From: Candidatus Kapaibacterium sp.
GTDB lineage: Bacteria; Bacteroidota; Ignavibacteria; Kapaibacteriales; UBA2268
DNA length: 64,000 nt
Assembly (NCBI GenBank): GCA_026390695.1
Contig: JAPLFL010000037.1
Location: forward strand, 1 to 64,000
Direction of reading: 5' to 3'
Below the pieces are notes generated by a model. That model made no database searches. It worked only from the letters and a program-made list of their open reading frames with translations, and was not told where the DNA came from. The position numbers were made by a program, and so were the translations under genes. This document shows positions 1-64,000 of this stretch, piece by piece. How positions within the stretch are numbered: position 1 is the stretch's first letter; each line of letters opens with the position of its first letter.

Positions 1-67
1 AATTTGTAATTTCAAAATGATCAAGCATCCCGTTTGGAAGCATATATTTTATTATTTCTTTACTCAT
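1..67 (-). CDS. Partial transposase N-terminus, probable ISAon1 type
   Basis: An open frame reads off the left edge from an ATG at 67 on the minus strand. The 22 visible residues contain KYMLPNGMLDHFEIT, which resembles the start of the ISAon1 N-terminal-region transposases of Bacteroidota (LLP-x-G-L-x-x-(Y/H)-F-(E/D)-(I/V/L)-T). Only the start is visible, so neither the element type nor its integrity can be confirmed. It lies 20 bp beyond a truncated TrpF-like frame on the same strand, which fits an insertion that removed the rest of that gene. It could also be an unrelated short protein. Confidence 0.4.
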   Translation of the reverse strand, partial: MSKEIIKYMLPNGMLDHFEITN

Positions 68-87
68 CTGTTCCCTTATTTGTTAAT

Positions 88-279
88 TTATACTTTACAA
101 AAATAACTCTTAATCCCCAAAAATTTGACATGACCCATAATTTTTTTTACCTGATGAGAATCAATATCTTCTTTATGGTATCCAAGAACTAATGGAAAGC
201 CTATCATATCCGCACCTGCGGCAACGATCATTTCTGCTTCCGATAAATTTTTTATTCCTGCTATTTGTATTAGACTCAT
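88..279 (-). pseudogene. TrpF-like (phosphoribosylanthranilate isomerase family) N-terminal remnant
   Basis: The 63-residue frame begins MSLIQIAGIKNLSEAEM, followed by VAAGADMIGFPLVLGYHKED. This matches the first beta-alpha-beta unit of the TrpF (beta/alpha)8 barrel (CGI-x-x-x-x-A...GAD-x-(I/L)GF). The family is about 200 residues long, so two thirds are missing. A run of eight T residues (minus-strand A) lies at about 140-148, and another frame reads on for roughly 15 more codons after the stop, so slippage is possible, but no later TrpF motif is seen. No other trp gene is nearby. Probably a decayed or disrupted gene; a short standalone protein is less likely. Confidence 0.55.
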
Positions 280-372
280 AATGAATTAAATAATTAAAAA
301 TATGATTTTAAAACGAATTATTTATTATATTTGTTGTGTATCAATTAATAGATGATGTAAAATTAGGTAAAA

Positions 373-1329
373 ATGATTCAAAAAATAAAAGTTCTTATTG
401 TTGACGATCAGGCATTAATTCTTGATATACTATCCAAGGGATTAAATCAGGACCCCAGTATAGAAGTTGTTGGGACAGCCACTGATGGTTACTTAGCTCT
501 AAATCAGGTAAACCGGTTAAATCCCGATGTAATCGTTTTGGATATGGAAATGCCAAGAATGAATGGTATTCAATTTCTACATAATCTAATGCCTGTCAAT
601 CCTATTCCAACAATCGTTCTCAGTGCCTTAACTCAAAATGATTCCAAGATTACCGATGATGCTTTCGAAGCCGGTGCTGTGGACTTTTTGGCAAAACCGA
701 GTGGAGGAGCAAACGCATTGCGGGGATTACTTATTCAGCTTTATACAAAAATAAAAATAGCTGCTACTCAGGATGTTAAACATTTTAAAAAACCAAGGGA
801 ATCTTACAGATTACCTCCTAATTCATTAGACCGACAAGCAAAATCGAATAAAATCGTACTTGGAATGGGAGCTTATGAAATTTCTACTCAGGTTGGGAAA
901 TTTTTAAAAATTTTCGCTCTTGGCTCCTGCATCGGACTTTCATTTTTTTGTCCACCTATGAATATTTGTGCTTTAGCTCATATTGCTTTACCAAATTCGT
1001 CAATCGACGGAATCAAAGCTGATAAATTACCCGGATATTTTGCAGATACTGCTATAGTTACAATGCTGGATCAATTAAATAAAATGGGATGTTCGAATAG
1101 GCAACTTATCGCAAAGATTGCAGGTGGTGCTAAAACAAGAATTGAAATAGGGGATTATTTTGGAATCGGGCAACGGAACATCTTGGCTGTGAAAGCAGGG
1201 CTTTTGAAAAAGGGCATAAAAATTGCAGCAGAAGATGTGGGTGGTAATATTTCAAGGACAGTTTCAATTGAAGTTGGAAAAACAAAAATGGATCTGTATT
1301 ATCCAGAAAAAGGGAATTGGGAAATATGA
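373..1329 (+). CDS. Receiver domain fused to CheD (chemoreceptor glutamine deamidase)
   Basis: The 318-residue protein joins a CheB-type receiver (about 1-125) to a CheD domain (about 160-318). The receiver keeps the acidic pair D11/D12, phospho-acceptor D57 (VLDMEMP), S84 and K108 (AKP). The CheD part has the catalytic LGSC motif (C186) and HIAL with H203, the cysteine-histidine pair of the CheD deamidase family, then GGA near 251-253. CheD deamidates receptor glutamines and binds CheC-type partners. The usual CheB partner of this receiver, a methylesterase, is replaced here by CheD, so phosphorylation may directly gate deamidation (inference). No cheA/W/R gene lies beside it. A TATATTTG box at 326-333 resembles the Bacteroidota -7 element. 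Confidence 0.88.
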   Translation: MIQKIKVLIVDDQALILDILSKGLNQDPSIEVVGTATDGYLALNQVNRLNPDVIVLDMEMPRMNGIQFLHNLMPVNPIPTIVLSALTQNDSKITDDAFEAGAVDFLAKPSGGANALRGLLIQLYTKIKIAATQDVKHFKKPRESYRLPPNSLDRQAKSNKIVLGMGAYEISTQVGKFLKIFALGSCIGLSFFCPPMNICALAHIALPNSSIDGIKADKLPGYFADTAIVTMLDQLNKMGCSNRQLIAKIAGGAKTRIEIGDYFGIGQRNILAVKAGLLKKGIKIAAEDVGGNISRTVSIEVGKTKMDLYYPEKGNWEI

Positions 1330-1379
1330 TAATTAACAGATTATACCATATTTAAATTTTTTATTATTGAATTAGAATT

Positions 1380-1742
1380 ATGGACGAGAATAAATTATCA
1401 ATCGACGAACTTAAAAAACTTGCATCGTTTATAGCAGATGAGATGGAAAAACGTCATAGTGCCGAATTAACACCTAAATGGGAGGGTGGTTCTATTTTCT
1501 TTTTACCTAAAAATTCGGATATTAAAGATCACGAATTACCTATTGATACTCTTTTGCATAAAATTGTAATGATGCGTGATAATCTCCGTGTACTTGAGCA
1601 GCAGATAAACTCGAACGAAACCCTGACTGAAGGCGAAAAAATCAAATTCCAAGGTTATATAACCAAGTGCTATGGCTCTCTTACTTCATTTAATTTTTTG
1701 TTTTATCATGAGGACGATAAATTCAGTTCTAAGAAAAAGTAA
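1380..1742 (+). CDS. Conserved-looking hypothetical protein downstream of the REC-CheD gene
   Basis: A 120-residue, soluble, highly charged protein, with no signal peptide or membrane segment. It looks alpha-helical at both ends (residues 6-25 and 63-95) with a basic KKK tail. It starts 50 bp after the REC-CheD stop on the same strand and may be co-transcribed. I do not recognise the family; a role in chemotaxis-like signalling is suggested only by position. Confidence 0.6.
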   Translation: MDENKLSIDELKKLASFIADEMEKRHSAELTPKWEGGSIFFLPKNSDIKDHELPIDTLLHKIVMMRDNLRVLEQQINSNETLTEGEKIKFQGYITKCYGSLTSFNFLFYHEDDKFSSKKK

Positions 1743-1892
1743 AGTTAATTATTAATTAAAGAAGTTTTACACTTTGGCATAATAAACATTTTGCTTATAA
1801 TTATGTAACTTTTATTATAAAAAATTGTTTCTAATATATGAAATAGTTCCTTCTAATGTGAACTATATTTCGGATTTAAATATTGTTGGTCT

Positions 1893-3071
1893 ATGATACA
1901 AAAAACCTACACATTATATAAAAATTTTAGAGTTTTTTCCTTTGAGAAAAGCTTGATGTTTTTTATATATTTATTCTTTCTTGGCTTTGCTTGCACTTTA
2001 TCTGCGGCTCCCTTTCTAAAAAGTGATAAAGAGATTATTTCGTTTTCTAACGTCGATGGATCAACTCAAACTTTTAAACCTATAAATATTTCAACCACCA
2101 CTTCATCAGCCACTATAAAAGTTGATTCCTTGGTCTTTTCGAGAAAAGATTTGAATATGACAAGTTATAATAACTGGAACAATGAACCGATGATAAATTA
2201 TGCCTCACGGTCATTCTCTATCAGCTACACAGCCTCCGAACCATTCAAGAAAGATACTAATTATTTATATATACATTATCGCGTTAAACTTAAATCATCG
2301 GATTCTCTTTCAGAATCAATTAAAATTGCAGTGATTGCCACTTCAATCAGACGTGATTATTCTTTTAATATGCCAGCCATTTCAGTTAAAACCGGTGATA
2401 GCTTTTATCTGCCATTTATAACCGAAACTCAAATTGAAAATAATTTTATCAAACAAATCACATCAACAATTAGTTTCGATGCATCGATTTTGAAATGTAT
2501 CGATGGCGATGCAAAAATGATTTCTCAAATAGAAAACGGGATTTCATCTGTCACTTTTACAAAACCTATTATTTATTCCGGAATCAAGTCCGAGAATAGT
2601 TATTTTAATAAAGGGGATACTCTGTATTCACTGAAAATGCAATCTGCTCTTGGTTCGGTCGTTTCTTCAAAAATTATAAGAAACGAATCATTTTTCAATC
2701 CTTACGGTTCCGGTGATAACTTACATCTTCACCTTTTGGCGGATACCGGAAAAGTAACTTTAAGCGATGTTTTCTATGATGCCAACGGTTTTCCACGATT
2801 AATAATTGAAAATAATCCTGATATATTAATTAAAATTGATAATCCTATTGTTTCCGGTTCAAGTTTTATGCTATCAGTTACTATAAATTCCGATGCTGTT
2901 CTGAATTTTTATAATATCAATGGAGATGAATTATTGTCCCAGTCTTTGAAAGCTCCGATGAATGAGAATAAATTGACTTATAATACAAATAAATTTAAGG
3001 CAAATTCTCTGATTTTCGCTAAAATCTCAACTCTAAATAAATTTGTTAGCACTATGTTTATCATTCAGTAA
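1893..3071 (+). CDS. Exported surface protein of unknown function, possible T9SS-type C-terminus
   Basis: The 392-residue protein has a hydrophobic segment at residues 22-37 ending in LSAAP, a good signal peptide. M22 (start at 1956) would give a more usual signal peptide than the long N-terminus of the 1893 start. The middle part (about 155-285) is beta-rich and resembles cohesin-like surface domains in the spacing of KTGDSFYLPF and later strands. The last 80 residues (NPIVSGSSFMLS, then VLNFYNINGDELL) look like a type-A type IX secretion sorting domain, which would place it on the cell surface. It is followed after 12 bp by an outer-membrane protein, so the two probably act together. Confidence 0.65.
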   Translation: MIQKTYTLYKNFRVFSFEKSLMFFIYLFFLGFACTLSAAPFLKSDKEIISFSNVDGSTQTFKPINISTTTSSATIKVDSLVFSRKDLNMTSYNNWNNEPMINYASRSFSISYTASEPFKKDTNYLYIHYRVKLKSSDSLSESIKIAVIATSIRRDYSFNMPAISVKTGDSFYLPFITETQIENNFIKQITSTISFDASILKCIDGDAKMISQIENGISSVTFTKPIIYSGIKSENSYFNKGDTLYSLKMQSALGSVVSSKIIRNESFFNPYGSGDNLHLHLLADTGKVTLSDVFYDANGFPRLIIENNPDILIKIDNPIVSGSSFMLSVTINSDAVLNFYNINGDELLSQSLKAPMNENKLTYNTNKFKANSLIFAKISTLNKFVSTMFIIQ

Positions 3072-3083
3072 CTATACCTGAAC

Positions 3084-4745
3084 TTGAGAATACTCCGTCA
3101 AATTTTCCTTTGTCTTTTATTGTTAATAACGGCTATACCTGCCATTAGCGAATCGTTCGAGATTGGTGGAGGTTGGAATTATAAGCTCACAAGTTGGATG
3201 GCAAACAATAAAAGTTTTGTTATTGCTCCTAATGTTAATAAAAAAATAACTTTCACAAGTTCATTCAATAGCGAGAGTATAAGTGGCTTTTTCGCTTCAG
3301 TCCAATCTTCAGATTTATTTTGGAATTTTTTAGGGTTTGGCGGACGAGTTGGGTTATTTACAAATAAGTACTTTTTCAATTCTTTTGCCAACGAGCAAAT
3401 CCCAATTTTTTATCAAGAGCAATATATTAACGCCACAATCAGTCACAGAGTAAGTTTTGACTTTCGGGAAATGACAGGAAATTTATATCTTATTTGTTCT
3501 CCTTTCAACTTTTTTCAGATACAGTTCGGGCCTAATTTCGGATTAAGGCGATCGGTATCAACCCTTTATAGTCAACAGATAGTTGCTCCAACCGGACTGA
3601 AATTTATAGGCCCTTATAATAGTTCCGATAGCAGCCCACTTACTAATATTACTAATTTACGTTTAGGTCTTAACACAAGATTGTCTTTTCCACTAAAACT
3701 AAGATTTATCAGATTTAGCCCCGAAATTGGCGGATATTATATGTTTAATAAAGTTGAAGGAAGTTTAAGTAACGACTATCAGGCATATATTGGCGCTAAT
3801 GTAGCAATAAATATTCTGGAAAAAAATATTGAGAGAATTATTCTGAGGGATACTGTAATAACTCGTGATACAAATGAAGTAATGAAAACCAATATTAAAG
3901 AATCAAGGGTTTTATTTGTTGAGCGCAAGATTTTAGATACAAGTTTTAACACTTTTAGCCGAACAATTATTCATGAAAGATATGAGCTTGAAAATCCAAA
4001 ACCTGCCGCCGTATTGAACGGAGAACTTAAAACTACATTTTTTGGTTCCGATTCGATTGAATCTTCAAGCACCGAACTTGAATTGGAATCAACCATAATG
4101 CATTTTCTATCATATAAAAAATTAAAAAAAACATTGTTAGAAAAAGATGAGAAACGTGATACTCTGAATAAAGTAATTATTCCTAAAATACGTTTTTATC
4201 CGAATGTAGTGGCTGAGGCAGGCATTAAATTATGGTCAATTGATATTTATTATTCCGATAAAAAGATAAAATCATTCTCCGGTTATGGAACGATTCCGCA
4301 GTACATTGACTGGCAACCTGATAATGAGCTGCTTAAACAATTTACAAACGGATTGTCTTTTCAATATTACTTCAATATAACAGACAATGAAAATCAGGAT
4401 GCATCAGCCGCCAGCGGACGAATATCATTTAAAGCCAAACAAGCAACTTTTAGATTTAACCATGAATATTTCTTCGTAATTGATGAAAAATCACTTAAAG
4501 ACAATAATTTCTGTGATTTGTTCTTTAAGAAATTTAAAAATCTGAAATTGACTTATATAGATTTTGGATTTGATTCTGAAAAAGTTCTGACAAAACTTCA
4601 GAATAATTTTCAGTTTAAAATTGCAAAGTGGATTGAGGTACCCAAATTGATAATTGAGAATAAATCCTTAATAACTTTAATAAATGAACAGAAAATATCT
4701 TCCTATATTTTAATTCGCTCTAATATTCTGCCCGAAGGAATGTGA
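3084..4745 (+). CDS. Outer-membrane beta-barrel protein with C-terminal periplasmic part
   Basis: Starts with TTG at 3084, 12 bp after the previous stop; this start gives the signal peptide MRILRQIFLCLLLLITAIPA. Of 553 residues, about 22-250 alternate aromatic and polar residues as in a barrel and end with strands such as YQAYIGANVAINILEK. A polar coiled segment and a C-terminal region (about 360-553) follow; its TYIDFGFDSEKVLTKLQ is faintly like the OmpA DFDK motif, but the NRR core is absent. The arrangement is barrel plus periplasmic OmpA-like remnant. Exact function unknown; the tight spacing to the surface protein suggests an operon. Confidence 0.6.
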   Translation: MRILRQIFLCLLLLITAIPAISESFEIGGGWNYKLTSWMANNKSFVIAPNVNKKITFTSSFNSESISGFFASVQSSDLFWNFLGFGGRVGLFTNKYFFNSFANEQIPIFYQEQYINATISHRVSFDFREMTGNLYLICSPFNFFQIQFGPNFGLRRSVSTLYSQQIVAPTGLKFIGPYNSSDSSPLTNITNLRLGLNTRLSFPLKLRFIRFSPEIGGYYMFNKVEGSLSNDYQAYIGANVAINILEKNIERIILRDTVITRDTNEVMKTNIKESRVLFVERKILDTSFNTFSRTIIHERYELENPKPAAVLNGELKTTFFGSDSIESSSTELELESTIMHFLSYKKLKKTLLEKDEKRDTLNKVIIPKIRFYPNVVAEAGIKLWSIDIYYSDKKIKSFSGYGTIPQYIDWQPDNELLKQFTNGLSFQYYFNITDNENQDASAASGRISFKAKQATFRFNHEYFFVIDEKSLKDNNFCDLFFKKFKNLKLTYIDFGFDSEKVLTKLQNNFQFKIAKWIEVPKLIIENKSLITLINEQKISSYILIRSNILPEGM

Positions 4746-4762
4746 AATAAGTAACTTTAATT

Positions 4763-4853
4763 AATGCAGAATGCAGAATGATTGGAATCGTTATTCATGG
4801 CTTTAATTCTTCTTTCTTCCATTTTGCATTCTTAATTTTACATTATACATTAA
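4763..4853. repeat. R1 dispersed repeat, copy 1 (short)
   Basis: First of four copies (others at 5530-5752, 6881-6975, 8435-8653). It shares the block running from GATTGGAATCGTTATTCATG through CTTCTTTCTTCCATTTTGCA with the copy at 5530. It stops exactly at the 3' end of the nuclease gene at 4854 and lacks the part that encodes the RHS-core remnant. Confidence 0.8.
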
Positions 4854-5438
4854 TCACCACTCCTTAGCTTTAAAACTCTCCCTATTAACAATTCTTGCAC
4901 TTTCACCGGTTGCTTTTATCAAGTAAAACCCTTTTTTGGCTGCAAATCTATCTGCTGCTGAATCAACGTTAATATAAGCCATAGCTCCGATTACTTTTTT
5001 TGTCCCATATTCAGGAAATACTTCTTTAAAGTCTTGCATATCCTCAATAAAATCATTGACATCCTCTATGCCAAGAGTTGTTTTGACTTCAACAACAACC
5101 ATTTCACTGCCATTAATTGCAAAAATATCGAATTCATAATCTTTTTCGTTAAAGTTTGTTTTTATTCGTGTGTAGGTGCGATTTACCTCAATATTTTTTG
5201 CCCGAAGCATTTCAATCAACTTACCTTCAACTAAAGATTCAACAAATTTACTCCATCTTTTCTCAGATTGGTCGAGTTTAGCAGTCAACTTATCAACATT
5301 TATAGTTGTTTCCTTAATCTTTGTATCTGTAGCTTGAAATTTCGCATCTGTGGCTTGGAATTTCGCATCTGTGGCTTGAAACATAGCCCAGACCTTTTCA
5401 AAGTTGAGTTGTTCTGTGGAGGCTGTATATTCCTGCAT
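4854..5438 (-). CDS. DUF3782-type protein with PD-(D/E)XK nuclease-like domain
   Basis: A 194-residue protein from the ATG at 5438. The longer frame from 5468 is not used because the leader shared with the neighbouring modules runs up to this ATG. The N-terminus holds three 7-residue repeats (FQATDAK) continuing into a coiled coil to about residue 70. The C-terminal half has YEFDIFAI followed by MVVVEVKTTL, the D...(E)xK signature of restriction-like nucleases, as in DUF3782 proteins. Members are usually solitary and of unknown role; DNA cleavage is inferred. It is the module of unit 1 in the repeat array at 4763-9373. Confidence 0.75.
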   Translation of the reverse strand: MQEYTASTEQLNFEKVWAMFQATDAKFQATDAKFQATDTKIKETTINVDKLTAKLDQSEKRWSKFVESLVEGKLIEMLRAKNIEVNRTYTRIKTNFNEKDYEFDIFAINGSEMVVVEVKTTLGIEDVNDFIEDMQDFKEVFPEYGTKKVIGAMAYINVDSAADRFAAKKGFYLIKATGESARIVNRESFKAKEW

Positions 5439-5500
5439 TTCAATAATCCAAATATTTTCCAAAAACAATATAGACGAAGTATTTTTCCAATTATTTTACT
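5439..5500 (-). promoter_or_regulatory. Shared module leader, unit 1
   Basis: Read on the minus strand, CTTCGTCTATA, a T-rich run and TTTGGAAAATA lead to the ATG at 5438. The same leader precedes hicB (6293-6340) and a DUF4160 gene (9197-9250), with a weaker match before 7581. This supports the start codon choice and implies a common transcription or translation signal in front of unrelated genes. Confidence 0.6.
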
Positions 5501-5529
5501 TCTCCCACATCTTATCAGGACAGTTCTTC

Positions 5530-5752
5530 AATGCAGAATTTATAATGCAAAATGAAGAATGATTGGAATCGTTATTCATGGCTTTAATTCTTCTTTCTTC
5601 CATTTTGCATTCTTAATTTTACATTTTGCATTGATTAAAGCTCTTCAGCAGGCTGCCGAATGGAGCATAATCAATATTAAATAAAAATAAACCTCGCATT
5701 CTACTTTCTATCTTTCTACTTTTCTACCTTCTATTTTTCTATAACCGGTCAT
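5530..5752. repeat. R1 dispersed repeat, copy 2, with RHS-core remnant
   Basis: About 220 bp, nearly the same as 8435-8653. On the minus strand at about 5684-5619 it encodes IDYAPFGSLLKSFNQCKM followed by TAA, the YDYxPFG signature of RHS/YD-repeat-associated core domains. The right part is a pyrimidine-rich stretch (CTACTTTCTATCTTTCTAC). Compared with the 6881 copy it carries an extra 21 bp (CTTAATTTTACATTTTGCATT less one base of context), which puts the stop into the frame. No other gene is seen between 5500 and 5823. Confidence 0.8.
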
Positions 5753-5822
5753 GTATTTTGAAGTATTTCTGCCAAGTTCCGATTTCGTCCTGTATGTAGC
5801 TCATTTCCATTCTGGTATAAAA

Positions 5823-6044
5823 TTATTTCGATTGATTCCATTCTTCTACGTTTATATCTGCTTGCTTCAATAGATTGTGAAGTAAGGCAACACCTACTTC
5901 TTTTGAATGAGGATTTGGTAAAATTAACCTTATTTTATTTTTCAGCATGAATGAATGATTTCCACCCGGATACGGCCCAATAAAACCAAATTTATGTAAA
6001 ATTTTAATAAAATCTTTTCTTGAAACAGGCGATAAATGCGGCAT
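5823..6044 (-). CDS. hicA: HicA-family toxin (mRNA interferase)
   Basis: 73 residues, typical HicA length. The dsRBD-like fold is shown by the N-terminal VSRKDFIKILHKFGF and the GGNHSFM motif, whose histidine is the catalytic residue of HicA mRNA interferases, then IRLILPNPHSKEVGVALLHNLLKQ. It overlaps the upstream hicB by one base (TAATG), the usual translational coupling. Gene order is antitoxin first, then toxin. It sits in unit 2 of the repeat array. Confidence 0.88.
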   Translation of the reverse strand: MPHLSPVSRKDFIKILHKFGFIGPYPGGNHSFMLKNKIRLILPNPHSKEVGVALLHNLLKQADINVEEWNQSK

Positions 6045-6292
6045 TATACCAATTCCTCAACCTGTTGATAAAAAGAAATTCCATTTAATTCTGGAATTTC
6101 CAAATTATTCTTTAAGCTGACTATCAGCCAGCTCTCAATTGATTCAATAAGATTCCGACGACATTCCTCAAATGTTGAACCTGAAGCCCAAAGTCCTTTT
6201 AAGGATGGAATGTCTGCATAGAAAGGGTATTCATCTTCAATTATTGAGTAATTTGCCTCATTTATAGCGGCATTAATATATTCGTTTATCAT
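6044..6292 (-). CDS. hicB: HicB-family antitoxin
   Basis: 82 residues with the HicB partial RNase H-like fold: YPFYADIPSLKGLWASGST, then FEECRRNLIESIESWL. The usual C-terminal DNA-binding domain is absent, as in the short HicB class. It is translated ahead of hicA with a TAATG overlap. The upstream leader (from 6293) is almost the same as that of the DUF4160 module at 8927-9196, so the promoter region appears to have been shared or exchanged. Confidence 0.85.
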   Translation of the reverse strand: MINEYINAAINEANYSIIEDEYPFYADIPSLKGLWASGSTFEECRRNLIESIESWLIVSLKNNLEIPELNGISFYQQVEELV

Positions 6293-6460
6293 TTTACCTC
6301 CAAAAAAAAGTAAAGACGAAGCATTTTTTCAATTATTTTATGCACTTTATTTCCCTGAGAAATATCCCAAGATTTTCAAGAAAATTGCTAATAATATTAA
6401 TACTTGTATAAATTATTCAAAAAACGAAAGAAGGAATGAGCTGAAAACTGGGGAGAAGAG
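6293..6460. repeat. R3 repeat / module leader, unit 2
   Basis: On the plus strand it runs from the A-rich stretch after the hicB start through AAAGACGAAGCATTTTTTC, ATTTCCCTGAGAAATAT and GAAAGAAGGAATGAGCTG. Nearly identical to 9219-9373, and about 70% like 8318-8431. On the minus strand it ends TTTGGAGGTAAAATG at hicB, with GGAGG as a good ribosome-binding site. Confidence 0.8.
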
Positions 6461-6705
6461 ACAGCTCGTTTGGATTTTAATGAAAAAAATAACTTATTTA
6501 AATTTTTCAAAACTTTATTCTGGAAACAGGTTCAAATCTTATAATTTTACTACAGGATCCCTATATTCTTTTTTTATGAATAAAAAAACTCTGTTCATTA
6601 ATACTAATAATTACATTTTTTATCAATATATCTATTTCAATTCTTATTTATCAAGGGACAGAGTTTCTCCCGCCAGTTGGAAAGCTGAAGGGAGGGAAAA
6701 ATTCC
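6461..6705. other. Intergenic, no supported gene
   Basis: AT-rich. An open frame from 6480 encodes a lysine- and tyrosine-rich peptide without any family resemblance and is probably chance. Near 6660-6695 is the text AGAGTTTCTCCCGCCAGTTG. No RNA gene was seen. Confidence 0.5.
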
Positions 6706-7053
6706 TTAGTACAATGTAGTATCTTTAATTATTAACTCTAAGTTAAAGTGGTTCGAATCGATTGATATCGGACAATAAACATCTGTGCTATTTTTTTCTC
6801 CTGGTTTTAAGACAACCTTATAACTAATATAGCTGACATAGGAATCAATACATAAATAATATAGATTTTTCCCTGATTCAGAATGTCTGGACTCTTCATT
6901 CATGGCTTTAATTCTTCTTTCTTCCATTTTGCATTGATTAAAGCTCTTCAGCAGGCTGCCGAATGGGGCATAGTCATATTGAGCTGTGATAAGCGGCACT
7001 GTGGAGGTTTTCTGCACAATACTTCTTACATTGCCAAGGTGGTAAATGGAACT
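6706..7053 (-). pseudogene. RHS-repeat-associated core fragment (orphan tip)
   Basis: Translation on the minus strand from 7053 gives YHLGNVRSIVQ followed by ITAQYDYAPFGSLLKSF. HLGNVR and YDYxPFG are the two hallmarks of the RHS-associated core that precedes variable toxin tips in polymorphic toxins. A stop lies in frame just upstream (7054-7056), so the huge N-terminal RHS shell is missing. About 75 residues of unfamiliar sequence follow the core to the stop at 6706. The fragment looks like a displaced C-terminal tip or the relic of one. The core part doubles as repeat R1 copy 3 (6881-6975). Confidence 0.7.
6881..6975. repeat. R1 dispersed repeat, copy 3
   Basis: Matches 5530-5752 and 8435-8653 over CTTCATTCATGGCTTT and AGCTCTTCAGCAGGCTGCCG. 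It lacks the 21-bp insertion of the other copies, so the RHS-core frame stays open through it. It is embedded in the RHS fragment 6706-7053. Confidence 0.8.
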
Positions 7054-7070
7054 TTACATAGCTTAATATA

Positions 7071-7307
7071 TTATAAGGGTATCCCTTTTGCATAAAGTAA
7101 TTCCGGGTCGAAGTCAACTCCATTTGAAAACTCAAGTGTGTCGATTGCAATGTGTGCTGATTTGAAAATTATAGGATTTTTAAGTTCACGAAATATCCCT
7201 TTTTCTAAATATGGCTTAATGTCAAATAATTTTACTTCTTTTGTGTCGAACTTCAATTTAACAAGGAAGTTGTCCAAACACTCCACTTCAATAACTTTTG
7301 GATACAT
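7071..7307 (-). CDS. DUF2442 domain protein, partner of DUF4160
   Basis: 78 residues: MYPKVIEVECLDNFLVKLKF, then LFDIKPYLEKGIFRELKNP and a C-terminal GVDFDPELLYAKG. These are the hallmarks of DUF2442 (xVxxVxxxxxyxLxVxFxdGxxxxfDlxpyL). DUF4160-DUF2442 pairs occur widely and have been predicted to be toxin-antitoxin modules; the biochemistry is not known to me. It follows the DUF4160 gene by 7 bp and is a diverged paralogue of 8654-8917. Confidence 0.8.
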   Translation of the reverse strand: MYPKVIEVECLDNFLVKLKFDTKEVKLFDIKPYLEKGIFRELKNPIIFKSAHIAIDTLEFSNGVDFDPELLYAKGIPL

Positions 7308-7314
7308 TGTTCAC

Positions 7315-7581
7315 CTACCTTAATGCTTCGATATGTTGAGGGGCTTCAGCATTCATTACAAGTTCCCAATTTGCAATAAGTTCGTCTTGATGCAGTTCAG
7401 CCCATGCAAGGATTAGTTTATTATGTTTTTTTGATAAATTACTATTGATTATTTCACAAGTCCTAATATCTACAGTTGCATCAAGTCCTTGATAACTCGC
7501 ATGGAAATGAGGTGGATTATGCTCATCTGGAGCAAAGAACATCCTGATTATTATTCCATAAAACATTGAAATTGAAGGCAT
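7315..7581 (-). CDS. DUF4160 domain protein
   Basis: 88 residues starting MPSISMFYGIIIRMFF with PDEHNPPHFHASYQG, the DUF4160 signature (H-x-P-P-H-(F/H)-H). The histidine cluster suggests metal binding or catalysis, but no activity is established. Translation is aided by GGAG 7-8 bp before the ATG. Same order and orientation as the paralogous pair at 8654-9196. Probably one half of a toxin-antitoxin-like module. Confidence 0.82.
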   Translation of the reverse strand: MPSISMFYGIIIRMFFAPDEHNPPHFHASYQGLDATVDIRTCEIINSNLSKKHNKLILAWAELHQDELIANWELVMNAEAPQHIEALR

Positions 7582-7909
7582 TAAGAACTCCTATATATTT
7601 TAAAAGTGTTAAGACGAAATAAATTATTGAATATTTTATCAATTATAATCCGAATGTATTTACACTACGTTCGAAGAAAAAAAGAAAACGAACTAAAAAC
7701 TTGCAATTAGATTTCGATAAAAAATTTCCAATCCAAAATCTTTACAATTAAATTTAAAACAAAAGCTAATCAACCGAAAAATTTAGTCTTTTATAAGATT
7801 AGTTTTCACAATAAAGTTCAAAATACTATATTCCAAAGGAGTTTCAATTGCTATAATTATTATGAAAAGATGAATAAAGCAAGTGTTTATCAGAAACAAA
7901 GCTGATTTT
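7582..7909. other. Intergenic between the DUF4160 gene and mini-ORF A
   Basis: AT-rich. The first 60 bp hold a weak version of the module leader (TTCGTCTTAACAC on the minus strand). The rest (about 7650-7909) shows no gene, hairpin or repeat that I can support. Confidence 0.5.
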
Positions 7910-8176
7910 ATGCGTTTCAACAGCGGAAATACCAATTTCAACTACTTTAAAGACATTTCCACGGAGTTTAAAGACATTTCCACGGAGTTTAAAGACATTT
8001 CCACGGAGTTTAAAGACTCTTCCACGATGTTTAAAGACATTTCCACGGAGTTTAAAGACTCTTCCGCGATGTTTAAAGACATTTCCACGACGTTTAAACG
8101 GACAAGCACGACGATGGAAATAAAAGTATCACCAATAGAAAAGTACATGCTGAACAAGACAAATCCAAAAAAGTAG
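7910..8176 (+). CDS. Mini-ORF A: 7-residue tandem repeat peptide
   Basis: An 88-residue frame from the ATG at 7910 (an in-frame GTG lies at 7883). Its core is eight tandem heptapeptides of the form FKDISTE / FKDSSTM (DNA 7946-8113). No family is recognised and no signal peptide is seen. Because the period is 21 bp without stops, several frames are open, including a minus-strand frame (8232-7942) with SLNSVEM heptads, so coding is not proven. Three further loci in the window have the same period (20981-21148, 31806-32010, 36197-36385). Possibly a minisatellite rather than a gene. Confidence 0.35.
   Translation: MRFNSGNTNFNYFKDISTEFKDISTEFKDISTEFKDSSTMFKDISTEFKDSSAMFKDISTTFKRTSTTMEIKVSPIEKYMLNKTNPKK
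7946..8113. repeat. 21-bp tandem repeat, eight units
   Basis: Every unit begins TTTAAA; the commonest is TTTAAAGACATTTCCACGGA plus G. Units 4 and 6 share the variant GACTCTTCC, so the array grew by duplicating unit pairs as well as single units. The last unit is diverged. Confidence 0.95.
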
Positions 8177-8206
8177 CAGAAAGCAGGAATTTGTCTTCGG
8201 AAAGCT

Positions 8207-8269
8207 GCCAAAAGGTAGGTACCTTTTGGCAATTTTCTTATAACAAAAGAAAAAAGGTAGCTACCTTTT
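8207..8269. terminator. Two adjacent perfect palindromes
   Basis: GCCAAAAGGTA at 8207-8217 pairs with TACCTTTTGGC at 8220-8230 across a 2-base loop, and AAAAGGTAGCTACCTTTT at 8252-8269 is a perfect palindrome. A third AAGTACCTTTTGCC follows near 8300. They lie just 3' of mini-ORF A; they could end its transcript, but no long T run follows, so a protein-binding site is an alternative. Confidence 0.5.
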
Positions 8270-8317
8270 CGTGTTTTTCCGATTACAGAAATGAAAAGTT
8301 AAGTACCTTTTGCCAAT

Positions 8318-8431
8318 TTTCCTGAGAAATATTCCAAGAATCCCAAGGAAATTGCTAAGAATCCAGATACTCAGTTAAATTTTACAAAAAACGAAAAAAG
8401 AAGGAGCTGAAAACTGGGGAGGTAGGTTTTC
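8318..8431. repeat. R3 repeat, diverged copy
   Basis: Aligned with 6345-6460 and 9260-9373: CCTGAGAAATATTCCAAGA, AAATTGCTAA, then GAAGGAGCTGAAAACTGGGG. It closes unit 3 and is directly followed by R1 copy 4. Confidence 0.75.
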
Positions 8432-8434
8432 TTC

Positions 8435-8653
8435 AATGTAGAATGTAAAATGCAAAATGTAGAATGTCTGGAAACTTCATTCATTGCTTTCATTCTTCTT
8501 TCTTCCATTTTACATCCTTAATTTTACATTCTGCAATGATTAAAGCTCTTCAGCAGGCTGCCGAATGGGGCATAATCAATATAAAATAAAAATAAACCTC
8601 GCATTCTACTTTCTATCTTTCTACTTTTCTACCTTCTATTCTTCTATAACCGC
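8435..8653. repeat. R1 dispersed repeat, copy 4, with RHS-core remnant
   Basis: About 90% like 5530-5752 over its full length. The minus strand encodes IDYAPFGSLLKSFNHCRM then a stop. It ends at the stop of the DUF2442 gene (8654). Confidence 0.85.
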
Positions 8654-8917
8654 TCATTCCCATTTTTCCACCCGCTCCGAATATGTTGTACTCGATAGCA
8701 AATAAACAGTATCAGGTGATATATCAAGCTCATTAAACCATGTTAATACACCATCTACTAACTTAACTTTATTAAAAAGTTCTGGATTCCTCAATTTCCT
8801 AAAATCACCTTTATCTAAAAACTGAGTTAAATCAAAAACTCCTTTTTTATTATCTTGAAAATGAATATCAAATTTATAATTTTCTATAATTTCAAAGCTT
8901 TTTATTCTTGGATGCAT
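8654..8917 (-). CDS. DUF2442 domain protein, second copy
   Basis: 87 residues: MHPRIKSFEIIENYKFDIHF, then GVFDLTQFLDKGDFRKLRNP and LTWFNELDISPDTVYLLS, all typical of DUF2442. It lies 9 bp after its DUF4160 partner. It is paralogous to 7071-7307 but only moderately similar, so the pair is not a recent tandem duplication although its flanking repeats are recent. Confidence 0.82.
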   Translation of the reverse strand: MHPRIKSFEIIENYKFDIHFQDNKKGVFDLTQFLDKGDFRKLRNPELFNKVKLVDGVLTWFNELDISPDTVYLLSSTTYSERVEKWE

Positions 8918-8926
8918 TTCGAATTC

Positions 8927-9196
8927 CTATTTAAGTGGTTCTATACGATAAGGAGTTTCTCCATTGACTGCTAAATCCCAATCAGCTATTATTTCCTCCT
9001 CATGAATATTAAACCATGCCTTTACTAATTCAAGTTTCTTCGTTGGCAATTTACCTTCAATCAATTCACAATCAGGGATTGAAATTACTGAGTATTCCCC
9101 TTGATACTTGATATGAAGATGAGGTTTGTGATGTTCGAGATTATCGAATGAATAAAGGTAAATTACTAATCCATAAAACATCGAAATTGAAGGCAT
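8927..9196 (-). CDS. DUF4160 domain protein, second copy
   Basis: 89 residues from the ATG at 9196. This start is chosen over the longer frame (9247) because MPSISMFYG matches the paralogue at 7581 and GGAG precedes it. Contains DNLEHHKPHLHIKYQG, the histidine-rich DUF4160 motif, and ends TPYRIEPLK like the paralogue (APQHIEALR). Putative toxin-antitoxin-like module with 8654-8917. Confidence 0.82.
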   Translation of the reverse strand: MPSISMFYGLVIYLYSFDNLEHHKPHLHIKYQGEYSVISIPDCELIEGKLPTKKLELVKAWFNIHEEEIIADWDLAVNGETPYRIEPLK

Positions 9197-9373
9197 AAAG
9201 AACTCCAAATTATTTTCCAAAAAAGTATAGACGAAGCATTTTTTCAATTATTTTATGCACTTTATTTCCCTGAGAAATATCTCAAGATTTTCAAGAAAAT
9301 TGCTAATAATATTAATACTTGTATAAATTATTCAAAGCACGAAAGAAGGAACGAGCTGAAAACTGGAGAGAAG
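9197..9373. repeat. R3 repeat / module leader, unit 4
   Basis: Nearly identical to 6293-6460 from AGACGAAGCATTTTTTC to GAGCTGAAAACTGG. It ends the array. From 9374 to 9562 I see only AT-rich sequence with no gene. Confidence 0.8.
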
Positions 9374-9562
9374 GTTTCATCTCTAAATAAAAATATTAGA
9401 GGGAAAAATGTGATTAGGAAAATGATAATAAAGTTTAACAAAAATTCAGTATTCTAATAATTGGATTTTTCAAATTAATAATTTGTATGAGAAAATTAGT
9501 TTACCATCTTCTTCCCAATTGCAAAGTTATTATATGAGTATTCCTTAATTAACAGTTGACCA

Positions 9563-11032
9563 TTATTCAACTATTTTCATTTCGACCCGACGATTGATTG
9601 CTCTGGCTTCATCAGTTTTTTCATTTTTCAGTGGTTTTTTCAATCCATAGCCTATTGTTTGAATCCTATCAGCATCTACCCCATTACTAACCAAATATTC
9701 TTTTACGGATTTAGCGCGGTTGCCTGATAACTTATCATTATAATCAGCAGAACCCTGATCGTCGGTATGGCCTTCGAGCCTGATTTTAACTGAAGTATTA
9801 TCTTTTAAGAAATCAATCACCCGATTCAGTTCAGGAATGGATTCGTTCTGCAATGTTGATTTATCAAAATCAAAAAATATCAATAAACGAGTATTGCCAC
9901 CCGAAATTGGTGATAGATAAATATCTTTTGTTTGCTCTTTTCCTTTATCCGATTTTGGAATTTCATATTTCTCGCTAAAGAACAAATAATCCTTACGCAA
10001 GGCTGTGATCGAATATTTTCGTGCCTGCTGCAGGATTACGTAATATTCACCGGTATTATCATCTGATTTTAGATCGGCTACTTTCTTTCCTGTCGTTAAA
10101 TCGGTAATGATAATATTTGCACCTAAAGGCTCATTAGTTTTTATGTCACGCACAACGCCATTAAGCATAAAAACCGCTTCCGAACTATATGGATTCGGTA
10201 CGGCTTTATAAATATCTAAATTCCCACTACCACCGCTACGTGAAGAAGAGAAGTAGGCAATATCGGTATTGGGCATCGAATAATAATAAAACTCATCACC
10301 ATCGGAATTGATCGGCTCTTTGGCATTTTTGGCTGGAGAAAAAGTATTCCCTTTAATTTTAGATATATATATATCAAAGCCACCATAGCCATTTGTCCGG
10401 TTCGATGAAAAAGAAAAATTATTATTGTCAACACCGATTACTGGCGTCATTTCATCAAATTCTGTGTTGATATTAGCACCGACATTAATTGCTTTTGACC
10501 ATCCGGCAGAAGTTTTAGTAGCCATATAAATATCAGTTCCGCCATAGCCGCCTTCGCGGTCGCTTGCAAAAAATAATAAATTTCCGTCATTTGAGATCAT
10601 TGGCTGCGATTCCCATTCTTCGGTATTGACATTTGGTCCTAAATTTTTTATATTAGTCCATTTGCCTTTAACTTTTTCTGCACTGTATAAATCAAGTCTT
10701 CCGAATCCTCCGACTTCATGCTCTGAAGCTGCAAAGACCATGAATTGCCCGTCGGATGTCAGAGAAACTGCTCCTATCTGGCTTCCGTCATTGACGCTTC
10801 CTCTGATTTGTACAGGTTCGCTCCAAGCATTAGCGTCTTTCTCTACGATATAGACCTGCTGTTTTCCACCCTTACGATCGGATGTAAAATAGATCATCCT
10901 TCCATTTTGAGTAATATTTGAGTTAAAATCATCTGCTGAAGAGTTGAATTCAACTGGAAAAACATCCACGTTTTGAGCTATTGCAGTGCCACAGTATAAA
11001 AGAACTGCTATGAGATATTTTATTGTTTTCAT
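9563..11032 (-). CDS. PD40 propeller - CarboxypepD_reg-like - OmpA family protein
   Basis: 489 residues: signal peptide 1-19 (ending TAIAQ); several PD40/TolB-like blades (about 25-280, repeated FTSDRKGG, FASDREGGYGGTDIY, FSSNRTNGYGGFDIY); a small carboxypeptidase-regulatory-like beta sandwich (about 290-360); and an OmpA peptidoglycan-binding domain (about 375-489) with FFDFDKSTLQ, LEGHTDDQGS and NRRVE. This is the Bacteroidota outer-membrane/periplasmic architecture seen in PorE-like and gliding-associated proteins, but without N-terminal TPRs. It should anchor to peptidoglycan. The barrel gene 11088-11945 lies just upstream, 55 bp apart, and probably shares its transcript. Confidence 0.88.
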   Translation of the reverse strand: MKTIKYLIAVLLYCGTAIAQNVDVFPVEFNSSADDFNSNITQNGRMIYFTSDRKGGKQQVYIVEKDANAWSEPVQIRGSVNDGSQIGAVSLTSDGQFMVFAASEHEVGGFGRLDLYSAEKVKGKWTNIKNLGPNVNTEEWESQPMISNDGNLLFFASDREGGYGGTDIYMATKTSAGWSKAINVGANINTEFDEMTPVIGVDNNNFSFSSNRTNGYGGFDIYISKIKGNTFSPAKNAKEPINSDGDEFYYYSMPNTDIAYFSSSRSGGSGNLDIYKAVPNPYSSEAVFMLNGVVRDIKTNEPLGANIIITDLTTGKKVADLKSDDNTGEYYVILQQARKYSITALRKDYLFFSEKYEIPKSDKGKEQTKDIYLSPISGGNTRLLIFFDFDKSTLQNESIPELNRVIDFLKDNTSVKIRLEGHTDDQGSADYNDKLSGNRAKSVKEYLVSNGVDADRIQTIGYGLKKPLKNEKTDEARAINRRVEMKIVE

Positions 11033-11087
11033 TTGATTTCCTTTTTATTTAGCTTTTGTAATCATCAACTTGATAATTCTTTTTTTC

Positions 11088-11945
11088 TTACAGCTGAAAC
11101 CATAGTGCAACAGCAAATTGGAAGCTATTTAGAGTTTTATCTGTTGCTGTTAATGTCGGAGTCCCAAAAAGAATTCTTGAGTTATCAATACCTCCTAATT
11201 CATCATCAGTTAATTTTGTAGGCATTATTTGAAATCTTGCTTGTGGAACAAGAAATATTGTTTTAGTAATATTTACTTTATAACCAATACCCAACTCAAA
11301 TCCAATTCTTGTTTTAACATTAGACAATGTTGAATTTACTGAAATAATTGTAGGTTTACCGGGTTGGTTGTAATAAAATCCGGGAGATAAAATTGACTCT
11401 GTTTCGGTTTGATCAAAATTTCCAATTGGAATTTGAACGAGTGGCCCGGCAATTATAAAAAGTTGATCTGTTAAATTATATCTGAGTTGAGCTGATAGGC
11501 CGAGATAAGAACCTGTATTTTCAAATTCCCTTTTAACTGTGGCGTCTGCTCTTTCTCCAAGTTCTGTGTAAGCATCGGCTATACCAGTATAATCATTTTT
11601 GAATTTCTTGTTATCATACGATAATTTTAATTGTAAACCAATTTGTTTGTTTAAATTAAAATCGGCAATAATGCTAAAAAATGGTGATAAACCGCTGCCA
11701 TTGGCATAAGCATTATAAATTGACTTAGGTACAGGCGAACCCCAAGTCAAGGTCTGAGAAAACATATTATAATTTAATCCTCCTTCTAATCCGATGATAA
11801 ATGGGAAGGGTGTGCTCTCCTGTGCTTCATCAATAATATTCTTTTTAGGCTTACCGTGAGGTCTAAGCACGTCCTCTTGAGAAAAAGCTGCATTTATAGC
11901 CACTAAAAAAGCAAGTGACAGAACTAAGTATTTAAAGGTTTTCAT
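11088..11945 (-). CDS. Outer-membrane beta-barrel protein
   Basis: 285 residues: signal peptide 1-22 (ending NAAFSQ), then a barrel of alternating strands (GLEGGLNYNMF, LQLKLSYDNKKF, LGLSAQLRYNL, RIGFELGIGYKVNI) ending in FQFAVALWFQL with a terminal aromatic-rich strand, as BamA substrates do. It resembles the OMP_b-brl/PorT class; a specific function cannot be given. It precedes the PD40-OmpA gene and may form an envelope complex with it (inference). Confidence 0.7.
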   Translation of the reverse strand: MKTFKYLVLSLAFLVAINAAFSQEDVLRPHGKPKKNIIDEAQESTPFPFIIGLEGGLNYNMFSQTLTWGSPVPKSIYNAYANGSGLSPFFSIIADFNLNKQIGLQLKLSYDNKKFKNDYTGIADAYTELGERADATVKREFENTGSYLGLSAQLRYNLTDQLFIIAGPLVQIPIGNFDQTETESILSPGFYYNQPGKPTIISVNSTLSNVKTRIGFELGIGYKVNITKTIFLVPQARFQIMPTKLTDDELGGIDNSRILFGTPTLTATDKTLNSFQFAVALWFQL

Positions 11946-12075
11946 TTATGGCCCTTAATATATTGAAAAAAAAAATTATCTAAATGAATACTAATTACTA
12001 TCATCAAACACATTACTATTAAAAATCAAAAATGATTATAAATAATTAATAATTCATTACAAAATTACAAATAAA

Positions 12076-12106
12076 TTGCAAATAATCCATATAAATTGTA
12101 ATTTTG
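12076..12106 (+). promoter_or_regulatory. Bacteroidota-type promoter upstream of the HI0933-like gene
   Basis: TTG at 12076-12078 and TAATTTTG at 12099-12106 are separated by 20 bp, close to the TTTG-N19-TAnnTTTG form. It lies about 90 bp before the ATG at 12194. Confidence 0.4.
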
Positions 12107-12193
12107 AATAACTTTTTTTTGAAAACGGATTGGAACCCGAATAATTTGGAATATTATATTCATTAAATACACAGGCGCTTACATTACAACTTT

Positions 12194-13405
12194 ATGAACT
12201 TTCAATTTGAAACAATTATCATTGGTGCAGGGCCAGCGGGATTATTCACTGCTCTTAATTCCAAAATATCAGATAAAACTCTTATTTTAGAAAAGAACCA
12301 ATCGGCTGGGAAAAAGCTACTTATGTCAGGGGCAGGCAGATGCAATTTAACACAATTTGGAAACATTCGCGATTTCTTTTCTCATTATGGCGACAATCAT
12401 AGATTTTTAATTCCAGCTCTGAATGAATTTACCAATTACGATTTAATGAATTTTTTTAATAATCACGGACTTAAAACAATAAATATAAAAAGTAAAATAT
12501 TTCCTGAAACAGAAAATTCCGAAGATGTTTTGGACATTCTTTTGCATGAATGTATGAAAAAGAAAGTGAAGATTAATTATGACGAATCAGTAAAAAGCAT
12601 TGAATTAATTAATGATGGTTTTGCTATTAGCGCCAATAATTATGATTATATAAGCAAAAATCTTGTTATTGCAACTGGTGGCAAATCATATCCAACGAGC
12701 GGTTCCAATGGTGACGGATATCAATTTGCAAAAGCAACAGGACACACAGTAATCAAACCCAAACCGGCATTGACTCCTGTTTACATCTCTAATTACAAAT
12801 TCAAAGAAATTTCAGGGATTTCTCTTGGAGAAAGGAAAATCACCGTTATGAGAGATAATCTAAAAATAAAAATTCATCAGGGTGATATTGGATTTACACA
12901 TTGGGGGCTATCCGGTCCGGGAATTCTTGATTTATCCCGATTTATTGAAGCAAATGACGTATTGAAGATAAATTTAATTAATCAAAATCCTGAAATTTTC
13001 AGGGAAATGTTAAATGAAACTGCCATCACCGATGGTAAAAGGACTATTAAACGATTCCTGAAGAATTTTACTATACCAGAGAATCTGATAAAACTACTAT
13101 TAGATCAAATGAATCTTGAAACTTCAGTTGCTATTTCAAGTATTAGTAAAATAATCAGAAACCGGCTTGTTGAAATATTTTGTGAATATCCATTCCATGT
13201 TCAAAGAACCGGAGATTTTAATATTGCTATGGTTACGGCAGGTGGAATTTCGTTAAAGGAAGTAAATCCAAAAACTATGGAATCGAAGTTGGTTAAAAAT
13301 TTGTACTTTGTAGGTGAAGTACTTGATATTGACGGTGACACAGGAGGATTTAATCTTCAGGCGGCATTTTCAACGGCATTTCTGGCAGCGAAAAATTTAA
13401 GCTAA
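12194..13405 (+). CDS. HI0933/YhiN-family flavoprotein
   Basis: 403 residues, the usual size for this FAD-dependent oxidoreductase family. A Rossmann motif G11-A-G-P-A-G16 is followed by the family signature SAGKKLLMSGAGRCNLTQ. A second nucleotide contact is ATGGKSYPTSGSNGDGY, and the C-terminus has the closing FAD motif FVGEVLDIDGDTGGFNLQAA. Relatives include BaiN-like reductases; the substrate is unknown. Cytosolic. It converges with the histidine kinase gene at 13413 with only 7 bp between stops, and no terminator hairpin is visible there. Confidence 0.88.
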   Translation: MNFQFETIIIGAGPAGLFTALNSKISDKTLILEKNQSAGKKLLMSGAGRCNLTQFGNIRDFFSHYGDNHRFLIPALNEFTNYDLMNFFNNHGLKTINIKSKIFPETENSEDVLDILLHECMKKKVKINYDESVKSIELINDGFAISANNYDYISKNLVIATGGKSYPTSGSNGDGYQFAKATGHTVIKPKPALTPVYISNYKFKEISGISLGERKITVMRDNLKIKIHQGDIGFTHWGLSGPGILDLSRFIEANDVLKINLINQNPEIFREMLNETAITDGKRTIKRFLKNFTIPENLIKLLLDQMNLETSVAISSISKIIRNRLVEIFCEYPFHVQRTGDFNIAMVTAGGISLKEVNPKTMESKLVKNLYFVGEVLDIDGDTGGFNLQAAFSTAFLAAKNLS

Positions 13406-13412
13406 TTCATTA

Positions 13413-14663
13413 TTATTTTAACGGTGATCCCGGAATTTCAACCACGAAAGTCGTACCTTTACCTATTGTAGTTTCCTTTACATAAATTTTTCCTTTATGA
13501 TAATCTTCAATTATTCTTTTACATAAACTCAATCCAAGCCCCCAACCACGTTTTTTGGTAGTATATCCTGGGTGGAAAATCTGACGTTTGGTTTTGATTG
13601 TCATTCCCTTTCCGGTGTCACGAACCGTAATAACAATCTTCTTACGAGAATGATAACCCAGATGGACAATCACTTTACCGCGCTTCTCCTCGATAGCTTC
13701 CGCAGCGTTTTTCAGTAAATTTTCGATAACCCATTGGAATAAATCAATATTTATATTTGCCATAATTCCAAGGTCTAATTCCCGAACAATATCAATTCTT
13801 TTGCCAAGATGAGGGAGTCGCTTTTCGAAGTAAACACAAGTTATTTCGATAAGCTGGGACAAATCCTCAACTTTCATTTCCGGCATTGATCCGATCTTTG
13901 AAAAGCGTGTGGCAATCATATTGAGTCGGCTGATATCACTCTGCATTTCCTTAACGGTTTCTTCAATATATTCGGCATTATCCTTGTTAATCCGAATAAT
14001 TTCCAGCCAAGCCAAAATTGAGGACAGCGGCGTTCCTAACTGATGTGCCGCTTCTTTGGCCATACCTACCCAAACTTTAGATTCTTCATTCTTCTTAACT
14101 GAACTGAATCCAATATAACCTATAAAAATAAATGATGCGATTATAATTATCGAAATAAATGGCAGATAGCGCAGATAATCTATAAGTGAGGAATGGGAAT
14201 AATATAATTTCATCAATATTCTTCCCTTGCTGTCATCGACGATAATCGGAGAATAGTTCCTACCCATCTCCCAGACTATCTTTTGCAGGTATTCGCGCTT
14301 TAGCTTCAAATTTAAAGAGGTATCGATATCAACATTTATCGAAAACTGCTCGAAAGGATAATTAGGGACATCATTTTCGTTTGTACTGATAACTGGAAAT
14401 GAAATAGTCGGAGCAATCTCATCTAAAAAGAAGACGAAATCTTCCTGATTTTCCTCGGGTTCGGCATAATGTTTATAAATATCTGCATAAAATTTAATAA
14501 TTTTTTGTTCGCGCCTGATAAGTTCATTAACCATATTCTGTGAATAAAGTATAACGATCAGAACACCACCGAATGCCAAAATCGTCATCAGCAGCTTGAT
14601 TTGCCATTTCGACAAAGTGATGGTGAAAAAGCGTTCTAAAAATTTATTTTCAAAAAGATTCAA
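13413..14663 (-). CDS. Two-TM sensor histidine kinase
   Basis: 416 residues. TM helices at about 21-41 and 165-186 bracket a periplasmic sensor of about 120 residues without a recognised fold. The HisKA box is KEAAHQLGTPLS with H207, a variant also seen in Bacteroidota kinases (HQLGTP). The ATPase domain has the N box NLLKNAAEA (N319), DTGKGM (D349) and GWGLGLS (373-379), so it should be active. There is no HAMP domain and no adjacent response regulator, so the partner is encoded elsewhere. Confidence 0.88.
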   Translation of the reverse strand: MNLFENKFLERFFTITLSKWQIKLLMTILAFGGVLIVILYSQNMVNELIRREQKIIKFYADIYKHYAEPEENQEDFVFFLDEIAPTISFPVISTNENDVPNYPFEQFSINVDIDTSLNLKLKREYLQKIVWEMGRNYSPIIVDDSKGRILMKLYYSHSSLIDYLRYLPFISIIIIASFIFIGYIGFSSVKKNEESKVWVGMAKEAAHQLGTPLSSILAWLEIIRINKDNAEYIEETVKEMQSDISRLNMIATRFSKIGSMPEMKVEDLSQLIEITCVYFEKRLPHLGKRIDIVRELDLGIMANINIDLFQWVIENLLKNAAEAIEEKRGKVIVHLGYHSRKKIVITVRDTGKGMTIKTKRQIFHPGYTTKKRGWGLGLSLCKRIIEDYHKGKIYVKETTIGKGTTFVVEIPGSPLK

Positions 14664-14761
14664 TTAAAACTCATTTATTGCAAAATACAAAAATACGGAA
14701 TTTTTTGTGACCCGATTCTATTTAATTTTTATTTAGTGCTAATAAACAAATTCCTAAAAGC

Positions 14762-15499
14762 TCAAGGATTTCTCAAACTTTTTAACTTATAAGGAAAGAT
14801 ATAATCATTGAAACCGATCGCAATTTTAAAATAATAATTTTCTCCATTCTCAAGAATTAAATCATATTCTATCAAACCGGATATTTTTTCTGAAGGCAAA
14901 ATTTTCTTTTCCCTAAGATACTGATATTTATATTTATCCCGAATTTCTTCAAGTTCGCTGATTGAGCCGCTATAATGTACTTCATTGTTGATTGCATTGC
15001 CAACAACTGCACCTGTGACAGATTCTCTGTGCTCATCTTTATCCGGTTTGGAGATAGAGTTTATTGCAATGTCTGCCGCTACTCCAAGAAAGAAAAGAGC
15101 AATGCCTGCTACTCGGTTATTCGACCTTGCATCCTTTGCTTTTTGGATTGCAGCATCTAATGCCTTAATCTCGTGATCAGGATCAAGAGCGAAAACAATT
15201 GTCTTATAAGTTGAATCGGTATTATCAGTTATTTTATAAGAAAAATCATCGGATTCAATATTTAAAGGATGCTTGGATTTATTTGTAATCTGGGCAAAAG
15301 CTATGATTTTGGGAACTGTTTTTATTATATTAAATTGAACTTCAATGCTGTCTATTTCTGAAATAAATATATTTGACTGCTTAAAATATATATCGGGTTT
15401 ATTAACCGGAATGAGTGTATATTCATTCTGAACGCTCGTAGCGCAAGATGCCAAAGCTATTGCTGCTATTATTATACCGAAAATTTTATTTATTGCCAT
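14762..15499 (-). CDS. Lipoprotein of unknown function
   Basis: 245 residues starting with a lipoprotein signal: hydrophobic 6-17 and lipobox ALASC with C19. Residues about 30-130 look like an immunoglobulin-like DUF4352-type sandwich (KIIAFAQITNKSKHPLNI); then an alanine-rich helix, a short hydrophobic stretch (VAGIALFFLGVAADIAI, about 150-166) and a C-terminal beta part. I do not recognise the family. Probably anchored in the outer or inner membrane, facing the periplasm. Confidence 0.6.
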   Translation of the reverse strand: MAINKIFGIIIAAIALASCATSVQNEYTLIPVNKPDIYFKQSNIFISEIDSIEVQFNIIKTVPKIIAFAQITNKSKHPLNIESDDFSYKITDNTDSTYKTIVFALDPDHEIKALDAAIQKAKDARSNNRVAGIALFFLGVAADIAINSISKPDKDEHRESVTGAVVGNAINNEVHYSGSISELEEIRDKYKYQYLREKKILPSEKISGLIEYDLILENGENYYFKIAIGFNDYIFPYKLKSLRNP

Positions 15500-15575
15500 T
15501 TCTATTTAAACATATTTAAAAGAATAAATACGATTTTCATTATTAAATGTTGCAAATTTTGATTATTTTTGTAAT

Positions 15576-16439
15576 ATGAAAGTTACTGGATTTACTATTG
15601 TACGAAATGCTGAAAAATACGACTACCCTGTGGTAGAAGCAATTGCATCGGTTTTGCCGGTTTGCGACAACTTTATTGTATTAGCCGGTGATTCCGACGA
15701 TAGAACTAATGACTTACTAAATAGTATTCAAGACCCTAAATTATCAATAAAACATATAATATGGGATAATACTTTGCGAAATGGAGGTGCTGTTTTGGCT
15801 GCCGAAACAAATAAAGCCATGGCAGAAATCCCCTTTGATAGCGATTGGGCTTTCTATATCCAAGCAGATGAAATTGTCCATGAAAAATATTACAATGAAA
15901 TAAAATATAAAATGGAATTCTGGAAAGATAAACCCGAAGTTGAGGGTTTACTGTTTGGTTATCGCCATTTTTACGGAACTTACGATTATATAGGCAATAC
16001 AACTAATTGGTATCGGAATGAAGTCCGGATTATTAGGCCGAATTCTAATATAATAAGTTGGGGTGATGCTCAGGGTTTTCGTAAAGCTGACGGTCAAAAG
16101 ATAAAAGTTAAACAAATTGATGCTAAGATATTTCATTATGGCTGGGTGAAGCATCCGGCGACACAGCAGAAAAAAATTGAAAATTTCTCTCAATTATGGC
16201 AAGAATCGTATCAAAAGAAAGAATCCGAACCTGAATTTGATTATTCAAATATTTCTTCACTCGAAAAATTTCAAGGAAGTCATCCAAGCGTAATGACAAG
16301 TAGAATTGAAGAAAAGAACTGGACATTTGTCTTCGATAAAAGGAAGATTAAAACGGGTACCGTCGAAAAAATACGCAGCTTTATTGAACGAAAAACCGGC
16401 TGGCGTATCGGAGAATATAAAAATTATAAGATTATATGA
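15576..16439 (+). CDS. Glycosyltransferase family 2-like protein
   Basis: 287 residues. The N-terminus MKVTGFTIVRNAEKYDYPV plus VLAGDSDDRTNDLL (D39 onwards) is the nucleotide-sugar binding start of GT-A fold family 2 enzymes. FYIQADEIVH (D98-E99) is the likely metal-binding DxD equivalent. No membrane segment, so it is probably a cytosolic or peripheral enzyme acting on a lipid-linked or protein glycan. It stands alone and converges on the TonB receptor gene. TATTTTTG at 15564-15571 may be a -7 box, but it would give a near-leaderless transcript. Confidence 0.78.
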   Translation: MKVTGFTIVRNAEKYDYPVVEAIASVLPVCDNFIVLAGDSDDRTNDLLNSIQDPKLSIKHIIWDNTLRNGGAVLAAETNKAMAEIPFDSDWAFYIQADEIVHEKYYNEIKYKMEFWKDKPEVEGLLFGYRHFYGTYDYIGNTTNWYRNEVRIIRPNSNIISWGDAQGFRKADGQKIKVKQIDAKIFHYGWVKHPATQQKKIENFSQLWQESYQKKESEPEFDYSNISSLEKFQGSHPSVMTSRIEEKNWTFVFDKRKIKTGTVEKIRSFIERKTGWRIGEYKNYKII

Positions 16440-16461
16440 TTTTATAAAAATTCAACTACAC

Positions 16462-16477
16462 CAGACAAGAATGTCTG
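16462..16477. terminator. Small palindrome between convergent genes
   Basis: CAGACA-AGAA-TGTCTG forms a 6-bp stem between the glycosyltransferase and TonB receptor stops. A weak T-rich tract follows at 16500. It could terminate the upstream gene, or be a copy of a dispersed short palindrome. Confidence 0.35.
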
Positions 16478-16538
16478 TTCTACACATAGTAAAACCAACA
16501 TTTTTGTTTATAAAATTATCTGACTTTATATAATTCAA

Positions 16539-18821
16539 TTAAAATTGAACTGTAAAGCCGATACTGGGCAGAATACCAATGTCGGTATTTGTAATAACTT
16601 TTTGTTCTCGGGAATCCCAGCGAACAGAAGAAACATTCTTCCGGTTATAAATATCCTGAATATCAATATACGTAACAATAGCCATTGATTCAAAATTCCA
16701 TCTTTTGTCTAATCTGATATCTAATGCATGAAATGTGGCTAATCTTTCACCTTCATTATATTGAGTGTTATCTCGTTGTCCTGAGGATAAAAACGGAGTT
16801 GTCGGGGCTCCGGTTGATAATCTGAATTTTGTCGATGCTTCCCATTCACTATTAATTCTATAACCTAATACCATATTCAGAATTATTCTGCTATCATAAG
16901 CTCCATAATGTGTAGAATTATCTAAGCTTTTGAACTTTGATTCCGATAATGTTAAACTTAATAAACCATAAATCGGTATTTCACTTAATTTCTTCTGTAT
17001 GAATATTTCAACTCCCCGTGCATATCCGGTTGCATCACTTTTTAAAGGCTCCAAGCCAAATGGGATATCATTGGTTAAATCATCAAATCCTGATGGTGAC
17101 AGTACTGACGACGGTCTGTAAACACGTCCCGGATAATCGCCATACCATTTGTAATAAGCTTCTACCTGTACTTTTAAGTCCTCATACGGTGTATGTTCAT
17201 AACCAAAAACAATCTGGTCTGCTCTGATTGGTTTCAAATCCTGATTAGCTGCACCAATCAACCAGATAAACGATGGAGACTGATAAAAGCGCCCCGCGCT
17301 AAAAATTATACTTGAGACATCATTAATTGTATAAGTTAAGGATAAACGCGGAGAAAATTTTAAGTTATCTTTTAAAAAATTATAATAATCCATTCTTCCG
17401 CCCACAGTTAAGCGGAGTAATTCCATTCCTGTTGTAATTGAAATATATGTTGCATTACGTATTGCATGAAATGAAGTGTCAACTTTTAATTCCTGTGGTT
17501 TACCTAAATTATCCAATCTCATATACCCCGGAATGTAAACATCATATTTAAGAGTTGTTGCATATTTTATCTGATTTCCTATTACAAGTTCGGTATTTTG
17601 ACTGAACTGCCAGTTTATATCTGTTTTAAGGGAAGTTTCTGCTTCAGAGGACACATTTTTAAAGATTTCTATAAGATTTGAATCGTTCTGACGAACTGAA
17701 AATTTACTGTTTGTTTCGCCCAAAGTAATTGCCATGTAGCCTTTGTCAAATAAATGTTGCAGTGTCAACCCGGAGAAATATTGATTCTGATTCGGATCGG
17801 CAACCTGACTATTTGTGTAACGATTTTTAGGATTTGAATTATCCAAAGTTACATTATCCAAAGCTGCAACCGTTAGAAAAGAAAGTTGATTTTTATTGTC
17901 AAGTTTATAATTTACTTTACCTTGGAAATCCCAGTATTCTGGAATGAAACCAAAGCCAGCTGCTTTAAATATAAAATCAAGATAGCTTCTGCGAATACTG
18001 AACCAGTATGACCCATGCTCGGAAACCGGCCCCTCAATATTTCCACCAAAACCCGTAGCAGAAAGATTTAGTTTACCTGTCAATTTTTCCTCATTTCCGT
18101 TTCTAAGAGAAATATTGGTCATTGATGATAATTTATCCCCATAACGTGCACCATAGCCACCGGCAGAAAAACTAAGATTCCTTACAAAGTCAATATTGAT
18201 CAATGATAGTGGGCCTCCGGATGATCCCTGTGATCCGAAATGATTAATATTTGGAATTTCGATGTTATCAACTATAAAAAGGTTCTCAAAAGGTGCGCCA
18301 CCTCTGACGACTAAATCATTCCTTCCGGCTGAGGTTACTGCTACTCCCGGCAAAAGCGCTGTTGCGCGAATAACGTCTTCCTGTACTCCGGGAGAACGAC
18401 GTATATCCTCAGTGCTTAATGTTTGTGTGCTTGTCATTGTTTCAATCTTCTTATCAAAATAGCTTGACCGAACAATTAATTCTTTGCCACGAAAGATTTT
18501 TTCATTTAAATTTATTTCAAGAGTTATTGGGGAAGTTGAATTTACTACAACATTTGATTCAACAAACTTCTCAAACCCAAGTCCAGTAAATTGTACAGCA
18601 TATATTCCAACCTGAATGTCTTTGATTTTAAATTTACCCTCTATATCAGAGTATGCACCTAACTCAGTTCCCAATACTTTAACAGTTATTCCGCTCAAGG
18701 GTGATCGGTTCATTGAATTTAAAACCTGACCACTGATCATGCCTGTTTTAATATTCTGTGCTTTTATTGGAAGTAAATTTAATGTGATAATAACTGCAAT
18801 AAAGAAAAAGATGATCTTCAT
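16539..18821 (-). CDS. TonB-dependent receptor with carboxypeptidase-like N-terminal domain
   Basis: 760 residues: signal peptide 1-21; a CarboxypepD_reg-like domain (about 25-110, ISGQVLNSMNRSPLSGITV and GIYAVQFTGLGFEK); a plug (about 125-240, QEDVIRATALLPGV, RGGAPFENLFIVDNIEIPN); then a 22-strand-type barrel ending IGFTVQF with terminal phenylalanine. Energised uptake through the outer membrane; the substrate cannot be told. No SusD partner is adjacent, so it is not a classical polysaccharide utilisation pair. The plug sequence resembles receptors lacking a full TonB box at the N-terminus, common in Bacteroidota. Confidence 0.9.
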   Translation of the reverse strand: MKIIFFFIAVIITLNLLPIKAQNIKTGMISGQVLNSMNRSPLSGITVKVLGTELGAYSDIEGKFKIKDIQVGIYAVQFTGLGFEKFVESNVVVNSTSPITLEINLNEKIFRGKELIVRSSYFDKKIETMTSTQTLSTEDIRRSPGVQEDVIRATALLPGVAVTSAGRNDLVVRGGAPFENLFIVDNIEIPNINHFGSQGSSGGPLSLINIDFVRNLSFSAGGYGARYGDKLSSMTNISLRNGNEEKLTGKLNLSATGFGGNIEGPVSEHGSYWFSIRRSYLDFIFKAAGFGFIPEYWDFQGKVNYKLDNKNQLSFLTVAALDNVTLDNSNPKNRYTNSQVADPNQNQYFSGLTLQHLFDKGYMAITLGETNSKFSVRQNDSNLIEIFKNVSSEAETSLKTDINWQFSQNTELVIGNQIKYATTLKYDVYIPGYMRLDNLGKPQELKVDTSFHAIRNATYISITTGMELLRLTVGGRMDYYNFLKDNLKFSPRLSLTYTINDVSSIIFSAGRFYQSPSFIWLIGAANQDLKPIRADQIVFGYEHTPYEDLKVQVEAYYKWYGDYPGRVYRPSSVLSPSGFDDLTNDIPFGLEPLKSDATGYARGVEIFIQKKLSEIPIYGLLSLTLSESKFKSLDNSTHYGAYDSRIILNMVLGYRINSEWEASTKFRLSTGAPTTPFLSSGQRDNTQYNEGERLATFHALDIRLDKRWNFESMAIVTYIDIQDIYNRKNVSSVRWDSREQKVITNTDIGILPSIGFTVQF

Positions 18822-18999
18822 AGATTTTAATAAATTACTTAAAAAAGGCTATTAACGTTTATATCTTTCCAATATTTGAAATTTCATAGAAATATTTAAC
18901 TTTGTTGGATGTACAAAAAAAAACAATTTCTTTATTATAGTAAAATATTGTAATTTTGTAAAATAGTTTATTTTCAAACAAACGGGATAAAGAAAAACC

Positions 19000-19632
19000 A
19001 TGAAATATGAATGGAGAAAAGCAGAAAAGAAATTTTATCTGCCAGCTACAAACCCTGAACTCATAGAAATTCCTCAGATGAATTATTTTATTATCGATGG
19101 GAAAGGTAATCCCAATGATGAGTTTTTCGGTCAATATATTCAGGCTTTATACACGCTTTCTTATTCAATTAAAATGTCGCCCAAGAAAAATAACGCTCCT
19201 GACAATTACTTTGATTATACAGTTTATCCGCTCGAAGGAGTTTGGGACTTGACTGATGCCGCAAAGAATCTTTATAACGGGTCTTTTAACAAAAATGATC
19301 TGATTTTCCGTTTAATGATCCGTCAACCTAATTTTGTGAACGAGAATTACGCAAAAGAAATCATTGAAAAGACTCAAAAAGATAATCTCGGTAACCCGCT
19401 AATTGCCAAAACTACCTTTGAAACTCTTAACGAAGGGTTATGTGTGCAGATGACTCATATCGGATCTTATGACGATGAGCCCGCAAGCTTTGCAAAAATG
19501 GAACAATTCTGCGAAAAAAGCAATCTAATCAGAGCAAAAATGACGCATAAAGAAATATACTTATCCGATCCAAGGCGAACCGAAACATCAAAACTTAAAA
19601 CTGCTTTGAGAATTGAAGTAAAGAACAAATAA
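19000..19632 (+). CDS. GyrI-like small-molecule-binding domain protein
   Basis: 210 residues, soluble. MKYEWRKAEKKFYLP and NYFIIDGKGNPN, with the closing NEGLCVQMTHIGSYDDEPASF, are typical of the COG4832/GyrI-like family (SOUL/GyrI fold) that binds hydrophobic small molecules. No DNA-binding domain is attached. It is followed after 45 bp by a DHFR-family gene on the same strand. TAATTTTG at 18951-18958 may be its -7 element, but no TTTG is found at the proper distance. Confidence 0.82.
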   Translation: MKYEWRKAEKKFYLPATNPELIEIPQMNYFIIDGKGNPNDEFFGQYIQALYTLSYSIKMSPKKNNAPDNYFDYTVYPLEGVWDLTDAAKNLYNGSFNKNDLIFRLMIRQPNFVNENYAKEIIEKTQKDNLGNPLIAKTTFETLNEGLCVQMTHIGSYDDEPASFAKMEQFCEKSNLIRAKMTHKEIYLSDPRRTETSKLKTALRIEVKNK

Positions 19633-19677
19633 AATAATTAATATTCTATATAAATAACCCTACATTCAGGAAATTTT

Positions 19678-20208
19678 ATGGCAAGAAAACTAATATTGTA
19701 CACCGCTTGCTCCTTAGATTGCTTCATCGCCGGCCAAAATAACGAATTAGACTGGCTAATGGATGGAAATGAAAACGCAGACTTCGGTTATAAAGAATTT
19801 TACAGCTCAATCTCCACAACAATAAGCGGTTATAAGACTTACAGCGTCACTCTCGGCTTCGGACAGTTCCCTTATCCCGGCAAAGAAAACTTTATCTTCA
19901 GCCGAAATCACGAAAATAACGAAGGACATCCCGCAATTTTCATCAAAGAAGATCCCGTTGAATTCGTAAAAAAGCTCAAACTCCTCGAAGGCGGCGATAT
20001 CTGGCTCGTAGGTGGCGGACAGATCAACGGTTTGCTCATCGATGCCGATCTAATCGACGAAATGATCCTATTTTACGTACCAGTCGTTCTCGGACAGGGC
20101 ATTCCTCTCTTCCAAGGTAATCAACAAACAAGAAAATTAGAGCTAACCGATTCATTTATTTACGATGGCGGGATGGTAAAGCTGGTCTATAAGAAAATTA
20201 ATTATTAA
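19678..20208 (+). CDS. Dihydrofolate reductase-family (RibD C-terminal) protein
   Basis: 176 residues with the YwjB/YyaP-type DHFR fold: LYTACSLDCFIAGQNNELDWL at the start, TTISGYKTY in the middle, GGDIWLVGGGQINGLLI for NADP binding, and PVVLGQGIPLF at the end. The natural substrate is not established for this family. It is richer in C at third positions than its neighbours, which may hint at a different history. A mobile palindrome lies 40 bp after the stop. Confidence 0.85.
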   Translation: MARKLILYTACSLDCFIAGQNNELDWLMDGNENADFGYKEFYSSISTTISGYKTYSVTLGFGQFPYPGKENFIFSRNHENNEGHPAIFIKEDPVEFVKKLKLLEGGDIWLVGGGQINGLLIDADLIDEMILFYVPVVLGQGIPLFQGNQQTRKLELTDSFIYDGGMVKLVYKKINY

Positions 20209-20246
20209 AATAATAATAAATGCTAGTGTAAAAACACTTTATTGCA

Positions 20247-20312
20247 GTCATTCCTGCGAATGCAGGAATCTCCTTCGTTAAAATCGGGGATTCCTGCATT
20301 CGCAAAAATGAC
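20247..20312. repeat. Mobile palindrome (GTCATTCCTGCGAATGCAGG family), full hairpin
   Basis: Left arm 20247-20270 pairs with right arm 20289-20312 over 24 bases with two mismatches and an 18-base loop. Other members are at 22084-22107 (inside a gene) and 29736-29890 (tandem). Such REP-like elements are common in environmental bacteria; a terminator role for the DHFR-like gene is possible. Confidence 0.8.
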
Positions 20313-20346
20313 AAAGAAAAGATAATAGAATAAAAGGTTTAAAAGA

Positions 20347-20709
20347 ATGAACGAACTCGAACTATATTTAAGTCAAACAGATGATGAAATTATCAAACAT
20401 TGCCTGATTGAGACATTTCGTTCGGGCGGAAAGGGCGGACAAAATGTAAATAAAGTCGAAACAGCCGTTCGATTAAGGCATTTACCGTCCGGATTAGTCG
20501 TTAGTTCTCAAAAAGATCGCAGTCAATATCTCAATAAAAAGAATTGTATCGATAAATTACGAAAGAAATTCGCCAAATTGAATGAAAAGATCATCGAACG
20601 CGTGCCTACCGAAGTCCCATATTCCGTTCGTATCGAAATAATGAATAATAAAAAGAAAAGAGCAGCGACTAAGAAGCTAAGAATGAAACCGGATGAAATC
20701 AATGATTAG
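20347..20709 (+). CDS. RF-1 domain (GGQ) protein, peptidyl-tRNA hydrolase / ribosome-rescue type
   Basis: 120 residues: the codon-independent catalytic domain of class I release factors, with [14 protein letters not shown] (GGQ at 30-32). No codon-recognition domain is present. A basic tail ([16 protein letters not shown]) follows, as in ArfB/YaeJ-like rescue factors, where it enters the empty mRNA channel. It ends acidic (DEIND) instead of with the usual basic extension, so an RF-H-like role is an alternative. It stands alone. Confidence 0.82.
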
Positions 20710-20935
20710 TTAGGAATTAAGAGTTATAAGTTATGAGTGATGAAAGAAGGATTAAAAATGGATTTAGAGACTTTATTTATTCACAAATATAATGATATGA
20801 TGAATAAATATCCTGTTGTTATGAAATAAATTAGAATAATCATCTTGAAATATTATCATATCATGCAAATATTTATAATAATCTTTCGTCTAATACAATA
20901 TTTTACGTTCTAATACAATATTTTTACATTATTAA

Positions 20936-21226
20936 ATGCCGATATACTCAATAAATACGTCTCAGAAGACTTCGACACCTTTTAGCAAGAGACCAGCGTC
21001 GTTTAAGAAGGCTTCAGCATCATTTAAGAAGATACCGACGCCATTTAAGAAGGCATCGACATCATTTAAGAAGATACCGACGCCATTTAAGAAGACTTCA
21101 ACATCGTTTAAGGAGACATCAGCGCCGTTTAAGAAGGTTAATATACCGCATTATTTGATATATTCTATATTTATTACCATTATTTACTTATTTAATTATT
21201 TTATTTATATATTTAACGTTTATTAG
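20936..21226 (+). CDS. Mini-ORF B: 7-residue repeat peptide with hydrophobic tail
   Basis: 96 residues from an ATG: eight tandem heptapeptides FKKASTS / FKKIPTP (DNA 20981-21148), strongly basic, then a hydrophobic tail HYLIYSIFITIIYLFNYFIY (about 72-91) that could span a membrane. No family is recognised. The repeat begins each unit with TTTAAG, like mini-ORF A (TTTAAA). The minus strand is also open over the repeat, with FLNDVDA heptads that resemble the SLNSVEM heptads antisense to mini-ORF A. A chance open frame over a minisatellite is possible. Upstream, CTAATACAATATTTTACGTT is partly duplicated (about 20888-20930). Confidence 0.35.
   Translation: MPIYSINTSQKTSTPFSKRPASFKKASASFKKIPTPFKKASTSFKKIPTPFKKTSTSFKETSAPFKKVNIPHYLIYSIFITIIYLFNYFIYIFNVY
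20981..21148. repeat. 21-bp tandem repeat, eight units
   Basis: Units alternate between TTTAAGAAGGCATCGACATC and TTTAAGAAGATACCGACGCC types (each plus one base). The alternation points to amplification of a 42-bp pair. Confidence 0.95.
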
Positions 21227-21256
21227 AACTATTTTATTTCTTTATTTATATATATT

Positions 21257-22849
21257 ATGAAAACTTATACTCGCTACTATTTAATATTTATATTATTTAT
21301 ATATATATTATCGTTACTTTTGTCAATGCCGCCGGGACCTGATTTGATGGTTTTTATCAATGGCGCGAAAGCGATTGCTTCTGGCAATACCTTATATAAA
21401 GATTACATCGATATTAAACCGCCTTTGATCTATTATATTTATTATATTATTATAAAAATCTTTGGTACGGGCGAATATTCAATCAGATACTTCGACGTTT
21501 GCCTGCAAATATTGAACATTATGTTGATTTACAAAATGGTTTATAAGTTTAGTGGTAATCCCAAAGCATCTTATTTAGCAGCGTTTATATATCTTATCAG
21601 TTATGTAAACCTTGGGGCGACGGGAACATTGCAATGCGAGACACTTGCAGCACCATTATTTATAATAATATTATATATTCAAGCATCGGGCGATAATAGA
21701 TTAGCATCTAAGATTATACAGGGCATAACATTAGGGCTTATCATATCATTAAAATATACTTTGGGAATAATATTAATACCATTATTGATTGATACAATAT
21801 ATAATAATGGATTAAAGAGATCATTGAAACAATTAGCAATAATAGGATTGAGCGGAATATGTATTATTATTATAGTTCACATACATTTATTGAATCCTGA
21901 GTTAAGAAATTCTTATTTTACAATGTTAAAATACTTATCCGACTACTCTTCGGTGGCATCAATAAATCTTTCGACGATAAAAAATTCAATTAATATGATA
22001 GGATATTATTTTGGCGGGAATTATTCACTACTTTTAACATTTCTTTTATTTATTGGATTTATATTTACGCTTTCTCCAAACCTGTCATTCCTGCGAATGC
22101 AGGAATTCCCAGAGGAAAATTATCCCTTTTTGCGATTAATGAAACTAAGTTTACTCTTTTTTATATTTCTTTTCATATCAATTATTATTGAGAACAAGTT
22201 CTTTGTTTATCATTTTTCACGATTTTATCTTTTTAGTGCAATTCTTTCTGCTGGCGGCGTTATATTTCTGAGTAAATTTATCGCTTTATTTCATAAGAAA
22301 CATGATTTAATCAACAGATTTCTTTTATTTTGTTTAATGATATTTGCATTTATCTTTAGTCCGCTGCCAAGATTAGCTCAAAGCGCTGTATTGCAGTATT
22401 ATTATTTTGCAAATGCAGCCAAGTACGATGCTTTTATCGGCGCCGCTTCATATTACAAGCAATCCGTGCGTGAACAAAACCGCAGAGTTGCCGAAATTTG
22501 CAACGTGGATATTAATTCTAATGATCTTGTCGAGATAATTGGGATCAGTTCATCGAATTTGGGAGTATTTATGAAGCCCTCACGGCGAACTTCCTTTGGT
22601 CAGCCGTATTTCTATCTTTCTAAAAATTCACCCGGCGCGTGGAAGGAGAAGTTCTACGGCGAATTGAATGAAGCGAAATGGCTGATTATCAATACCGACG
22701 ATTCTCAATTTGAGGTGACCAATTATTTTGAGTCGAGTTATGAGATGATTTTGAAAGACAGTATTGCTTTCAAATATTTGAAAAATAATTTTAAACTTGT
22801 GGATTCCACAAAAATTTATAAAATATATCTTAAATATAATCGTTTATAG
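21257..22849 (+). CDS. Polytopic membrane glycosyltransferase (family 39/ArnT-like)
   Basis: 530 residues with about 10-12 hydrophobic helices and a soluble C-terminal part (about 385-530). The first periplasmic loop has GNTLYKDYIDIKPPLIYYIY, the acidic-then-KPP pattern of GT-C enzymes of the PMT/ArnT type that use polyprenyl-phosphate sugars. It probably adds a sugar to an envelope glycolipid or protein. A copy of the GTCATTCCTGCGAATGCAGG palindrome (22084-22107) lies inside the reading frame and encodes SFLRMQEF in a loop between two helices; the frame stays open. The RNase P RNA begins 5 bp after the stop. Confidence 0.75.
   Translation: MKTYTRYYLIFILFIYILSLLLSMPPGPDLMVFINGAKAIASGNTLYKDYIDIKPPLIYYIYYIIIKIFGTGEYSIRYFDVCLQILNIMLIYKMVYKFSGNPKASYLAAFIYLISYVNLGATGTLQCETLAAPLFIIILYIQASGDNRLASKIIQGITLGLIISLKYTLGIILIPLLIDTIYNNGLKRSLKQLAIIGLSGICIIIIVHIHLLNPELRNSYFTMLKYLSDYSSVASINLSTIKNSINMIGYYFGGNYSLLLTFLLFIGFIFTLSPNLSFLRMQEFPEENYPFLRLMKLSLLFFIFLFISIIIENKFFVYHFSRFYLFSAILSAGGVIFLSKFIALFHKKHDLINRFLLFCLMIFAFIFSPLPRLAQSAVLQYYYFANAAKYDAFIGAASYYKQSVREQNRRVAEICNVDINSNDLVEIIGISSSNLGVFMKPSRRTSFGQPYFYLSKNSPGAWKEKFYGELNEAKWLIINTDDSQFEVTNYFESSYEMILKDSIAFKYLKNNFKLVDSTKIYKIYLKYNRL
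22084..22107. repeat. Mobile palindrome half inserted in a coding sequence
   Basis: GTCATTCCTGCGAATGCAGG plus AATT, identical over 23 bases to the left arm of the hairpin at 20247. It encodes part of a loop at about residues 277-284 of the membrane glycosyltransferase. Confidence 0.85.
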
Positions 22850-22854
22850 ATTGG

Positions 22855-23345
22855 CTTTGCAGGGAAAACGGGTAGTCGCGCGAAATATTTGACATTTATT
22901 TGTAGAATATGACGTGAGGAAAGTCCGAACTCCATAGAACAATGCGCTTCGTAACGCGAAGGCGGCGAGTGAAAGGTATTATTTTTATGATATTGCTTAC
23001 GAGCCGACGGAAAGTGCAACAGAAAGCAGACCGCCAGAGGTTCGGCAGCAATGTTGTGCCTTTGGTAAGGGTGAAACGGTAGGGTAAGAGCCTACCAGCG
23101 GCGTTAGCAATAGTGCCGGCTTGGTAAACCCCGCATGGAGCAAAGCTAAGTAAGAATGATATTTCGGTGATAAAGCCGGAGCCGGGCTGTTCGTTCGGTT
23201 AAAACAGGTTTTTAATTTGTTTTTACTCATTCGGGTAAGCTGCTTGAGCCTCGTGGTGACGCGTGGCCTAGATAAATGACTACCTCCGCAGTGTTTTTGG
23301 GCACGGCGAAGACAGAATTCGGCTTATAGTTTTCTCTGCAAGGTT
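22855..23345 (+). ncRNA. rnpB: RNase P RNA
   Basis: Catalytic RNA that matures tRNA 5' ends. It shows the universal core: GAGGAAAGTCCGAACTCC (22916-22933), ACAGAAAGCAGACCGCC (about 23019-23035), GGTAAGGGTGAAACGGT, a CCAGCGGCG region, AAACCCCGC, and the 3' P4 strand ACAGAATTCGGCTTA (23312-23326). The ends pair as P1: CTTTGCAGGGAAAAC (22855-22869) with GTTTTCTCTGCAAGG (23329-23343). A T run follows (23344-23351) and may end transcription. At about 490 nt it is longer than most bacterial forms (about 350-410); the extra length is in AT-rich arms near 22975-23000 and 23155-23235. Confidence 0.95.
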
Positions 23346-23352
23346 TTTTTTA

Positions 23353-25008
23353 TTATTTTCCTTTTGGTAGGCAGAAACTGAAACTGGTTCCTTTTGCAAG
23401 TTCACTGATGACGGTAAGTTTGCTTTCGTGTTTTTCAATGAATTCTTTGCAAACTATCAGCCCTAAACCAGTGCCTCTTTCATTGGCTGTTCCTTTGGAG
23501 CTGTGAACAATATCAATCCTGAATAATTTTTTTAAATCATCGGATGAAATTCCAACACCGGAGTCAACGACCTTGACCATCAGGCAGTTTTCATTTTCTT
23601 CTATTTCTACGGAAATATTTCCATTAGCCATAGTGAATTTAACAGCATTTGATACAAGATTTCTCATAACGGTATAAATCATGTTTGAATCTGCAAATGC
23701 TTTATCATCTCCTTTGATTGAGTAAGTTAAATTCACTCCTTTATTCGAAGCTGTTAAGGAATAAGTCTCAAAAGTTTTTTCAACTAAAGTCTTCAAATGG
23801 CAATTTTCGGGAGAGAAAATGGTTTTACCTGACATTAACTGTCCCCAGCTGAGTAAATTCTCAAGTAAATCTTTAACAACTTTTGAAGCGGATAATATTT
23901 GATTTAAGTGATCTAATCTACTTTTATCATCAAGCTTAGTGTAATAATCCACTAACAAACTCGATATCAGAGTGACGGCGCCGATTGGATTTTTCAAATC
24001 ATGGGCGATAATGGAAAAGAACCGGTCTTTTGTTGAATTTAGTTCTTTAAGTTCTTTTTCGGAAGTTAAAAGTTTAGTGTTCAGATCAATTAATTTTCTT
24101 GAATCAGCTAAAATGGACTTCCTTGATTCTTCAAGTTCAATATTAATTTTTTTAAGCAGCTCTTCATTAATCTTTCGTTGCTGATTTTCTTCGTCGAGTT
24201 TTTCAAGAGCAACACTTAACTGTGAAGTTCTTTCAATGACTTTAGCTTCGAGCCCTTCGTTTAATTTATAAATTTCCAATGCATGATCTTCTCTTTCTTT
24301 ATTTCTTAAAATTATTTCTTTTAACATGTTGTTAAATTCCAAATAAAGAGTTCCGATTTCATCATTTGATTTAGCTACCAGGCTGATATTGAAATTACCT
24401 GTGTCAGAGATCTCTTTTGTTAATCTGGCAAGTTTCAGAATCGGTTTAGAAATAATTTTCTGAAGATTGCTTGCAAGGATATAAGTAATAATAATTGCAA
24501 TAACTAACAAAAGAAGCATTAATAGGATATAATTGTTTGTTTTTGACTTAACTAACTGGTAAGAACTTCTGATATGAATTGTGCCGTAGTTAATATTATT
24601 ATAAATAATTGGTTTGATTACGTGTAAAATATCACCTTCGGACAATATTCCATCTTTTATTTGTGGCTTTGAGTAAGCTTCAGTTTTTAATGTTGAAGAT
24701 TTTTTAATAAACTGAACATATTGTTTGTAATTAGTATCATAAATAGTAACATCGGTAATATAAGGGATAGCTTCAGTTTTTTCCAAAATCCCAAGACATC
24801 CTTTTTCATCATCAAAAAGAATAGGAGTAACACAATATTCCCCTACGAGTTTGGCATTAAGAACAGTATTATCAATCAGATCATTACGCAGTGTACGGTA
24901 TTCATTGAAAATAATAAATCCAATAGCGGCACTCAAAGCAAAGAATGTCACAAGAACAATTATAGCTTTAAGTTTCAATGAAATTGAAGGTTTGAAAATC
25001 ATTTTCAT
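23353..25008 (-). CDS. Sensor histidine kinase with CHASE8-like sensor and HAMP
   Basis: 551 residues: TM1 about 13-34, a periplasmic CHASE8-like domain about 40-155 (LNAKLVGEYCVTPILFDDEKG is its hallmark), TM2 160-180, HAMP 181-235, a long coiled coil 240-325, HisKA with FFSIIAHDLKNPIG (H336), and an intact ATPase (NLVSNAVKF, DSGVGI, GTGLGL). Its start overlaps the stop of a yfiR-like gene (TAATG). In Pseudomonas, YfiR restrains the CHASE8-HAMP-GGDEF protein YfiN; here the same periplasmic pair would control a kinase (inference). Confidence 0.9.
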   Translation of the reverse strand: MKMIFKPSISLKLKAIIVLVTFFALSAAIGFIIFNEYRTLRNDLIDNTVLNAKLVGEYCVTPILFDDEKGCLGILEKTEAIPYITDVTIYDTNYKQYVQFIKKSSTLKTEAYSKPQIKDGILSEGDILHVIKPIIYNNINYGTIHIRSSYQLVKSKTNNYILLMLLLLVIAIIITYILASNLQKIISKPILKLARLTKEISDTGNFNISLVAKSNDEIGTLYLEFNNMLKEIILRNKEREDHALEIYKLNEGLEAKVIERTSQLSVALEKLDEENQQRKINEELLKKINIELEESRKSILADSRKLIDLNTKLLTSEKELKELNSTKDRFFSIIAHDLKNPIGAVTLISSLLVDYYTKLDDKSRLDHLNQILSASKVVKDLLENLLSWGQLMSGKTIFSPENCHLKTLVEKTFETYSLTASNKGVNLTYSIKGDDKAFADSNMIYTVMRNLVSNAVKFTMANGNISVEIEENENCLMVKVVDSGVGISSDDLKKLFRIDIVHSSKGTANERGTGLGLIVCKEFIEKHESKLTVISELAKGTSFSFCLPKGK

Positions 25009-25565
25009 TATTCGTCTCCTTTACTATTAACAAGGGAACCATTTTGGAGTAATAAATGACTGATTTTAAAATTAGCGTTTTTAGCCGCTTTTTCATTAAT
25101 CTGGAATTTCAACTTAGATGATGAGAGATAAAAATTTATATGAACACCTTTTTCGCAGAATCCTGCACTCTGTCCTATAGTTAAGATGTTTTTGTTAGAA
25201 ATTTCTTTTAAAATAGTTTGTAGATTTGAGCTCATCGAAGGGCAAATGAAGAGAATCTGACAATTCCCAATTTTTTCGACAGATTTGACGAGGCGAATTT
25301 TTACTGTTCTATTTTTAATTTTTTGTTTGGAGTAAAGATTTTCAAGTTTTCTACCGAAAGGATTATCACCGAGAACAACAATTTCAAAAGGATCAGTGGC
25401 TGCATTAGCTTCTTCGGGCCATTCGATGAAACGAGCAAATTTCTCAAAGAAAGCTGCCTTCAATTCATATTCGTCGGCAATATCAGACGATTTTACTTCC
25501 GAATTGATGAACAAAAGGAAGGAAAATAAGATAACAGATATTTTTCTAAGAAATAGATACATCAT
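25008..25565 (-). CDS. YfiR family (DUF4154) periplasmic protein
   Basis: 185 residues: signal peptide 1-26, then DEYELKAAFFEKFARFIEWP (about 30-49), the DUF4154/YfiR signature, then IVVLGDNPFG and ILFICPSM, and the C-terminal ILTIGQSAGFCEKGVHINF followed by the FQINEKAAKNANFKIS motif. YfiR binds and represses a CHASE8 sensor domain in the periplasm. The adjacent kinase (translationally coupled) carries such a domain, so it is the likely partner. Confidence 0.88.
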   Translation of the reverse strand: MMYLFLRKISVILFSFLLFINSEVKSSDIADEYELKAAFFEKFARFIEWPEEANAATDPFEIVVLGDNPFGRKLENLYSKQKIKNRTVKIRLVKSVEKIGNCQILFICPSMSSNLQTILKEISNKNILTIGQSAGFCEKGVHINFYLSSSKLKFQINEKAAKNANFKISHLLLQNGSLVNSKGDE

Positions 25566-25890
25566 TAAATATGTGAAAGTAATTCAATTTGACTTTTAAT
25601 ATGTTCATATTTATAAAAATAAAGACCCAAATTATGTAAAATAAAGATAAACGTTCATAATTTTTAATTATTTTACTTTAACATATTTTTATTTGCAAAT
25701 ACCGTGCCACATGCATAAAACAAATCTATTCGAGTTTAGATCACTCCCAATTTGGATTCTTCTTTTACTTCTACGCAACAATTACGGTCTAAACAAACTT
25801 TTAAACTCCAAAATTTAAATATTTTAGTCAAAGCTAAAATAATTTTATTTTTCATTTGTCTATACCAAATAATTATATTAAAGGTATTAA
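25566..25890. other. Divergent intergenic region yfiR-like / msrBA
   Basis: 325 bp, AT-rich, holding the promoters of both flanking genes. No convincing TTTG-N19-TAnnTTTG match, repeat or small gene was found. Confidence 0.5.
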
Positions 25891-26838
25891 ATGAACTTTA
25901 TTAAATATGCACTAATTTTGAATTTAATTATTACAATCGGAGCCTGCTCAATGGACGATAAAAATTTAAAAAACAATCTCAAACTCAACGAACTAAATGC
26001 TCAGGAACGAAGAGTTATAATCGATAAAGGAACTGAATCGCCTTACAGCGGCCAGTATTGGAACAGCAATGGGAAGGGAACCTATACATGCCGCCAGTGC
26101 AATTATTCACTCTATAAATCTACCGATAAATTCGATTCCCGTTGCGGCTGGCCAAGTTTTGACGATGAAATTCCAGGAGCTGTTCGACGCCAGTTAGACG
26201 CGGACGGTCAAAGAACAGAAATCTTATGTGCTCACTGCGGCGGGCATTTGGGACACGTTTTTGAAGGCGAGCTACTTACAGATAAGAATATCCGCCACTG
26301 CGTTAATTCAATATCCATTCAATTTGTTCCAGATAGCATTGACAGCAGTTCTTCAAATATTGGGCGCGCTCTTTTCGCATCTGGATGCTTTTGGGGAACA
26401 GAATATTTTATGCAAGCAGCAAAAGGCGTAATTAAAACTACTGTCGGCTATACAGGCGGTCATACTGTGAACCCGACATATAAAGAAGTCTGTACAGGAT
26501 CAACCGGTCACGCAGAAACAGTAGAAGTGCTTTTTGACAAATCTAAAACTAACTTCGAGGAACTTGCCAAATTATTCTTTGAAACGCATGATCCGGCCGA
26601 AGTCAATAGACAAGGACCCGATATTGGCAGCCAGTACAGAACAGCAATTTTTTATACTGATGATGATCAAAAAGATATTGCACTAAAGCTGAAAGCCATT
26701 CTTGAGAAAAAAGGTTTAAAAGTTGCAACCGAAATAACAAAATCCACCGCTTTTTATAAAGCAGAGGATTATCATCAACAATATTATAAAAATAACGGGA
26801 AACGCCCCTACTGCCATTTTTACACCAAACGTTTCTGA
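25891..26838 (+). CDS. msrBA: Lipoprotein MsrB-MsrA fusion, methionine sulfoxide reductase
   Basis: 315 residues. The lipobox TIGAC (C19) anchors it outside the cytoplasm. MsrB about 35-148: zinc ligands C67/C70 and C113/C116, GWPSF, and catalytic RHCVNS with C137. MsrA about 158-315: GCFWGTE with catalytic C166, GYTGG, GHAETV, and YHQQYY near the C-terminus. Together they reduce both sulfoxide epimers of methionine in exported proteins. The order B then A is the reverse of the common PilB-type and is frequent in Bacteroidota. The electron donor is not encoded nearby. Confidence 0.93.
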   Translation: MNFIKYALILNLIITIGACSMDDKNLKNNLKLNELNAQERRVIIDKGTESPYSGQYWNSNGKGTYTCRQCNYSLYKSTDKFDSRCGWPSFDDEIPGAVRRQLDADGQRTEILCAHCGGHLGHVFEGELLTDKNIRHCVNSISIQFVPDSIDSSSSNIGRALFASGCFWGTEYFMQAAKGVIKTTVGYTGGHTVNPTYKEVCTGSTGHAETVEVLFDKSKTNFEELAKLFFETHDPAEVNRQGPDIGSQYRTAIFYTDDDQKDIALKLKAILEKKGLKVATEITKSTAFYKAEDYHQQYYKNNGKRPYCHFYTKRF

Positions 26839-27058
26839 TTATTTTTGAGTTATGGGTTAGGAGTTAGGAATTAGGAATTATTTTTTGTTTTATGAGTGCA
26901 TTTATCCAAATGGGTTCATATTTTATTAATTTAAACTTTCCTCTTGTTAGTTAAATTATAAGAATTACAAGTATGTAATTTTTATGCATCTTAATAGTGT
27001 CTCAAAAACTTTGTAACGAGAAACAATAATGATAATTCTGATAATAAATATTAATTAA

Positions 27059-27089
27059 TTTGTATGAATGAATATTTTTATTAACTTTG
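27059..27089 (+). promoter_or_regulatory. Bacteroidota-type promoter of the multi-PAS kinase
   Basis: TTTG at 27059-27062 and TAACTTTG at 27082-27089 with exactly 19 bp between, the primary sigma consensus of Bacteroidota. The start codon is 30 bp downstream of the -7 box. Confidence 0.65.
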
Positions 27090-27118
27090 TGCTGGAATAA
27101 TTGAAACAACTAAATTTT

Positions 27119-29668
27119 ATGAACATTACAAAAATAGAAGAACTACAAAAAGAAATAGAATTTCTCAAGAAGGAGAATGAATCTCTAAAATATTCATTTC
27201 AAGAAGATATTAAACAACATATTCAAACCGAAGAAGCACTACAAAAACTCCTTTCATTGACCGATGCTGCATTTGAATCCATTCATAGTGGGATTCTTGT
27301 TATTGATAATGAGGGAAAAGTATTGAAATATAATAGCCGATTTTCTGAGATGTGGTGTATTCCTGAAGACATTTTAAACTCAGGCGAAGATAAACTGCTT
27401 TTAGATTACGCGGTTCAGAAGTTAGCAGATCCTCAGGAGTTTATATCTAAGGTTGAGGAATTATACAATACTCCTGATGCTGAATCTTATGATATTTTAT
27501 ATTTTACAGATGGACTTATTTTCGAGAGAATTTCAAAACCTATGTATTCTCAAGGTGAACCAAAAGGGAGAGTCTGGTCTTTTTTTGATATTACAGAGAG
27601 AAAAAGGACGGAAGATGCGTTAATACGTAGCCAATATCTTTACAGATTACTTGCTGATAATATTTCCGATATTATTTGGATTTTGGATTTTTCTGGAAAA
27701 TACCTGTACATTAGCCCATCTGTTGAGAGATTATCTGGATTTACCGTGGAAGAAGTGATGACCAATCCGGTTATCAACTTTTATACTCCAGGTTCGCAGC
27801 AAATTGTGGCTGAACATTTAATGAAATTCAATCAATTATTAACTCAGAATGTTCCATTAGTGGGAGTAAATGAAGTTTTCCAGTTAGAGGCTCTTCGTAA
27901 AGATGGCAGCAGCATTTGGATTGAAGTCCGAGAATCAATAATTTACAGCGAACATGAAAAGCAGCACATCATTGTTGGCTCAACAATTAATATTAATGAT
28001 CGAAAGAAAAAAGAGGAGATGCTCAGTGAAAGAGAAGAATATTTTCGTGCAATTTTTGAAAATAGTTCATCTTCCATGCTTATTGTTGAGACTGATACTT
28101 CAGTTTCAATGGCTAATGAAGAATTATGCCGGCTAAGCGGATATAGCAAACAGGAAATGAAAGAAATGAGCTGGACTCAGGTTGTGCATCCCGAAGACCT
28201 CGAGCGTATGATGGATTACAATAAAAAAAGATTAATTGACCCCTATAGTGTTCCCGATAAATATGAAGCAAGGATGTTTACAAAGTTTGGTGAACTGCGT
28301 TACGTTCTTCTATCTACTTCATTATTGAGTAATTACAAACTTATTGTTTCATTAGTTGATATTACCGAACGCAAACGCATGGAGGAAGCTTTAAAAGATA
28401 GTGAAGGCAAATTAAAACTCTTATCATCTATGGCTTCAGAAATGCTTAATCTGCACGATCCCGATAGTATTTACAAATATATTGCTGATAATTTAAGCAA
28501 ACAGCTTCTTGATACAATTATACTTTGTATTTCAATCGACGAACCAAATAAAATTACAACCTTTGAATCTGTTGCTGGAATCAGCAATAATTTGCTTAAA
28601 AAAGTATTAAGTATTACTGGATTTAATCCCGTTGGTAAAACTTACAAATTAATTCCATCTCATTATGAATATTTCAATTCCGGGAATCTATATGAATATA
28701 TCGGAGGATTAGCCGGTTATTCAGGCCCCGAATTCCCGAATATTGCAGCAAAAGCAATTGAAAAGCTAATTGGATTACATAAAATTTATTCAATTGGCAT
28801 TAAAAAAGAAAACAAACTATTGGCTGCTATTCATTTCTTCACATTTAACAAAAAAGAAATTCACGAAACTAATTTTATTGAAGCATTTATTAAGCAGGCC
28901 GGAACGATTTTACAGAAGAAATTATCGGAAAATGCTCTGATACTTAATGAAATTAAACTTAAAGAGATTAATTCTCAGAAAGATAAATTCTTTTCAATAA
29001 TTGCACATGATATTAAAGGGCCATTTACCGGTTTTTTAGGATTAACCAAGGTGATTTCTGAAGAATTTAACGAATTAACAATGTCTGAATTGCAAGAAAT
29101 TAGTCTGAATTTGCACGAATCTGCTAATAATCTATATAAACTTTTGGAAAACCTACTTGAATGGTCAAGAATGCAAAGAGGAGTTACTGCATTCAATCCG
29201 GATTCGCTGCTTCTTCATTCTTTAGTCTATCAGAATATAAACATTGTACATGAATTTGCCAAGCAAAAAGAAATTACGCTTTTCAATTTAATTCCTGACA
29301 ATTTATACGTAACGGCTGATATTCCGATGCTCAATACAGTATTTAGAAATCTTATTTCCAATGCAATTAAATTCACTCCAAGAGCTGGGAAAATTGAAAT
29401 TGGTGCTAATATTAAATCTTCTAAGGCATCGGAAGATAAAATAATTATTTACGTAAAAGACAATGGCATTGGAATTGATGAAAATACGATTGACAAACTA
29501 TTTCAAATAGATCAGAAAATATCGCGTCCGGGCACGGAGAATGAACCGAGCACGGGGTTAGGTCTTTTATTATGTAAGGAATTTATTGAAAAGCATGGCG
29601 GCAATATTTGGGCGGAAAGTAAAGAAGGAAAAGGCACTACGTTCTATTTTACATTAGCTGAGAATTAA
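27119..29668 (+). CDS. Soluble multi-PAS histidine kinase
   Basis: 849 residues from the ATG at 27119 (a TTG 18 bp upstream is in frame). Order: coiled coil 1-45, three PAS/PAC domains (about 50-160, 165-295, 300-415; each closed by a DITERK or NINDRK motif), a GAF-like region (about 425-610), HisKA with FFSIIAHDIKGPF (H near 629), and an ATPase with NLISNAIKF, DNGIGID and STGLGLLLCKEF. No TM segment, so it senses cytosolic cues, perhaps redox or ligand through PAS/GAF. No response regulator is adjacent. The C-terminal half is a close relative in style of the kinase at 23353-25008. Confidence 0.9.
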   Translation: MNITKIEELQKEIEFLKKENESLKYSFQEDIKQHIQTEEALQKLLSLTDAAFESIHSGILVIDNEGKVLKYNSRFSEMWCIPEDILNSGEDKLLLDYAVQKLADPQEFISKVEELYNTPDAESYDILYFTDGLIFERISKPMYSQGEPKGRVWSFFDITERKRTEDALIRSQYLYRLLADNISDIIWILDFSGKYLYISPSVERLSGFTVEEVMTNPVINFYTPGSQQIVAEHLMKFNQLLTQNVPLVGVNEVFQLEALRKDGSSIWIEVRESIIYSEHEKQHIIVGSTININDRKKKEEMLSEREEYFRAIFENSSSSMLIVETDTSVSMANEELCRLSGYSKQEMKEMSWTQVVHPEDLERMMDYNKKRLIDPYSVPDKYEARMFTKFGELRYVLLSTSLLSNYKLIVSLVDITERKRMEEALKDSEGKLKLLSSMASEMLNLHDPDSIYKYIADNLSKQLLDTIILCISIDEPNKITTFESVAGISNNLLKKVLSITGFNPVGKTYKLIPSHYEYFNSGNLYEYIGGLAGYSGPEFPNIAAKAIEKLIGLHKIYSIGIKKENKLLAAIHFFTFNKKEIHETNFIEAFIKQAGTILQKKLSENALILNEIKLKEINSQKDKFFSIIAHDIKGPFTGFLGLTKVISEEFNELTMSELQEISLNLHESANNLYKLLENLLEWSRMQRGVTAFNPDSLLLHSLVYQNINIVHEFAKQKEITLFNLIPDNLYVTADIPMLNTVFRNLISNAIKFTPRAGKIEIGANIKSSKASEDKIIIYVKDNGIGIDENTIDKLFQIDQKISRPGTENEPSTGLGLLLCKEFIEKHGGNIWAESKEGKGTTFYFTLAEN

Positions 29669-29735
29669 ATTTAATCACAAGGTACAAAAGATTTTAATAT
29701 AAATAATTAATGCCGTCTTTTATGATACTTGCTAC

Positions 29736-29890
29736 CATTCCTGCGAATGATGAAGTGTGAAATGATAATTTTCCTGTCATTCCTGCGAATGATGAAGTGT
29801 GAAATGATAATTTTCCTGTCATTCCTACGAATGATGAAGTGTGAAATTATAATTTCCCTGTCATTCCTGCGAATGCAGGAATCCCCAAAA
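29736..29890. repeat. 42-bp tandem array built from the GTCATTCCTGCGAATG palindrome
   Basis: Three full units start at 29736, 29778 and 29820 (CATTCCTGCGAATGATGAAG followed by TGTGAAATGATAATTTTCCT). A fourth partial copy from 29862 ends in the normal GCAGGAATCCCC form. It occupies much of the 346-bp gap before gpmI; the rest shows no gene. Confidence 0.9.
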
Positions 29891-30014
29891 GTGAACTGGT
29901 AGTAAGGATTTCGGTATTGGAGCGAATGACATTTTTAATTAATATTCTACCTTCAAGGTAGTCCCGTTTATAAAGACATTAAAATTTAATCAATTATTAT
30001 TTAATAGTAACTAT

Positions 30015-31541
30015 ATGAAAACAAATAAAAAATTCCTTCTAATGATCTTAGACGGCTGGGGAATTGGAAATAAATCCGAATCAGACGTAATCTCCAGCGG
30101 AAATACTCCGTTTATCGACTCGTTAATTCAAAAATATCCAAATTCACAACTCTTAACCTGTGGCGAAAGCGTCGGCTTACCTGACGGACAGATGGGTAAC
30201 TCCGAAGTTGGCCATCTCAATATTGGAGCAGGCCGCGTTGTTTATCAGGATCTTGTAAGAATCAATAAGGAATGTGAATCTAATGCTATCGCAACCAATC
30301 AGGTTATCGTCGAAGCATTTAATTATGCCCGCGATAATGACAAAAGCATTCATTTCATTGGACTTGTTTCCGATGGAGGCGTTCATTCGAGTGATTTGCA
30401 TCTTTATAAACTTTGCGATATTGCCCGTGATCACGGATTATCAAAAGTTTATATTCATGCACTCATGGATGGCCGTGATTGTGATCCACGAAGCGGTTTA
30501 AAGTTTATGAAAAACCTTGAAAAGCATCTCAAAACATCTTCGGGAAAAGTCGCTTCGGTTTGTGGCCGCTATTATACCATGGATAGAGATAAACGTTGGG
30601 AACGAATCAAATTAGGATATGATTTAATGGTAAACGGCATCGGTGAAAAATATACAAATTCAATTCAAGCAATCGAATCTTCCTACGCAAACGATCTAAC
30701 AGATGAATTTATCAAACCTGCACTAATTGTTAATGAAAACGGCGAACCGGTCACAACGATTCAAGCCGGAGATGTTGTATTTTGTTTCAATTTTCGCACC
30801 GACCGACTTCGCGAAATTACCACCGTACTCACTCAAAAAGATATGCCCGATTTTGAAATGAAAACCATGGATTTGTATTATGTAACAATGACCTGTTATA
30901 ATGAATCCTTCAAAAATGTTCATCTCGTTTATGAAAAAGATAATCTAAATAACACATTGGGTGAAATATTTTCAAAAGCTCATAAAATACAGCTTCGTAT
31001 TGCTGAAACCGAAAAATATCCGCATGTTACATTCTTTTTCTCCGGTGGACGCGAAGATATATTTGAAAATGAAGAACGAATTATGATTCCTTCGCCAAAA
31101 GTTGCGACTTACGACCTCCAACCCGAAATGAGCGCATATTTAGTACGCGATGCACTGATTGAGGAAATAAAAAAGCAAAAATTTGATTTTATATGCCTCA
31201 ACTTTGCAAATGGAGATATGGTTGGCCACACGGGAATTTATCCTGCAATATTAGAAGCCGTAGAAGTAGTTGATAATTGTGTGCGCGAAGTAATTAATAC
31301 TGCCCGCGAAAACGGATATTCGGCAATTATCATGGCAGATCATGGAAATGCAGACTTTGCAATTAACGAAGACGGCTCTCCAAATACGGCACATTCACTG
31401 AATCCTGTGCCATGTATATTAATTGATGAAAACTATTCAGTAATAAAAGACGGAGTATTAGCAGATATAGCCCCAACAATTCTGAAAATATTAAACATGG
31501 AAATTCCAAAAGAAATGACAGGAAAAGTTCTTGTGGAATAG
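30015..31541 (+). CDS. gpmI: 2,3-bisphosphoglycerate-independent phosphoglycerate mutase
   Basis: 508 residues, full family length. It interconverts 3- and 2-phosphoglycerate in glycolysis, using two metal ions. Metal ligand D13 lies in MILDGWG; the phospho-accepting serine is S63 in GQMGNSEVGHLNIGAG. Further signatures are HFIGLVSDGGVHS, MDGRDCDPRSG, FNFRTDRLREI, NFANGDMVGHTG and IIMADHGNAD near the C-terminus. It stands alone after a repeat-filled gap. Confidence 0.96.
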   Translation: MKTNKKFLLMILDGWGIGNKSESDVISSGNTPFIDSLIQKYPNSQLLTCGESVGLPDGQMGNSEVGHLNIGAGRVVYQDLVRINKECESNAIATNQVIVEAFNYARDNDKSIHFIGLVSDGGVHSSDLHLYKLCDIARDHGLSKVYIHALMDGRDCDPRSGLKFMKNLEKHLKTSSGKVASVCGRYYTMDRDKRWERIKLGYDLMVNGIGEKYTNSIQAIESSYANDLTDEFIKPALIVNENGEPVTTIQAGDVVFCFNFRTDRLREITTVLTQKDMPDFEMKTMDLYYVTMTCYNESFKNVHLVYEKDNLNNTLGEIFSKAHKIQLRIAETEKYPHVTFFFSGGREDIFENEERIMIPSPKVATYDLQPEMSAYLVRDALIEEIKKQKFDFICLNFANGDMVGHTGIYPAILEAVEVVDNCVREVINTARENGYSAIIMADHGNADFAINEDGSPNTAHSLNPVPCILIDENYSVIKDGVLADIAPTILKILNMEIPKEMTGKVLVE

Positions 31542-31610
31542 AAAAAGAATTATCCAAATCATTTCCGTAATATTGCATTTTATACGTTCATTGATAAATT
31601 TTTAAGAAAA
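31542..31610. other. Short spacer after gpmI
   Basis: No gene; leads into the C-rich hairpin repeat at 31611, which may act as the gpmI terminator. Confidence 0.4.
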
Positions 31611-31686
31611 TCCCCCCTGCCCCCCTCTTTCAAAGGAGGGTGAAGAATTGGATTTGTCCCCCACCCGAAAAAGGGGGTTAGGGGGA
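31611..31686. repeat. C/G-rich mobile hairpin, copy 1
   Basis: TCCCCCCTGCCCCCCTCTTT ... AAAAAGGGGGTTAGGGGGA: the C-rich left arm pairs imperfectly with the G-rich right arm. A second copy is at 38313-38390, about 85% alike including the loop (GAAGAA-TTGGATTTGT). The GC content contrasts sharply with the surroundings. Confidence 0.85.
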
Positions 31687-31791
31687 ATTTCTTCTCTCTG
31701 CATTAAAAACCGTCCTTCGATAAAAATCATTCCTAATTATTAGATTCATTTCCATACAAACATGAATTTTTATATTAATAATCATAATTTA

Positions 31792-32010
31792 TTAATATAA
31801 ATTATATTTCGTCGCTGGAAATTTATCTTTCAACGACTGCATATTATCTTCCGTCGCTGGAAATTTATCTTGCAACGACTGCAAACTATCTTCCGTCGCT
31901 GGAAATTTATTTTTCAACGACTGCATATTATCTTCCGTCGCTGGAAATTTATCTTGCAACGACTGCAAACTATCTTCCGTCGCTGGAAATTTATCTTTCA
32001 ACGGCTGCAA
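31792..32010 (-). CDS. Mini-ORF C: 14-residue (2 x 7) repeat peptide
   Basis: 72 residues on the minus strand from an ATG at 32010: alternating heptapeptides DKFPATE and DNMQSLK / DSLQSLQ, so the DNA period is 42 bp = 2 x 21 (about 31806-32005, nearly five units). Acidic and basic residues alternate, and it could form a coiled coil. No family is recognised; KFPATED recalls the KFQATDA coil of the nuclease at 4854-5438. Coding is uncertain. Confidence 0.35.
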   Translation of the reverse strand: MQPLKDKFPATEDSLQSLQDKFPATEDNMQSLKNKFPATEDSLQSLQDKFPATEDNMQSLKDKFPATKYNLY

Positions 32011-32104
32011 ATTATCTTTCTTTAAAAAATTATTTGGTTTTTAACTATAATTTTCGTAATTTGGTAATGGTTTATTTTTTTACATTTTAAAAAGAGGTTT
32101 TTTT

Positions 32105-33061
32105 ATGGCTAACAATTCCGATATTATGAGAAATTATCGCATTCCCGATGGCGAACTCGCACTTTTTACTAATAGTCTGACTATTGCTATGACGCGGGAT
32201 CTGACTGAACTGACCGACTACGGCATTACAAGTACGAAAATTACTGCTCTAACTACTCTGTGTACTGCTTTTCAGGCGCTGCCCGATGATAGTATTTATC
32301 GCACCGATCTGAGTGATGCGGTGGAGCAGCGGGACACGGCTAAAAATGCAGTTTTGAATATTATGCGTAGTATTTCCGTGCGAGCTAAGGCTGTTTTCGG
32401 GGATAATTCCGCGAAATACAGATCGATGTCGCCGGGAAATATTTCTAAATTTAATGATTCTGAGCTGTTGGTTTCGGCTCGTCAGGTGCATGGCGCGGCT
32501 CTCACGAATGTTACTGCACTTACGCCTGAAGGAATTACTTCAACTTATCTGACGGCTTTTAATGCGGACATTACGACTTTTGAAACGTCACTTATTACAA
32601 TTGCCGAAAGGAGAATTACGCGCGACGATTCGTCGGAAGCGAGAGTTGTAACCGGAAATGAACTCTACGCATTGGTGGCGAAGTATTGCGATTATGGCAA
32701 AACGATTTGGGATGGCGTGAGTCCGTCTAAGTACAATGATTATGTTATTTACGGCGGAAGCAGCTCTGGTCTCGGTGCTCCGACGGGTTTTGACGGGATA
32801 TTCGGGCTGGTTCCGGCGCCGCATATTGATATGACTTGGGGATCGGTTACGGGTGCAACTAATTACGATATATTTTATTCGCAGGTGGAGCTTGGACAGC
32901 CGGCTGGCACTTATTCCTTACAGCAGAATATTGCATCTGCGCCTGCGACGATGACCCCGCTACCTGATAAGCAGTATTATTTTTACGTGGTAGCGAAGAA
33001 TTCCACGGTGACGAGCGGTCATAGCACGGTTGTGAGCGTGAATACGGTGATTTCGGTTTAA
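32105..33061 (+). CDS. Hypothetical protein with duplicated helical part and C-terminal FN3-like domain
   Basis: 318 residues, no signal peptide. Two related helical segments (about 20-110 and 115-205) share the phrase LT-x-x-GITST-(K/Y)-(I/L)-TA. A fibronectin type III-like domain closes the protein (about 235-318, PHIDMTWGSVTGATNYDIFYS, YYFYVVAKNS). Its G+C content is visibly higher than that of the flanking genes. A purine-rich AAAAAGAGG lies 8-14 bp before the ATG. I do not recognise the family; the lack of an export signal is odd for an FN3 protein. Low-complexity repeat text follows the stop. Confidence 0.65.
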   Translation: MANNSDIMRNYRIPDGELALFTNSLTIAMTRDLTELTDYGITSTKITALTTLCTAFQALPDDSIYRTDLSDAVEQRDTAKNAVLNIMRSISVRAKAVFGDNSAKYRSMSPGNISKFNDSELLVSARQVHGAALTNVTALTPEGITSTYLTAFNADITTFETSLITIAERRITRDDSSEARVVTGNELYALVAKYCDYGKTIWDGVSPSKYNDYVIYGGSSSGLGAPTGFDGIFGLVPAPHIDMTWGSVTGATNYDIFYSQVELGQPAGTYSLQQNIASAPATMTPLPDKQYYFYVVAKNSTVTSGHSTVVSVNTVISV

Positions 33062-33105
33062 TGTAGAATTAAGAATTAAAAATTAGGAATGAAAGAAAGA
33101 AAATT

Positions 33106-33675
33106 ATGATTTACTTAAAAATAAGTTCTATCATACAATTTTGTTTAGTTATTGTATCTTGTTCAATTATTTATTCATGCAGTTCAATGAAAATTGATAA
33201 AAAGCTTTATCATCGTGAGAATAATCCTGAATCGCAATTATTGAATGAATATATTATTGCATTTATTGAAAATACTGAACCATTTCATTTTGGAGATAAT
33301 ATATTTTTAGAGGATTCCTTATATTATAGAAAGAAACCATTTTGCTGTTTTGATATAAGTAAGTATCCAGATTCATTATTTCGTGAAGCGCATCTTGATC
33401 TTAAGGATTCAAAAGGAACAAATATTGGAATAAATTTTTCACAATTAAAGAATCTTAGTAATCTTAAAGTTTATCCAGGTAAACCAAAAGAAAGTGATGG
33501 TAATAATTGGAGTTTTAGAATATCTCTTCCGGGGTTTAGCAAGGATTCAACACATATTGTTTTTATAAGTTCATATTATTGCGGACCATTAAGTGCTTCA
33601 ATAGATGTAAATTTTATGAAAAAAGTGAATGGTGAATGGATTTATGTTGGTAGAAGGAATATTATGATGTCTTAA
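33106..33675 (+). CDS. Small lipoprotein, unknown function
   Basis: 189 residues. The N-terminal hydrophobic run ends in VIVSC (C19) and IIYSC (C25); either could be the lipidated cysteine. The body is beta-rich and has a C-terminal VNGEWIYVGRRNIMMS, as in small DUF-type lipoproteins of Bacteroidota. A paired cysteine motif KPFCCFD is near residue 85. No family can be named. Confidence 0.6.
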   Translation: MIYLKISSIIQFCLVIVSCSIIYSCSSMKIDKKLYHRENNPESQLLNEYIIAFIENTEPFHFGDNIFLEDSLYYRKKPFCCFDISKYPDSLFREAHLDLKDSKGTNIGINFSQLKNLSNLKVYPGKPKESDGNNWSFRISLPGFSKDSTHIVFISSYYCGPLSASIDVNFMKKVNGEWIYVGRRNIMMS

Positions 33676-33719
33676 TAATCAGTAATCATTTTTACCTACC
33701 TTTCAAAGCAGTGCGTATT

Positions 33720-33790
33720 ATGTAAAATGAATAATGCAGAATGTAAATCCAGCATTTTAAATTCTGCATTGAAGAAGCATTTTGAATAAA
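33720..33790. repeat. R2 family repeat, copy near the AbrB/PIN module
   Basis: AAAATGAATAATGCAGAATG, then CCAGCATTTTAAATTCTGCA and TTGAAGAAGCATTTTG. The AATGCAGAAT and ATTCTGCATT arms are inverted repeats. Related copies: 34500-34566, 36550-36625, 37148-37262, 38047-38085. Confidence 0.7.
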
Positions 33791-33851
33791 TGAAATATAT
33801 TATAAATATACTCGTCAACATACATTTTTTACTATTTACCGGAGATTCATT

Positions 33852-34058
33852 ATGTCTTACGTTACTGTAAACAGCGATTACAAAATTGAGATTCCTACGG
33901 ACATCATAAAGTCAATTAATGCTTTGCCCGGTCAGAAATTTCAGGTTCTTAAATTTAATAACCGCATTGAAATAATTAAAGTCAAGCCATTATCGGAAGC
34001 ACGCGGTTTTCTTGAGGGTATTGAAACGGATGTTCCACGCGAGGCTGATAGAATATGA
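33852..34058 (+). CDS. AbrB/MazE-family antitoxin (PIN-associated)
   Basis: 68 residues of the swapped-hairpin AbrB type: YKIEIPTDIIKSINALPGQKF then FNNRIEIIKVKPLSEARGFLEGI. The C-terminal part (RGFLEGIETDVPREADR) is the typical VapB tail that blocks a PIN toxin. Its stop overlaps the start of the PIN frame by 4 bp (ATGA). The partner toxin is frameshifted, so this antitoxin may now be unopposed. Confidence 0.85.
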   Translation: MSYVTVNSDYKIEIPTDIIKSINALPGQKFQVLKFNNRIEIIKVKPLSEARGFLEGIETDVPREADRI

Positions 34059-34449
34059 ATATAGTTGATTCATCCGGCTGGCCCCCGAACTGGCCCCCGA
34101 ATACTTTAGCAATGCCGATAATGCCGAATATTTTAGCACGATAATCAATAATTTTGAAGAATTGATTGTTCCTTCGATAACAATTACAGAAGTTTTCAAA
34201 AGAGTATTTCATCAACGAGGTGAAGAATCGGCATTGGAATCAATTGCATATATGCACTTTGGGGAAATTGTAAGTTTGACTGATGAAATTGCATTGGATG
34301 CAGCATATTTGGGTTTGGAACACAAATTACCAATCGCTGATTCAATAATATTATCAACTGCGAGAACGTATAATTGTACTTTATTCACACAAGATTCTGA
34401 TTTTGAGAATATTGATGATGTTGTTTTTATAAGGAAGAAGAAAAAGTGA
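34055..34449 (+). pseudogene. PIN-domain (VapC) toxin, frameshifted
   Basis: The ATG at 34055 opens MNIVDSSGW, the PIN start with the first catalytic aspartate, but this frame stops at about 34142. The remainder of a PIN domain (NAEYFSTIINNFEELIVPS, ITEVFKRV, then PIADSIILSTARTY, LFTQDSDF) lies in another frame, continuous to 34449. The shift falls at a 12-bp direct duplication, CTGGCCCCCGAA (34078-34101). Deletion of four bases in a CTGG repeat would explain it. The toxin is probably inactive; sequencing error or slippage-based phase switching are alternatives. Confidence 0.8.
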
Positions 34450-34470
34450 TTAGCTTTCCTTCTCTTCTTA

Positions 34471-34566
34471 TTTCCATCTGCCTTTCAGAGCAGGGGGATT
34501 TATTAATGTAAAATGAATAATGCAGAATGGAAAACCAAAATCAGTCTGAATTGAAGAAGCATTTTA
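34471..34566. repeat. R2 repeat, copy 1
   Basis: TTTCCATCTGCCTTTCAGAG CAGGGGG motif followed by the AATGCAGAATG / GAAGAAGCATTTT block. The motif recurs at 36519, 38005 and 38276. Confidence 0.75.
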
Positions 34567-34568
34567 CA

Positions 34569-35768
34569 TTAAGAAGCTTTCCTCAGCAAATAATATCCAC
34601 TATAACCACTCATTGCTATTATCAAGCTTATCATAACCCAAGTCGGAAACAGCGGAACTGATGAAGTAACATTTTGAGCTACAGGAAAATTCATCACTGT
34701 AACTTTTTGGCTATTTCCAAAATCCCTAAACACAACATAAGGATTACCATTTCTATTTATGGCTATTGATGTATAATCTGCCTGACCTGCGGAAAAACCA
34801 GCAGAACCAACAACTGACCAAGTTCCACCTGAAAATTTCATCATGGTTGCTTTTTTGCTATTCCCCCAATCCGAATACACAACATACGGAGTACCACTGG
34901 CGTTAATAGCCAAAGAAGTATAATCTGCCTGACCTGCGGAAAAACCAGCAGAACCAACAACTGACCAAGTTCCACCTGAAAATTTCATCACTGTAGCTTT
35001 AAAGCCATTAGGAACATCAGAATAGGCAATATACGGAGTTCCGCTTTGATCAATAGCTATTGTTGTATAATATACCTCACCAGCAGAAAAACCTGCGGTT
35101 CCAACAACTGACCAAGTTCCACCAGAAAATTTCATCACTGTGGCTTTATAGCTATTACCCCAATCCTTATAAACGACATAGGGAATGCCGTTACCATCAA
35201 TCGCTATTGATGTATAATCTTTACGGCTCCCAGTAAACCCAGCAGAACCAACAACTGACCAAGTTCCACTCGAATATGTCATCACTTGTGCTTCACCGCC
35301 ATTTACATCATCAGTAAAAGCAACATAAGGAGTACCGTTGTTATCAATAGCTATTGTTGTGTAATAATCCTGGTCAATTGTGAATCCTGGAGAACCAACT
35401 AATGACCAAGCTCCACTCAAGAAATTTTTCACGACTATTTTCAAGGCTATTCCCCAATCCCTATACACTACATACGGAGTGTCGCTGCCATCAATTGCAA
35501 TTGATGTCCATTCTGCTCTACCAAGAGAAATACCTCCGGAACCTAACTCTACCCAGTTTCCATTTAAATATTTCATAACAGTAGCTTTCTCACCATTTAC
35601 CATATCCTCAAAAGCAACATAAGGAGTGCCGCTGGCATCTATCGCTATTGATGTATATTGAACATCACCAGTCGAAAAACCAGCAGAACCAATATTTTGC
35701 CATGTTGTAGCACTTGCTGTAAAATTAGTAGCAAAATAAATAAACAAGAATAAGAATATTTTTTTCAT
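34569..35768 (-). CDS. Exported seven-repeat (propeller-like) surface protein
   Basis: 399 residues: signal peptide 1-20 (ending TASA), then seven tandem repeats of about 49 residues (GSAGFSAGQADYTSIAI, SGTPYVVYSDWGN, KATVMKFSGGTWSVV). Seven blades suggest a beta-propeller. The later repeats are almost identical at the DNA level (34740-35130), a sign of recent duplication or conversion. The C-terminus VPLFPTWVMISLIIAMSGYS with the basic end LLRKAS looks like a sorting tail: P-rich segment, hydrophobic helix, arginine/lysine, as in IPTL/PEP-CTERM-like signals, but the family cannot be assigned safely. Confidence 0.8.
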   Translation of the reverse strand: MKKIFLFLFIYFATNFTASATTWQNIGSAGFSTGDVQYTSIAIDASGTPYVAFEDMVNGEKATVMKYLNGNWVELGSGGISLGRAEWTSIAIDGSDTPYVVYRDWGIALKIVVKNFLSGAWSLVGSPGFTIDQDYYTTIAIDNNGTPYVAFTDDVNGGEAQVMTYSSGTWSVVGSAGFTGSRKDYTSIAIDGNGIPYVVYKDWGNSYKATVMKFSGGTWSVVGTAGFSAGEVYYTTIAIDQSGTPYIAYSDVPNGFKATVMKFSGGTWSVVGSAGFSAGQADYTSLAINASGTPYVVYSDWGNSKKATMMKFSGGTWSVVGSAGFSAGQADYTSIAINRNGNPYVVFRDFGNSQKVTVMNFPVAQNVTSSVPLFPTWVMISLIIAMSGYSGYYLLRKAS

Positions 35769-35779
35769 TTTATATATTT

Positions 35780-35810
35780 CAAAAATATTTGGTGTATGAT
35801 ATAAACCAAA
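35780..35810 (-). promoter_or_regulatory. Bacteroidota-type promoter of the seven-repeat protein
   Basis: On the minus strand TTTG (35810-35807), 19 bp, then TATTTTTG (35787-35780), a perfect match to TTTG-N19-TAnnTTTG, 12 bp before the ATG at 35768. Confidence 0.65.
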
Positions 35811-36172
35811 TGAATAAAAAGACCTTGTTTATTTCAAGAGACAGCGAATTCCTAAAGTATAAATCAAATGAATAAATTGATTTATTAATTTCAGCAATTA
35901 TATATTTGGTATAAATGGAATTAAAAATCATAAATTAAATTTATTAAATAACTTACGAGAATAAGAATTTGTTTTGTTTATGAAGTTTATCACGATTTTT
36001 TCCTTTATTTTATGTCAAATTTTATTAATAATTCTTATTTCAGAGGAGTTAAATTGCAAGAATTATGCCATTAATAATAAATTTATTAATAATTCTTTTG
36101 TAATAATTCCAAATCTTTTTCGAAAATTTGTATTTTGTTAGTTCATTGAAATAATTATTTAGAGCTTTTATT
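35811..36172. other. AT-rich intergenic region
   Basis: About 360 bp with repeated text (AAATTTATTAATAATTC occurs twice, near 36025 and 36080). No gene or structured RNA seen. Confidence 0.5.
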
Positions 36173-36430
36173 TTGGAAATAATTTCAAGTATTATAGAAA
36201 ATAGTTCACAGACATTGGAAAATAGTTCACTGCCACTGGAAAATAGCTCACAGACATTGGAAAAAGGTTCACTGGCATTGGAAAATAGTTCACTGCCATT
36301 GGAAAATGGTTCACAGACGTTGGTAAATAGTTCACAGACGCTGGAAAATAGTTCACAGACGTTGGTAAATAGTTTACAGACTCGTCAGAAATGTAATTTC
36401 CTGGGTCTGTTTAAGTTTTTCCTTTGTTAA
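36173..36430 (+). CDS. Mini-ORF D: 7-residue repeat peptide
   Basis: 85 residues, but the only in-frame start is TTG at 36173, which weakens the case for coding. Nine heptapeptides ENSSQTL / ENSSLPL (DNA 36197-36385), then a short hydrophobic end CNFLGLFKFFLC. No family recognised. The fourth locus with a 21-bp period in the window. Confidence 0.3.
   Translation: MEIISSIIENSSQTLENSSLPLENSSQTLEKGSLALENSSLPLENGSQTLVNSSQTLENSSQTLVNSLQTRQKCNFLGLFKFFLC
36197..36385. repeat. 21-bp tandem repeat, nine units
   Basis: Consensus GAAAATAGTTCACAGACATT plus G; two classes of unit (CAGAC and CTGCC) are interspersed. Confidence 0.95.
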
Positions 36431-36518
36431 TTAATGTTTTGCCAATCTAATTTATTCTGTCAGCCGCTACAATTGACGGGATAGAAATAAGGTTTTCTGG
36501 AATTGAATTTTTCATCTT

Positions 36519-36625
36519 GTCCATCTGACTTTCAGAGCAAGGGGAATTAATGCAAAATGAAAAATACAGAATGCAGAATGCAGAATGGAAATCCAGCATT
36601 TTGCATTGTATATAAAAGCACTCTT
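36519..36625. repeat. R2 repeat, copy 2
   Basis: GTCCATCTGACTTTCAGAGC AAGGGG, then AATGCAGAATGCAGAATGG and CCAGCATTTTGCATTG. It lies upstream of the RelE-type module. Confidence 0.75.
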
Positions 36626-36704
36626 TCGGTTAGGGAAGAGTGTGTGATAGGTACTATTAAAATAAAAAAAATTTACATACGTTTTTAGCAATTTTGGAGT
36701 TTTT

Positions 36705-36902
36705 ATGGAACAATTAGTCGAATCATTATCAATTAAGGATTTTAAAGCGATTATTAAATCTACTGTTGAGGAAACTCTTCAAAACAACATTGAAGACATA
36801 ATCGCATTTAATTCACCAAATTACATTAATTCAATTGAAGAGGCACGTGAAGATTACAAATCCGGAAATTTTGTGAATCTTAAGGATTTGATCAATGTTT
36901 GA
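36705..36902 (+). CDS. RelB/ParD-like antitoxin
   Basis: 65 residues: helical N-terminus (LSIKDFKAIIKSTVEETLQ) and the tail SIEEAREDYKSGNFVNLKDL typical of short antitoxins paired with RelE/ParE toxins. It overlaps the toxin start by 8 bp. A GGAG at 36698-36701 supports the ATG. Confidence 0.8.
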   Translation: MEQLVESLSIKDFKAIIKSTVEETLQNNIEDIIAFNSPNYINSIEEAREDYKSGNFVNLKDLINV

Positions 36903-37143
36903 GGTTGTTCTAACTAATCGCGCAATAAAAGATTTGAATAAGTTTCCGAATGATGTCAAATCGCGAATCCTCACAAAGATTAATGATTATTCTATCTCTC
37001 CTTTTGATTATGCAATTAAATTAACTAATAGCGAATTAGGAACCTACCGCTTTCATATCGGGGATTATCGAGTTATTTTTGATGTTGATATAAATACTCT
37101 GATTATATTACGGATAGGTCATAGAAGAGAGATTTATAGATAA
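36895..37143 (+). CDS. RelE/ParE-family toxin
   Basis: 82 residues with the RelE fold: VLTNRAIKDLNKFPNDVKSR at the start, then GTYRFHIGDYRVIFDVD and ILRIGHRREIYR at the end, where the basic and aromatic residues used by mRNA-cleaving RelE enzymes sit. Translationally coupled to the antitoxin. Flanked by R2 repeats. Confidence 0.88.
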   Translation: MFEVVLTNRAIKDLNKFPNDVKSRILTKINDYSISPFDYAIKLTNSELGTYRFHIGDYRVIFDVDINTLIILRIGHRREIYR

Positions 37144-37147
37144 TTAT

Positions 37148-37262
37148 ATAATGTAAAATGAAAAATGCAGAATGGAAATCCAGCATTTTGCATTTTGAAT
37201 TATACATTCTGCATTGAAGAAGCATTTTGAATTATACATTCTGCATTGAAGAAGCATTTAAG
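37148..37262. repeat. R2-type repeat with 32-bp direct duplication
   Basis: AATGCAGAATGGAAATCCAG and CATTTTGCATTTTGAATT, then two exact 32-bp units (37195-37226, 37227-37258) carrying TATACATTCTGCATTGAAGA. AATGCAGAATG and CATTCTGCATT can pair as a hairpin. Confidence 0.85.
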
Positions 37263-37350
37263 AGCGGGAGGCAGGAAGGAAATTTAACAGATTTACAATA
37301 AAAAATTATTTCATACTTCTTTGTGGATTTGTTATTATTGAAGGTTCCTT

Positions 37351-37659
37351 ATGCTGATTACAAATAAAGATATTGAAGAGATTAAAAAGAAATGCGAATT
37401 GTATAAAGTCAAGAATTTATTCTTGTTTGGTTCGGCAGCAACGGATAATTATCTGAAGAATAGCGATATTGACCTCTTGGTTGACTTTGATGAAATTATT
37501 CCTGAGAATTATTTTGAATTTTACTTCAATCTGAAAGATTTTCTGACTGAATATTTCGGGCGCGATATTGATTTATTAGAATCTCGTGCATTGAAAAATC
37601 CTTATTTAATCGAAGAAATTAATAACAATAAGATTCTGATTTATGGAAAAGCAAATTAA
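37351..37659 (+). CDS. mntA: MntA-type nucleotidyltransferase antitoxin
   Basis: 102 residues of the minimal nucleotidyltransferase family: LFLFGSAATDNYLKNSDIDL contains the GS...(S)DxD catalytic motif, and the third carboxylate is in GRDIDLLE. In MntA-HepT systems this enzyme AMPylates the HEPN toxin to silence it. It overlaps the hepT start by 17 bp. Confidence 0.88.
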   Translation: MLITNKDIEEIKKKCELYKVKNLFLFGSAATDNYLKNSDIDLLVDFDEIIPENYFEFYFNLKDFLTEYFGRDIDLLESRALKNPYLIEEINNNKILIYGKAN

Positions 37660-37978
37660 TATATACCTGAGCGATATTTTGGAGTCGATTGAGGAAATTG
37701 ATTCCTATTTTGTCGATAAAAAATATGATTTCTACGAATTTTTACAAGACGTCAAAACGAAAAGAGCTGTTGAAAGGAATCTTGAGATAATCGGTGAAGC
37801 GGTTAATAGGATTTTGAAGATAAAGCCGGATATTGAATTGTGTGGTTCAAAACATATTGTTGCGTTAAGAAATAGAATTATTCATAGTTACGATAATATC
37901 TCGTATGAAATAATTTGGGGAATAATGCTCAAACATCTTCCAATTCTGAAAGAGGAAATTATTAGATTAATTGACTAA
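37643..37978 (+). CDS. hepT: HepT-like HEPN ribonuclease toxin (DUF86)
   Basis: 111 residues, all-alpha HEPN domain. The Rx4-6H active site is seen as RNRIIHSY, with the trailing tyrosine that MntA modifies. The N-terminal YFVDKKYDFYEFLQDVKTKR and RNLEIIGEAVNRI are family hallmarks. The locus is flanked by R2 repeats. Confidence 0.88.
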   Translation: MEKQINIYLSDILESIEEIDSYFVDKKYDFYEFLQDVKTKRAVERNLEIIGEAVNRILKIKPDIELCGSKHIVALRNRIIHSYDNISYEIIWGIMLKHLPILKEEIIRLID

Positions 37979-38004
37979 TCAAAGCTATATTCTTCTACTC
38001 ATCA

Positions 38005-38085
38005 TTTCCATCTGTATTTCAGAGCAGGGGGTTTCTCCAAAGGGCGCATGCAGAAAGGAAATCCAGCATTTTGCATTTTGAATTA
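38005..38085. repeat. R2 repeat, copy 3
   Basis: TTTCCATCTGTATTTCAGAG CAGGGGG, then GAAATCCAGCATTTTGCATT. It lies 27 bp after hepT. Confidence 0.75.
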
Positions 38086-38097
38086 TAATGTTCTTTG

Positions 38098-38255
38098 AAA
38101 AACCTTATTGAAAAATTCTTCAACCTTAGTAGAAAAGTGTTCTCACAACTCTTTTCAACCTTATTACCTTATTGAATTGAAGAATAAGGTAATAAGGTTG
38201 AGGACTTTGCCGGTTCTGCTTTCTACTAAGGTTGAAGAGATGGTATAAGGTTTTT
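38098..38255. repeat. Three-layer nested inverted repeat
   Basis: Outer arms AAAAACCTTAT (38098-38108) and ATAAGGTTTTT (38245-38255); middle arms CTTCAACCTTAGTAGAAA (38118-38135) and TTTCTACTAAGGTTGAAG (38220-38237), perfect over 18 bp; inner arms CAACCTTATTACCTTATT (38156-38173) and AATAAGGTAATAAGGTTG (38183-38200), perfect over 18 bp with a 9-base loop. Probably a MITE-like element or a strongly folded RNA; no coding capacity. Confidence 0.9.
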
Positions 38256-38275
38256 TGGAATTGTTCTTTTCATCA

Positions 38276-38301
38276 TTTCCATCTGGTTTTCAGAGCAGGG
38301 G
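38276..38301. repeat. R2 repeat, copy 4 (core motif only)
   Basis: TTTCCATCTGGTTTTCAGAG CAGGGG directly before the C/G-rich hairpin. Confidence 0.7.
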
Positions 38302-38312
38302 AAAGGAAGAAA

Positions 38313-38390
38313 TCCCCCCTGCCCCCCTTTTTCAAAGGGGGATGAAGAAATGGGATTTGTTCTCCCACCCAAAAAAGGGGGTTAGGGGGA
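38313..38390. repeat. C/G-rich mobile hairpin, copy 2
   Basis: TCCCCCCTGCCCCCCTTTTT ... AAAAAAGGGGGTTAGGGGGA; about 85% like 31611-31686. Confidence 0.85.
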
Positions 38391-38580
38391 TTTTCCAAAA
38401 GGAGATTGCAGAATGGAAGAAGGAAGAAGTTAAAATGAGAGATGAAAACTCCTATCATTTTGCATTTTGCATTCTTTATTGTGCATTTAATGAATAACGA
38501 ATAAAAAAAACTTGATATTTCATGACTAATTAGTTAATTTGCTAATATAAAAGAATGTTTAATAAATTGAAAATATAATT

Positions 38581-39645
38581 ATGAATCAAAAAATGTACTC
38601 TTGGAAGATGACCGAATTAAAATCGAACTTCCAATTAATTGAATCTGAACTGCCTGAAATCAATGAATCAGAGGTAATTGTTGAAGTTGCAGGCTGTGGC
38701 GTTTGTCATACCGATCTGAGCTTCTGGTATTTTGGAGTGCCTACCAAACAACCGCTCCCATTAACATTGGGGCATGAAATAAGCGGAACTATCGTAAAAG
38801 GGCCAGCCTCACTTTTAGGCAATAAAGTGATCATTCCGGCGGTTTTGCCTTGCGGTGAATGCGTACTTTGCAAAAATGGACGCAGTAATATCTGTCAAAA
38901 ACAATTGATGCCGGGAAATGATTTTGATGGCGGCTTTGCTTCACATATTAAAGTTCCATATCGTTATCTCTGTCCAGTAGATGAAAAAGTTTTGGAGAAG
39001 TATGAACTATCTCAACTTGCTGTTATTGCAGATGCAGTTTCAACTCCATATCAGGTGATTGAAAAATCAGGATTGGGTGCTGGAGATTTTGCAATAGTAA
39101 TCGGAGTTGGAGGGGTAGGAATATATGCCGCACTGATAGCAAAGATACGCGGAGCGAAAGTTTTAGCTCTTGACATAGATGATGCGAAACTTGCAATAGC
39201 TACCGAGAATGGAATTGATGCTGTACTCAATATTCGTGATCTTGGAATTAAAGAAATCAAAGGAAAAATTAAGGAAATCACAAAGAGTTTAGGTGTTCCG
39301 CCTTATATGTGGAAGATTTTCGAGATGTCCGGTACAAAAGCGGGACAGGAGTTGGGATTTGCATTAATAGGGATTGCTTCGACATTGTCTGTTGTTGGAT
39401 TTACACTTGATAAATTAGAACTTCGCTTATCGAATTTAATGGCTTTCGATGCAACGCTGATAGGAACATGGGGTTGCAAACCTGAACTTTATCCTTCTGT
39501 ACTTGCTTTAGTTTCGGAGGGGAAACTACCAATTGAAAAATTTATTGAAACCTTTAAAATGTCGGAGATAAATGAAGTGTTCCATAATACTTTAACACAT
39601 AAATACTCGAAACGCTCGATAATGATTCCTGATTTTGGGAGTTAG
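38581..39645 (+). CDS. Zinc alcohol dehydrogenase, 6-hydroxycyclohex-1-ene-1-carbonyl-CoA dehydrogenase-like
   Basis: 354 residues, medium-chain dehydrogenase. Catalytic zinc region GCGVCHTDL and GHEISG, structural zinc CGECVLCKNGRSNIC, and the Rossmann motif GVGGVG. MPGNDFDGGFASHIKVP and the overall start (VAGCGVCHTDLSFWY-FGV) closely recall Had of anaerobic benzoyl-CoA degradation, which oxidises 6-hydroxycyclohexenoyl-CoA with NAD. None of the other dearomatisation genes (bcr, dch, oah) is in the window, so the true substrate is open. Another acyclic alcohol substrate is possible. Confidence 0.75.
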   Translation: MNQKMYSWKMTELKSNFQLIESELPEINESEVIVEVAGCGVCHTDLSFWYFGVPTKQPLPLTLGHEISGTIVKGPASLLGNKVIIPAVLPCGECVLCKNGRSNICQKQLMPGNDFDGGFASHIKVPYRYLCPVDEKVLEKYELSQLAVIADAVSTPYQVIEKSGLGAGDFAIVIGVGGVGIYAALIAKIRGAKVLALDIDDAKLAIATENGIDAVLNIRDLGIKEIKGKIKEITKSLGVPPYMWKIFEMSGTKAGQELGFALIGIASTLSVVGFTLDKLELRLSNLMAFDATLIGTWGCKPELYPSVLALVSEGKLPIEKFIETFKMSEINEVFHNTLTHKYSKRSIMIPDFGS

Positions 39646-39734
39646 GAGGCTTTAATATTGAAAAGAGAGTATTTATTTTTTTAGATAAACTATCAATGTT
39701 GTTTATCAATTATTATTAATTTCCAGAAATACTG

Positions 39735-40760
39735 ATGACTGAAAAACAAAAGCCACGTATCCTTGTGCTCGGAGGAAATAAGGATAAATGGAGTTCAAAA
39801 AGCCGACCTGAGATGTATGCTTATACAACCGGTGTTGAAAGTTGGGCGCTTGCTTGTGATGGTGATTATAACTTCGGACTGAATTCCAGTTTAAAAGAAA
39901 TAAATAGTTATGACATAGTTATTGGAAATACAAACTTCGGTAAAGCGACTGCACATTTGAGAAAGTTAGCGGAATCTCGCAATAGCAATGTGAAATGGGT
40001 TTCTTTAATTGAAGGAGATGCTACTTATTATTTGAAACCACGTGAAAATATCAGAGAACTTTTCGATTGCTCTGATCTGATAATAACGCTTAATAAACTG
40101 ACCGATCCTATCTTTAGACATTTAACAAACTCAAAGGTTGAGTTTATCGGAATTCCTTATCCAGTTGAGAGTATCTCTCAAAAAACAATTCCTATCGAAA
40201 AAAGGGAAAAGAAAATATATATCAATCCTTTCCTGCGTTATCGCTGGAACGATTATTTGGTAGCAAAAAATATCGGGTTTCCTTATTTTGGCTTCGATGA
40301 ACGTGTGAGCCGAAAGCCTAAGAATTATCTGAAAATGTTAAAGGCATCAAAGTCTCTGAATCCACTTTATATGCTTGACGAAGATAAAATAATTTATAAT
40401 GACCCTGATCTTGGTATATCAACTGTAGCACCATTGCACGAGTATTTCGATATTGTTAATAAATCATATCTTTGGATAAATATGGATAATCGTTACACAT
40501 GGGGACGTTATGTTTTAGATGCTGCTGCTTTGCAAATTCCAATTATAACAACAAAATCAACCGGCCATGGCAGTGATTTATTTCCATTGACAACACTTGA
40601 TAACGAATTTGAACTTGATAAAGCCATTGAACTCAGAAATCGGCTTATGTCTGATACTGAATTTTATGAAGAAGTTAGTAAATTCCCGATTGGGAAAATA
40701 GATCAGTACAGTTATTTGAACATGCGGAACAAACTTTTTAAAACACTTGGAATTTCATAA
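39735..40760 (+). CDS. Glycosyltransferase-like protein
   Basis: 341 residues, soluble. RILVLGGNKDKWSSKSRPEM at the start and a C-terminal half (SYLWINMDNRYTWGRYVLDA, then IITTKSTGHGSDLFPL) that looks like the GT-B fold donor site of capsule or spore-type glycosyltransferases. No metal motif is expected in GT-B. It is followed by a heptosyltransferase-like gene 24 bp later, so it is probably part of a small envelope-polysaccharide operon. Family assignment is uncertain. Confidence 0.55.
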   Translation: MTEKQKPRILVLGGNKDKWSSKSRPEMYAYTTGVESWALACDGDYNFGLNSSLKEINSYDIVIGNTNFGKATAHLRKLAESRNSNVKWVSLIEGDATYYLKPRENIRELFDCSDLIITLNKLTDPIFRHLTNSKVEFIGIPYPVESISQKTIPIEKREKKIYINPFLRYRWNDYLVAKNIGFPYFGFDERVSRKPKNYLKMLKASKSLNPLYMLDEDKIIYNDPDLGISTVAPLHEYFDIVNKSYLWINMDNRYTWGRYVLDAAALQIPIITTKSTGHGSDLFPLTTLDNEFELDKAIELRNRLMSDTEFYEEVSKFPIGKIDQYSYLNMRNKLFKTLGIS

Positions 40761-40784
40761 ATTTTAAATCTGAGCCATATAGAA

Positions 40785-42032
40785 ATGATTGATACTAATA
40801 TAGTAATTATTAATAATTCAGAACATCAGGCACTTTTTCAAGAAATTAATCAAAGTAATAAACAAGTTCTTAACCGTGAATCTAAAAAGAATTTCAAATG
40901 GTGGGTTCAATATTTATTTTTTATGTTGATTTCAAAGAACAAAAATAATTTTCATGGGAAAATTAATGTTAAAGATTTAAAGCGGATTTTACTCTATAGA
41001 AATGATGGAATCGGTGATTACATCTTGTCTAATCCAATTATCTCATTAATTAAATCACAAAATCCTGAAGTTAAATTCGACGTTATCACATCCGAACGTA
41101 ATGATAGTTTTGTAAAAAAAGATACAAATATTGATAAGACCTTTATCCTCACTAATAATAATAAATCTGAACATAAATCTCTGTATAAGTTAATTAATTT
41201 GAATAACTACGATTTTATCTTTGTTTTAAATTCCGGTAAAACCACAGCAGCGGCAATTCTTTTGCGAAATATTCAAACAGGTGTAAAAGTAATCCCGTAT
41301 CATCATTCAAGGTATAAAATATATAATCAGGTTTTTGATTTTCAAGTTCAAATTTCAAATGAATTCACTCATTGGATGAAAAAAATGATTGAATTCCCGC
41401 TTCAAACCGTTAATTTCTTACAAGAAGTTGAGCCGAACAAATTCCCGCCTTATATATTCTTTCCTGTTATCGAAATTGAACCAGCGAAACAACTAATTCT
41501 AAAGTATAATCTAAAATATATTCTAAAGAAGCATTCTATTGAATTTAATAGTGTAAAAATTCTTGAAAATTGCGGTCAGCGCGAGTATTTCATCTATAAT
41601 ATTTCAGCATTTACAATTGATAGAAATCTTCCAATATCAAAAAATATTTCTTTTCTTAAAATACTATCAGAAAATTTTGCGCAAGATGAAATATTTGTAA
41701 GTGGCTCACCGGATGATTATTATAAAATTGATGAAATAGTATCTTCTTTTCCAGAAAAGAATGTTAAAGCATTTAAATCAGGTTTATTCGGATTAGTAGC
41801 TTTTATATGTGGTGCAAAAGGAATTATCAGTCCCGATACAGCAACAGTACACATAGCTGCAGCAGCGAAAGTTCCGGTATTAGGATTTTATCAGGAATTT
41901 GCAAAATTGTTTATGTGGTATCCCTTCGATACAGATTTTGTGTTAATAGCAAATAAAAGAAGCTTAGACCTTAATTATCTGAATGATGAAATATTTACAG
42001 AAGCATTAAATAAGTTCAAAGCAATCTTATAA
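40785..42032 (+). CDS. Glycosyltransferase family 9 (heptosyltransferase-like)
   Basis: 415 residues. After a 65-residue N-terminal extension comes KRILLYRNDGIGDYILSNPI, the GT9 start (R-x-D-x-(I/L)GD-x-(I/L)). The C-terminal GAKGIISPDTATVHIAAAAK is the ADP-sugar binding signature of heptosyltransferases (S-x-D-(S/T)-x-x-x-H-x-A-x-A). Probably adds heptose or a like sugar to LPS core. Its 3' end overlaps the convergent heparinase-like gene by 6 bp. Confidence 0.85.
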   Translation: MIDTNIVIINNSEHQALFQEINQSNKQVLNRESKKNFKWWVQYLFFMLISKNKNNFHGKINVKDLKRILLYRNDGIGDYILSNPIISLIKSQNPEVKFDVITSERNDSFVKKDTNIDKTFILTNNNKSEHKSLYKLINLNNYDFIFVLNSGKTTAAAILLRNIQTGVKVIPYHHSRYKIYNQVFDFQVQISNEFTHWMKKMIEFPLQTVNFLQEVEPNKFPPYIFFPVIEIEPAKQLILKYNLKYILKKHSIEFNSVKILENCGQREYFIYNISAFTIDRNLPISKNISFLKILSENFAQDEIFVSGSPDDYYKIDEIVSSFPEKNVKAFKSGLFGLVAFICGAKGIISPDTATVHIAAAAKVPVLGFYQEFAKLFMWYPFDTDFVLIANKRSLDLNYLNDEIFTEALNKFKAIL

Positions 42033-44237
42033 TATCTCTATTTCATATAAAAATTCTTTTTTAATATCGCTAAAAACAAGTCTCTGAGCCTCTTGCCGTA
42101 CTCCGTAAATGCCACTATAATAATAAGTTTCGATTCTAACATCTGCATTTGAAAACCTGACTTTGGCTATGGTTGCATCTTTAGAGCAATTTATCTCGTC
42201 GGATAAGTATTTTTTTAAATGAATATCAGGATGAAAATGAAGATATACTTCCTTTGGTTTGTTAGATTGGCAGCTATCTTTTATCATTATTGATGATTCA
42301 TTTGGAATAATATTTCTTTTATGTGGTTTGTTAAAGCCAAAATGAATACCTTCAAACGAATCCTCATCAAATTTAGTACATCGTGCACGGCTGCGATGTT
42401 TGCGAATCCAGAATAAATCATCGATAGAATTATCAACCCAAATATTTTGTTCCATGCTACGTACTCCGAGCGTGTTATGTGCATTAGTCGAACGGTATTT
42501 ATTACGAAGCTCAGGGATAGCAGTATAAGTAAAAGTCCCAGCATCAACAATCAGTTCAAGTCCATGTGCAAAAACAATAATCGAAAGCTGATCATTATGA
42601 CTATGCCCACCTTTGCCACGCTGTCCTATACTTCCACAGCGAATGTAAAGCTGATAATTCTTATTATAATATATGTATAAACCAAAATCTTTAAATGCTT
42701 TTAATTTGATTGAGCTACTGCCAGTCTCAATATTTGACAAATTTGAATCATCTGTTTGTAACTTTAGAAACTCTTGTAAATTATTATTTTGCGCAAGAGA
42801 AAAGAAATCATAAAATGTAATTGTATTGGCAAAAGAATCAGATGGAAAGTGACTGAAATGGTTTTTCACGGTCTCTTTGCTTGAAGGAATAACTGGAATA
42901 AAACAACCAGAATCATTATCACCAAAACGTGGATGTAAAAATCCTTTGATAGGATTATTAACTGAGATAGTAATAGAAAAATCATTAATCTTTTTTATTT
43001 TATTGAGAACTGAAATGTCAAAGATTATCTGATCGCGAATAATTTTGAATTTTTGATAAGAAAAAGATTTAATTTTATTATTGAATTTATAAGAATAAGT
43101 TCTTAAACTCCGCATTCCCTCAAGTTTATCAGCACATAATGAGTTTGCTGTTAAAATTGCAAAATTAATTATTTCGGCAGTTAAAAGATGATAACTTGTT
43201 GATGCTTCAAAGTTTGAGCCATCATCGGCAAATTGATATTCAATCTCGTTTAATAGCTCCTGCAGCGAGTAGATCAAATATTCGGATGTTTCATCGGAAA
43301 CAGGCAAGTAAGCTGCAATAATAAGAAGTCCGGCAATCGCAGTTAAATAATGATTTCCTCTTAAACCTTGCGACCATTCAGGATTTTTTACAATTTCGCG
43401 AGCATGCTCAAGTAAGCTCAATTTAAATATATCTTCAAATTCTCTGCTAAGGTGGAAATTGGAGGTTACTAACAAATTATAGCAGATAATCCAGTTTGTT
43501 GCTCTGATAGCTATGTCCATAGCCGTCATCCATTGAACGCCGTATCCTGTAGGATTAAATGCAATAAAATCAAGTATCTGATTTTGAATTTCGTTTAAAT
43601 ATATTTTATTATTTTCGTAGAGTTTTGATTCTCTTAACGAAAAAATTGCAGAATAAGTTAGGATGAGCAAATGTTGCATTCTTCCTAATTCCCAAGGGAC
43701 TTTTATATCAGCTCCGATTTCAATTCCAAAGTTTATGTTTCTTGATTCTACAGATTCATCCCACCTGTACCCGGACTTGAAATCACGCTGCCAGTCTATG
43801 AAGTTATATGTAATTGGAATTAGCTTACAGACCGTTTTGGAAAATTCACGATTTTGAGAACTAATCTTTTGTTCAATAAATTGATCAAATGAAAGAAATG
43901 CTTCGTTGGTACGAAATAGATATTCTTCGAAACCTAAAACAGAAGCATTATGATCTAAAAGCTGCCACTGCGCACTTAAAAGCATAAACTTATGACGAAG
44001 AAAATAGGTAGATATATTTTTTATCAAATAATCTTCATCAGAAAGGAAGTTGGAATTAGGTATCCTGATATAAGATTTAAGATCACTGCTTAACCAATCA
44101 GGAGCTTTAGCACGAACTGAATTAGATAGTAAAGAATTTTTTTTAAGGAACTTATTAGAAATAAAAAATAATAATTTCCTCAAACCAATTGAGAGCGGTA
44201 AAACACGAAATTTATATAATTCATTGAAAATTTTCAA
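42027..44237 (-). CDS. Heparinase II/III-family polysaccharide lyase-like protein
   Basis: 736 residues: an (alpha/alpha) toroid (about 60-400, ELGRMQHLLILTYSAIF, NPEWSQGLRGNHYLTAIAGL, ADDGSNFEASTSYH) and a C-terminal beta-sandwich with the Hepar_II_III signature GKGGHSHNDQLSIIVFAHGL and DAGTFTY. Such proteins act on uronic-acid polysaccharides, and many sit in exopolysaccharide loci. No clear signal peptide, so it may be cytosolic or use another route. CAAATATA at 44293-44300 is a possible -7 box on the minus strand. Confidence 0.88.
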   Translation of the reverse strand: MKIFNELYKFRVLPLSIGLRKLLFFISNKFLKKNSLLSNSVRAKAPDWLSSDLKSYIRIPNSNFLSDEDYLIKNISTYFLRHKFMLLSAQWQLLDHNASVLGFEEYLFRTNEAFLSFDQFIEQKISSQNREFSKTVCKLIPITYNFIDWQRDFKSGYRWDESVESRNINFGIEIGADIKVPWELGRMQHLLILTYSAIFSLRESKLYENNKIYLNEIQNQILDFIAFNPTGYGVQWMTAMDIAIRATNWIICYNLLVTSNFHLSREFEDIFKLSLLEHAREIVKNPEWSQGLRGNHYLTAIAGLLIIAAYLPVSDETSEYLIYSLQELLNEIEYQFADDGSNFEASTSYHLLTAEIINFAILTANSLCADKLEGMRSLRTYSYKFNNKIKSFSYQKFKIIRDQIIFDISVLNKIKKINDFSITISVNNPIKGFLHPRFGDNDSGCFIPVIPSSKETVKNHFSHFPSDSFANTITFYDFFSLAQNNNLQEFLKLQTDDSNLSNIETGSSSIKLKAFKDFGLYIYYNKNYQLYIRCGSIGQRGKGGHSHNDQLSIIVFAHGLELIVDAGTFTYTAIPELRNKYRSTNAHNTLGVRSMEQNIWVDNSIDDLFWIRKHRSRARCTKFDEDSFEGIHFGFNKPHKRNIIPNESSIMIKDSCQSNKPKEVYLHFHPDIHLKKYLSDEINCSKDATIAKVRFSNADVRIETYYYSGIYGVRQEAQRLVFSDIKKEFLYEIEIL

Positions 44238-44384
44238 TTTATTTTATTTAAAGTATATAAAAAATCTCTGACTTTGAAACTAAATAATTTCACAAATATA
44301 AATAGTTTTTAAAAAAAACGGATTATAATTTTAAAATAGTTCTGTTTCAAAATCAGAGAAAATTCATAGACCCCATATTAAGGA

Positions 44385-44480
44385 CTAGCGGCTCTTCTTC
44401 TTATGTCTATTCTTGCGCAGTCTCTTTTTTCTCTTATGGGTTGACATTTTATGTCTTTTTCTTTTTCTTCCGCAGGGCAT
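44385..44480 (-). CDS. 31-residue COX24/AURKAIP1-domain protein
   Basis: The tiny frame reads MPCGRKRKRHKMSTHKRKKR and then LRKNRHKKKSR, with 21 of 31 residues being lysine, arginine or histidine. This is the conserved C-terminal domain of mitochondrial COX24/AURKAIP1 (mS38), which occurs as free 30-35-residue proteins in Bacteroidota, and is likely a ribosome-associated peptide. It lies 74 bp upstream of (and in the same direction as) hupB-type HU at 44554 reading minus, i.e. after it. Easily missed because of its length. Confidence 0.85.
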   Translation of the reverse strand: MPCGRKRKRHKMSTHKRKKRLRKNRHKKKSR

Positions 44481-44553
44481 TAAAACCTCGAATTATATAA
44501 AAAATAAATTTCCAACTTTTGGAACTAAAAAAACTTTTAACAGAAGTCTGAAA

Positions 44554-44865
44554 CTATAAAGCTTCTGGTTCTGCTGGCTTGTTTTTCATTGAATCATTAA
44601 CTTTAGTAACAAATTCAGGCGAAGGTTTAAACAGAGGAACAAACCTTTGCTCTAAAGGTACCAAATCTCCCGATTTAGGGTTGCGTGCCATACGTGGTTT
44701 ACGACTCTTTGATTTGAAAACACCGAATCCACGGAGTTCAATTCTTTTTCCCGTGGCAACTGAAGAAATAATGCTCGAGAATACACCGTCAACGACGGCT
44801 TTGGTCTCAATTTTGGTAAGGCCTGTAGCTTTTGCTATTTCATCGACAATATCTGCTTTTGTCAT
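44554..44865 (-). CDS. HU/IHF-family nucleoid protein
   Basis: 103 residues: MTKADIVDEIAKATGLTKIE with the dimerisation helices, GKRIELRGFGVFKSKSRKPR, and the DNA-intercalating arm ARNPKSGDLVPLEQRFVPLFKPS. It ends in a short acidic-proline tail (NKPAEPEAL), somewhat longer than E. coli HU (90). Bends DNA and shapes the nucleoid. The small COX24-like gene follows 73 bp downstream on the same strand. Confidence 0.93.
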   Translation of the reverse strand: MTKADIVDEIAKATGLTKIETKAVVDGVFSSIISSVATGKRIELRGFGVFKSKSRKPRMARNPKSGDLVPLEQRFVPLFKPSPEFVTKVNDSMKNKPAEPEAL

Positions 44866-44908
44866 GTAAATTATCCCAAAAAATTAATAAAACAGAATAA
44901 TAAGAAAA

Positions 44909-44939
44909 CAAACTTAATAAAAAAATATTTATCAGGCAA
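44909..44939 (-). promoter_or_regulatory. Bacteroidota-type promoter of the HU gene
   Basis: On the minus strand TTG (44939-44937), 20 bp, then TAAGTTTG (44916-44909), 43 bp before the ATG at 44865. Confidence 0.55.
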
Positions 44940-45028
44940 GTAAAATATCAAATATTTATATGATTATTTCGTTTAAAGAAAATAAAAATTGTTGAATGTT
45001 TTAAAAGTATCTATGGAGGCTATTATTT

Positions 45029-45059
45029 TTTGAAGTTTACAATATTAATATTAATTTTG
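45029..45059 (+). promoter_or_regulatory. Bacteroidota-type promoter of the uppS-bamA-skp-lpxD locus
   Basis: TTTG at 45029-45032, 19 bp, TAATTTTG at 45052-45059; a perfect match to the TTTG-N19-TAnnTTTG form. The uppS ATG is 30 bp beyond the -7 box. Confidence 0.7.
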
Positions 45060-45088
45060 TAGTTTGTTTAAATTTGAATTATATAATT

Positions 45089-45943
45089 ATGCCTCAAAAA
45101 GCATCATGGAACAGTCAGCAGACAACCGAAGATAGAAGTCTGCAGCAGACGCTAAGTTCCAAGGGAAAACTTCCAAAACATATTGCTATTATCATGGACG
45201 GGAATGGCCGCTGGGCTGAGAAACAAGGTTTTTCACGTGTTGCAGGTCATAAAGAAGGAATAGAAAGTGTTCGCGATATTGTAAAAGCTTCTTCTCAACT
45301 TGGGATTAAATTTCTTACTTTATATGCTTTTTCTATTGAAAACTGGAATCGTCCTATGACTGAGGTCGGTAGCCTGATGAAGCTTCTGGAGCTGTATCTG
45401 AGGCAGGAGATTGAAGAATTACATAAAAATAATGTACGCTTAACATCAATAGGTAAAATAAGTTCTTTACCTAAAACTGTTCAGAAATTATTAAATAATG
45501 CATACCAGCAAACCAAAGACAACACTGGACTTACATTAACATTAGCTTTGAGCTATGGCTCTCGTTGGGATATTGTCCGTGCTGTTCAGATGATAGCCCT
45601 TGATGTAAGACGTGGAAAATTATCACCTGAAGATATAAGTGAAGAATTATTTCCAAAATATCTCCAAACTGCTGATATGCCTGATCCAGACTTGTTAATT
45701 CGCACAAGTGGCGAAGTTAGGCTAAGTAATTTTCTGCTTTGGGAAATGGCTTATGGCGAAATGTATATTCTCGATAAATATTGGCCTGAATTCAGACGGG
45801 AAGACCTTTATTCAGCCATTGAAAATTTTCTTAACCGAGAAAGAAGATTCGGGAAAACATCCTTGCAAATTAATCCAAGTGAAGCAGAAAAAACAAAGGA
45901 TTCAATGTTAATGAGAGTTGTCAATGCCATTACAAGCGTTTAG
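45089..45943 (+). CDS. uppS: Isoprenyl (undecaprenyl) diphosphate synthase
   Basis: 284 residues from the ATG at 45089 (a TTG 15 bp upstream is less likely). cis-Prenyltransferase signatures: [13 protein letters not shown] with catalytic D37, [27 protein letters not shown], and [19 protein letters not shown] near the C-terminus. It makes the C55 carrier lipid for peptidoglycan and O-antigen synthesis. First gene of the uppS-bamA-skp-skp-lpxD envelope cluster. Confidence 0.96.
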
Positions 45944-46031
45944 AGGACTGAATAATTTTAAATAGCAAAATTCTGAATAAAGCAGAATCAGTTATAATAT
46001 TCAATAAATAATTCAAATAATTGATCAGTTA

Positions 46032-48446
46032 ATGATCCGGAGTTTAAGGTTGAGAGTTAAAATAAAATCATATAATAGTTTTTTTGTGTTTCTTATAATA
46101 TTTTCGATCATAGGAATTAGCCATAACAAACTAAAAGCACAGCAGGAGCAAGAAACCTTCCGTATTTCGGGAGTAACGGTCGAAGGTAATCGTTTGGTTG
46201 ATGCTGAAACAATAGTTGCGCTTTCAGGGCTACGTTCAGGCGATGAACTTCAAATCCCTTTTGATCAGAAAATTAATACTGCCATAAGAAATCTTTGGAA
46301 AAGAAAGCAGTTCTCTGATATTGATATTGTTATTGATAGAATATCCAGTGGAGGAATATTTCTTACTTTAAAAGTGAAAGAATTTCCAAAGCTAAGTGAA
46401 ATGAAAGTAATCGGAAACAATGCCATAACTGAGAAAAAGATCAAAGAGAGCAGTGATAAAGTTCGAGGGGAAGTAATTTCTGATTTTGATCAATATACTA
46501 TTAAACGTAAGATAAAAAAGTTATATGACGACGAGGGTTTGCTCTTTGCACAAGTTGAGCCAATCATACTCGGCAAGGATTCAACTTATTGTACTTTACT
46601 CTTGAAAATTGATGAAGGGAAAGCATATAAAGTTGCTAAAATCAGTTTTGAAGGAAATAAATATTTTACTGAGAAGCAACTCGCATCTTCTTTCGATAAC
46701 ACTGCTGAAAAAACATGGTGGAAATTCTGGAAATCTTTCAAATTTGATAAAAAGGAATATGAAAAAGATCGCGATTTATTAAAAAAATACTTTCGAAAAA
46801 ATGGATTTATTGATGGTGAAATTACCAGTACAATATCCAATGAAATTCAGTTTGATTCAGTGAATGAAGTGGTTTACATAAAAATAAAAGTGAATGAAGG
46901 CGATAAAATTTATCTTCGAAAAGTAGAATTTAAAGGTAATACTGTTTATAAAGATGAACAATTCTTAAAACGGCTTGACTTTAAAAAAGGGGATGTATTT
47001 GATCTCGAGAAATTTGAAAATAATTTGCGCCATAATGAGGACCAATCGGATATTTCATCAATTTATCTTGATAATGGATACTTGTCCGCAAATTTAGAAA
47101 AAGAAGAGACTCGTATATCAAAGGATTCAATCGACGTTATTATCAGAGTTTTTGAGGGAGATAGAGTAACCATTCGCAGAGTTGATATTGTGGGTAATAC
47201 AAAAACAAAAGATAAAGTCATTAGACGCGAATTATATACCCGGCCAGGTGATTTCTTTGACAAATCCGCAATCATGCGGTCTTTGCGAGGATTAGGTGTT
47301 TTAAACTATTTTAGTCCGGAAAGTCTCCGTCCCGACGTAAAGCCGGTTCCCAGAGATAATACTCAAGTTGATATTGTATATAAAGTTGATGAACACTCAA
47401 CAGACACATTCAATGCGCAAATAGGCTATGCAGGTACTTATGGCTTTACAGGCTCATTTGGAATAACTTTGAATAATTTTTCCTTTTCCGAGCCATTGTA
47501 TGGCGGTGGTGGCCAGGTCTTTAATTTTACTTGGGAAAAAGGTGTTTATAACAATATGCAAACTTTTTCTTTAGGTTTATCTGAGCCATGGTTCTTGGAT
47601 GAGCCCACTACAACCGGTTTTAATTTGTTTGATTCAAAAATTAATATGACAAATTATAATTATCATCGAACAGGCGCTTCAGTTAATCTGGGACGTCGTT
47701 TCCGCTGGCCTGACGATTATTTTCGCGGTGATGTCCGATTAACGGTTCAAAAGAATGATATTGGTAGCGGGACTGCAAGCGCTTATTATAAATCCGGTTC
47801 TGAAAGATCAGTACACATGTCAATTTCAAGAATAAGTCTTGATAATTTGTTCTTCCCTAAGAGTGGATCGCGGTTTTCATTATCTTCAACTATTGCTCCC
47901 GGAGCTTTGGGAGGTCTTATTTTTGGAAATGTTGATTATTTTAAAAATGAAATGCAATTAGATATGTATAATCCGTTATTGCAAATTAACGGTAATGATA
48001 GATTGATTCTATTTCTTGGATCAAAGCTTGGCTATGTTACCGGTTTTAAACATGATTCTACCATTTCACCGATTGATTATTATTACATGGGTGGTAGTGG
48101 AATTGGCTATATAGGTGTTGTTCCCCTTCGTGGTTATCAAGATCAATCAATTGGTCCAAGAAATGGCGGGAAAGTAATGTCAAGGTATCAAGCAGAATTA
48201 AGATTTGCTGTATCTTTAGAGCCAATGCCTGTTTATGTTTACATTTTTGGTGAAGCAGGAAATGTTTGGCAGGATTTTAAATCAACTGATCCTTTCAATT
48301 TAAAACGCGCAGCAGGTCTTGGTGTTCAAATGATGATTAATCCTATAGGAATGATCGGATTTAGCTATGGATACGGATTTGATAAAGACGTACCCACCAA
48401 TCAGGTCTCTGGATGGAGATTCTTATTTCATTTAGGTCAACAGTAA
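46032..48446 (+). CDS. bamA: BamA, outer-membrane protein assembly factor
   Basis: 804 residues: signal peptide ending about residue 37 (NKLKAQQ), five POTRA domains (about 40-420, starts such as ISGVTVEGNRLVDAETIV, EMKVIGNNAITEKKIKES, KISFEGNKYFTEKQL, KVEFKGNTVYKDEQFL, RRVDIVGNTKTKDKVI), then a 16-strand barrel with the conserved FGEAGNVW and the late loop VPLRGYQDQSIGPRNGG (VRGF/Y-type motif). It folds and inserts barrel proteins. It is followed after 12-24 bp by the Skp gene, whose product escorts its substrates. Confidence 0.96.
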   Translation: MIRSLRLRVKIKSYNSFFVFLIIFSIIGISHNKLKAQQEQETFRISGVTVEGNRLVDAETIVALSGLRSGDELQIPFDQKINTAIRNLWKRKQFSDIDIVIDRISSGGIFLTLKVKEFPKLSEMKVIGNNAITEKKIKESSDKVRGEVISDFDQYTIKRKIKKLYDDEGLLFAQVEPIILGKDSTYCTLLLKIDEGKAYKVAKISFEGNKYFTEKQLASSFDNTAEKTWWKFWKSFKFDKKEYEKDRDLLKKYFRKNGFIDGEITSTISNEIQFDSVNEVVYIKIKVNEGDKIYLRKVEFKGNTVYKDEQFLKRLDFKKGDVFDLEKFENNLRHNEDQSDISSIYLDNGYLSANLEKEETRISKDSIDVIIRVFEGDRVTIRRVDIVGNTKTKDKVIRRELYTRPGDFFDKSAIMRSLRGLGVLNYFSPESLRPDVKPVPRDNTQVDIVYKVDEHSTDTFNAQIGYAGTYGFTGSFGITLNNFSFSEPLYGGGGQVFNFTWEKGVYNNMQTFSLGLSEPWFLDEPTTTGFNLFDSKINMTNYNYHRTGASVNLGRRFRWPDDYFRGDVRLTVQKNDIGSGTASAYYKSGSERSVHMSISRISLDNLFFPKSGSRFSLSSTIAPGALGGLIFGNVDYFKNEMQLDMYNPLLQINGNDRLILFLGSKLGYVTGFKHDSTISPIDYYYMGGSGIGYIGVVPLRGYQDQSIGPRNGGKVMSRYQAELRFAVSLEPMPVYVYIFGEAGNVWQDFKSTDPFNLKRAAGLGVQMMINPIGMIGFSYGYGFDKDVPTNQVSGWRFLFHLGQQ

Positions 48447-48470
48447 TATTTTTTATAAATGGAGTTCATA

Positions 48471-49019
48471 ATGTTCAAAAAATTAATTTTATTATTTGCT
48501 TTCACAGCAGTATTCTCATTAACCCTAAAAAGTGCAGGCGACAAAAGTTCTGCTCAGGGTGCGACTATCGGAGTGGTTGATGTCGAAACAGTAGTTAAGG
48601 AAATGCCTGAAGCTCTCGAAGCTGATAAACAAATCAAAGTAATAGGTCAGAAATATCAGGATACACTTCTTGCTATGCAAAATGATCTTGAAACCAGATA
48701 CAAAGCGTACGAAAAACAAAAAGTTATGATGCCAGCCGATGCTCAGGCTAAAGAAGAAGAAGCATTGAAAGCAATGCAGAATACTTTCCTTCAATATCGT
48801 GAAGAAAAATTCGGCCAACAGAACGGCGAGTTGATGAAGTTGCAACAGAAGCTATTGGAGCCCATACGTAGAAAAGTAAAAGAAGCTATTGAAAAAGTAG
48901 CTAAAGAAGAAAAAATGAATTTCGTTCTTGACAAAGCAAGTTCAAGCATTCTTTTTTCAGAAGATAAATTTGATATTACTTATAAAGTTCTTGATAAAAT
49001 AAAAAGAAATAAAGAGTAA
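48471..49019 (+). CDS. Skp/OmpH-family periplasmic chaperone, first copy
   Basis: 182 residues from the ATG at 48471, preferred over 48459 because GGAG lies 7-10 bp before it and because it gives a proper signal peptide (MFKKLILLFAFTAVFSLTLKS). The OmpH body has ATIGVVDVETVVKEMPEA, a long charged coiled coil (about 45-140) forming the grasping arms, and VAKEEKMNFVLDKASSSILF at the end. Holds unfolded outer-membrane proteins for BamA. Confidence 0.9.
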   Translation: MFKKLILLFAFTAVFSLTLKSAGDKSSAQGATIGVVDVETVVKEMPEALEADKQIKVIGQKYQDTLLAMQNDLETRYKAYEKQKVMMPADAQAKEEEALKAMQNTFLQYREEKFGQQNGELMKLQQKLLEPIRRKVKEAIEKVAKEEKMNFVLDKASSSILFSEDKFDITYKVLDKIKRNKE

Positions 49020-49114
49020 CTTTCTTCGCCGAGGCTTTCTCAAAGGTTGCATTTCTGTGATTGCTGAAGATGAGACTGAGTCAAAACGTGAGAAATTCTT
49101 GGAATTGTTATTAT

Positions 49115-49171
49115 GAGCGAAGCGAAGGGTCTCTCTTACAGCCACTTTTGGAGAGATCCTTCGCTTCGCTC
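49115..49171. repeat. Mobile palindrome between the two skp genes
   Basis: GAGCGAAGCGAAGGGTCTCT C (49115-49135) pairs with GAGAGATCCTTCGCTTCGCT C (49151-49171) with one mismatch, around a 15-base loop. A 21-bp stem without a following T run; REP-like element, or an attenuator within the operon. The 320-bp gap holds no gene that I can support. Confidence 0.85.
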
Positions 49172-49340
49172 AGGATAAAATCAAGTGATATTGTAAGCTT
49201 TTACACAGTCTCGAATGCAGTAATCTCCAAATATGGCTCTGAAATGATGGTTCTAAATTCAAAGGAATGGCTATCAATAAAAATTATTTACAATTTGAAC
49301 TTAATTAAAAAAATTTTACAACACATATAAGGAATAAATT

Positions 49341-50105
49341 GTGAAAAAGTCAGCTTTCATTCTTTTTGCACTGGCACTATTCTTCTTTTTGGGGCATAAT
49401 CTTTTGGCTCAAAAAGTAGGCTTTATTTCCAGTGATCTGATTAAAGGGAAATATAACGAAGTGAAACAAGGGGAATTGCGCATCAATTCTATCGTTGATG
49501 AATGGAAGCGTGAAATCGAAGGTATGAACCGCCAGATTACATCTGCCGACTCTAATATCCAGAAGAACAGACTCATCTGGAGTGATGGAGAACGTGCTGA
49601 AAAAATGAAAGAATTAGATGATATAAAACGCAAACGTCAGGATTATACAAAATCTAAATTTGATAATGGCGGTGATTACGATAAAGTTGTTCAGATGATA
49701 ATGCAGCCGATCGAACAAAAAATATATGCTGCCACTCAGGAAGTTGCCTCCGAGGAAAGTTATGACTTTATATTCGACCAGAGCCAAGTTCCGATACCAT
49801 ATACAAATTTTAAATACGATCTGACCGTTAAAGTTTTACGAAAGTTAGGAGTAAATACCGACGAACTCGAAAAAGATCAAAAGAAGAAAATTGAAGCTGA
49901 CCCTCGTAATAAAAAAGCTGTTTCTAAGGATGCCCCACGAAAAACTTCAAGAAAATCAGACGATGTGGAAATCGCTCCGGTAAAAAAAGATAATCCTGCA
50001 ATGCCACCGGGTTTCATCCCAATTGATCCGTCCAATACACCATTGAAAGTTGATTCTACAAATATGGATCCGGTCAAAGTTCCTCAACCACAAATAATAA
50101 AATAA
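49341..50105 (+). CDS. Skp/OmpH-family protein, second copy with long C-terminal tail
   Basis: 254 residues from GTG at 49341 (preceded by AAGGAATAAATT). Signal peptide 1-24 ending LLAQK; OmpH body VGFISSDLIKGKYNEVKQGE, coiled coil (about 45-125), and YDFIFDQSQVPIPYTNFKYD. Beyond residue 170 a disordered, lysine- and proline-rich tail (VKKDNPAMPPGFIPIDPSN) is unusual for Skp. Its stop overlaps the lpxD start (TAATG). Confidence 0.88.
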   Translation: MKKSAFILFALALFFFLGHNLLAQKVGFISSDLIKGKYNEVKQGELRINSIVDEWKREIEGMNRQITSADSNIQKNRLIWSDGERAEKMKELDDIKRKRQDYTKSKFDNGGDYDKVVQMIMQPIEQKIYAATQEVASEESYDFIFDQSQVPIPYTNFKYDLTVKVLRKLGVNTDELEKDQKKKIEADPRNKKAVSKDAPRKTSRKSDDVEIAPVKKDNPAMPPGFIPIDPSNTPLKVDSTNMDPVKVPQPQIIK

Positions 50106-51169
50106 TGAAAATCACCGATATTCCAAATATTGAAAATATCGCTAAAATCTGCAATGGCTTTATCAAAGGGAATATTAATCTCGAGATAAAAAATCTCAAT
50201 CGGATAGAATATTCTGTTCCCGGCGACCTTACTTTCATTTCATCTCCGAATTACCTGAAATATTTTTTTAAAAGTCAGGCTGACGGCTTCATCCTTAATC
50301 AAGAGACTTACGATTCAATAATTAATTCTGATCAATCTGGTAAATATACCGAAAAATGCTTCATAATCTGCGCTGATCCTTATAAATCATTCATTCTTCT
50401 GCTTCAATATATAAACAGCAATATACCCATTCTAAGCTCTTTCATTCATCCAAGCGCGATAATCGGACAAAATACAAACATTAGTTCCAGTGCATTTATT
50501 GGGCCTAATGTCGTAATTGGCGACAATTGCTCAATTGCAGATAAATCCATTATCGAAGCCAACTGCGTCATTGGCAATGATTGCATAATTGGCTCAGGTA
50601 CTCATATCTTCCCACTTGTTTCTTTATATTATGACACTATAATCGGAACGGACACTATAATCCATTCTGGCGCGGTTATTGGAGCAGATGGCTTTAGTAA
50701 TATTGAAAATTCCGATGGCTCCTACCAAAAAATTCCACAATTGGGTAATGTAATAATCGGGAATAATGTTGAAATCGGAGCAAATACCTGTATAGATCGC
50801 TCGCTAATCGGTTCTACATTGATTGAAGATGGTGTTAAATTAGATAATCTGATTCATATAGCTCATAGCTGTCTAATTGGCGAAAACTCAGCCTTTGCTG
50901 CTCAAGTAGGCGTTGCAGGCAGTGTCAAAATCGGGAAAAGAAATCGATTAGGTGGTCAAGTTGGGCTGGCAGGACATCTTGATACAGCAGACGATGTGAT
51001 TATTATGGCTCAATCTGGTGTAGCAAAATCGGTAGAAAACAAAGGCATATATTTCGGATCACCAATTAAAGACAGAATGCGTGCTTTCAAAATAGAAGCA
51101 GTAATCCGTCAACTGCCCGAACTGTTCAATGATATCAAAGATCTTAAGAATAAAATTCTAAATAGTTAA
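50105..51169 (+). CDS. lpxD: UDP-3-O-acylglucosamine N-acyltransferase
   Basis: 354 residues, left-handed parallel beta-helix of hexapeptide repeats (about 113-315). N-terminal uridine-binding part about 1-105 (YSVPGDLTFISSPNYLKYF). The catalytic histidine is H254 in DNLIHIAHSC, with IGADGF near 193 and a C-terminal helix (RMRAFKIEAVIRQLPEL). Third step of lipid A synthesis. It ends the uppS cluster; a hairpin terminator follows at 51264. Confidence 0.95.
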   Translation: MKITDIPNIENIAKICNGFIKGNINLEIKNLNRIEYSVPGDLTFISSPNYLKYFFKSQADGFILNQETYDSIINSDQSGKYTEKCFIICADPYKSFILLLQYINSNIPILSSFIHPSAIIGQNTNISSSAFIGPNVVIGDNCSIADKSIIEANCVIGNDCIIGSGTHIFPLVSLYYDTIIGTDTIIHSGAVIGADGFSNIENSDGSYQKIPQLGNVIIGNNVEIGANTCIDRSLIGSTLIEDGVKLDNLIHIAHSCLIGENSAFAAQVGVAGSVKIGKRNRLGGQVGLAGHLDTADDVIIMAQSGVAKSVENKGIYFGSPIKDRMRAFKIEAVIRQLPELFNDIKDLKNKILNS

Positions 51170-51263
51170 GAATTATTAAATTCCCATACTATTAAATCTC
51201 TCATCCTTTAGAATAAATCTATGCTCCCAAGGCGGAGTATGAGATCATGAAATAATTCAAAAA

Positions 51264-51298
51264 AAATCATCCGAAGACAAACTGCCATCGGATGATTT
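51264..51298. terminator. Bidirectional hairpin terminator after lpxD
   Basis: AAATCATCCGA (51264-51274) pairs with TCGGATGATTT (51288-51298), an 11-bp stem with a 13-base loop, preceded by an A run and followed by T-rich DNA. It lies between the convergent lpxD and kinase genes. The same stem core recurs at 57337. Confidence 0.75.
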
Positions 51299-51317
51299 AA
51301 GTATTTAGATTAATATT

Positions 51318-53522
51318 TTAAAGTGCTTTTGGAACAGGTAGTGATAATTGAACAATATTTCCTTCATCTCCGCCGAATGATTCGATTACTATAGAGCCGT
51401 TTAATAATCTGACAATTGAAGCTGCTATTGCGAAATTGAGAAGAATGTCTTTTTTATCGTGTCTAATTGATTCGATTAAATTGCTTGTATTTTCTTTATA
51501 AATTTCTATCATTGTTTCGACAATTGGATTGGCAGGGCCAAGAATCTGTACTTCAGTGGCGCCTTCTGATCTATTTTCCTGAACATTGATTGAAACTTCG
51601 GAGCTCGCCAATCCTTCAGTAAGCGAAAGTAGCAGCAATTTGATTAACTGGCGCATCTTTTCAATATCTCCTATTGCAATTGCAGTCAAAGATTCTTCAC
51701 TTATAATGACATTGATTTGCTTGTCATTTGGTAATTCTATTTTAATGTCTTCGTTTGCCTGATCAATAGCACTACTGACTCTGAATGTAGCAAATTGACT
51801 GAAGGAAGCACTGCCTCCATCGGCAGCAACATCAATAATGTCCGACACAAATGTAAAAAGCTCTTCAGTTGATTCAGATGCAAGATTAAGATATGTGTCA
51901 TGTTCTTCTTCGTTATCATACAACTTTTCATTTAAGAGTTGCATGTAACCGATAATACCAGTGAGGGAGTTACGTAATTGATGGGATAATTTCGCCATAA
52001 AGGTAGATTTAAACTCATTTGTTTCCCGACTGAGCTGTTCTGCAAGTCTATTTTGATTTGCGCGCATTGCAGCCTCTTCTTCGGCAAATTTTTCAAGGGT
52101 TACATCGCGACCGATTGCATAAATAAGATTATCGGATTTTGAAACAGTAAAACTCCAATTTACCCATCTGAGTTTCTTATTTTTATCAATCATTCTGAAA
52201 TCGACCCGTTCAATATATTCATTTTCCGATTTATTAATCAATGAATAAAATGTTGGAATGTCATCAGATTGCTCGAATAGAAAATCAATTTTGTTAGATA
52301 TTAATTCATCTGGACCATATCCGAATAGCTTCAATGATGCTGGGTTCATTGTTTTCCAAATACCGTTGAAATCAATTACTGCAATAACGTCATTTGATGA
52401 ATCCACTATTCTGCGTTGTGAACGAGTCATCCTTTCAGCTTCGTCAATAGCAGCAGCTTTTCTGGTTGTGACAGAAAGTAGGAAGACAAAAAACAGAATA
52501 CTAAGGACAAGGGATGTAACTAAAGTTATAACTGGTAAAGATTTTTGGAAACTTCCACCAAAATTGGGGATAGTTCCAAAGTGAACTTTCATGATTCGGT
52601 TGGCAATTTTAAAATTAGCAGTATAAACAAGTTCAGGTTTCAAATCTTTATCGTAAAGTTTGGTATTTTCGGATTCGAAGACGGAATATTCTTTGTTATT
52701 TTCGTTTATATCAACTATCTTGAAAGTAATACTTGTATCACTCGGCACACCAGTACCAATGGCACTTTTAAAAAATCCATTAGTATTTATTTCAAGTCCG
52801 ACGATTCCGCGGAAAAATTTTCGACGATTTTCCAAATTATCAGGAATTGAATCCTTTTGATAAATAGGAGAAATTATTAGGATGCCATTTGTATCGGGTT
52901 TTCTGAGCAATAAACTTGTTGTTGCAGTTAATAAATTAGAATCTCTTGCCGTTTCAATTTCTTTTTTAATAAAAGGCTCTGAAAAAAGGTCAAATCCGCT
53001 TCTTTGCTTATTTTTCTGATAAGATTCAATGAATGTAACTGGCATGTAAAAATCTTTATTTTCTATTGGATATACTGAGAAATCATAGAGACCTTGAGAT
53101 TTTACATTATAAATATGAAGAGCGAGATCCTTGTTGGGGACTTGCTGAGCATATAAAACACTAACTATCGAAGTAGAAGTTTTTGTGGGAATAGAAGCAT
53201 AAAGCTGGAAATAATCGCGGACAACATCTATCAAATTATCATAAAGACCACGAATATTTGATAATATTTGTACATCTGTTTCATATTTCGAGTTTAATCG
53301 TTCAACAACTGATGTATAAGCTTTTTCAAACGATGCAGCTTTATCGTCTTTAATTTTTTGTCCGACAAAATACCATAAAAATATGCTTAGAGCAAGTGTA
53401 ATAACAAGTACAATATAAGCTGGATAAGTTTGTTTCAAACCATATATCGATGATTTTTTCTTGTTTGCTTGCTTTAAAATTGACTCGTAAGAGGAAGAAT
53501 CCTGATTATCTTTCTTTGCCAT
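51318..53522 (-). CDS. Membrane PAS histidine kinase homologue with degenerate ATPase domain
   Basis: 734 residues: TM1 about 35-53, a large periplasmic CHASE-like sensor (about 90-310), TM2 about 330-350, PAS about 370-480, HisKA with MAKLSHQLRNSLTG (H514). The following ATPase-like region lacks the N box (LLLSLTEGLASS in its place), the DxGxG motif (LGPANPIVE) and the GxGxG lid (NFAIAASIVRLLNG). It may therefore be a pseudokinase or receive phosphate from another kinase. It is followed 45 bp upstream on the map by a receiver gene (53568-53954), which comes first in transcription. Confidence 0.82.
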   Translation of the reverse strand: MAKKDNQDSSSYESILKQANKKKSSIYGLKQTYPAYIVLVITLALSIFLWYFVGQKIKDDKAASFEKAYTSVVERLNSKYETDVQILSNIRGLYDNLIDVVRDYFQLYASIPTKTSTSIVSVLYAQQVPNKDLALHIYNVKSQGLYDFSVYPIENKDFYMPVTFIESYQKNKQRSGFDLFSEPFIKKEIETARDSNLLTATTSLLLRKPDTNGILIISPIYQKDSIPDNLENRRKFFRGIVGLEINTNGFFKSAIGTGVPSDTSITFKIVDINENNKEYSVFESENTKLYDKDLKPELVYTANFKIANRIMKVHFGTIPNFGGSFQKSLPVITLVTSLVLSILFFVFLLSVTTRKAAAIDEAERMTRSQRRIVDSSNDVIAVIDFNGIWKTMNPASLKLFGYGPDELISNKIDFLFEQSDDIPTFYSLINKSENEYIERVDFRMIDKNKKLRWVNWSFTVSKSDNLIYAIGRDVTLEKFAEEEAAMRANQNRLAEQLSRETNEFKSTFMAKLSHQLRNSLTGIIGYMQLLNEKLYDNEEEHDTYLNLASESTEELFTFVSDIIDVAADGGSASFSQFATFRVSSAIDQANEDIKIELPNDKQINVIISEESLTAIAIGDIEKMRQLIKLLLLSLTEGLASSEVSINVQENRSEGATEVQILGPANPIVETMIEIYKENTSNLIESIRHDKKDILLNFAIAASIVRLLNGSIVIESFGGDEGNIVQLSLPVPKAL

Positions 53523-53567
53523 GATTATTACAAAACCTAATTTGTATTTAAAATTTGTTAATTAAAA

Positions 53568-53954
53568 TTATCCTCTTTTTCTTTCAATTACTCCGATGAT
53601 ATCGGAGACGAAAGTAGAGGTGTTTATAGGTTTAGCGATATAATAATCGAAACCCATTTCAATAAATTTCTCTTTATCGTTAGTCTGAGCAAACCCTGTA
53701 ACTGCGATTATCGGAATTTCAACTCCACCTGACATCATTCGCAATATGCCTAAAATATCTGTTCCACTTACATCAGGAAGAAATATATCACAAATTACAG
53801 CTAAAACCGGATTCTCTCTTAAATAATTCACAGCGCTGTTTCCATCGGCAAAATCCTGAGTAATAAATCCTGATTTTTTTAAAATGGTACAAAATAGCCT
53901 TCGAATAGGCATATTGTCTTCAATTACACAGATAGGTAAAGTTTTATCAAACAT
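53568..53954 (-). CDS. Single-domain response regulator (CheY-like)
   Basis: 128 residues, receiver only: acidic pocket in CVIEDNMPIRRLF (E11/D12), phospho-acceptor in AVICDIFLPDVSGTDIL (D56), T/S near 84 (IPIIAVTGFAQ) and K near 107 (YYIAKPIN). No output domain, so it acts through protein contacts or phosphorelay. It sits between the OmpA-family gene and the degenerate kinase, all on the minus strand and closely spaced. Confidence 0.9.
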   Translation of the reverse strand: MFDKTLPICVIEDNMPIRRLFCTILKKSGFITQDFADGNSAVNYLRENPVLAVICDIFLPDVSGTDILGILRMMSGGVEIPIIAVTGFAQTNDKEKFIEMGFDYYIAKPINTSTFVSDIIGVIERKRG

Positions 53955-53969
53955 AGTAAATCCTATTAT

Positions 53970-55373
53970 TTATTTTTTAACTAATTGTATTTCGACTCTT
54001 CTGTTCTGCCTTCTACCCTGGGGAGTGGCATTTGTACTTACTGGTAAAAGAGAACCTTTACCTGTTGCCAATATTCTTGTATCTTTAATATTTTTACTTT
54101 CAAGGAATGCTTTCACTCTATTGGCACGATCAATGGAAATTTTTGTTCTCTCAGCAATATCGGAACCAAAACTTTCTGTGTGACCGACCACTTGAGCATT
54201 GTAAGCAGGATTTTCTTTCATAAACTGAGCAATTGCTTCAAGTTTTAGTTTGTCTTTATCACTAAAATTTACACTTTTTTCGGAACTGAACAAAAATGTA
54301 AATTTTTTGGTTGGATCGATTTTTTCTAAAATGGGTGCTGCCTGAGGAGTAACGTTGACAGGAGCTGCACTTGTATTTATTTCTGACTTTTCTTCTATAT
54401 CAGCAGCAGCTAAAATGACGGGGGCCTCAACATAAGCAATTAAATAAGTAGATAAACTACTCAAATTTTGAAACCCTTCGAATATAGGTCCACCTTCATT
54501 CCGAACTGATGCTATATAAGCAGGAGGATGTACAATAGTGGAATCATAGAAAATCGTGTCAGTTTTAACTTCATCCTGACTGAATTTAACTGAAATCCCG
54601 ATCTTCAGAGATGCAATATTCCAGTTTGAGCCTTGATTATTCAAGATCTGTGTTCCGGTTTGAGCCATTATGTATGGAGTAAGATATATTCTTGAAGACT
54701 TACTTATATCTGTTAATAAGAACTCATAACTTAATCCTGCATGGAGACCCGCACGTACAGCTTTTGTACTAATACTCTGATCCGATATTTGATCTATTTT
54801 ACCGGTATTTTTAAAATAAAGGAAAGTCTTCATTGCTCTATTATAGTTTAAATCCAGATCGAATCCTGTAAATGCAGTGAGACCAAATATAGGCAACTTA
54901 TACCGAAAAGTCGGAGAAAAAGTTAAATAAGTAAAACTGCCTTCACTTTTATAAATTGTATCACTTGCCACATTATATTGAAATTGAGCATTACTAATCT
55001 TATAATCGTAAAAATTCAGCATAGCCCCAATTCCCCAGTCCTGATCTACTGGAGACCATTCACTTAGAAGCCCTCCAAAAGCTCCGATTCCATATCCTGT
55101 TTTATATTTAATACTATAGCTTAGTGAATCGGGTAAGTTTGGATCCGGATATATTTTTAAATCCAGATCACCGAAATATTTATTAAGATTTAATCCGGTG
55201 GATAAACCAAACCACCACTTACTTTGTTTGCGGTGTAGTATGAGAGTATCTCTTGATGGCAGCAATTTAATATCGGTAAATTCGGTAATAAGAGGTTCTC
55301 TTTGTCCCTTAGCTTCGAGAAGCATCAAAAACAAAAAGGAGACTATACAATATTTAAAAAGTTTTTCTAACAT
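53970..55373 (-). CDS. OmpA-family outer-membrane protein
   Basis: 467 residues: signal peptide 1-22 (ending EAKG), an outer-membrane barrel (about 50-260: WWFGLSTGLNLNKYF, GYGIGAFGGLLSEW, FRYKLPIFGLTAFTGFDLDL), a linker, and an OmpA peptidoglycan-binding domain (about 350-467) with FLFSSEKSVNFSDKDKLK, VVGHTESFGSDIAE and GRRQNRRVEIQLVKK. Upstream of the receiver and kinase genes, 15 bp from the former; a link between an envelope anchor and signalling is suggested by position only. Confidence 0.88.
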   Translation of the reverse strand: MLEKLFKYCIVSFLFLMLLEAKGQREPLITEFTDIKLLPSRDTLILHRKQSKWWFGLSTGLNLNKYFGDLDLKIYPDPNLPDSLSYSIKYKTGYGIGAFGGLLSEWSPVDQDWGIGAMLNFYDYKISNAQFQYNVASDTIYKSEGSFTYLTFSPTFRYKLPIFGLTAFTGFDLDLNYNRAMKTFLYFKNTGKIDQISDQSISTKAVRAGLHAGLSYEFLLTDISKSSRIYLTPYIMAQTGTQILNNQGSNWNIASLKIGISVKFSQDEVKTDTIFYDSTIVHPPAYIASVRNEGGPIFEGFQNLSSLSTYLIAYVEAPVILAAADIEEKSEINTSAAPVNVTPQAAPILEKIDPTKKFTFLFSSEKSVNFSDKDKLKLEAIAQFMKENPAYNAQVVGHTESFGSDIAERTKISIDRANRVKAFLESKNIKDTRILATGKGSLLPVSTNATPQGRRQNRRVEIQLVKK

Positions 55374-55401
55374 ACATATAAAACATTAAAATATGGAAAA
55401 C

Positions 55402-56217
55402 TTATGAGATGGACAAACTCTGATATAATTTTTTCAAAGTTGCGGCCATTTTTACATTATGAACCCTGATAATGGACAATTTATTTTTTAATAATAACGA
55501 ATGAATAAGAACTGTTGCAATATCACGATCTTTAGGTGATTCAATAGAGGTTAATTTACCAATAAATGCTTTCCTCGATATTCCGAGCACAAGAGGAACA
55601 TTTAGTTTATAAAAAAAATCCAAATTATTCAATAATTCCAAATTATGATCAATCGATTTCCCAAACCCAATTCCAACATCAGCATAAATTTCTTTTACTC
55701 CAATTTCATTTGCTTTCGTGATTTGTGTTTTAAGAAAAGAAAATACTTCACTTAGAACATTTTTATAAACAGGGTCAATCTGCATATTTTCGGGAGTTTT
55801 AATACTGTGCATAATGATAAGTCCGGCTTTATGTTCAGCAGCAATAGAAGCGAGTTCTAATGATTTGCGTAATCCACTAACGTCATTAATATAATTTGCA
55901 CCTGCTTTTACAGCGCTCAGTGCAACTTTAGGACGTGTAGTATCAATTGATATCCTTATATTTTGATTAATGGCCCTGATGGCTGTAATTACCGGTATAG
56001 TTCTATCTAATTCTTCTTTCTCATCAACCGGCAAACTACCGGGTCGTGTGCTTTCTCCACCTATGTCAATAATATCAGCACCTTCATCGATCATTTGCAA
56101 TGCTCTATCAATGGCTAAATCTTTTTCGATAAACAATCCACCATCGGAGAAAGAATCGCTTGTAATGTTGAGTATTCCCATTATTTTTGGAAATGTATTC
56201 ATTGAATTTATAGACAT
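55402..56217 (-). CDS. folP: Dihydropteroate synthase
   Basis: 271 residues, TIM barrel. Family signatures are complete: KIMGILNITSDSFSDGG (pterin loop), GADIIDIGGESTRPGS, SIDTTRPKVA, NDVSG, and GISRKAFIGKL (loop with the K and S that bind p-aminobenzoate), ending IRVHNVKMA. It condenses p-aminobenzoate with dihydropterin diphosphate in folate synthesis. No other folate gene adjoins it. Confidence 0.96.
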   Translation of the reverse strand: MSINSMNTFPKIMGILNITSDSFSDGGLFIEKDLAIDRALQMIDEGADIIDIGGESTRPGSLPVDEKEELDRTIPVITAIRAINQNIRISIDTTRPKVALSAVKAGANYINDVSGLRKSLELASIAAEHKAGLIIMHSIKTPENMQIDPVYKNVLSEVFSFLKTQITKANEIGVKEIYADVGIGFGKSIDHNLELLNNLDFFYKLNVPLVLGISRKAFIGKLTSIESPKDRDIATVLIHSLLLKNKLSIIRVHNVKMAATLKKLYQSLSIS

Positions 56218-56425
56218 TCTGGTTAAATTAGTAAAATAGTTAGAAAAAATCTGGAAAATTTAATGAAAAAATAATGAAAAACTAATCAAAATTACTATTA
56301 ATATCTTTTAAAATAAATAAGTATTATTACTTATTCCGATTATTTTCAAATTAGCTCGTTTTTTTATTTGAGAATTTTTTCCTAATATTGCTGTTTGATT
56401 TTTATTAAATATCTTAAGTTAAAAA

Positions 56426-56782
56426 ATGCTTGAAACATACTTGCCTTTAGTTATAATGCTCATAGTAGGTTTTGCTGTTGCAATAATCTTTATGGTACTT
56501 TCAGAGTGGCTTGGAGCGCGGAGATCAACCGCTGAAAAAAAGACAACTTATGAAAGCGGAATGATTCCTTATAAAAATGCACGTGATAGATTTTCAGTTA
56601 AATTCTACATGGTTGCTGTTTCATTTATAGTTTTCGATATTGAAGTTGTATTCCTTTATCCTTGGGCAGTACAATTTTCAAAACTCGGATTAGCCGCATT
56701 TATAGCCATGATGTCATTTATTTTTATTTTATTGGTTGGTTATATTTACGAGCTTAAAAAAGGAGGTTTCGATTGGGATTAG
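56426..56782 (+). CDS. nuoA: NADH-quinone oxidoreductase subunit A
   Basis: 118 residues with three TM helices (about 5-25, 63-83, 88-108). The middle loop has [20 protein letters not shown] followed by [14 protein letters not shown], the invariant NuoA motif next to the quinone site. It overlaps nuoB by 10 bp. Complex I membrane subunit. Confidence 0.95.
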
Positions 56783-57309
56783 AAAATATATTAGCTCGTG
56801 ATGGTTTTATTACCACTTCACTTGAAGCAATAATAAAATGGGGTCAGAAAAATTCAGTGTGGCCAATGCCTTTAGGCTTGTCCTGCTGCGGGATTGAGAT
56901 GATGGCTTTTGCAAGCTCACGATTCGATGTTTCTCGTTTCGGATCAGAAGTATTTCGAATGACACCGCGCCAGTCCGATATGTTGCTGGTTGCCGGAACT
57001 GTTACTTATAAAATGGCAAATGTAGTAAGAAAAATATATGATCAGATGCCTGATCCGAAATGGGTTGTAGCAATGGGGGCTTGTGCCTCAACTGGTGGGA
57101 TGTTTCGTAGTTATGCCGTTGTGCAGGGAGTAGATCAGTTTTTACCGGTTGATTATTATATCTCAGGTTGCCCACCAAGACCCGAAGCTGTTATCAAGGC
57201 TTTAATGGCTATTCAGAATAAAATAGGTACCGAGACACATCCAGATATTTTCAATTTTGGCAAAGATGTTTCAAAAACTCCGTTTCAGGGCGAAACAAGC
57301 ATTTTGTAA
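56773..57309 (+). CDS. nuoB: NADH-quinone oxidoreductase subunit B
   Basis: 178 residues from TTG at 56773, inside the end of nuoA and preceded by AAAAAAGGAGG. Ligands of cluster N2 are present: tandem C38-C39 in [10 protein letters not shown]104 in GACASTGG and C133 in SGCPPRPEA. The last electron carrier before quinone. nuoC would normally follow; instead there is a terminator and a convergent kinase gene, so the remaining complex I genes are elsewhere. Confidence 0.96.
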
Positions 57310-57336
57310 AAAATGAATATTGACAAATAAAAAAAT

Positions 57337-57367
57337 ATCATCCGATGGCTCTGAGTCATCGGATGAT
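57337..57367. terminator. Bidirectional hairpin terminator after nuoB
   Basis: ATCATCCGATG (57337-57347) pairs perfectly with CATCGGATGAT (57357-57367), loop 9. An A run precedes it. It separates the convergent nuoB and receiver-kinase genes. Core identical to the stem at 51264. Confidence 0.75.
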
Positions 57368-57440
57368 TTACGTTTAGCTGCCGATAGTAATTCAGGCCCA
57401 CTTATTTTGCTATATTCTTCTCAGATGAAATTTAAAGTTT

Positions 57441-58589
57441 TTATTTCAACTTTTTTATCGGTAAATCGATAAAGAACGTCGCACCACTTCCATGGATACT
57501 TTCAACCCATATCCTTCCACCATGCGCTTCCACTAATGCTTTTGCTATAGAAAGCCCTAATCCTGATGATGATTCGCCACCAGTGGGCCGAGCGGATAAT
57601 TTTTGAAATTTACCAAACACCTTCGTCATATCATCGGAACTTAGCCCAGGGCCTTCGTCTTGAACTTCGAGCCGTGCATAATGGAGGCTCCCGTTTTGTA
57701 TAATTCCGGACCTTATATAAATACTTTTATCAAAATCTGAATATTTCACAGCATTGCTGATAATATTATCAATTATTTCGGATAATCTAAGATTATCTGC
57801 AAATACAACCGGGTTAGAATCTGTAAAATCAATATGAAAAGTTTGATTTTTTTTGATAGCCATTGGCTGTGAATTTTCAATTCCCTGCCTTATCATCAAA
57901 TTAAAATTTGTAGCAGTTTTGTCAAGAATTAATTTACCACTTTCAATGCGGGAAACGAGCAATAGTTCCTCGACAATATGAAGTATATTCTTACATGATT
58001 TCTGAATATTTGTCAACATCAAGGCTGAGTCGGAATCTTGAGAAAATTCCTGTGCTAAAACTGTTGATAAAACCATGATTGAAGTCAGTGGATTTTTAAT
58101 ATCATGAGCAGATATCTGCAGTATCTGATTCTTTAGTTCAATAGCACTCTGAAGTGCTTTATTGCTGTGAGTCAGGTTTCTAAGCTTTACGAAAGTACGA
58201 ATCCGCGCCAATAGTTCAGTTATATCAAATGGTTTTGAAAGGAAATCATTACCATCAACCTCAAATCCTTTGGATAATTCCTCCATATCGTCTTTTGCAG
58301 TAAGGAACATTACAGGTAATTCGAAAAGAGAATATTTTTCACGAATTTTACGACAAACCTCATAGCCACTCATTCCAGGCATCATCACATCAAGGATTAC
58401 AACGTCGAAATCCTGATTAAATGCCAGCTCAAGTGCAGCAGTACCATTTTCAGCAATTTCAACGCTATAATTATTATGAATCAGATGTTTTTTAATAATT
58501 CTTAAAGTGGCTTGCTGGTCATCAACAACAAGAACCTTACCTTCAATGGTTGTAACTGTACTTGTTAATTTTATTGTGGCTTCTTCCAT
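57441..58589 (-). CDS. Receiver - histidine kinase (N-terminal REC, soluble)
   Basis: 382 residues: receiver 18-135 (VLVVDDQQ, D67 in VVILDVMMPGMSG, K119 in LSKPF), HisKA with LQISAHDIKNPLTS (H162) and an intact ATPase (IISNAVKYS, DEGPGLSSDD, SSGLGLSIAKAL). No TM segment. Receiver-first kinases act downstream of other kinases or as relay integrators. It is the third gene after the chemoreceptor-like (59436-60212) and ODP-like (58642-59439) genes on the same strand, 52 bp from the latter, so the three probably form one oxygen- or redox-sensing pathway (inference). Confidence 0.9.
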   Translation of the reverse strand: MEEATIKLTSTVTTIEGKVLVVDDQQATLRIIKKHLIHNNYSVEIAENGTAALELAFNQDFDVVILDVMMPGMSGYEVCRKIREKYSLFELPVMFLTAKDDMEELSKGFEVDGNDFLSKPFDITELLARIRTFVKLRNLTHSNKALQSAIELKNQILQISAHDIKNPLTSIMVLSTVLAQEFSQDSDSALMLTNIQKSCKNILHIVEELLLVSRIESGKLILDKTATNFNLMIRQGIENSQPMAIKKNQTFHIDFTDSNPVVFADNLRLSEIIDNIISNAVKYSDFDKSIYIRSGIIQNGSLHYARLEVQDEGPGLSSDDMTKVFGKFQKLSARPTGGESSSGLGLSIAKALVEAHGGRIWVESIHGSGATFFIDLPIKKLK

Positions 58590-58641
58590 TAATCATCAAT
58601 AAAAATTTAAAATAAATAATTAGGTGCTTGAAAGATAGAAA

Positions 58642-59439
58642 TTATTTTTTCCATTTCATCCAAACACAATTATTAACGTTTGTATCTTCCTGTCCCCTGT
58701 TCCAATGCCCTACTTCGAGGGCTTCAAGCCAATTTAGAAATCTTCCGACATTTTCTCCTTCAAAAATAGCACCGTGCTGAGGGCAGATCATTGATGGATT
58801 CAAAGCTCTGGCTCTGGCAACCCAAGCTCGTAAATCTTTTGTAGAGCTCATCCAGCGTTTATGAAATCCCTCCATAAACTGAATATGAGAATCAAAATTT
58901 GTAACGAATAAATCAGTATAATCTGAAGGTAAAAGGGCAGCTCCGATATCACCTGAAAAAAGAATTTTAGCTTTAGGGTCAAACACAGAATAATTTCCTG
59001 AAGAATGGCAATAGTGTGCAGGTACGAAGTACTGGAATGAATTGGAGGTTCCGATTTGTACCTCCATACCTTCATCGGGAATACCGATTAATTTAATTGC
59101 ATTTCCCATTCCGAAATGAGCAAGAAATCCCTGCCAGCCCCACCAGCAATAGGTATCGACATCTTTGATTATATCGACCCAAAGTGCAAGGGAAGATGCT
59201 ATATCAGGGTCTTGATGACTTGAGAAAATTATTTTTATATTATTTACTGAGATGTATTTCGTTACTTCTCCTATAACCGATGAAAATATCTCAAAACCGC
59301 CTGGATCAAGGATCATCCCCTGATTTCCGGAAACGATGAGATATTGATTAGTATCTACTATTTCTTCTTTTTTTTCTGTATCACGACCAATAACAATCCA
59401 CTCATGGCCATCTTGAGAGTATATAACGTGGCTTCTCAT
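58642..59439 (-). CDS. ODP-like di-iron metallo-beta-lactamase-fold protein
   Basis: 265 residues with the flavodiiron-type beta-lactamase fold but no flavodoxin or rubredoxin domain. Metal ligands: SSHQDPDI (H75, D77, D79), PAHYCHSSG (H142/H145), LFSGDIGAA (D164) and CPQHGAIF (H222). H-x-D-x-D and the VPAHYCHSSGNYSVFDP phrase match the ODP family, including the Treponema oxygen-binding chemotaxis sensor. It overlaps the chemoreceptor-like gene by 4 bp (ATGA), as the Treponema ODP works next to a chemotaxis kinase. Likely an oxygen or NO sensor rather than a reductase. Confidence 0.85.
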   Translation of the reverse strand: MRSHVIYSQDGHEWIVIGRDTEKKEEIVDTNQYLIVSGNQGMILDPGGFEIFSSVIGEVTKYISVNNIKIIFSSHQDPDIASSLALWVDIIKDVDTYCWWGWQGFLAHFGMGNAIKLIGIPDEGMEVQIGTSNSFQYFVPAHYCHSSGNYSVFDPKAKILFSGDIGAALLPSDYTDLFVTNFDSHIQFMEGFHKRWMSSTKDLRAWVARARALNPSMICPQHGAIFEGENVGRFLNWLEALEVGHWNRGQEDTNVNNCVWMKWKK

Positions 59440-60212
59440 TTAATTAGATTCGAATGTTTAACATTATTTAAAATATTTTCAGAGTGAGCAAGCATATCAA
59501 TTATTGAATCAAGGCTATTATTCAGCTTATCCACTATTTTTTTAATATTGGAAACTAAAGAATTAAAACTACTTTTTCCTCCAACCAAATAAGAAGATTC
59601 GATTGATATATTTGATCCCATATAATTTGCTATAAAGCCATTGCGGCGGATTCTATCGATTTTGTTTTTTAATTTTACTATATCAAGAGAAATCTCATTT
59701 AGGAATAAGTATATTTCTTCTATATTGATAATGCTCGACTCAACAATAGAATCAATGCTTGTTTTTAAATTATCATCAATAAACGGAACATTCGCAGCTC
59801 TTCTCTTAATTTCCATTAAACCGCCAATTGAATTTAATTCATAAGCATTCCCATTTAGAAAATTTCCGGAGTTAATAGAATCAATTTTATGTATGATTTT
59901 ATTCTTAACAAGTAGTTTGCGAATATTTATTGAAATTCCAATAATTGATTTTGACATTTTTATTGATTGTCGCTCAAGATCCTCAAGCTCTGGAGCTATA
60001 GTCAGCGGCAGATCAGATAAAAATGCTGATAGAGCTATTAAAGACTGTCCCTGTTTTGTTCCTATCTTTGCTGCCTGAACTATACCATTAATGGCAAGTA
60101 ATTTCAAATCCATACTGATCGATTTGAGAGTACTTGAAATATTTAAAATATTAACACCTGACAACAATATCTTGTTTATATCCAAATATATTTCTTGAAA
60201 TTTATTACTCAT
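59436..60212 (-). CDS. Soluble chemoreceptor-tip-like helical protein
   Basis: 258 residues, all-helical, no TM segment. Near residues 35-70, LKLLAINGIVQAAKIGTKQG followed by IALSAFLSDLP corresponds to the MCP hairpin tip (N-L-L-A-L-N-A-A-I-E-A-A-R-A-G-x-x-G-x-G-F-x-V-V-A-x-E-V). It is diverged: the E-A-A-R-A core reads QAAKIG. The coiled-coil arms are short and asymmetric. It may contact CheA/CheW or the neighbouring kinase. First gene of the ODP / receiver-kinase operon; TATATTTG on the minus strand at 60256-60249 is a possible -7 box. Confidence 0.7.
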   Translation of the reverse strand: MSNKFQEIYLDINKILLSGVNILNISSTLKSISMDLKLLAINGIVQAAKIGTKQGQSLIALSAFLSDLPLTIAPELEDLERQSIKMSKSIIGISINIRKLLVKNKIIHKIDSINSGNFLNGNAYELNSIGGLMEIKRRAANVPFIDDNLKTSIDSIVESSIINIEEIYLFLNEISLDIVKLKNKIDRIRRNGFIANYMGSNISIESSYLVGGKSSFNSLVSNIKKIVDKLNNSLDSIIDMLAHSENILNNVKHSNLIK

Positions 60213-60358
60213 GTTTTTTTAGAATAATTTTAAATCTTACAAAGCCAACAAATATACATATATTTTTTATTATAGAATGATTTCATAACTTTTAAATATC
60301 ATAAAATTCAATTTTAAAATGATAATTTTGTAATGGTTAAACTTTAAAAGATTAGAAA

Positions 60359-61261
60359 ATGATCATTCATGAAGTTGGTCTAAGGGATGGCCTTCAAATG
60401 GAAAGCGCAATAGTTCATACTGATAAGAAGTTTGAATGGATAAGAAAAATTATTTATTCTGGAATAAAGCATATTCAGGTTGGATCATTTGTGAATCCAT
60501 CAAAAGTACCACAGATGGCTGACACAGGACAAATATTTGATTTAATTCATGCCACTCGTAAAACTGATTTAAAGTTCCAAGATGTTATATTTAGTTGTTT
60601 AATACTAAACGAGAGAGGTTTTGACAGCGCAATAGAACATAATGCAGATATGATTTGTACTGGTGTATCGGCAAGTGAAACCCATTGTTTGAAAAATTCT
60701 GGAAAAAGTATCAAAGATGCTTTGGAAGCGGTACTTGATATCATAGAGATGTCTAAGTTCCAAGAAACAATTATTCAAGTATCAGTCCAATCTGTCTTTG
60801 GTTGCGGTTTTGAGGGTAGTATTGATGAAAAAATAATATTCAAAATTGTTGATTCATATTTAAATGCCGGAGTTCGCAAAATAAGTTTGGCAGATACCGC
60901 AGGCCATGCCAGTCCAACAAAGGTTAATCAATTATATTCAAAATTAAATAGAATGGCTCCCGATATTGAATTAGCCTGTCATTTTCATAATACTTATGGT
61001 CTTGGTATTGCAAATTGTATTGCAGCCATGGATGCGGGTGTAAGTTCCTATGAAACCTCATTTGGCGGATTAGGTGGATGCCCATTCACCAAATTATCGG
61101 CAGGAAATGTTTGTACAGAGGATTTCATTCATTTCCTTTTTTTAAACGGGATGCCCGTTAATTATGATCTGAAGCTGCTCTGCGAGTTATCAAGTGAAGT
61201 ATCAAGCTATTTTAATCGAGAATTACCTGGATATGTTTACAAAACAGGAGGAATAATTTAA
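60359..61261 (+). CDS. mvaB: Hydroxymethylglutaryl-CoA lyase
   Basis: 300 residues, TIM barrel of the HMGL/DRE superfamily: HEVGLRDGLQ (R9/D10 of the DRE-type site), GCGFEGSIDE, SLADTAGHASP, HFHNTYGLGIANC with the metal histidines, and GGLGGCPFTKLSAGN with the late catalytic cysteine. It cleaves HMG-CoA to acetoacetate and acetyl-CoA, as in leucine breakdown. TAATTTTG at 60323-60330 may be its -7 element. A CoA-transferase gene follows after about 110 bp. Confidence 0.92.
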   Translation: MIIHEVGLRDGLQMESAIVHTDKKFEWIRKIIYSGIKHIQVGSFVNPSKVPQMADTGQIFDLIHATRKTDLKFQDVIFSCLILNERGFDSAIEHNADMICTGVSASETHCLKNSGKSIKDALEAVLDIIEMSKFQETIIQVSVQSVFGCGFEGSIDEKIIFKIVDSYLNAGVRKISLADTAGHASPTKVNQLYSKLNRMAPDIELACHFHNTYGLGIANCIAAMDAGVSSYETSFGGLGGCPFTKLSAGNVCTEDFIHFLFLNGMPVNYDLKLLCELSSEVSSYFNRELPGYVYKTGGII

Positions 61262-61369
61262 TGAAATTTGTAATTAACTACCATTTTAATCTGAAGTTTC
61301 GATGAATAATGTTATAAGTCACATTCAGAGTATCTATCCAGTAATATTTCAAATTAATAAAAGTTGAAA

Positions 61370-62566
61370 ATGGCAAAAATATTAGAGAATATAAAAGTAT
61401 TAGATCTTACAAATGTGCTTTCAGGGCCGTTTGCTACACTTCATTTAGCATGGCTTGGTGCTGAGGTAATTAAAATTGAAAATCCTCAAGAAGGAGATTT
61501 AGCAAGGAAATTGGGATGTGTGCCAGAATATAATAAAAAGCTGCTTGGAACCAGTTTTTTGGCTCAAAATGCTAACAAAAAATCTTTAACTTTAAATTTA
61601 AAAAAGGAAGAAGCTAAGGAAATATTTATAAATTTGGTAAAAAAATCCGATGTTGTTGTTGAGAATTTTCGACCTGGAGTCATGGATAGGTTAGGTCTCG
61701 GTTATAATAAACTTTGCCGGATTAATACACGTTTGATCTACTGCGCTATTTCAGGATTCGGGCAAACAGGGCCTGATGCTTTTAAACCGGCTTACGATCA
61801 AATCATTCAAGGAATATCAGGTGTGATGGCTATAAATGGAGACGAGCGTTTAAACCCGCTTAGAGCCGGATTTCCGTTATGTGACACAGTCGGTGGACTG
61901 AATGCGGCATTCGCGATAATGTCAGCTCTATTTTGGCGTGAAAAGTCTGGCGATGGCCAATTTATAGACATTGCACTTCTGGATTCAATTATGCCATTTA
62001 TGGGATGGGTTGCTGCCAATCTTATGATCGGTGGGCAGCAGCCTCAGTTGCTTGGGAATGAGAATTTTACAGCTGCTCCAAGTGGAACATTTGCTACACA
62101 AAATGGATTCATTAATATTGCAGCCAATAAACAAGAACAATGGGAAAATTTAACCGACGCTCTTGGACTGGCTGAATTGAAGGAAGATATAAGATTTAAA
62201 GAAAGAGATATTAGGAAGAAAAATAGGTTTCAATTAAATCCAATTTTGGAAGAAAAATTGAAACAAAATACTACAAGTTTTTGGTCTGAAAAGCTAAATG
62301 CGCTCGGAGTGCCATCTGGTGAAATATTATCATTATATGATGCTTTAAATACCGAACAGGTTCAGCATAGAAACACCTTTACTGAAATTGAAGTTGAGCA
62401 AATCGGTAAAGTAAAATTATTTAATGCAACTGCAAAATTTGAAAAAACACCAGCTATGGTTGATTCAGCACCACCAAAGCTTTCAGAAAACAGCTATGAA
62501 ATTTTACAGGAAATGGGTTATAGCAAAAAACAAATTGATGAGTTTAAATCTAATGGTATAATATAA
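61370..62566 (+). CDS. Family III CoA-transferase (CaiB/formyl-CoA transferase type)
   Basis: 398 residues from the ATG at 61370 (an in-frame TTG lies 6 bp upstream). Family III signatures: VLDLTNVLSGPFATLHLAWL GAEVIKIENP, NKKSLTLNLKKEEAKEI, VVVENFRPGVMDRLGLGY, AISGFGQTGP, and the catalytic aspartate in GQFIDIALLDSIMP. It moves CoA between organic acids. Next to HMG-CoA lyase, it may activate a branched or hydroxy acid such as itaconate, citramalate or a related dicarboxylate (inference). Confidence 0.92.
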   Translation: MAKILENIKVLDLTNVLSGPFATLHLAWLGAEVIKIENPQEGDLARKLGCVPEYNKKLLGTSFLAQNANKKSLTLNLKKEEAKEIFINLVKKSDVVVENFRPGVMDRLGLGYNKLCRINTRLIYCAISGFGQTGPDAFKPAYDQIIQGISGVMAINGDERLNPLRAGFPLCDTVGGLNAAFAIMSALFWREKSGDGQFIDIALLDSIMPFMGWVAANLMIGGQQPQLLGNENFTAAPSGTFATQNGFINIAANKQEQWENLTDALGLAELKEDIRFKERDIRKKNRFQLNPILEEKLKQNTTSFWSEKLNALGVPSGEILSLYDALNTEQVQHRNTFTEIEVEQIGKVKLFNATAKFEKTPAMVDSAPPKLSENSYEILQEMGYSKKQIDEFKSNGII

Positions 62567-62592
62567 TCGGACACTGTGAAAAAAACTACACA

Positions 62593-63204
62593 CTATTCAT
62601 TCAACATGTGTAAGAAATCGGACAGTCTATTATTCTCGTTTATATGAAAAACCTTGAACCCGAGCTTTCTTGCACCTTCAATATTATTAAAATCATCATC
62701 GACAAAAAAACAATCTTCGGGTATTAAATTATAATGATCTAAAACCGATTGGTAAATTTCAGGTTTTGGTTTTGTGGCACCGACTTGGAAAGATAAAAAT
62801 ATTTTATCAAAATATTCAAATAATTCCTTGCTCTCAACAGAAAATTTAGAATAATGGAGAGCACTTGTGTTACTAAGTAGAGCTAAGGTAGCTACTTTTT
62901 GAAGTTGGCTAACTATTCCGATACTTTCTGGAAATTCAGCAACAAGGATTGAGAGCCATGCTTTATCGAAAGCTACATCCGGAGCGCTTATTCCAAGTAA
63001 TTCCTTAGCTTGGGCTCTAAAATTATTAGTTTCAATTTTGCCTTCTTCATAGTTGATTATCAATTCATTTATGGCTTCTGATCTAATCGTATCTTTATTT
63101 GAAGATAAATTACCGAATTCGGACATCATTCTTTTCAAATTAATTTCGTAAAGAACTCCACCATAATCCAGAATTATTAATTTAATATTTTGCTTATCAA
63201 TCAT
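62593..63204 (-). CDS. HAD-IA family phosphatase-like hydrolase
   Basis: 203 residues. Motif I LIILDYGGVLYEI (nucleophile D; the second acidic residue is G, as in YihX-type FDLGGV/N enzymes), motif II LLSNTSALH, motif III TKPKPEIY, motif IV CFFVDDDFNNIEGARKLG. Probably dephosphorylates a small sugar phosphate. It overlaps the downstream end of the RsmB-like gene by 8 bp, so the two are translationally coupled. Confidence 0.87.
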   Translation of the reverse strand: MIDKQNIKLIILDYGGVLYEINLKRMMSEFGNLSSNKDTIRSEAINELIINYEEGKIETNNFRAQAKELLGISAPDVAFDKAWLSILVAEFPESIGIVSQLQKVATLALLSNTSALHYSKFSVESKELFEYFDKIFLSFQVGATKPKPEIYQSVLDHYNLIPEDCFFVDDDFNNIEGARKLGFKVFHINENNRLSDFLHMLNE

Positions 63205-64000
63205 TTTTTATCATTCGTGATATAAAAAAGCCATCAGAGCCCTTTTTAGTAGGGTATATTGTTAAAGATGAGGATGATTCATCCAAATTATCCAACTTTA
63301 TTCCAAATTTCCGGAAGACAGGTTGAAGCGGATCAGGTGAGAAATCTGGATTCTTTAATAAAAATTCCTCAATAATATTTTCATTTTCATCTGGAAGAAT
63401 AGAGCATGTAGAGTACACTAAAGTCCCACCGGGAGCAAGAAAACGTGAATAATCATTTAATATTTCAGTCTGAGATTTTGTAAACTTAGTCAACAAATCT
63501 GCTGTCAGTCTAAATTTAAGTAGTGGATTTCGTCTCGAAGTACCTAAACCCGAACATGGTGCGTCAATTAGAATACAATCAAACAATTTTTTCTTAAAGC
63601 GGCTCACAGTCTGACTATTAGATATATCAAATATCTTCTTCTTGATATGAACAGCTTCAATAATGTCGATAGAGGCTCTGCCAGCGCGCTGTCTGATTTG
63701 CTTAAGCCTTTGATATTCAGTATCGGTTGAAATTATTTTCCCGTTATTTTTCATAATCTGAGAAAGTAATAGTGACTTACCTCCAGCTCCAGCACAAGCG
63801 TCAAGTACATAGTCTCCGGGCTCAGGTGACAGTGCAAATCCAATAAGCTGACTTGCCTCATCCTGAATTTCAAAATATCCTTGTTGAAAAAATTCTGTAT
63901 CCGTAACTTTTGCTCTATGATTAAACTTAACTGCAAAAGGTGAAATATTACTTTTCTCGCAATTAAAGCCATTATTCATAAAATAAGTAACTAAATCATC
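63197..64000 (-). CDS. RsmB/Fmu-type 16S rRNA (cytosine-5) methyltransferase, 5' end outside the window
   Basis: The frame remains open to the right edge (DDLVTYF before the ATG at 63979), and the family is about 430-450 residues, so at least 160 N-terminal residues (NusB-like domain) are missing from view. Visible: GYFEIQDEASQLIG, the SAM motif VLDACAGAGGKS, ISTDTEYQRL, the release cysteine region DAPCSGLGTSRRNP, and the catalytic YSTCSILPDENENII. It methylates a cytosine-5 position of 16S rRNA. Exact target (C967 for RsmB) is inferred from the family. Confidence 0.9.
   Translation of the reverse strand, partial: DDLVTYFMNNGFNCEKSNISPFAVKFNHRAKVTDTEFFQQGYFEIQDEASQLIGFALSPEPGDYVLDACAGAGGKSLLLSQIMKNNGKIISTDTEYQRLKQIRQRAGRASIDIIEAVHIKKKIFDISNSQTVSRFKKKLFDCILIDAPCSGLGTSRRNPLLKFRLTADLLTKFTKSQTEILNDYSRFLAPGGTLVYSTCSILPDENENIIEEFLLKNPDFSPDPLQPVFRKFGIKLDNLDESSSSLTIYPTKKGSDGFFISRMIKND

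What the first reader, a model, noticed from the sequence alone, without database searches (positions are those of the whole stretch)
4763..9373. Four-unit cassette array with common flanks and exchanged contents
Four units in the same orientation each read (minus strand) leader/R3 - small gene module - R1 repeat: nuclease (4854-5438), HicBA (5823-6292), DUF4160-DUF2442 (7071-7581) and DUF4160-DUF2442 again (8654-9196). The flanks are much more alike than the genes: R1 at 5530 and 8435 match over more than 200 bp, and the leaders of hicB and the second DUF4160 gene are nearly identical over about 150 bp, while the genes are unrelated or only moderately similar. This is the pattern of a modular platform in which small defence or toxin modules are swapped between fixed ends, unlike integrons (no attC or integrase seen) or known TA islands.
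Basis: partly seen in the sequence, partly recalled or inferred. Interest (0 to 1): 0.8.

Follow-up and report, generated by a model that had tools for sequence, protein, structure and literature searches.

The report
Toxin-antitoxin genes in Rhs toxin array
The repeated ends of this gene array are worn-down pieces of Rhs toxin genes, between which small toxin-antitoxin pairs now sit in place of or beside the secreted-toxin cassettes; at least four related genera show the same arrangement, which I did not find described.

Summary
The repeats are real: R1 229 bp at 92%, R3 leader 155 bp at 96%, with unrelated genes between. Most of it is decayed coding sequence of the RHS core tip (HLGNVRSIVQKT..YDYAPFGSLLKS..CPDKMWEK), followed by a dispersed palindrome. 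In the same genome, contig C77 holds a better preserved version: intact orphan rhs-CT genes plus immunity genes, alternating with R3-led toxin-antitoxin (TA) modules. One window segment is the tail of a C77 immunity gene (92%). A 24-bp leader motif occurs 8 times in the genome, 7 of them before these modules. At least four other genera of the family (Ignavibacteria/Kapaibacteria MAGs) and a second Rhs family in the same genome show it too: HicBA, ParE, PIN, BrnT, DUF4258 or DUF4160-DUF2442 modules lie between RHS-tip copies mostly 87-97% alike, the tip starting a few bases after the TA stop codon. No integron integrase, no attC-like site. Verdict: a degenerate orphan-rhs cassette array whose slots hold TA modules, a new variant of a known kind. 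Shared flanks with different contents are shown; recent swapping is inferred, because no second strain is available.

The parts
9219..9373 (-). R3 leader, full copy, before DUF4160 (second unit)
   Evidence: 96.1% to 6304-6458; 77-80% to three C77 copies
8927..9196 (-). DUF4160 protein (DhiT-like toxin)
   Evidence: PF13711 1e-20; TA role from DhiTA, PMC8198452
8654..8917 (-). DUF2442 protein (DhiA-like antitoxin); its last ~13 codons read the RHS DNA of R1 in another frame
   Evidence: PF10387 2e-9; overlap with RHS fragment
8429..8657 (-). R1 copy: RHS core tip remnant plus palindrome
   Evidence: 91.7% to 5524-5752
8652..8693 (-). RHS core fragment EYNIFGAGGKMGMS
   Evidence: tblastn 4e-6
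8536..8577 (-). RHS core fragment DYAPFGSLLKS
   Evidence: tblastn 4e-6
8316..8429 (-). R3, 5' part only; 8156-8429 matches the end of contig C125
   Evidence: 78.7% over 296 bp to C125:48-342
7582..7618 (-). Gene-proximal end of the R3-type leader before the first DUF4160
   Evidence: 7547-7618 86% to C77:21377-21448; sequence
7315..7581 (-). DUF4160 protein (toxin)
   Evidence: PF13711 1e-23
7071..7307 (-). DUF2442 protein (antitoxin)
   Evidence: PF10387 5e-10; 78% to a G009 protein, 27% to its array neighbour
6871..7041 (-). RHS core remnant HLGNVRSIVQKTSTVPLITAQYDYAPFGSLLKS (R1 of this unit)
   Evidence: tblastn 6e-18
6579..6878 (-). Tail of an rhs immunity-position gene and its downstream DNA
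   Evidence: 91.7% over 300 bp to C77:28001-28299
6304..6458 (-). R3 leader, full copy, before hicB
6044..6292 (-). HicB-like antitoxin
   Evidence: PF21748 5e-26
5823..6044 (-). HicA toxin
   Evidence: PF07927 3e-9
5499..5813 (-). Broken RHS core tip KMEMSY..DYAPFGSLLKS..CPDKMWEK with in-frame stops (contains R1 5524-5752)
   Evidence: tblastn 4e-17; whole-genome search 3.9e-5
5524..5640 (-). Dispersed palindrome inserted in the RHS tip
   Evidence: fold z -3.5; many copies in the genome
5447..5498 (-). Leader end (52 bp) before the nuclease
   Evidence: motif at 5473-5496
4854..5438 (-). Weakly PD-(D/E)XK-like nuclease gene, relative of C77:22481-23074 (which matches DUF3782)
4762..4854 (-). 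Last R1 copy: palindrome only
   Evidence: 95% to 5543-5635

Best explanation
The region is a degenerate orphan-rhs cassette array of a polymorphic-toxin system whose slots now hold type II toxin-antitoxin (TA) modules. An rhs locus typically has one full-length gene and a string of orphan pieces: core tip, variable C-terminal toxin (CT), immunity gene; the repeated core tip lets homologous recombination add, delete or exchange what lies between. Here TA modules with a shared leader (R3) sit between core tips, and in the window the Rhs toxin parts are gone, leaving tips (R1), TA modules and one immunity-gene tail. Shown: R1 is RHS core plus a palindrome; the R3 leader marks TA or nuclease modules; flanks are much more alike than contents; other genera and a second Rhs family of this genome have the same layout. 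Inferred: recombination between the tips makes the exchanges, and the TA modules persist because a cell that deletes one by tip-to-tip recombination is poisoned.
For: RHS core remnants at three of the four R1 copies. Intact orphan rhs-CT genes with the same R1 starts on C77/C125, with Rhs_assc_core hits. Immunity-gene tail shared with C77 at 92%. Leader motif: 7 of 8 genome copies precede these modules, 0 in the reversed control. Discordant identities of flanks and contents. Same TA-tip alternation in G001, G003, G009, G012 and own C41, tips mostly 87-97% alike and starting 4-65 bp after TA stop codons. HicA near RHS core 8 against 0.26 expected; 6 against 0.17 without the window's genome. Orphan-module exchange, and addiction that holds back tip recombination, are published for other bacteria (PMC3150448, PMC7043789).
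Against: No strain-level comparison shows an exchange. A transposase control (1 of 21 within 1 kb) does not differ statistically from HicA (8 of 96), so counts alone do not exclude general accessory clustering. PIN toxins are not enriched. Flank similarity could also come from gene conversion. Immunity roles are by position only (Pfam found none for the CTs except DUF4329).
Confidence: 0.75

Rival explanations
1. Passive graveyard: the rhs array is a permissive accessory site; TA modules landed there by chance, local gene conversion homogenised the flanks, and nothing is exchanged through the tips.
For: Tips and CTs are broken in the window; an IS3-type transposase fragment ends the C77 array; the transposase control does not differ statistically from HicA.
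Against: Same orientation, shared leader and tight stop-codon-to-tip junctions recur in five genera and in two Rhs families of one genome; the TA genes are intact while the rhs parts decay.
Confidence: 0.3
2. Simple old tandem duplication of one unit followed by divergence of the genes.
For: Two units carry the same gene pair (DUF4160-DUF2442).
Against: The two pairs are 45% and 27% identical in protein, while one is 78% identical to another genus's protein; the 96%/92% flanks enclose unrelated modules.
Confidence: 0.05
3. Integron-like site-specific cassette array, with the palindrome in R1 acting as an attC site.
For: Palindromic repeats lie between same-orientation TA modules, also on C21.
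Against: No integron integrase over the cut-off (best partial 88 bits against 265); no RYYYAAC or GTTRRRY core sites in any R1 or R3; R1 is explained as RHS coding DNA plus a dispersed palindrome.
Confidence: 0.05

Closest known systems
Orphan rhs-CT/rhsI and cdiA-CT/cdiI cassette arrays (PMC3150448; also PMC8163844)
   Same: Repeated core-tip homology, variable contents, same orientation, toxin-antidote pairs, decay of older modules
   Different: Here classical type II TA modules with their own leader sit between the tips, and in the window no Rhs toxin remains
Rhs orphan toxin and immunity pairs acting as TA modules in Salmonella (PMC7043789)
   Same: Toxin-antidote loss is harmful and holds back recombination between tips
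   Different: There the pair is an Rhs-CT itself; here HicBA, DhiTA, ParE, PIN or BrnT modules lie between tips
DhiTA (DUF4160/DUF2442) of Dickeya dadantii (PMC8198452)
   Same: Same domain pair and the same toxin-first gene order
   Different: Located inside an rhs-tip array; function not tested here
TA cassettes of chromosomal super-integrons (own knowledge, not searched)
   Same: Strings of TA modules in one orientation between repeats
   Different: No integrase and no attC sites; the repeats here are RHS coding remnants

Membership tests
Orphan rhs-CT cassette array | Repeated RHS core tip at the start of each cassette | tested here: met
   Core remnants in three of four R1 copies; intact on C77/C125
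Orphan rhs-CT cassette array | Variable C-terminal toxin followed by an immunity gene in each cassette | tested here: not met
   Absent in the window apart from an immunity-gene tail; present on C77. So the window is a derivative, not an intact member
Orphan rhs-CT cassette array | A full-length rhs gene upstream of the array | tested here: inconclusive
   2418-residue Rhs frame on C126, not linked to C77, C125 or C80 in this assembly
Orphan rhs-CT cassette array | Exchange of modules between strains | not testable with these tools
   No second genome of the species or genus is held
Integron | Integron integrase (IntI) | tested here: not met
   No hit over the cut-off in the genome
Integron | attC sites with RYYYAAC/GTTRRRY cores between cassettes | tested here: not met
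   None in any R1 or R3
Type II TA modules (HicBA, DhiTA) | Adjacent two-gene pair with the family domains | tested here: met
Type II TA modules (HicBA, DhiTA) | Toxicity neutralised by the partner | not testable with these tools
   Needs expression assays

The most novel reading that the evidence does not exclude
RHS core tips act as a general, integrase-free cassette platform in these bacteria: homologous recombination at the tips loads TA modules, under a shared promoter-like leader, into the same slots as secreted-toxin cassettes, and the TA modules protect the array from collapsing.
Probability: 0.35. Interest if true: 0.75.

Novelty: new variant of a known kind. Interest (0 to 1): 0.6.

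Why it matters
It links two toxin worlds usually treated apart, secreted polymorphic toxins and intracellular TA modules, through one recombination scaffold. It offers a concrete, testable answer to how orphan rhs arrays and chromosomal TA clusters persist.

Tried and rejected
Integron and simple tandem duplication were rejected. R1 as a single mobile element was rejected: it is RHS coding DNA plus a dispersed palindrome. An intrinsic terminator at the R3 start was considered: weak hairpins in some copies only, not claimed. A sigma-70 promoter in R3 was not supported above shuffles, so 'promoter-like leader' is inference. R3 in the relatives: one 27-bp marginal match. PIN toxins alone are not enriched near RHS tips (1 against 0.23 expected). 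One translation of the C126 Rhs was made in the wrong frame and not used. Literature searches for TA modules inside rhs arrays found none in the open-access library; subscription journals and preprints were not searched.

Full report
Observation. The repeats and genes are as described. R1 matches at 91.7% over 229 bp (5524-5752, 8429-8657) and the R3 leader at 96.1% over 155 bp (6304-6458, 9219-9373). The module DNA between them does not align better than shuffled DNA. Domains: DUF4160 and DUF2442 twice, HicA, HicB-like UPF0150, and a weakly PD-(D/E)XK-like nuclease. Only the hicBA unit and the second DUF4160 unit have both full flanks.

What R1 is. Searching the whole genome (G000; the window is C80:1-64000) with R1 and R3 led to contigs C77 and C125. 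On C77, R1 copies are the starts of orphan RHS genes: core tip YDYAPFGSLLKSWTNP..RTKFLEKEKDAESG..GRFFCPDKMWEKYYSLSPYVYCGNNP, then a variable C-terminus, then a small gene in the immunity position. NCBIfam Rhs_assc_core hits confirm the tips. In the window the same core is present but broken: 5499-5813 (4e-17), 6871-7041 (6e-18), 8652-8693 and 8536-8577 (4e-6 each). The second half of R1 is a palindrome of AATGCAG/CATTCTGC type that is dispersed in the genome; it folds better than shuffles (z about -3.4) and brings stop codons into the RHS frame.

What the array was. Window 6579-6878 is 92% identical to C77:28001-28299, the end of a gene that follows an rhs-CT on C77. By inference an rhs toxin and most of its immunity gene once stood here and were deleted. 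C77 shows a fuller order: rhs-CT, immunity, R3-DUF4160-DUF2442, tip, leader-nuclease, rhs-CT, immunity, rhs-CT, immunity, R3-ParD/RelE-like pair (weak family support), rhs-CT, immunity, further genes, R3-DUF4160-DUF2442, rhs-CT. A full-length 2418-residue Rhs frame lies on C126, unlinked in this assembly.

R3. Its gene-proximal motif (AAATAAT..TTCGTC) occurs 8 times in 4.6 Mb, 7 of them directly before these modules, with none in the reversed control; the eighth (C56) precedes an unrelated TPR-like gene. Promoter function is inferred; a sigma-70 scan gave nothing above shuffles.

Content against flanks. DUF4160-DUF2442 at 8654-9196 shares 96% R3 and 92% R1 with hicBA, an unrelated module, but its closest gene relative among those compared is on C77 (60% protein identity for DUF4160), whose R3 is only 80% alike. 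DUF2442 at 7071-7307 is 78% identical to a protein of another genus (G009) and 27% identical to its array neighbour. A 97-100% identical 36-bp stretch of RHS core follows four different genes on C77. This speaks against simple duplication and shows contents and flanks with separate histories, by exchange or by conversion of the flanks.

Other genera. RHS core hits and TA toxins were mapped in 24 genomes, and interleaving was then read directly. G003: rhs-CT, immunity, DUF4160-DUF2442, tip, PIN pair, tip, BrnT pair. G009: HicBA, rhs-CT, immunity, tip, DUF4258 pair, DUF4160 fragment-DUF2442, tip. G001: DUF433-DUF5615, tip, ParE pair, tip, HicAB, tip. G012: tip, HicB, tip, PIN pair. Own C41, a different Rhs family: HicBA, tip, HicBA, tip. 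Within each locus most tip pairs are 87-97% identical (full range 84-98%), and the tip begins 4-65 bp after the TA stop codon. HicA lies within 1 kb of an RHS core 8 times against 0.26 expected, and 6 against 0.17 without the window's genome. A transposase control gave 1 of 21, not statistically different, so specificity beyond general accessory clustering is not proven by counts alone; the repeated stop-codon-to-tip junctions are the stronger argument. Named relatives are Ignavibacteria, Kapaibacteria and other Chlorobiota MAGs.

Mechanism. Orphan CT modules are known to be bounded by the tip motif and exchanged between strains (PMC3150448). Recombination between long identical stretches of such genes is described as frequent, and as held back because losing an expressed toxin-immunity pair is harmful (PMC7043789). 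DUF4160-DUF2442 is a tested TA pair, DhiTA (PMC8198452). The simplest account is that TA modules occupy the same slots and are kept by the same addiction logic, while the unused secreted-toxin parts decay. Capture and exchange by recombination at the tips is inferred, not shown.

Not integron-like: no integron integrase over the cut-off and no attC core sites.

Limits. One genome per species; MAG contigs; immunity roles by position only; no functional data; the junctions were read in loci chosen because RHS and TA hits lay together.

Noticed in passing
L042 3687-9673 (genome C21, about 19.7-25.7 kb): A run of seven or more TA modules (PemK/MazF, PIN-MazE, three HicAB, BrnT, YoeB-YefM) in one orientation, with the AATGCAG/CATTCTGC palindrome between several of them and no RHS tip seen.
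   Followed up: partly
window 33852-37978: A second TA cluster in the window (AbrB/MazE-like plus PIN, a ParE-like pair, a nucleotidyltransferase-HEPN-like pair) with the same palindromes nearby; names by eye except PIN.
   Followed up: partly
window 7946-8098; also 20994-21137, 31799-32018, 36197-36381: Minisatellites of 21 or 42 bp that keep an open frame, in several places of the window.
   Followed up: no
window 32105-33061; C77:28556-29515 and C77:7710-8723; C125:3847-4236: A gene family of about 320 residues (MRNYRIxDxELxxFTNSL..) that recurs beside rhs and TA arrays; function unknown.
   Followed up: no
window 4854-5438 and C77:22481-23074: The two nuclease genes share the leader and the N-terminus (MQEY..LNFEKxWAMFQ) at about 79% DNA identity but are 31% identical overall, as if the C-terminus were exchanged too.
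   Followed up: partly
C77:26902-27060 and C125:3735-3847: The palindrome at the rhs tip brings a start codon (MEERRxKAMN..) in frame with the downstream orphan rhs-CT, so it may have created new starts for these genes.
   Followed up: no

Follow-up and report, generated by a model that had tools for sequence, protein, structure and literature searches.

The REPs of the CGTC-1 family are the closest described counterparts of the element discussed here. In the definition of Di Nocera, De Gregorio and Rocco 2013 (PMC3733652), they carry an unpaired 5' tag, CGTC or often TGTC, followed by an 8-bp stem with A-T residues at positions 1 and 2, a 4-nt loop and a short tail with the consensus CCA. Head-to-head dimers predominate and intragenic copies occur. 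The same paper equates CGTC-1 with Neisseria dRS3 and Rickettsia RPE-6 and reports no transposase for CGTC REPs in general; its text on CGTC-1 REPs does not name a Kapaibacterium-like lineage. Two further systems invite comparison. The Rickettsia palindromic elements (RPEs), about 150 bp long (PMC10969869), lie in frame in many unrelated genes of their obligate intracellular hosts (Ogata 2000 and 2002, cited in PMC10969869 and PMC3733652), and the REPIN/RAYT system joins GTAG REPs with a Y1 transposase (RAYT, PMC3733652). Intragenic REPs have been published for several species, with tRNA synthetases and repair genes among the carriers. The passages of PMC12306157 contain neither 'in-frame' nor 'intragenic', and the spelling 'Kapabacteri' is absent among the literature matches listed; we do not assert that the Kapaibacterium case is new to the literature.

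In this context, we analyzed a stretch of 64,000 nucleotides from Candidatus Kapaibacterium sp., referred to as the window. A 27-nt monomer assigned to the CGTC-1 type by its sequence, the family definition, genome matches and an RNA hairpin occupies positions 22083-22109 on the forward strand. It consists of the tag TGTC (22083-22086), a stem formed by ATTCCTGC and GCAGGAAT around the loop GAAT, and the tail TCC. The exact 20-mer of the repeat covers 22084-22103 (+) and recurs in the window at 20247 and 29860, and shuffled window sequence yielded 0 matches in 100 shuffles. Folded as RNA, the 35 nt around the coding copy reach -12.4 kcal/mol with a z-score of -3.9, a stability found in one of 200 shuffles.

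The monomer is part of an ORF at 21257-22849 (+) that encodes a polytopic membrane protein of 530 aa and of the PMT_2 family, which we take to be a GT-C type glycosyltransferase. Its PF13231 match spans residues 54-207 (E 2e-13; 51.3 bits versus the curated Pfam cut-off of 26.1), and a profile of host-protein homologues matches residues 5-526 of the ORF. Searching by sequence for a solved homologue returned four unrelated chains alone, with E of at least 0.2. Within this frame, GTCATTCCTGCGAATGCAGG is read as TCA TTC CTG CGA ATG CAG GAA TTC and thus codes for SFLRMQEF, residues 277-284. According to plain hydropathy, the sole basis of the topology, the peptide opens a 17-residue loop (277-293) flanked by the hydrophobic segments 258-276 and 294-312. 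The initial annotation had described just this arrangement, a repeat in frame in a membrane glycosyltransferase and coding SFLRMQEF in an inter-helix loop, and both parts are borne out by the exact 20-mer inside the ORF and by the two hydrophobic segments. The coordinates it gave, 22084-22107, pointed to the correct site but were numbered one base off, as the codons lie at 22085-22108 (+). In the immediate neighborhood, a bacterial RNase P class A RNA at 22860-23342 directly follows the glycosyltransferase gene. Just upstream, a 96-aa ORF contains a 42-bp tandem repeat with 21-bp half-units (20994-21137) that codes for TPFKK/SFKK repeats.

Two other sites in the window carry the repeat, and both had been recognized at the outset, one as an intergenic hairpin at 20247 and one as an array at 29736. 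The former proved to be an intergenic head-to-head dimer of 66 bp (20247-20312), of CGTC-1 type like the focal copy, whose facing arm at 20293 (-) has 2 mismatches; a 74-nt stretch around it folds strongly as RNA, at -41.7 kcal/mol (z -9.1). The latter is a 42-bp tandem array of 3.3 copies (29736-29875) that runs into a full REP arm at 29860, so that the whole feature extends over 29736-29881 (+). Palindromes of a second family, CCCCCTTT...AAAGGGGG-like, are present at 31620-31680 and 38321-38342, outside ORFs of at least 150 aa.

With up to 2 mismatches allowed, the repeat gives 375 matches across the genome (4,633,311 bases, 129 contigs), of which 206 are forward and 169 reverse. Every arm of a dimer is counted separately in these numbers, and the reversed-sequence control at the same threshold gives none. 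The genome stretches fetched contain 98 distinct exact copies, all built on the architecture of TGTC, an 8-bp stem starting with AT, a 4-nt loop and a tail. With up to 6 of 22 mismatches allowed, an inverted partner lies within 120 nt in 88 of the 96 scorable exact copies; as only eight have none, monomers are unusual. Most paired copies (81 of the 88) span 66-71 bp, the commonest lengths being 69 (35 copies) and 70 (34 copies). Many dimers are embedded in longer common flanks, AGCCTCATTTCT before and ATTTTTGTTAAATATGTGGC after (for example at loci L001, L013 and L067), as if they were carried by larger miniature elements. The copy number, the dimer structure and the segments missing in relatives point to an element that is probably mobile and non-autonomous.

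At the level of sequence, the element's tag, stem, loop and dimer form all agree with the published description of the CGTC-1 family. The likeness includes the TGTC tag, the 8-bp stem starting with AT, the 4-nt loop, the 3-nt tail, the head-to-head dimers, the intragenic copies and the absence of an adjoining Y1 transposase. The sequence of the tail differs from the family as described: it is mostly CCC here (65 of the 98 exact copies), followed by CTC (20), with the consensus CCA in only three; the focal copy has TCC. Short hairpin repeats that often form inverted pairs are likewise found in REPIN/RAYT systems, but the tag there is GTAG instead of TGTC, and no Y1 transposase gene adjoins the repeat here. 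Of the four PF01797 (Y1_Tnp) matches in the genome, for which flanks of up to 1.5 kb on each side were inspected (one shorter at a contig end), three have no copy, and at the fourth a dimer lies some 0.9 kb downstream; this survey covered the Y1 class only. With RPEs the element shares its position in frame in protein-coding genes and its absence from homologues. It differs from them in size, with 27 nt for the monomer and mostly 69-70 bp for the dimers, and in host, since RPEs belong to obligate intracellular Rickettsia and the repeat described here is found outside Rickettsia, in a 4.6-Mb genome.

The initial annotation had proposed an alignment of orthologues as the check on capture, and this comparison supports it. 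The anchored span around the loop measures 57 residues in the host protein versus 38-49 (median 47) in 41 homologous ORFs, an excess of 8 over the longest homologue and of 10 over the median. With up to 2 substitutions allowed, none of the 41 matches any of the four repeat peptides. As 27 nt correspond to nine codons, the excess fits one REP monomer. The aligned ORFs, each of at least 400 aa, come from 37 of 38 loci, the remaining locus being without a homologous ORF of that length; the loci comprise L032-L055, those newly returned by a second search and a paralogue from the same genome, with the weak, short matches L056-L060 left out. Of the 123 genomes covered by that second search, 57 had matches, with the source genome included, and the alignment covered part of these matches. 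A first scan of genome contigs with the host protein had yielded no relative, and the homologues stem from other genome searches, in which the best matches had 32-34% identity and none was a close orthologue. The empty site is for this reason readable at the protein level only, and a target duplication is not definable. The focal loop is also a site of variable length among the homologues. Taken together, we assign a probability of about 0.9 to the reading that the segment is one CGTC-1 family REP monomer inserted into the membrane glycosyltransferase gene.

Similar captures are found elsewhere in the same genome. ORF scans of the fetched stretches added five genes in which the frame extends well beyond the repeat on both sides. 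Valyl-tRNA synthetase (ValRS), acetoacetate-CoA ligase and adenine deaminase are identified by NCBIfam matches above cut-off, and the fourth carrier is a second glycosyltransferase. The fifth, an SbcD-like metallophosphoesterase, falls below its NCBIfam cut-off but above that of Pfam, and its Pfam match (14-278) encloses the repeat. Candidates in which the repeat precedes the likely start (L009, L071), and short ORFs that lack homology, were left out. MutS2 is a doubtful sixth case, because the repeat is near the N terminus (about residue 42 of the open frame) and translation may begin beyond it: the family match begins at residue 60, and there are two TTG codons, at 57 and 62, that might serve as start. 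Five genes, the focal one among them, contain seven of the 98 exact copies.

The first four of these genes, the SbcD-like protein and MutS2 thus being outside the comparison, were set against homologues from 29 relatives and the source genome, with matches in 30, 26, 25 and 29 of 30 genomes for ValRS, acetoacetate-CoA ligase, adenine deaminase and the glycosyltransferase, respectively. In ValRS the anchored span has 74 residues versus 27-39 in homologues (28 scorable of 29). Matches of most relatives stop near residue 613 and restart near 665-674, and the repeat-containing insert comprises about 35-47 residues; the matches listed, ordered by E-value, include no second full-length ValRS of this genome. 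Acetoacetate-CoA ligase has 126 residues versus 42-51 in all eight of the close homologues that made up its comparison (L194-L201), adenine deaminase 69 versus 19-25 (23 scorable of 24), and the second glycosyltransferase 52 versus 21-22 (all 19 loci fetched). Judged from these alignments of predicted proteins, the in-frame REP dimers or clusters in the four genes are shown to be insertions absent from every scored homologue.

Some of these proteins hold palindromes of another kind. Adenine deaminase (L117:3104-5164) has a second in-frame insert at residues about 427-497, made of tandem CCCCCTTTGAAAAAGGGGG-like palindromes that differ from the focal repeat, and the matches of relatives skip it. 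A stretch that resembles this insert lies in a 911-aa open frame (G000:C75:103474-103623), and the ValRS insert also holds a palindrome of a similar kind.

The view that the focal copy is a rare case does not hold, given at least five further genes with in-frame copies in the same genome and intragenic palindromes in print since 2000. How often the repeat falls into genes can be gauged from a sample of 764 kb, composed of the window and 35 stretches of 20 kb taken from longer contigs and not picked for copies. It contains 27 repeat clusters at up to 5 mismatches, two of them in ORFs of at least 150 aa, namely the focal gene and the doubtful MutS2.

Beyond this genome, a search of 59 relatives that tolerated up to 2 mismatches found the repeat in 11 and in none of the other 48, and the richest relative has 96 matches compared with the 375 noted above. 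The exact 20-mer occurs in at least 98 stretches of named genomes, with many phyla in their titles. An ORF scan of 80 of these loci gave 11 candidate in-ORF copies, and the remaining 18 loci gave two more. Candidates from other genomes were judged by domain position, without homologue comparison. A Pfam scan of eight of the 11 placed the repeat inside an above-cut-off domain in five: a polyprenyl synthetase, a Pol IV-type polymerase, a FemAB protein, an O-antigen ligase and a type IX secretion tail. In the other three it is located between below-cut-off DHH and DHHA1 matches (one candidate) or outside (two). The peptide SFLRMQEF itself reappears in Candidatus Kapaibacterium sp. SKW166 (L317:5682-6869), inside a type IX secretion sorting domain. 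This domain has 65 residues on 63 Pfam profile positions, and with almost no excess length relative to the profile the peptide may there replace a loop rather than extend it.

Several other explanations of the focal segment deserve consideration. The varying loop length among homologues (38-49) would leave room for an ordinary loop that merely resembles the repeat by chance or convergence. The exact 20-mer, unmatched in 100 shuffles, the excess length that fits the repeat and the parallel insertions elsewhere reduce this chance to practically nothing. An assembly artefact, in which unrelated sequences were joined at a shared repeat, draws on the fragmentation into 129 contigs and on several copies near contig ends, which together suggest that repeats may have troubled the assembly. 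Such joins are nevertheless very improbable as the source of the focal copy: a single homologue family matches ORF residues 5-526 collinearly and without a change of frame; for ValRS, acetoacetate-CoA ligase, adenine deaminase and a glycosyltransferase, the regions before and after the insert are both matched by homologues; and the frame is kept every time, unlike in random joins. Less remote, and still unlikely, is the uptake of a full dimer that then lost one arm instead of the receipt of a monomer. The scarcity of monomers (88 of 96 scored exact copies are paired) speaks for such a loss, whereas the excess length corresponds to a single monomer and no clear second arm follows the tail.

A different issue is whether the captured repeat is kept for a function, either by slowing translation between two membrane helices through an mRNA hairpin or by giving the enzyme a useful loop peptide. 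The coding copy reproduces the 20-mer of the family exactly and forms a stable RNA hairpin (-12.4 kcal/mol, z -3.9), as this explanation would have it, but an exact match is also the expected look of a recent insertion. Moreover, the proteins with captures are unrelated and read the repeat in different frames (VIPANAGI, SFLRMQE, DSCIRRND, IPACAGMT), which argues against a common peptide function, and we consider retention for function improbable. We regard tolerance of the added peptide, as opposed to usefulness or selection, as most likely.

For the insertion of a single REP monomer, which remains our preferred reading, the following course can be envisaged. An enzyme supplied in trans would copy the REP, as a unit that bears a hairpin but is not autonomous, and a monomer would have inserted into a permissive loop of the membrane glycosyltransferase. 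Insertions into coding DNA would survive if their total length is a multiple of three, if no stop is read and if the site is a loop. The 27-nt monomer reads open in five of six frames and would stay in frame at any landing site, and the 69-nt dimer, one of the two common lengths, would likewise keep the frame.

The capture of palindromes in frame is in itself already known, from Rickettsia and from REPs of several species. What this genome adds is a set of captured genes in another lineage, ValRS included, with the segment absent from homologues. It is a clear-cut and countable example, from outside Rickettsia, of mobile palindromes turned protein. ValRS is an essential enzyme, and with its insert it either tolerates the additional segment or has it processed. 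For annotators, the peptides VIPANAGI, SFLRMQES, DSCIRRND and IPAFAGMT are a warning, as they mark repeat-derived segments. A broader reading, toward which we lean less than toward its opposite, is that housekeeping enzymes keep gaining in-frame peptides from a REP family for which no transposase is known, to an extent comparable with the RPEs of Rickettsia, here with peptides of 9 to about 80 residues in a 4.6-Mb genome outside the intracellular Rickettsiales. If true, the palindrome would be a recurrent generator of loop insertions and not purely extragenic DNA.

Follow-up and report, generated by a model that had tools for sequence, protein, structure and literature searches.

In the window analysed here, a stretch of 64,000 nucleotides from a contig of Candidatus Kapaibacterium sp. 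(JAPLFL010000037.1), a gene for an ODP-type di-iron protein lies directly behind a gene for a soluble helical protein, here called H, which carries two degenerate chemoreceptor-like tips in a single chain. H and ODP are a conserved unit on their own, and the receiver-kinase gene that follows them here stands outside it. We consider it probable that the pair senses oxygen (or redox state or iron) inside the cell and feeds a genuine CheA/CheW chemosensory complex. The locus is laid out as follows:

59436..60212, minus strand: H gene, 258 aa, soluble all-helical protein with two putative degenerate chemoreceptor tips
58642..59439, minus strand: ODP gene, 265 aa, ODP-type di-iron protein, putative O2/Fe sensor
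57441..58589, minus strand: kinase gene, 382 aa, REC-HisKA-HATPase, adjoining H-ODP in this genome only
57337..57367, minus strand: intrinsic-terminator-like hairpin 3′ of the kinase gene, 11-bp stem and T run, z=-4.2

According to the ORF positions in the window, the H and ODP genes share a 4-bp ATGA overlap and the kinase gene follows ODP at a spacing of 52 bp, reproducing the positions of the three tightly spaced minus-strand genes in the initial annotation, and its N-terminal receiver histidine kinase is matched by Pfam Response_reg, HisKA and HATPase_c. Since a terminator-like hairpin follows the kinase gene and none is found between the ODP and kinase genes among the hairpins listed, a single transcript spanning all three genes is plausible in this genome. 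The further proposal that the trio forms one operon can be kept in that local sense, but the conserved unit comprises the first two genes only. Elsewhere in the window, positions 51318-53954 (minus strand) encode a CHASE-PAS-HisKA kinase and a single-domain response regulator.

The assignment of ODP is straightforward. The protein matches Pfam PF19583 over its full length with 238.6 bits against a cut-off of 27.2 (E=6.7e-71), and in the PDB it matches 6qnm (E=1.9e-67) and 6qrq (E=1.2e-64). Six residues (H75, D77, D79, H142, D164, and H222) are invariant in the 16 sequences and align with identical residues of both structures; we take them to be the metal ligands, their roles being assigned from flavodiiron proteins, and in this respect the ODP-type di-iron fold with intact ligands is as originally described. 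Beyond the part aligned with 6qnm and 6qrq, both alignments stopping near the ends of those chains, the protein continues into a conserved tail:

58645..58707, minus strand: ODP C-terminal tail, residues 245-265, ending in ...WMKWKK, conserved and probably flexible

Predicted confidence declines along this tail from a pLDDT of about 66 to 38. The ODP of genome G015 lacks the ...WMKWKK tail, and the H of the same genome is among the most diverged; our guess is that the tail docks to H. Two divergent ODP paralogues were also seen in genome G006 (L060 6678-7711 and L061 7620-8683; PF19583 E=3e-44 and 1e-42). Close behind each lies a small gene whose product, 77-78 aa long, has a conserved SCGI motif and matches nothing in Pfam.

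H and the long form of ODP are inherited together. They occur in the same 12 of the 36 genomes of the family and never apart, where the H set consists of 11 members from sequence search and the divergent G015 copy, and a match in G021 (E=5e-4) was not counted, lying inside a 1033-aa frame that also matches MCPsignal. The two genes are adjacent in 11 of these 12 genomes, and in the twelfth (G009) both are intact on different contigs. A class-wide sample of 391 genomes gave H (E<1e-50) and ODP (E<1e-20) in the same 10 genomes, and a scan of the collection found H at additional loci, in MAG records with Kapabacteria, Ignavibacteria, Bacteroidetes or Chloroherpeton in the title; four of these were new genomes, and in every one of the four ODP comes directly after H. 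Over 16 genomes the pairwise distances within the two protein families are correlated (r=0.93), a value inflated by near-identical genomes, and by eye the other neighbours of the pair vary (RsmD, a lipoprotein, a methyltransferase). The coupling of an ODP-type di-iron protein to a soluble MCP-tip-like protein that was originally proposed is thus upheld by the conservation of the pair in one third of the family. The trio as a whole is not kept in relatives: the kinase adjoins the pair at one of 16 loci, that of the window, and at none of the 15 others. Its nearest relatives (44-46% identity) reside in genomes that have neither H nor this ODP type, one of which, G011, is without any CheW, and the receiver-kinase is most likely an incidental or lineage-specific addition to H-ODP.

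The relation of H to chemoreceptors emerges from family profiles and hardly at all from the single sequence. Against Pfam MCPsignal (PF00015), H scores 12.1 bits, far short of the cut-off of 34.6 bits (E=0.18), only one of 12 family members is listed in a PF00015 scan, single-sequence Pfam and NCBIfam scans are uninformative, and phmmer with the single sequence against the PDB returns chance matches only. Likewise, when the two halves of H are compared by hhalign with a narrow MCP profile built from 32 sequences, the probabilities are only 3% and 0.3%, and N half and C half give no meaningful match with each other. The H family profile, on the other hand, finds as its top PDB match the soluble MCP 3g67 (E=2e-5), and also 3g6b (4e-4) and 1qu7 (0.016), the PDB MCPs aligning with the profile in register at the tip. 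Run over class and phylum genomes, the same profile lists six distant matches outside the family, five of which are MCP-domain or MCP-tip proteins (L135, L136, L137, L139, and L185, with L139 and L185 classed by tip motif); the sixth (L138), by eye a 2-oxoacid-oxidoreductase-like gene, is a chance match. An MCP-tip PSSM has its best and second-best scores at the two tips in 14 of the 16 H sequences. The anchor residues are N42 and N201, with per-window p=9e-5 and p=7e-4 for the H encoded here. In a reverse scan with a profile of the second tip, the 16 top-ranked non-H proteins are MCP-type, each matched at its own tip; since L135-L139 had been retrieved with the H profile, their high rank in the PSSM and tip-2 scans is biased, whereas that of MCPs retrieved with PF00015 is unbiased. 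From these profile matches in register, the hairpin tips of H are judged to be homologous to MCP tips. Thus the MCP-tip-like motif pointed out in the initial annotation is backed by profile methods, whereas a search with 59436-60212 against MCPsignal stays at noise level, an outcome which that annotation had itself named as counting against the idea. H lacks the long adaptation (methylation) helices, and it has neither a transmembrane segment nor a sensing module, its maximum 19-residue hydropathy being 1.45.

The two tips are not equivalent:

60012..60131, minus strand: tip 1, H residues 28-67, turn G51-T52, LKLLAINGIVQAAKIGTKQGQSL
59535..59654, minus strand: tip 2, H residues 187-226, turn 207-212, NYMGSNISIESSYLVGGKSSFNSLV

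The second, around residue 201, is better supported than the first, around residue 42, which alone had been noticed earlier. In the residue numbering of Tsr, tip 1 retains A379, N381, A386, and G390 and has K for R388, E385 being mostly Q and F396 replaced by S, while tip 2 retains I384, E385, and F396 and has mostly Y for R388. Many residues that are invariant in MCP tips are altered in H, and together the two tips keep complementary residue sets in nearly all 16 H sequences. Two-tip chains were also observed at L140 (5841-7691) and L141 (9280-11055), where soluble receptors about 600 aa long each bear a pair of degenerate MCP tips and have CheA, CheY, and, by eye, a possible STAS-like protein and a CheR-like methyltransferase as neighbours; they are possibly part of a wider family of two-tip receptors.

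AlphaFold2 on H, given 16 sequences, returned a model (pLDDT 84, pTM 0.77) with hairpins at residues 3-50/53-113 and 147-206/213-253, whose arms measure about 41-61 residues and whose turns coincide with both tips. Fold comparison ranks designed four-helix bundles made of a single chain highest (Z 18.5, rmsd 2.2 over 191 residues), and these run up-down-up-down; such a topology would place turns 1 and 3, and hence both tips, at one end. The list from VIA-align consists mostly of unrelated four-helix bundles and was used for topology alone. H is accordingly predicted to hold two receptor hairpins in a single chain with their tips at the same end, a bundle that may resemble an MCP dimer in one polypeptide. 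Foldseek with the same model gave no match with E below 0.001, only generic helical bundles, and MCP signalling domains were absent among its best matches; since each MCP chain contributes just one hairpin, this absence is weak counter-evidence.

The genomes that encode the pair also encode ordinary chemosensory machinery. The host genome holds three full MCPs, two CheAs, and several CheWs. CheW and MCPs are present in all 12 H genomes of the family, the 10 family genomes that lack CheW also lack H (Fisher p=0.015, phylogeny ignored), and the presence of H varies with that of CheW inside genera g4 and g14. A particular CheA subtype, that of the C73 cluster (CheA-CheW-CheR-CheB), is found in 10 of the 12 H genomes and in 2 of the 24 others (Fisher p=1.5e-5, or p=0.001 among CheW-positive genomes only, phylogeny ignored in both), the copy of G034 being counted from split fragments; the two H genomes from which it is absent are G012, which is 85% complete, and G027. 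The H gene itself lies outside any che cluster. In genome G000, a second cluster at L142 (6614-14306) encodes CheA, CheW, CheR, CheB, a hybrid kinase (REC-PAS-HisKA-REC-Hpt), and a REC protein, and its CheA co-occurs with H-ODP. A stretch at about 7588-7819 of L143, where no gene was picked, matches MCPsignal weakly (E=7e-5) and contains one stop codon; it is possibly a receptor remnant or a chance match.

Given the constant co-inheritance of ODP with the two-tip H, the signal would probably pass to an ordinary chemotaxis kinase rather than to the adjacent two-component kinase. In such a scheme ODP would be the input, its di-iron site changing state with O2 as can be expected from its family, and H the output, each of its two hairpins taking the place of one subunit in the tip of an MCP dimer. 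ODP would bind H, perhaps through its flexible tail, H would enter receptor trimers and CheA/CheW baseplates, and the unequal residues of the two tips may mean that each has a task of its own. With neither methylation helices nor a transmembrane segment in H, adaptation would have to be supplied by neighbouring receptors. A more specific version, which we put forward only tentatively and would sooner doubt than assert, takes H as a minimal natural single-chain tip in which contacts with the trimer axis and with CheA/CheW are split between the unequal hairpins, ODP being the only input and adaptation machinery of its own being absent.

Among the alternatives, one keeps the pair and does away with the kinase contact: H may have lost its contact with CheA/CheW and serve as a scaffold for ODP, or as a modulator or decoy that inserts in MCP trimers without a kinase. 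The loss of MCP-invariant residues, with E385 to Q and F396 to S in tip 1 and R388 to Y in tip 2, speaks for it, but in nearly all 16 sequences the two tips between them keep complementary residues, and the occurrence of H goes with that of CheW and of one CheA subtype; we regard this reading as rather unlikely. Far less credible is that H is an unrelated four-helix bundle whose likeness to tips arose by chance or convergence: the noise-level single-sequence Pfam match and the weak hhalign results are what it has in its favour, whereas the profile matches MCPs among PDB entries as well as across whole genomes, with the hairpin turns in register.

Two further readings give the downstream kinase a part. 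The initial annotation had suggested that this HisKA receiver-kinase may take the CheA role, which would make the locus a hybrid of chemotaxis and two-component signalling, an idea to which the 52-bp gap and a terminator listed after the kinase and not before it lend some appeal. An ordinary HisKA kinase as CheA stand-in was nevertheless rejected as the main reading, because the kinase is no neighbour of the pair in the 15 other loci, its closest relatives are encoded in genomes that lack the pair, the host has two true CheAs, and the pair is found only with CheW and MCPs; we give the hybrid scarcely any credence. Very unlikely, too, is a local branch of this lineage only, in which CheA or the array phosphorylates the receiver of the kinase and joins oxygen chemosensing to gene regulation; the predicted co-transcription of the kinase with H-ODP and the presence of a hybrid HisKA kinase inside the C73 che cluster would fit it, but the arrangement is not conserved in relatives. 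We favour H-ODP as a sensing pair that delivers its signal to CheA/CheW. If this is true, H would be a natural counterpart of engineered single-chain Tsr receptors, and, as its two tips keep different residues, it would offer a direct way to ask which dimer subunit touches the trimer axis and which touches CheA/CheW. Oxygen sensing by ODP, so far associated with the Treponema and Thermotoga proteins, would also reach a Kapabacteria/Ignavibacteria-like lineage, in which the receptor partner is unusual.

Single-chain receptors and a Treponema ODP-MCP pair are already known, and H-ODP is therefore best seen as a minimal, compact, asymmetric, and diverged version of these arrangements. In Treponema denticola, ODP (TDE2498) is coupled to the soluble MCP homolog TDE2496, which modulates CheA (PMC7666581). 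As there, the ODP of the window is 6qnm-like, and its genetic partner is a soluble protein of MCP type that lacks transmembrane and sensing modules; unlike TDE2496, by its description, H combines a pair of diverged tips in a single chain and falls under the Pfam MCP cut-off, and unlike the Treponema ODP, the ODPs here bear an extra conserved C-terminal tail. An engineered single-chain Tsr~Tsr functions in chemotaxis, and natural soluble single-chain MCP signalling domains have been described in Rhodospirillum centenum (PMC4692393). With both of these H shares two signalling hairpins head to tail in one polypeptide, from which a dimer-like bundle is expected; whereas Tsr~Tsr joins two Tsr copies, H has 258 aa, no adaptation helices, unequal tips, and an ODP partner, the R. 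centenum receptors being compared by description only. DosM of Vibrio cholerae also has two signalling domains in one receptor chain, but it forms an extended rod with one domain at each end (PMC7534058), whereas H is predicted to have both tips at the same end. Among the proteins retrieved here, L135 and L137 (E=4e-13 and 3e-15 against MCPsignal) are soluble receptors whose two degenerate tips resemble those of H; unlike H, they are about 600 aa long, carry the tips in reversed order, and lie beside CheA and CheY, with no ODP seen nearby.
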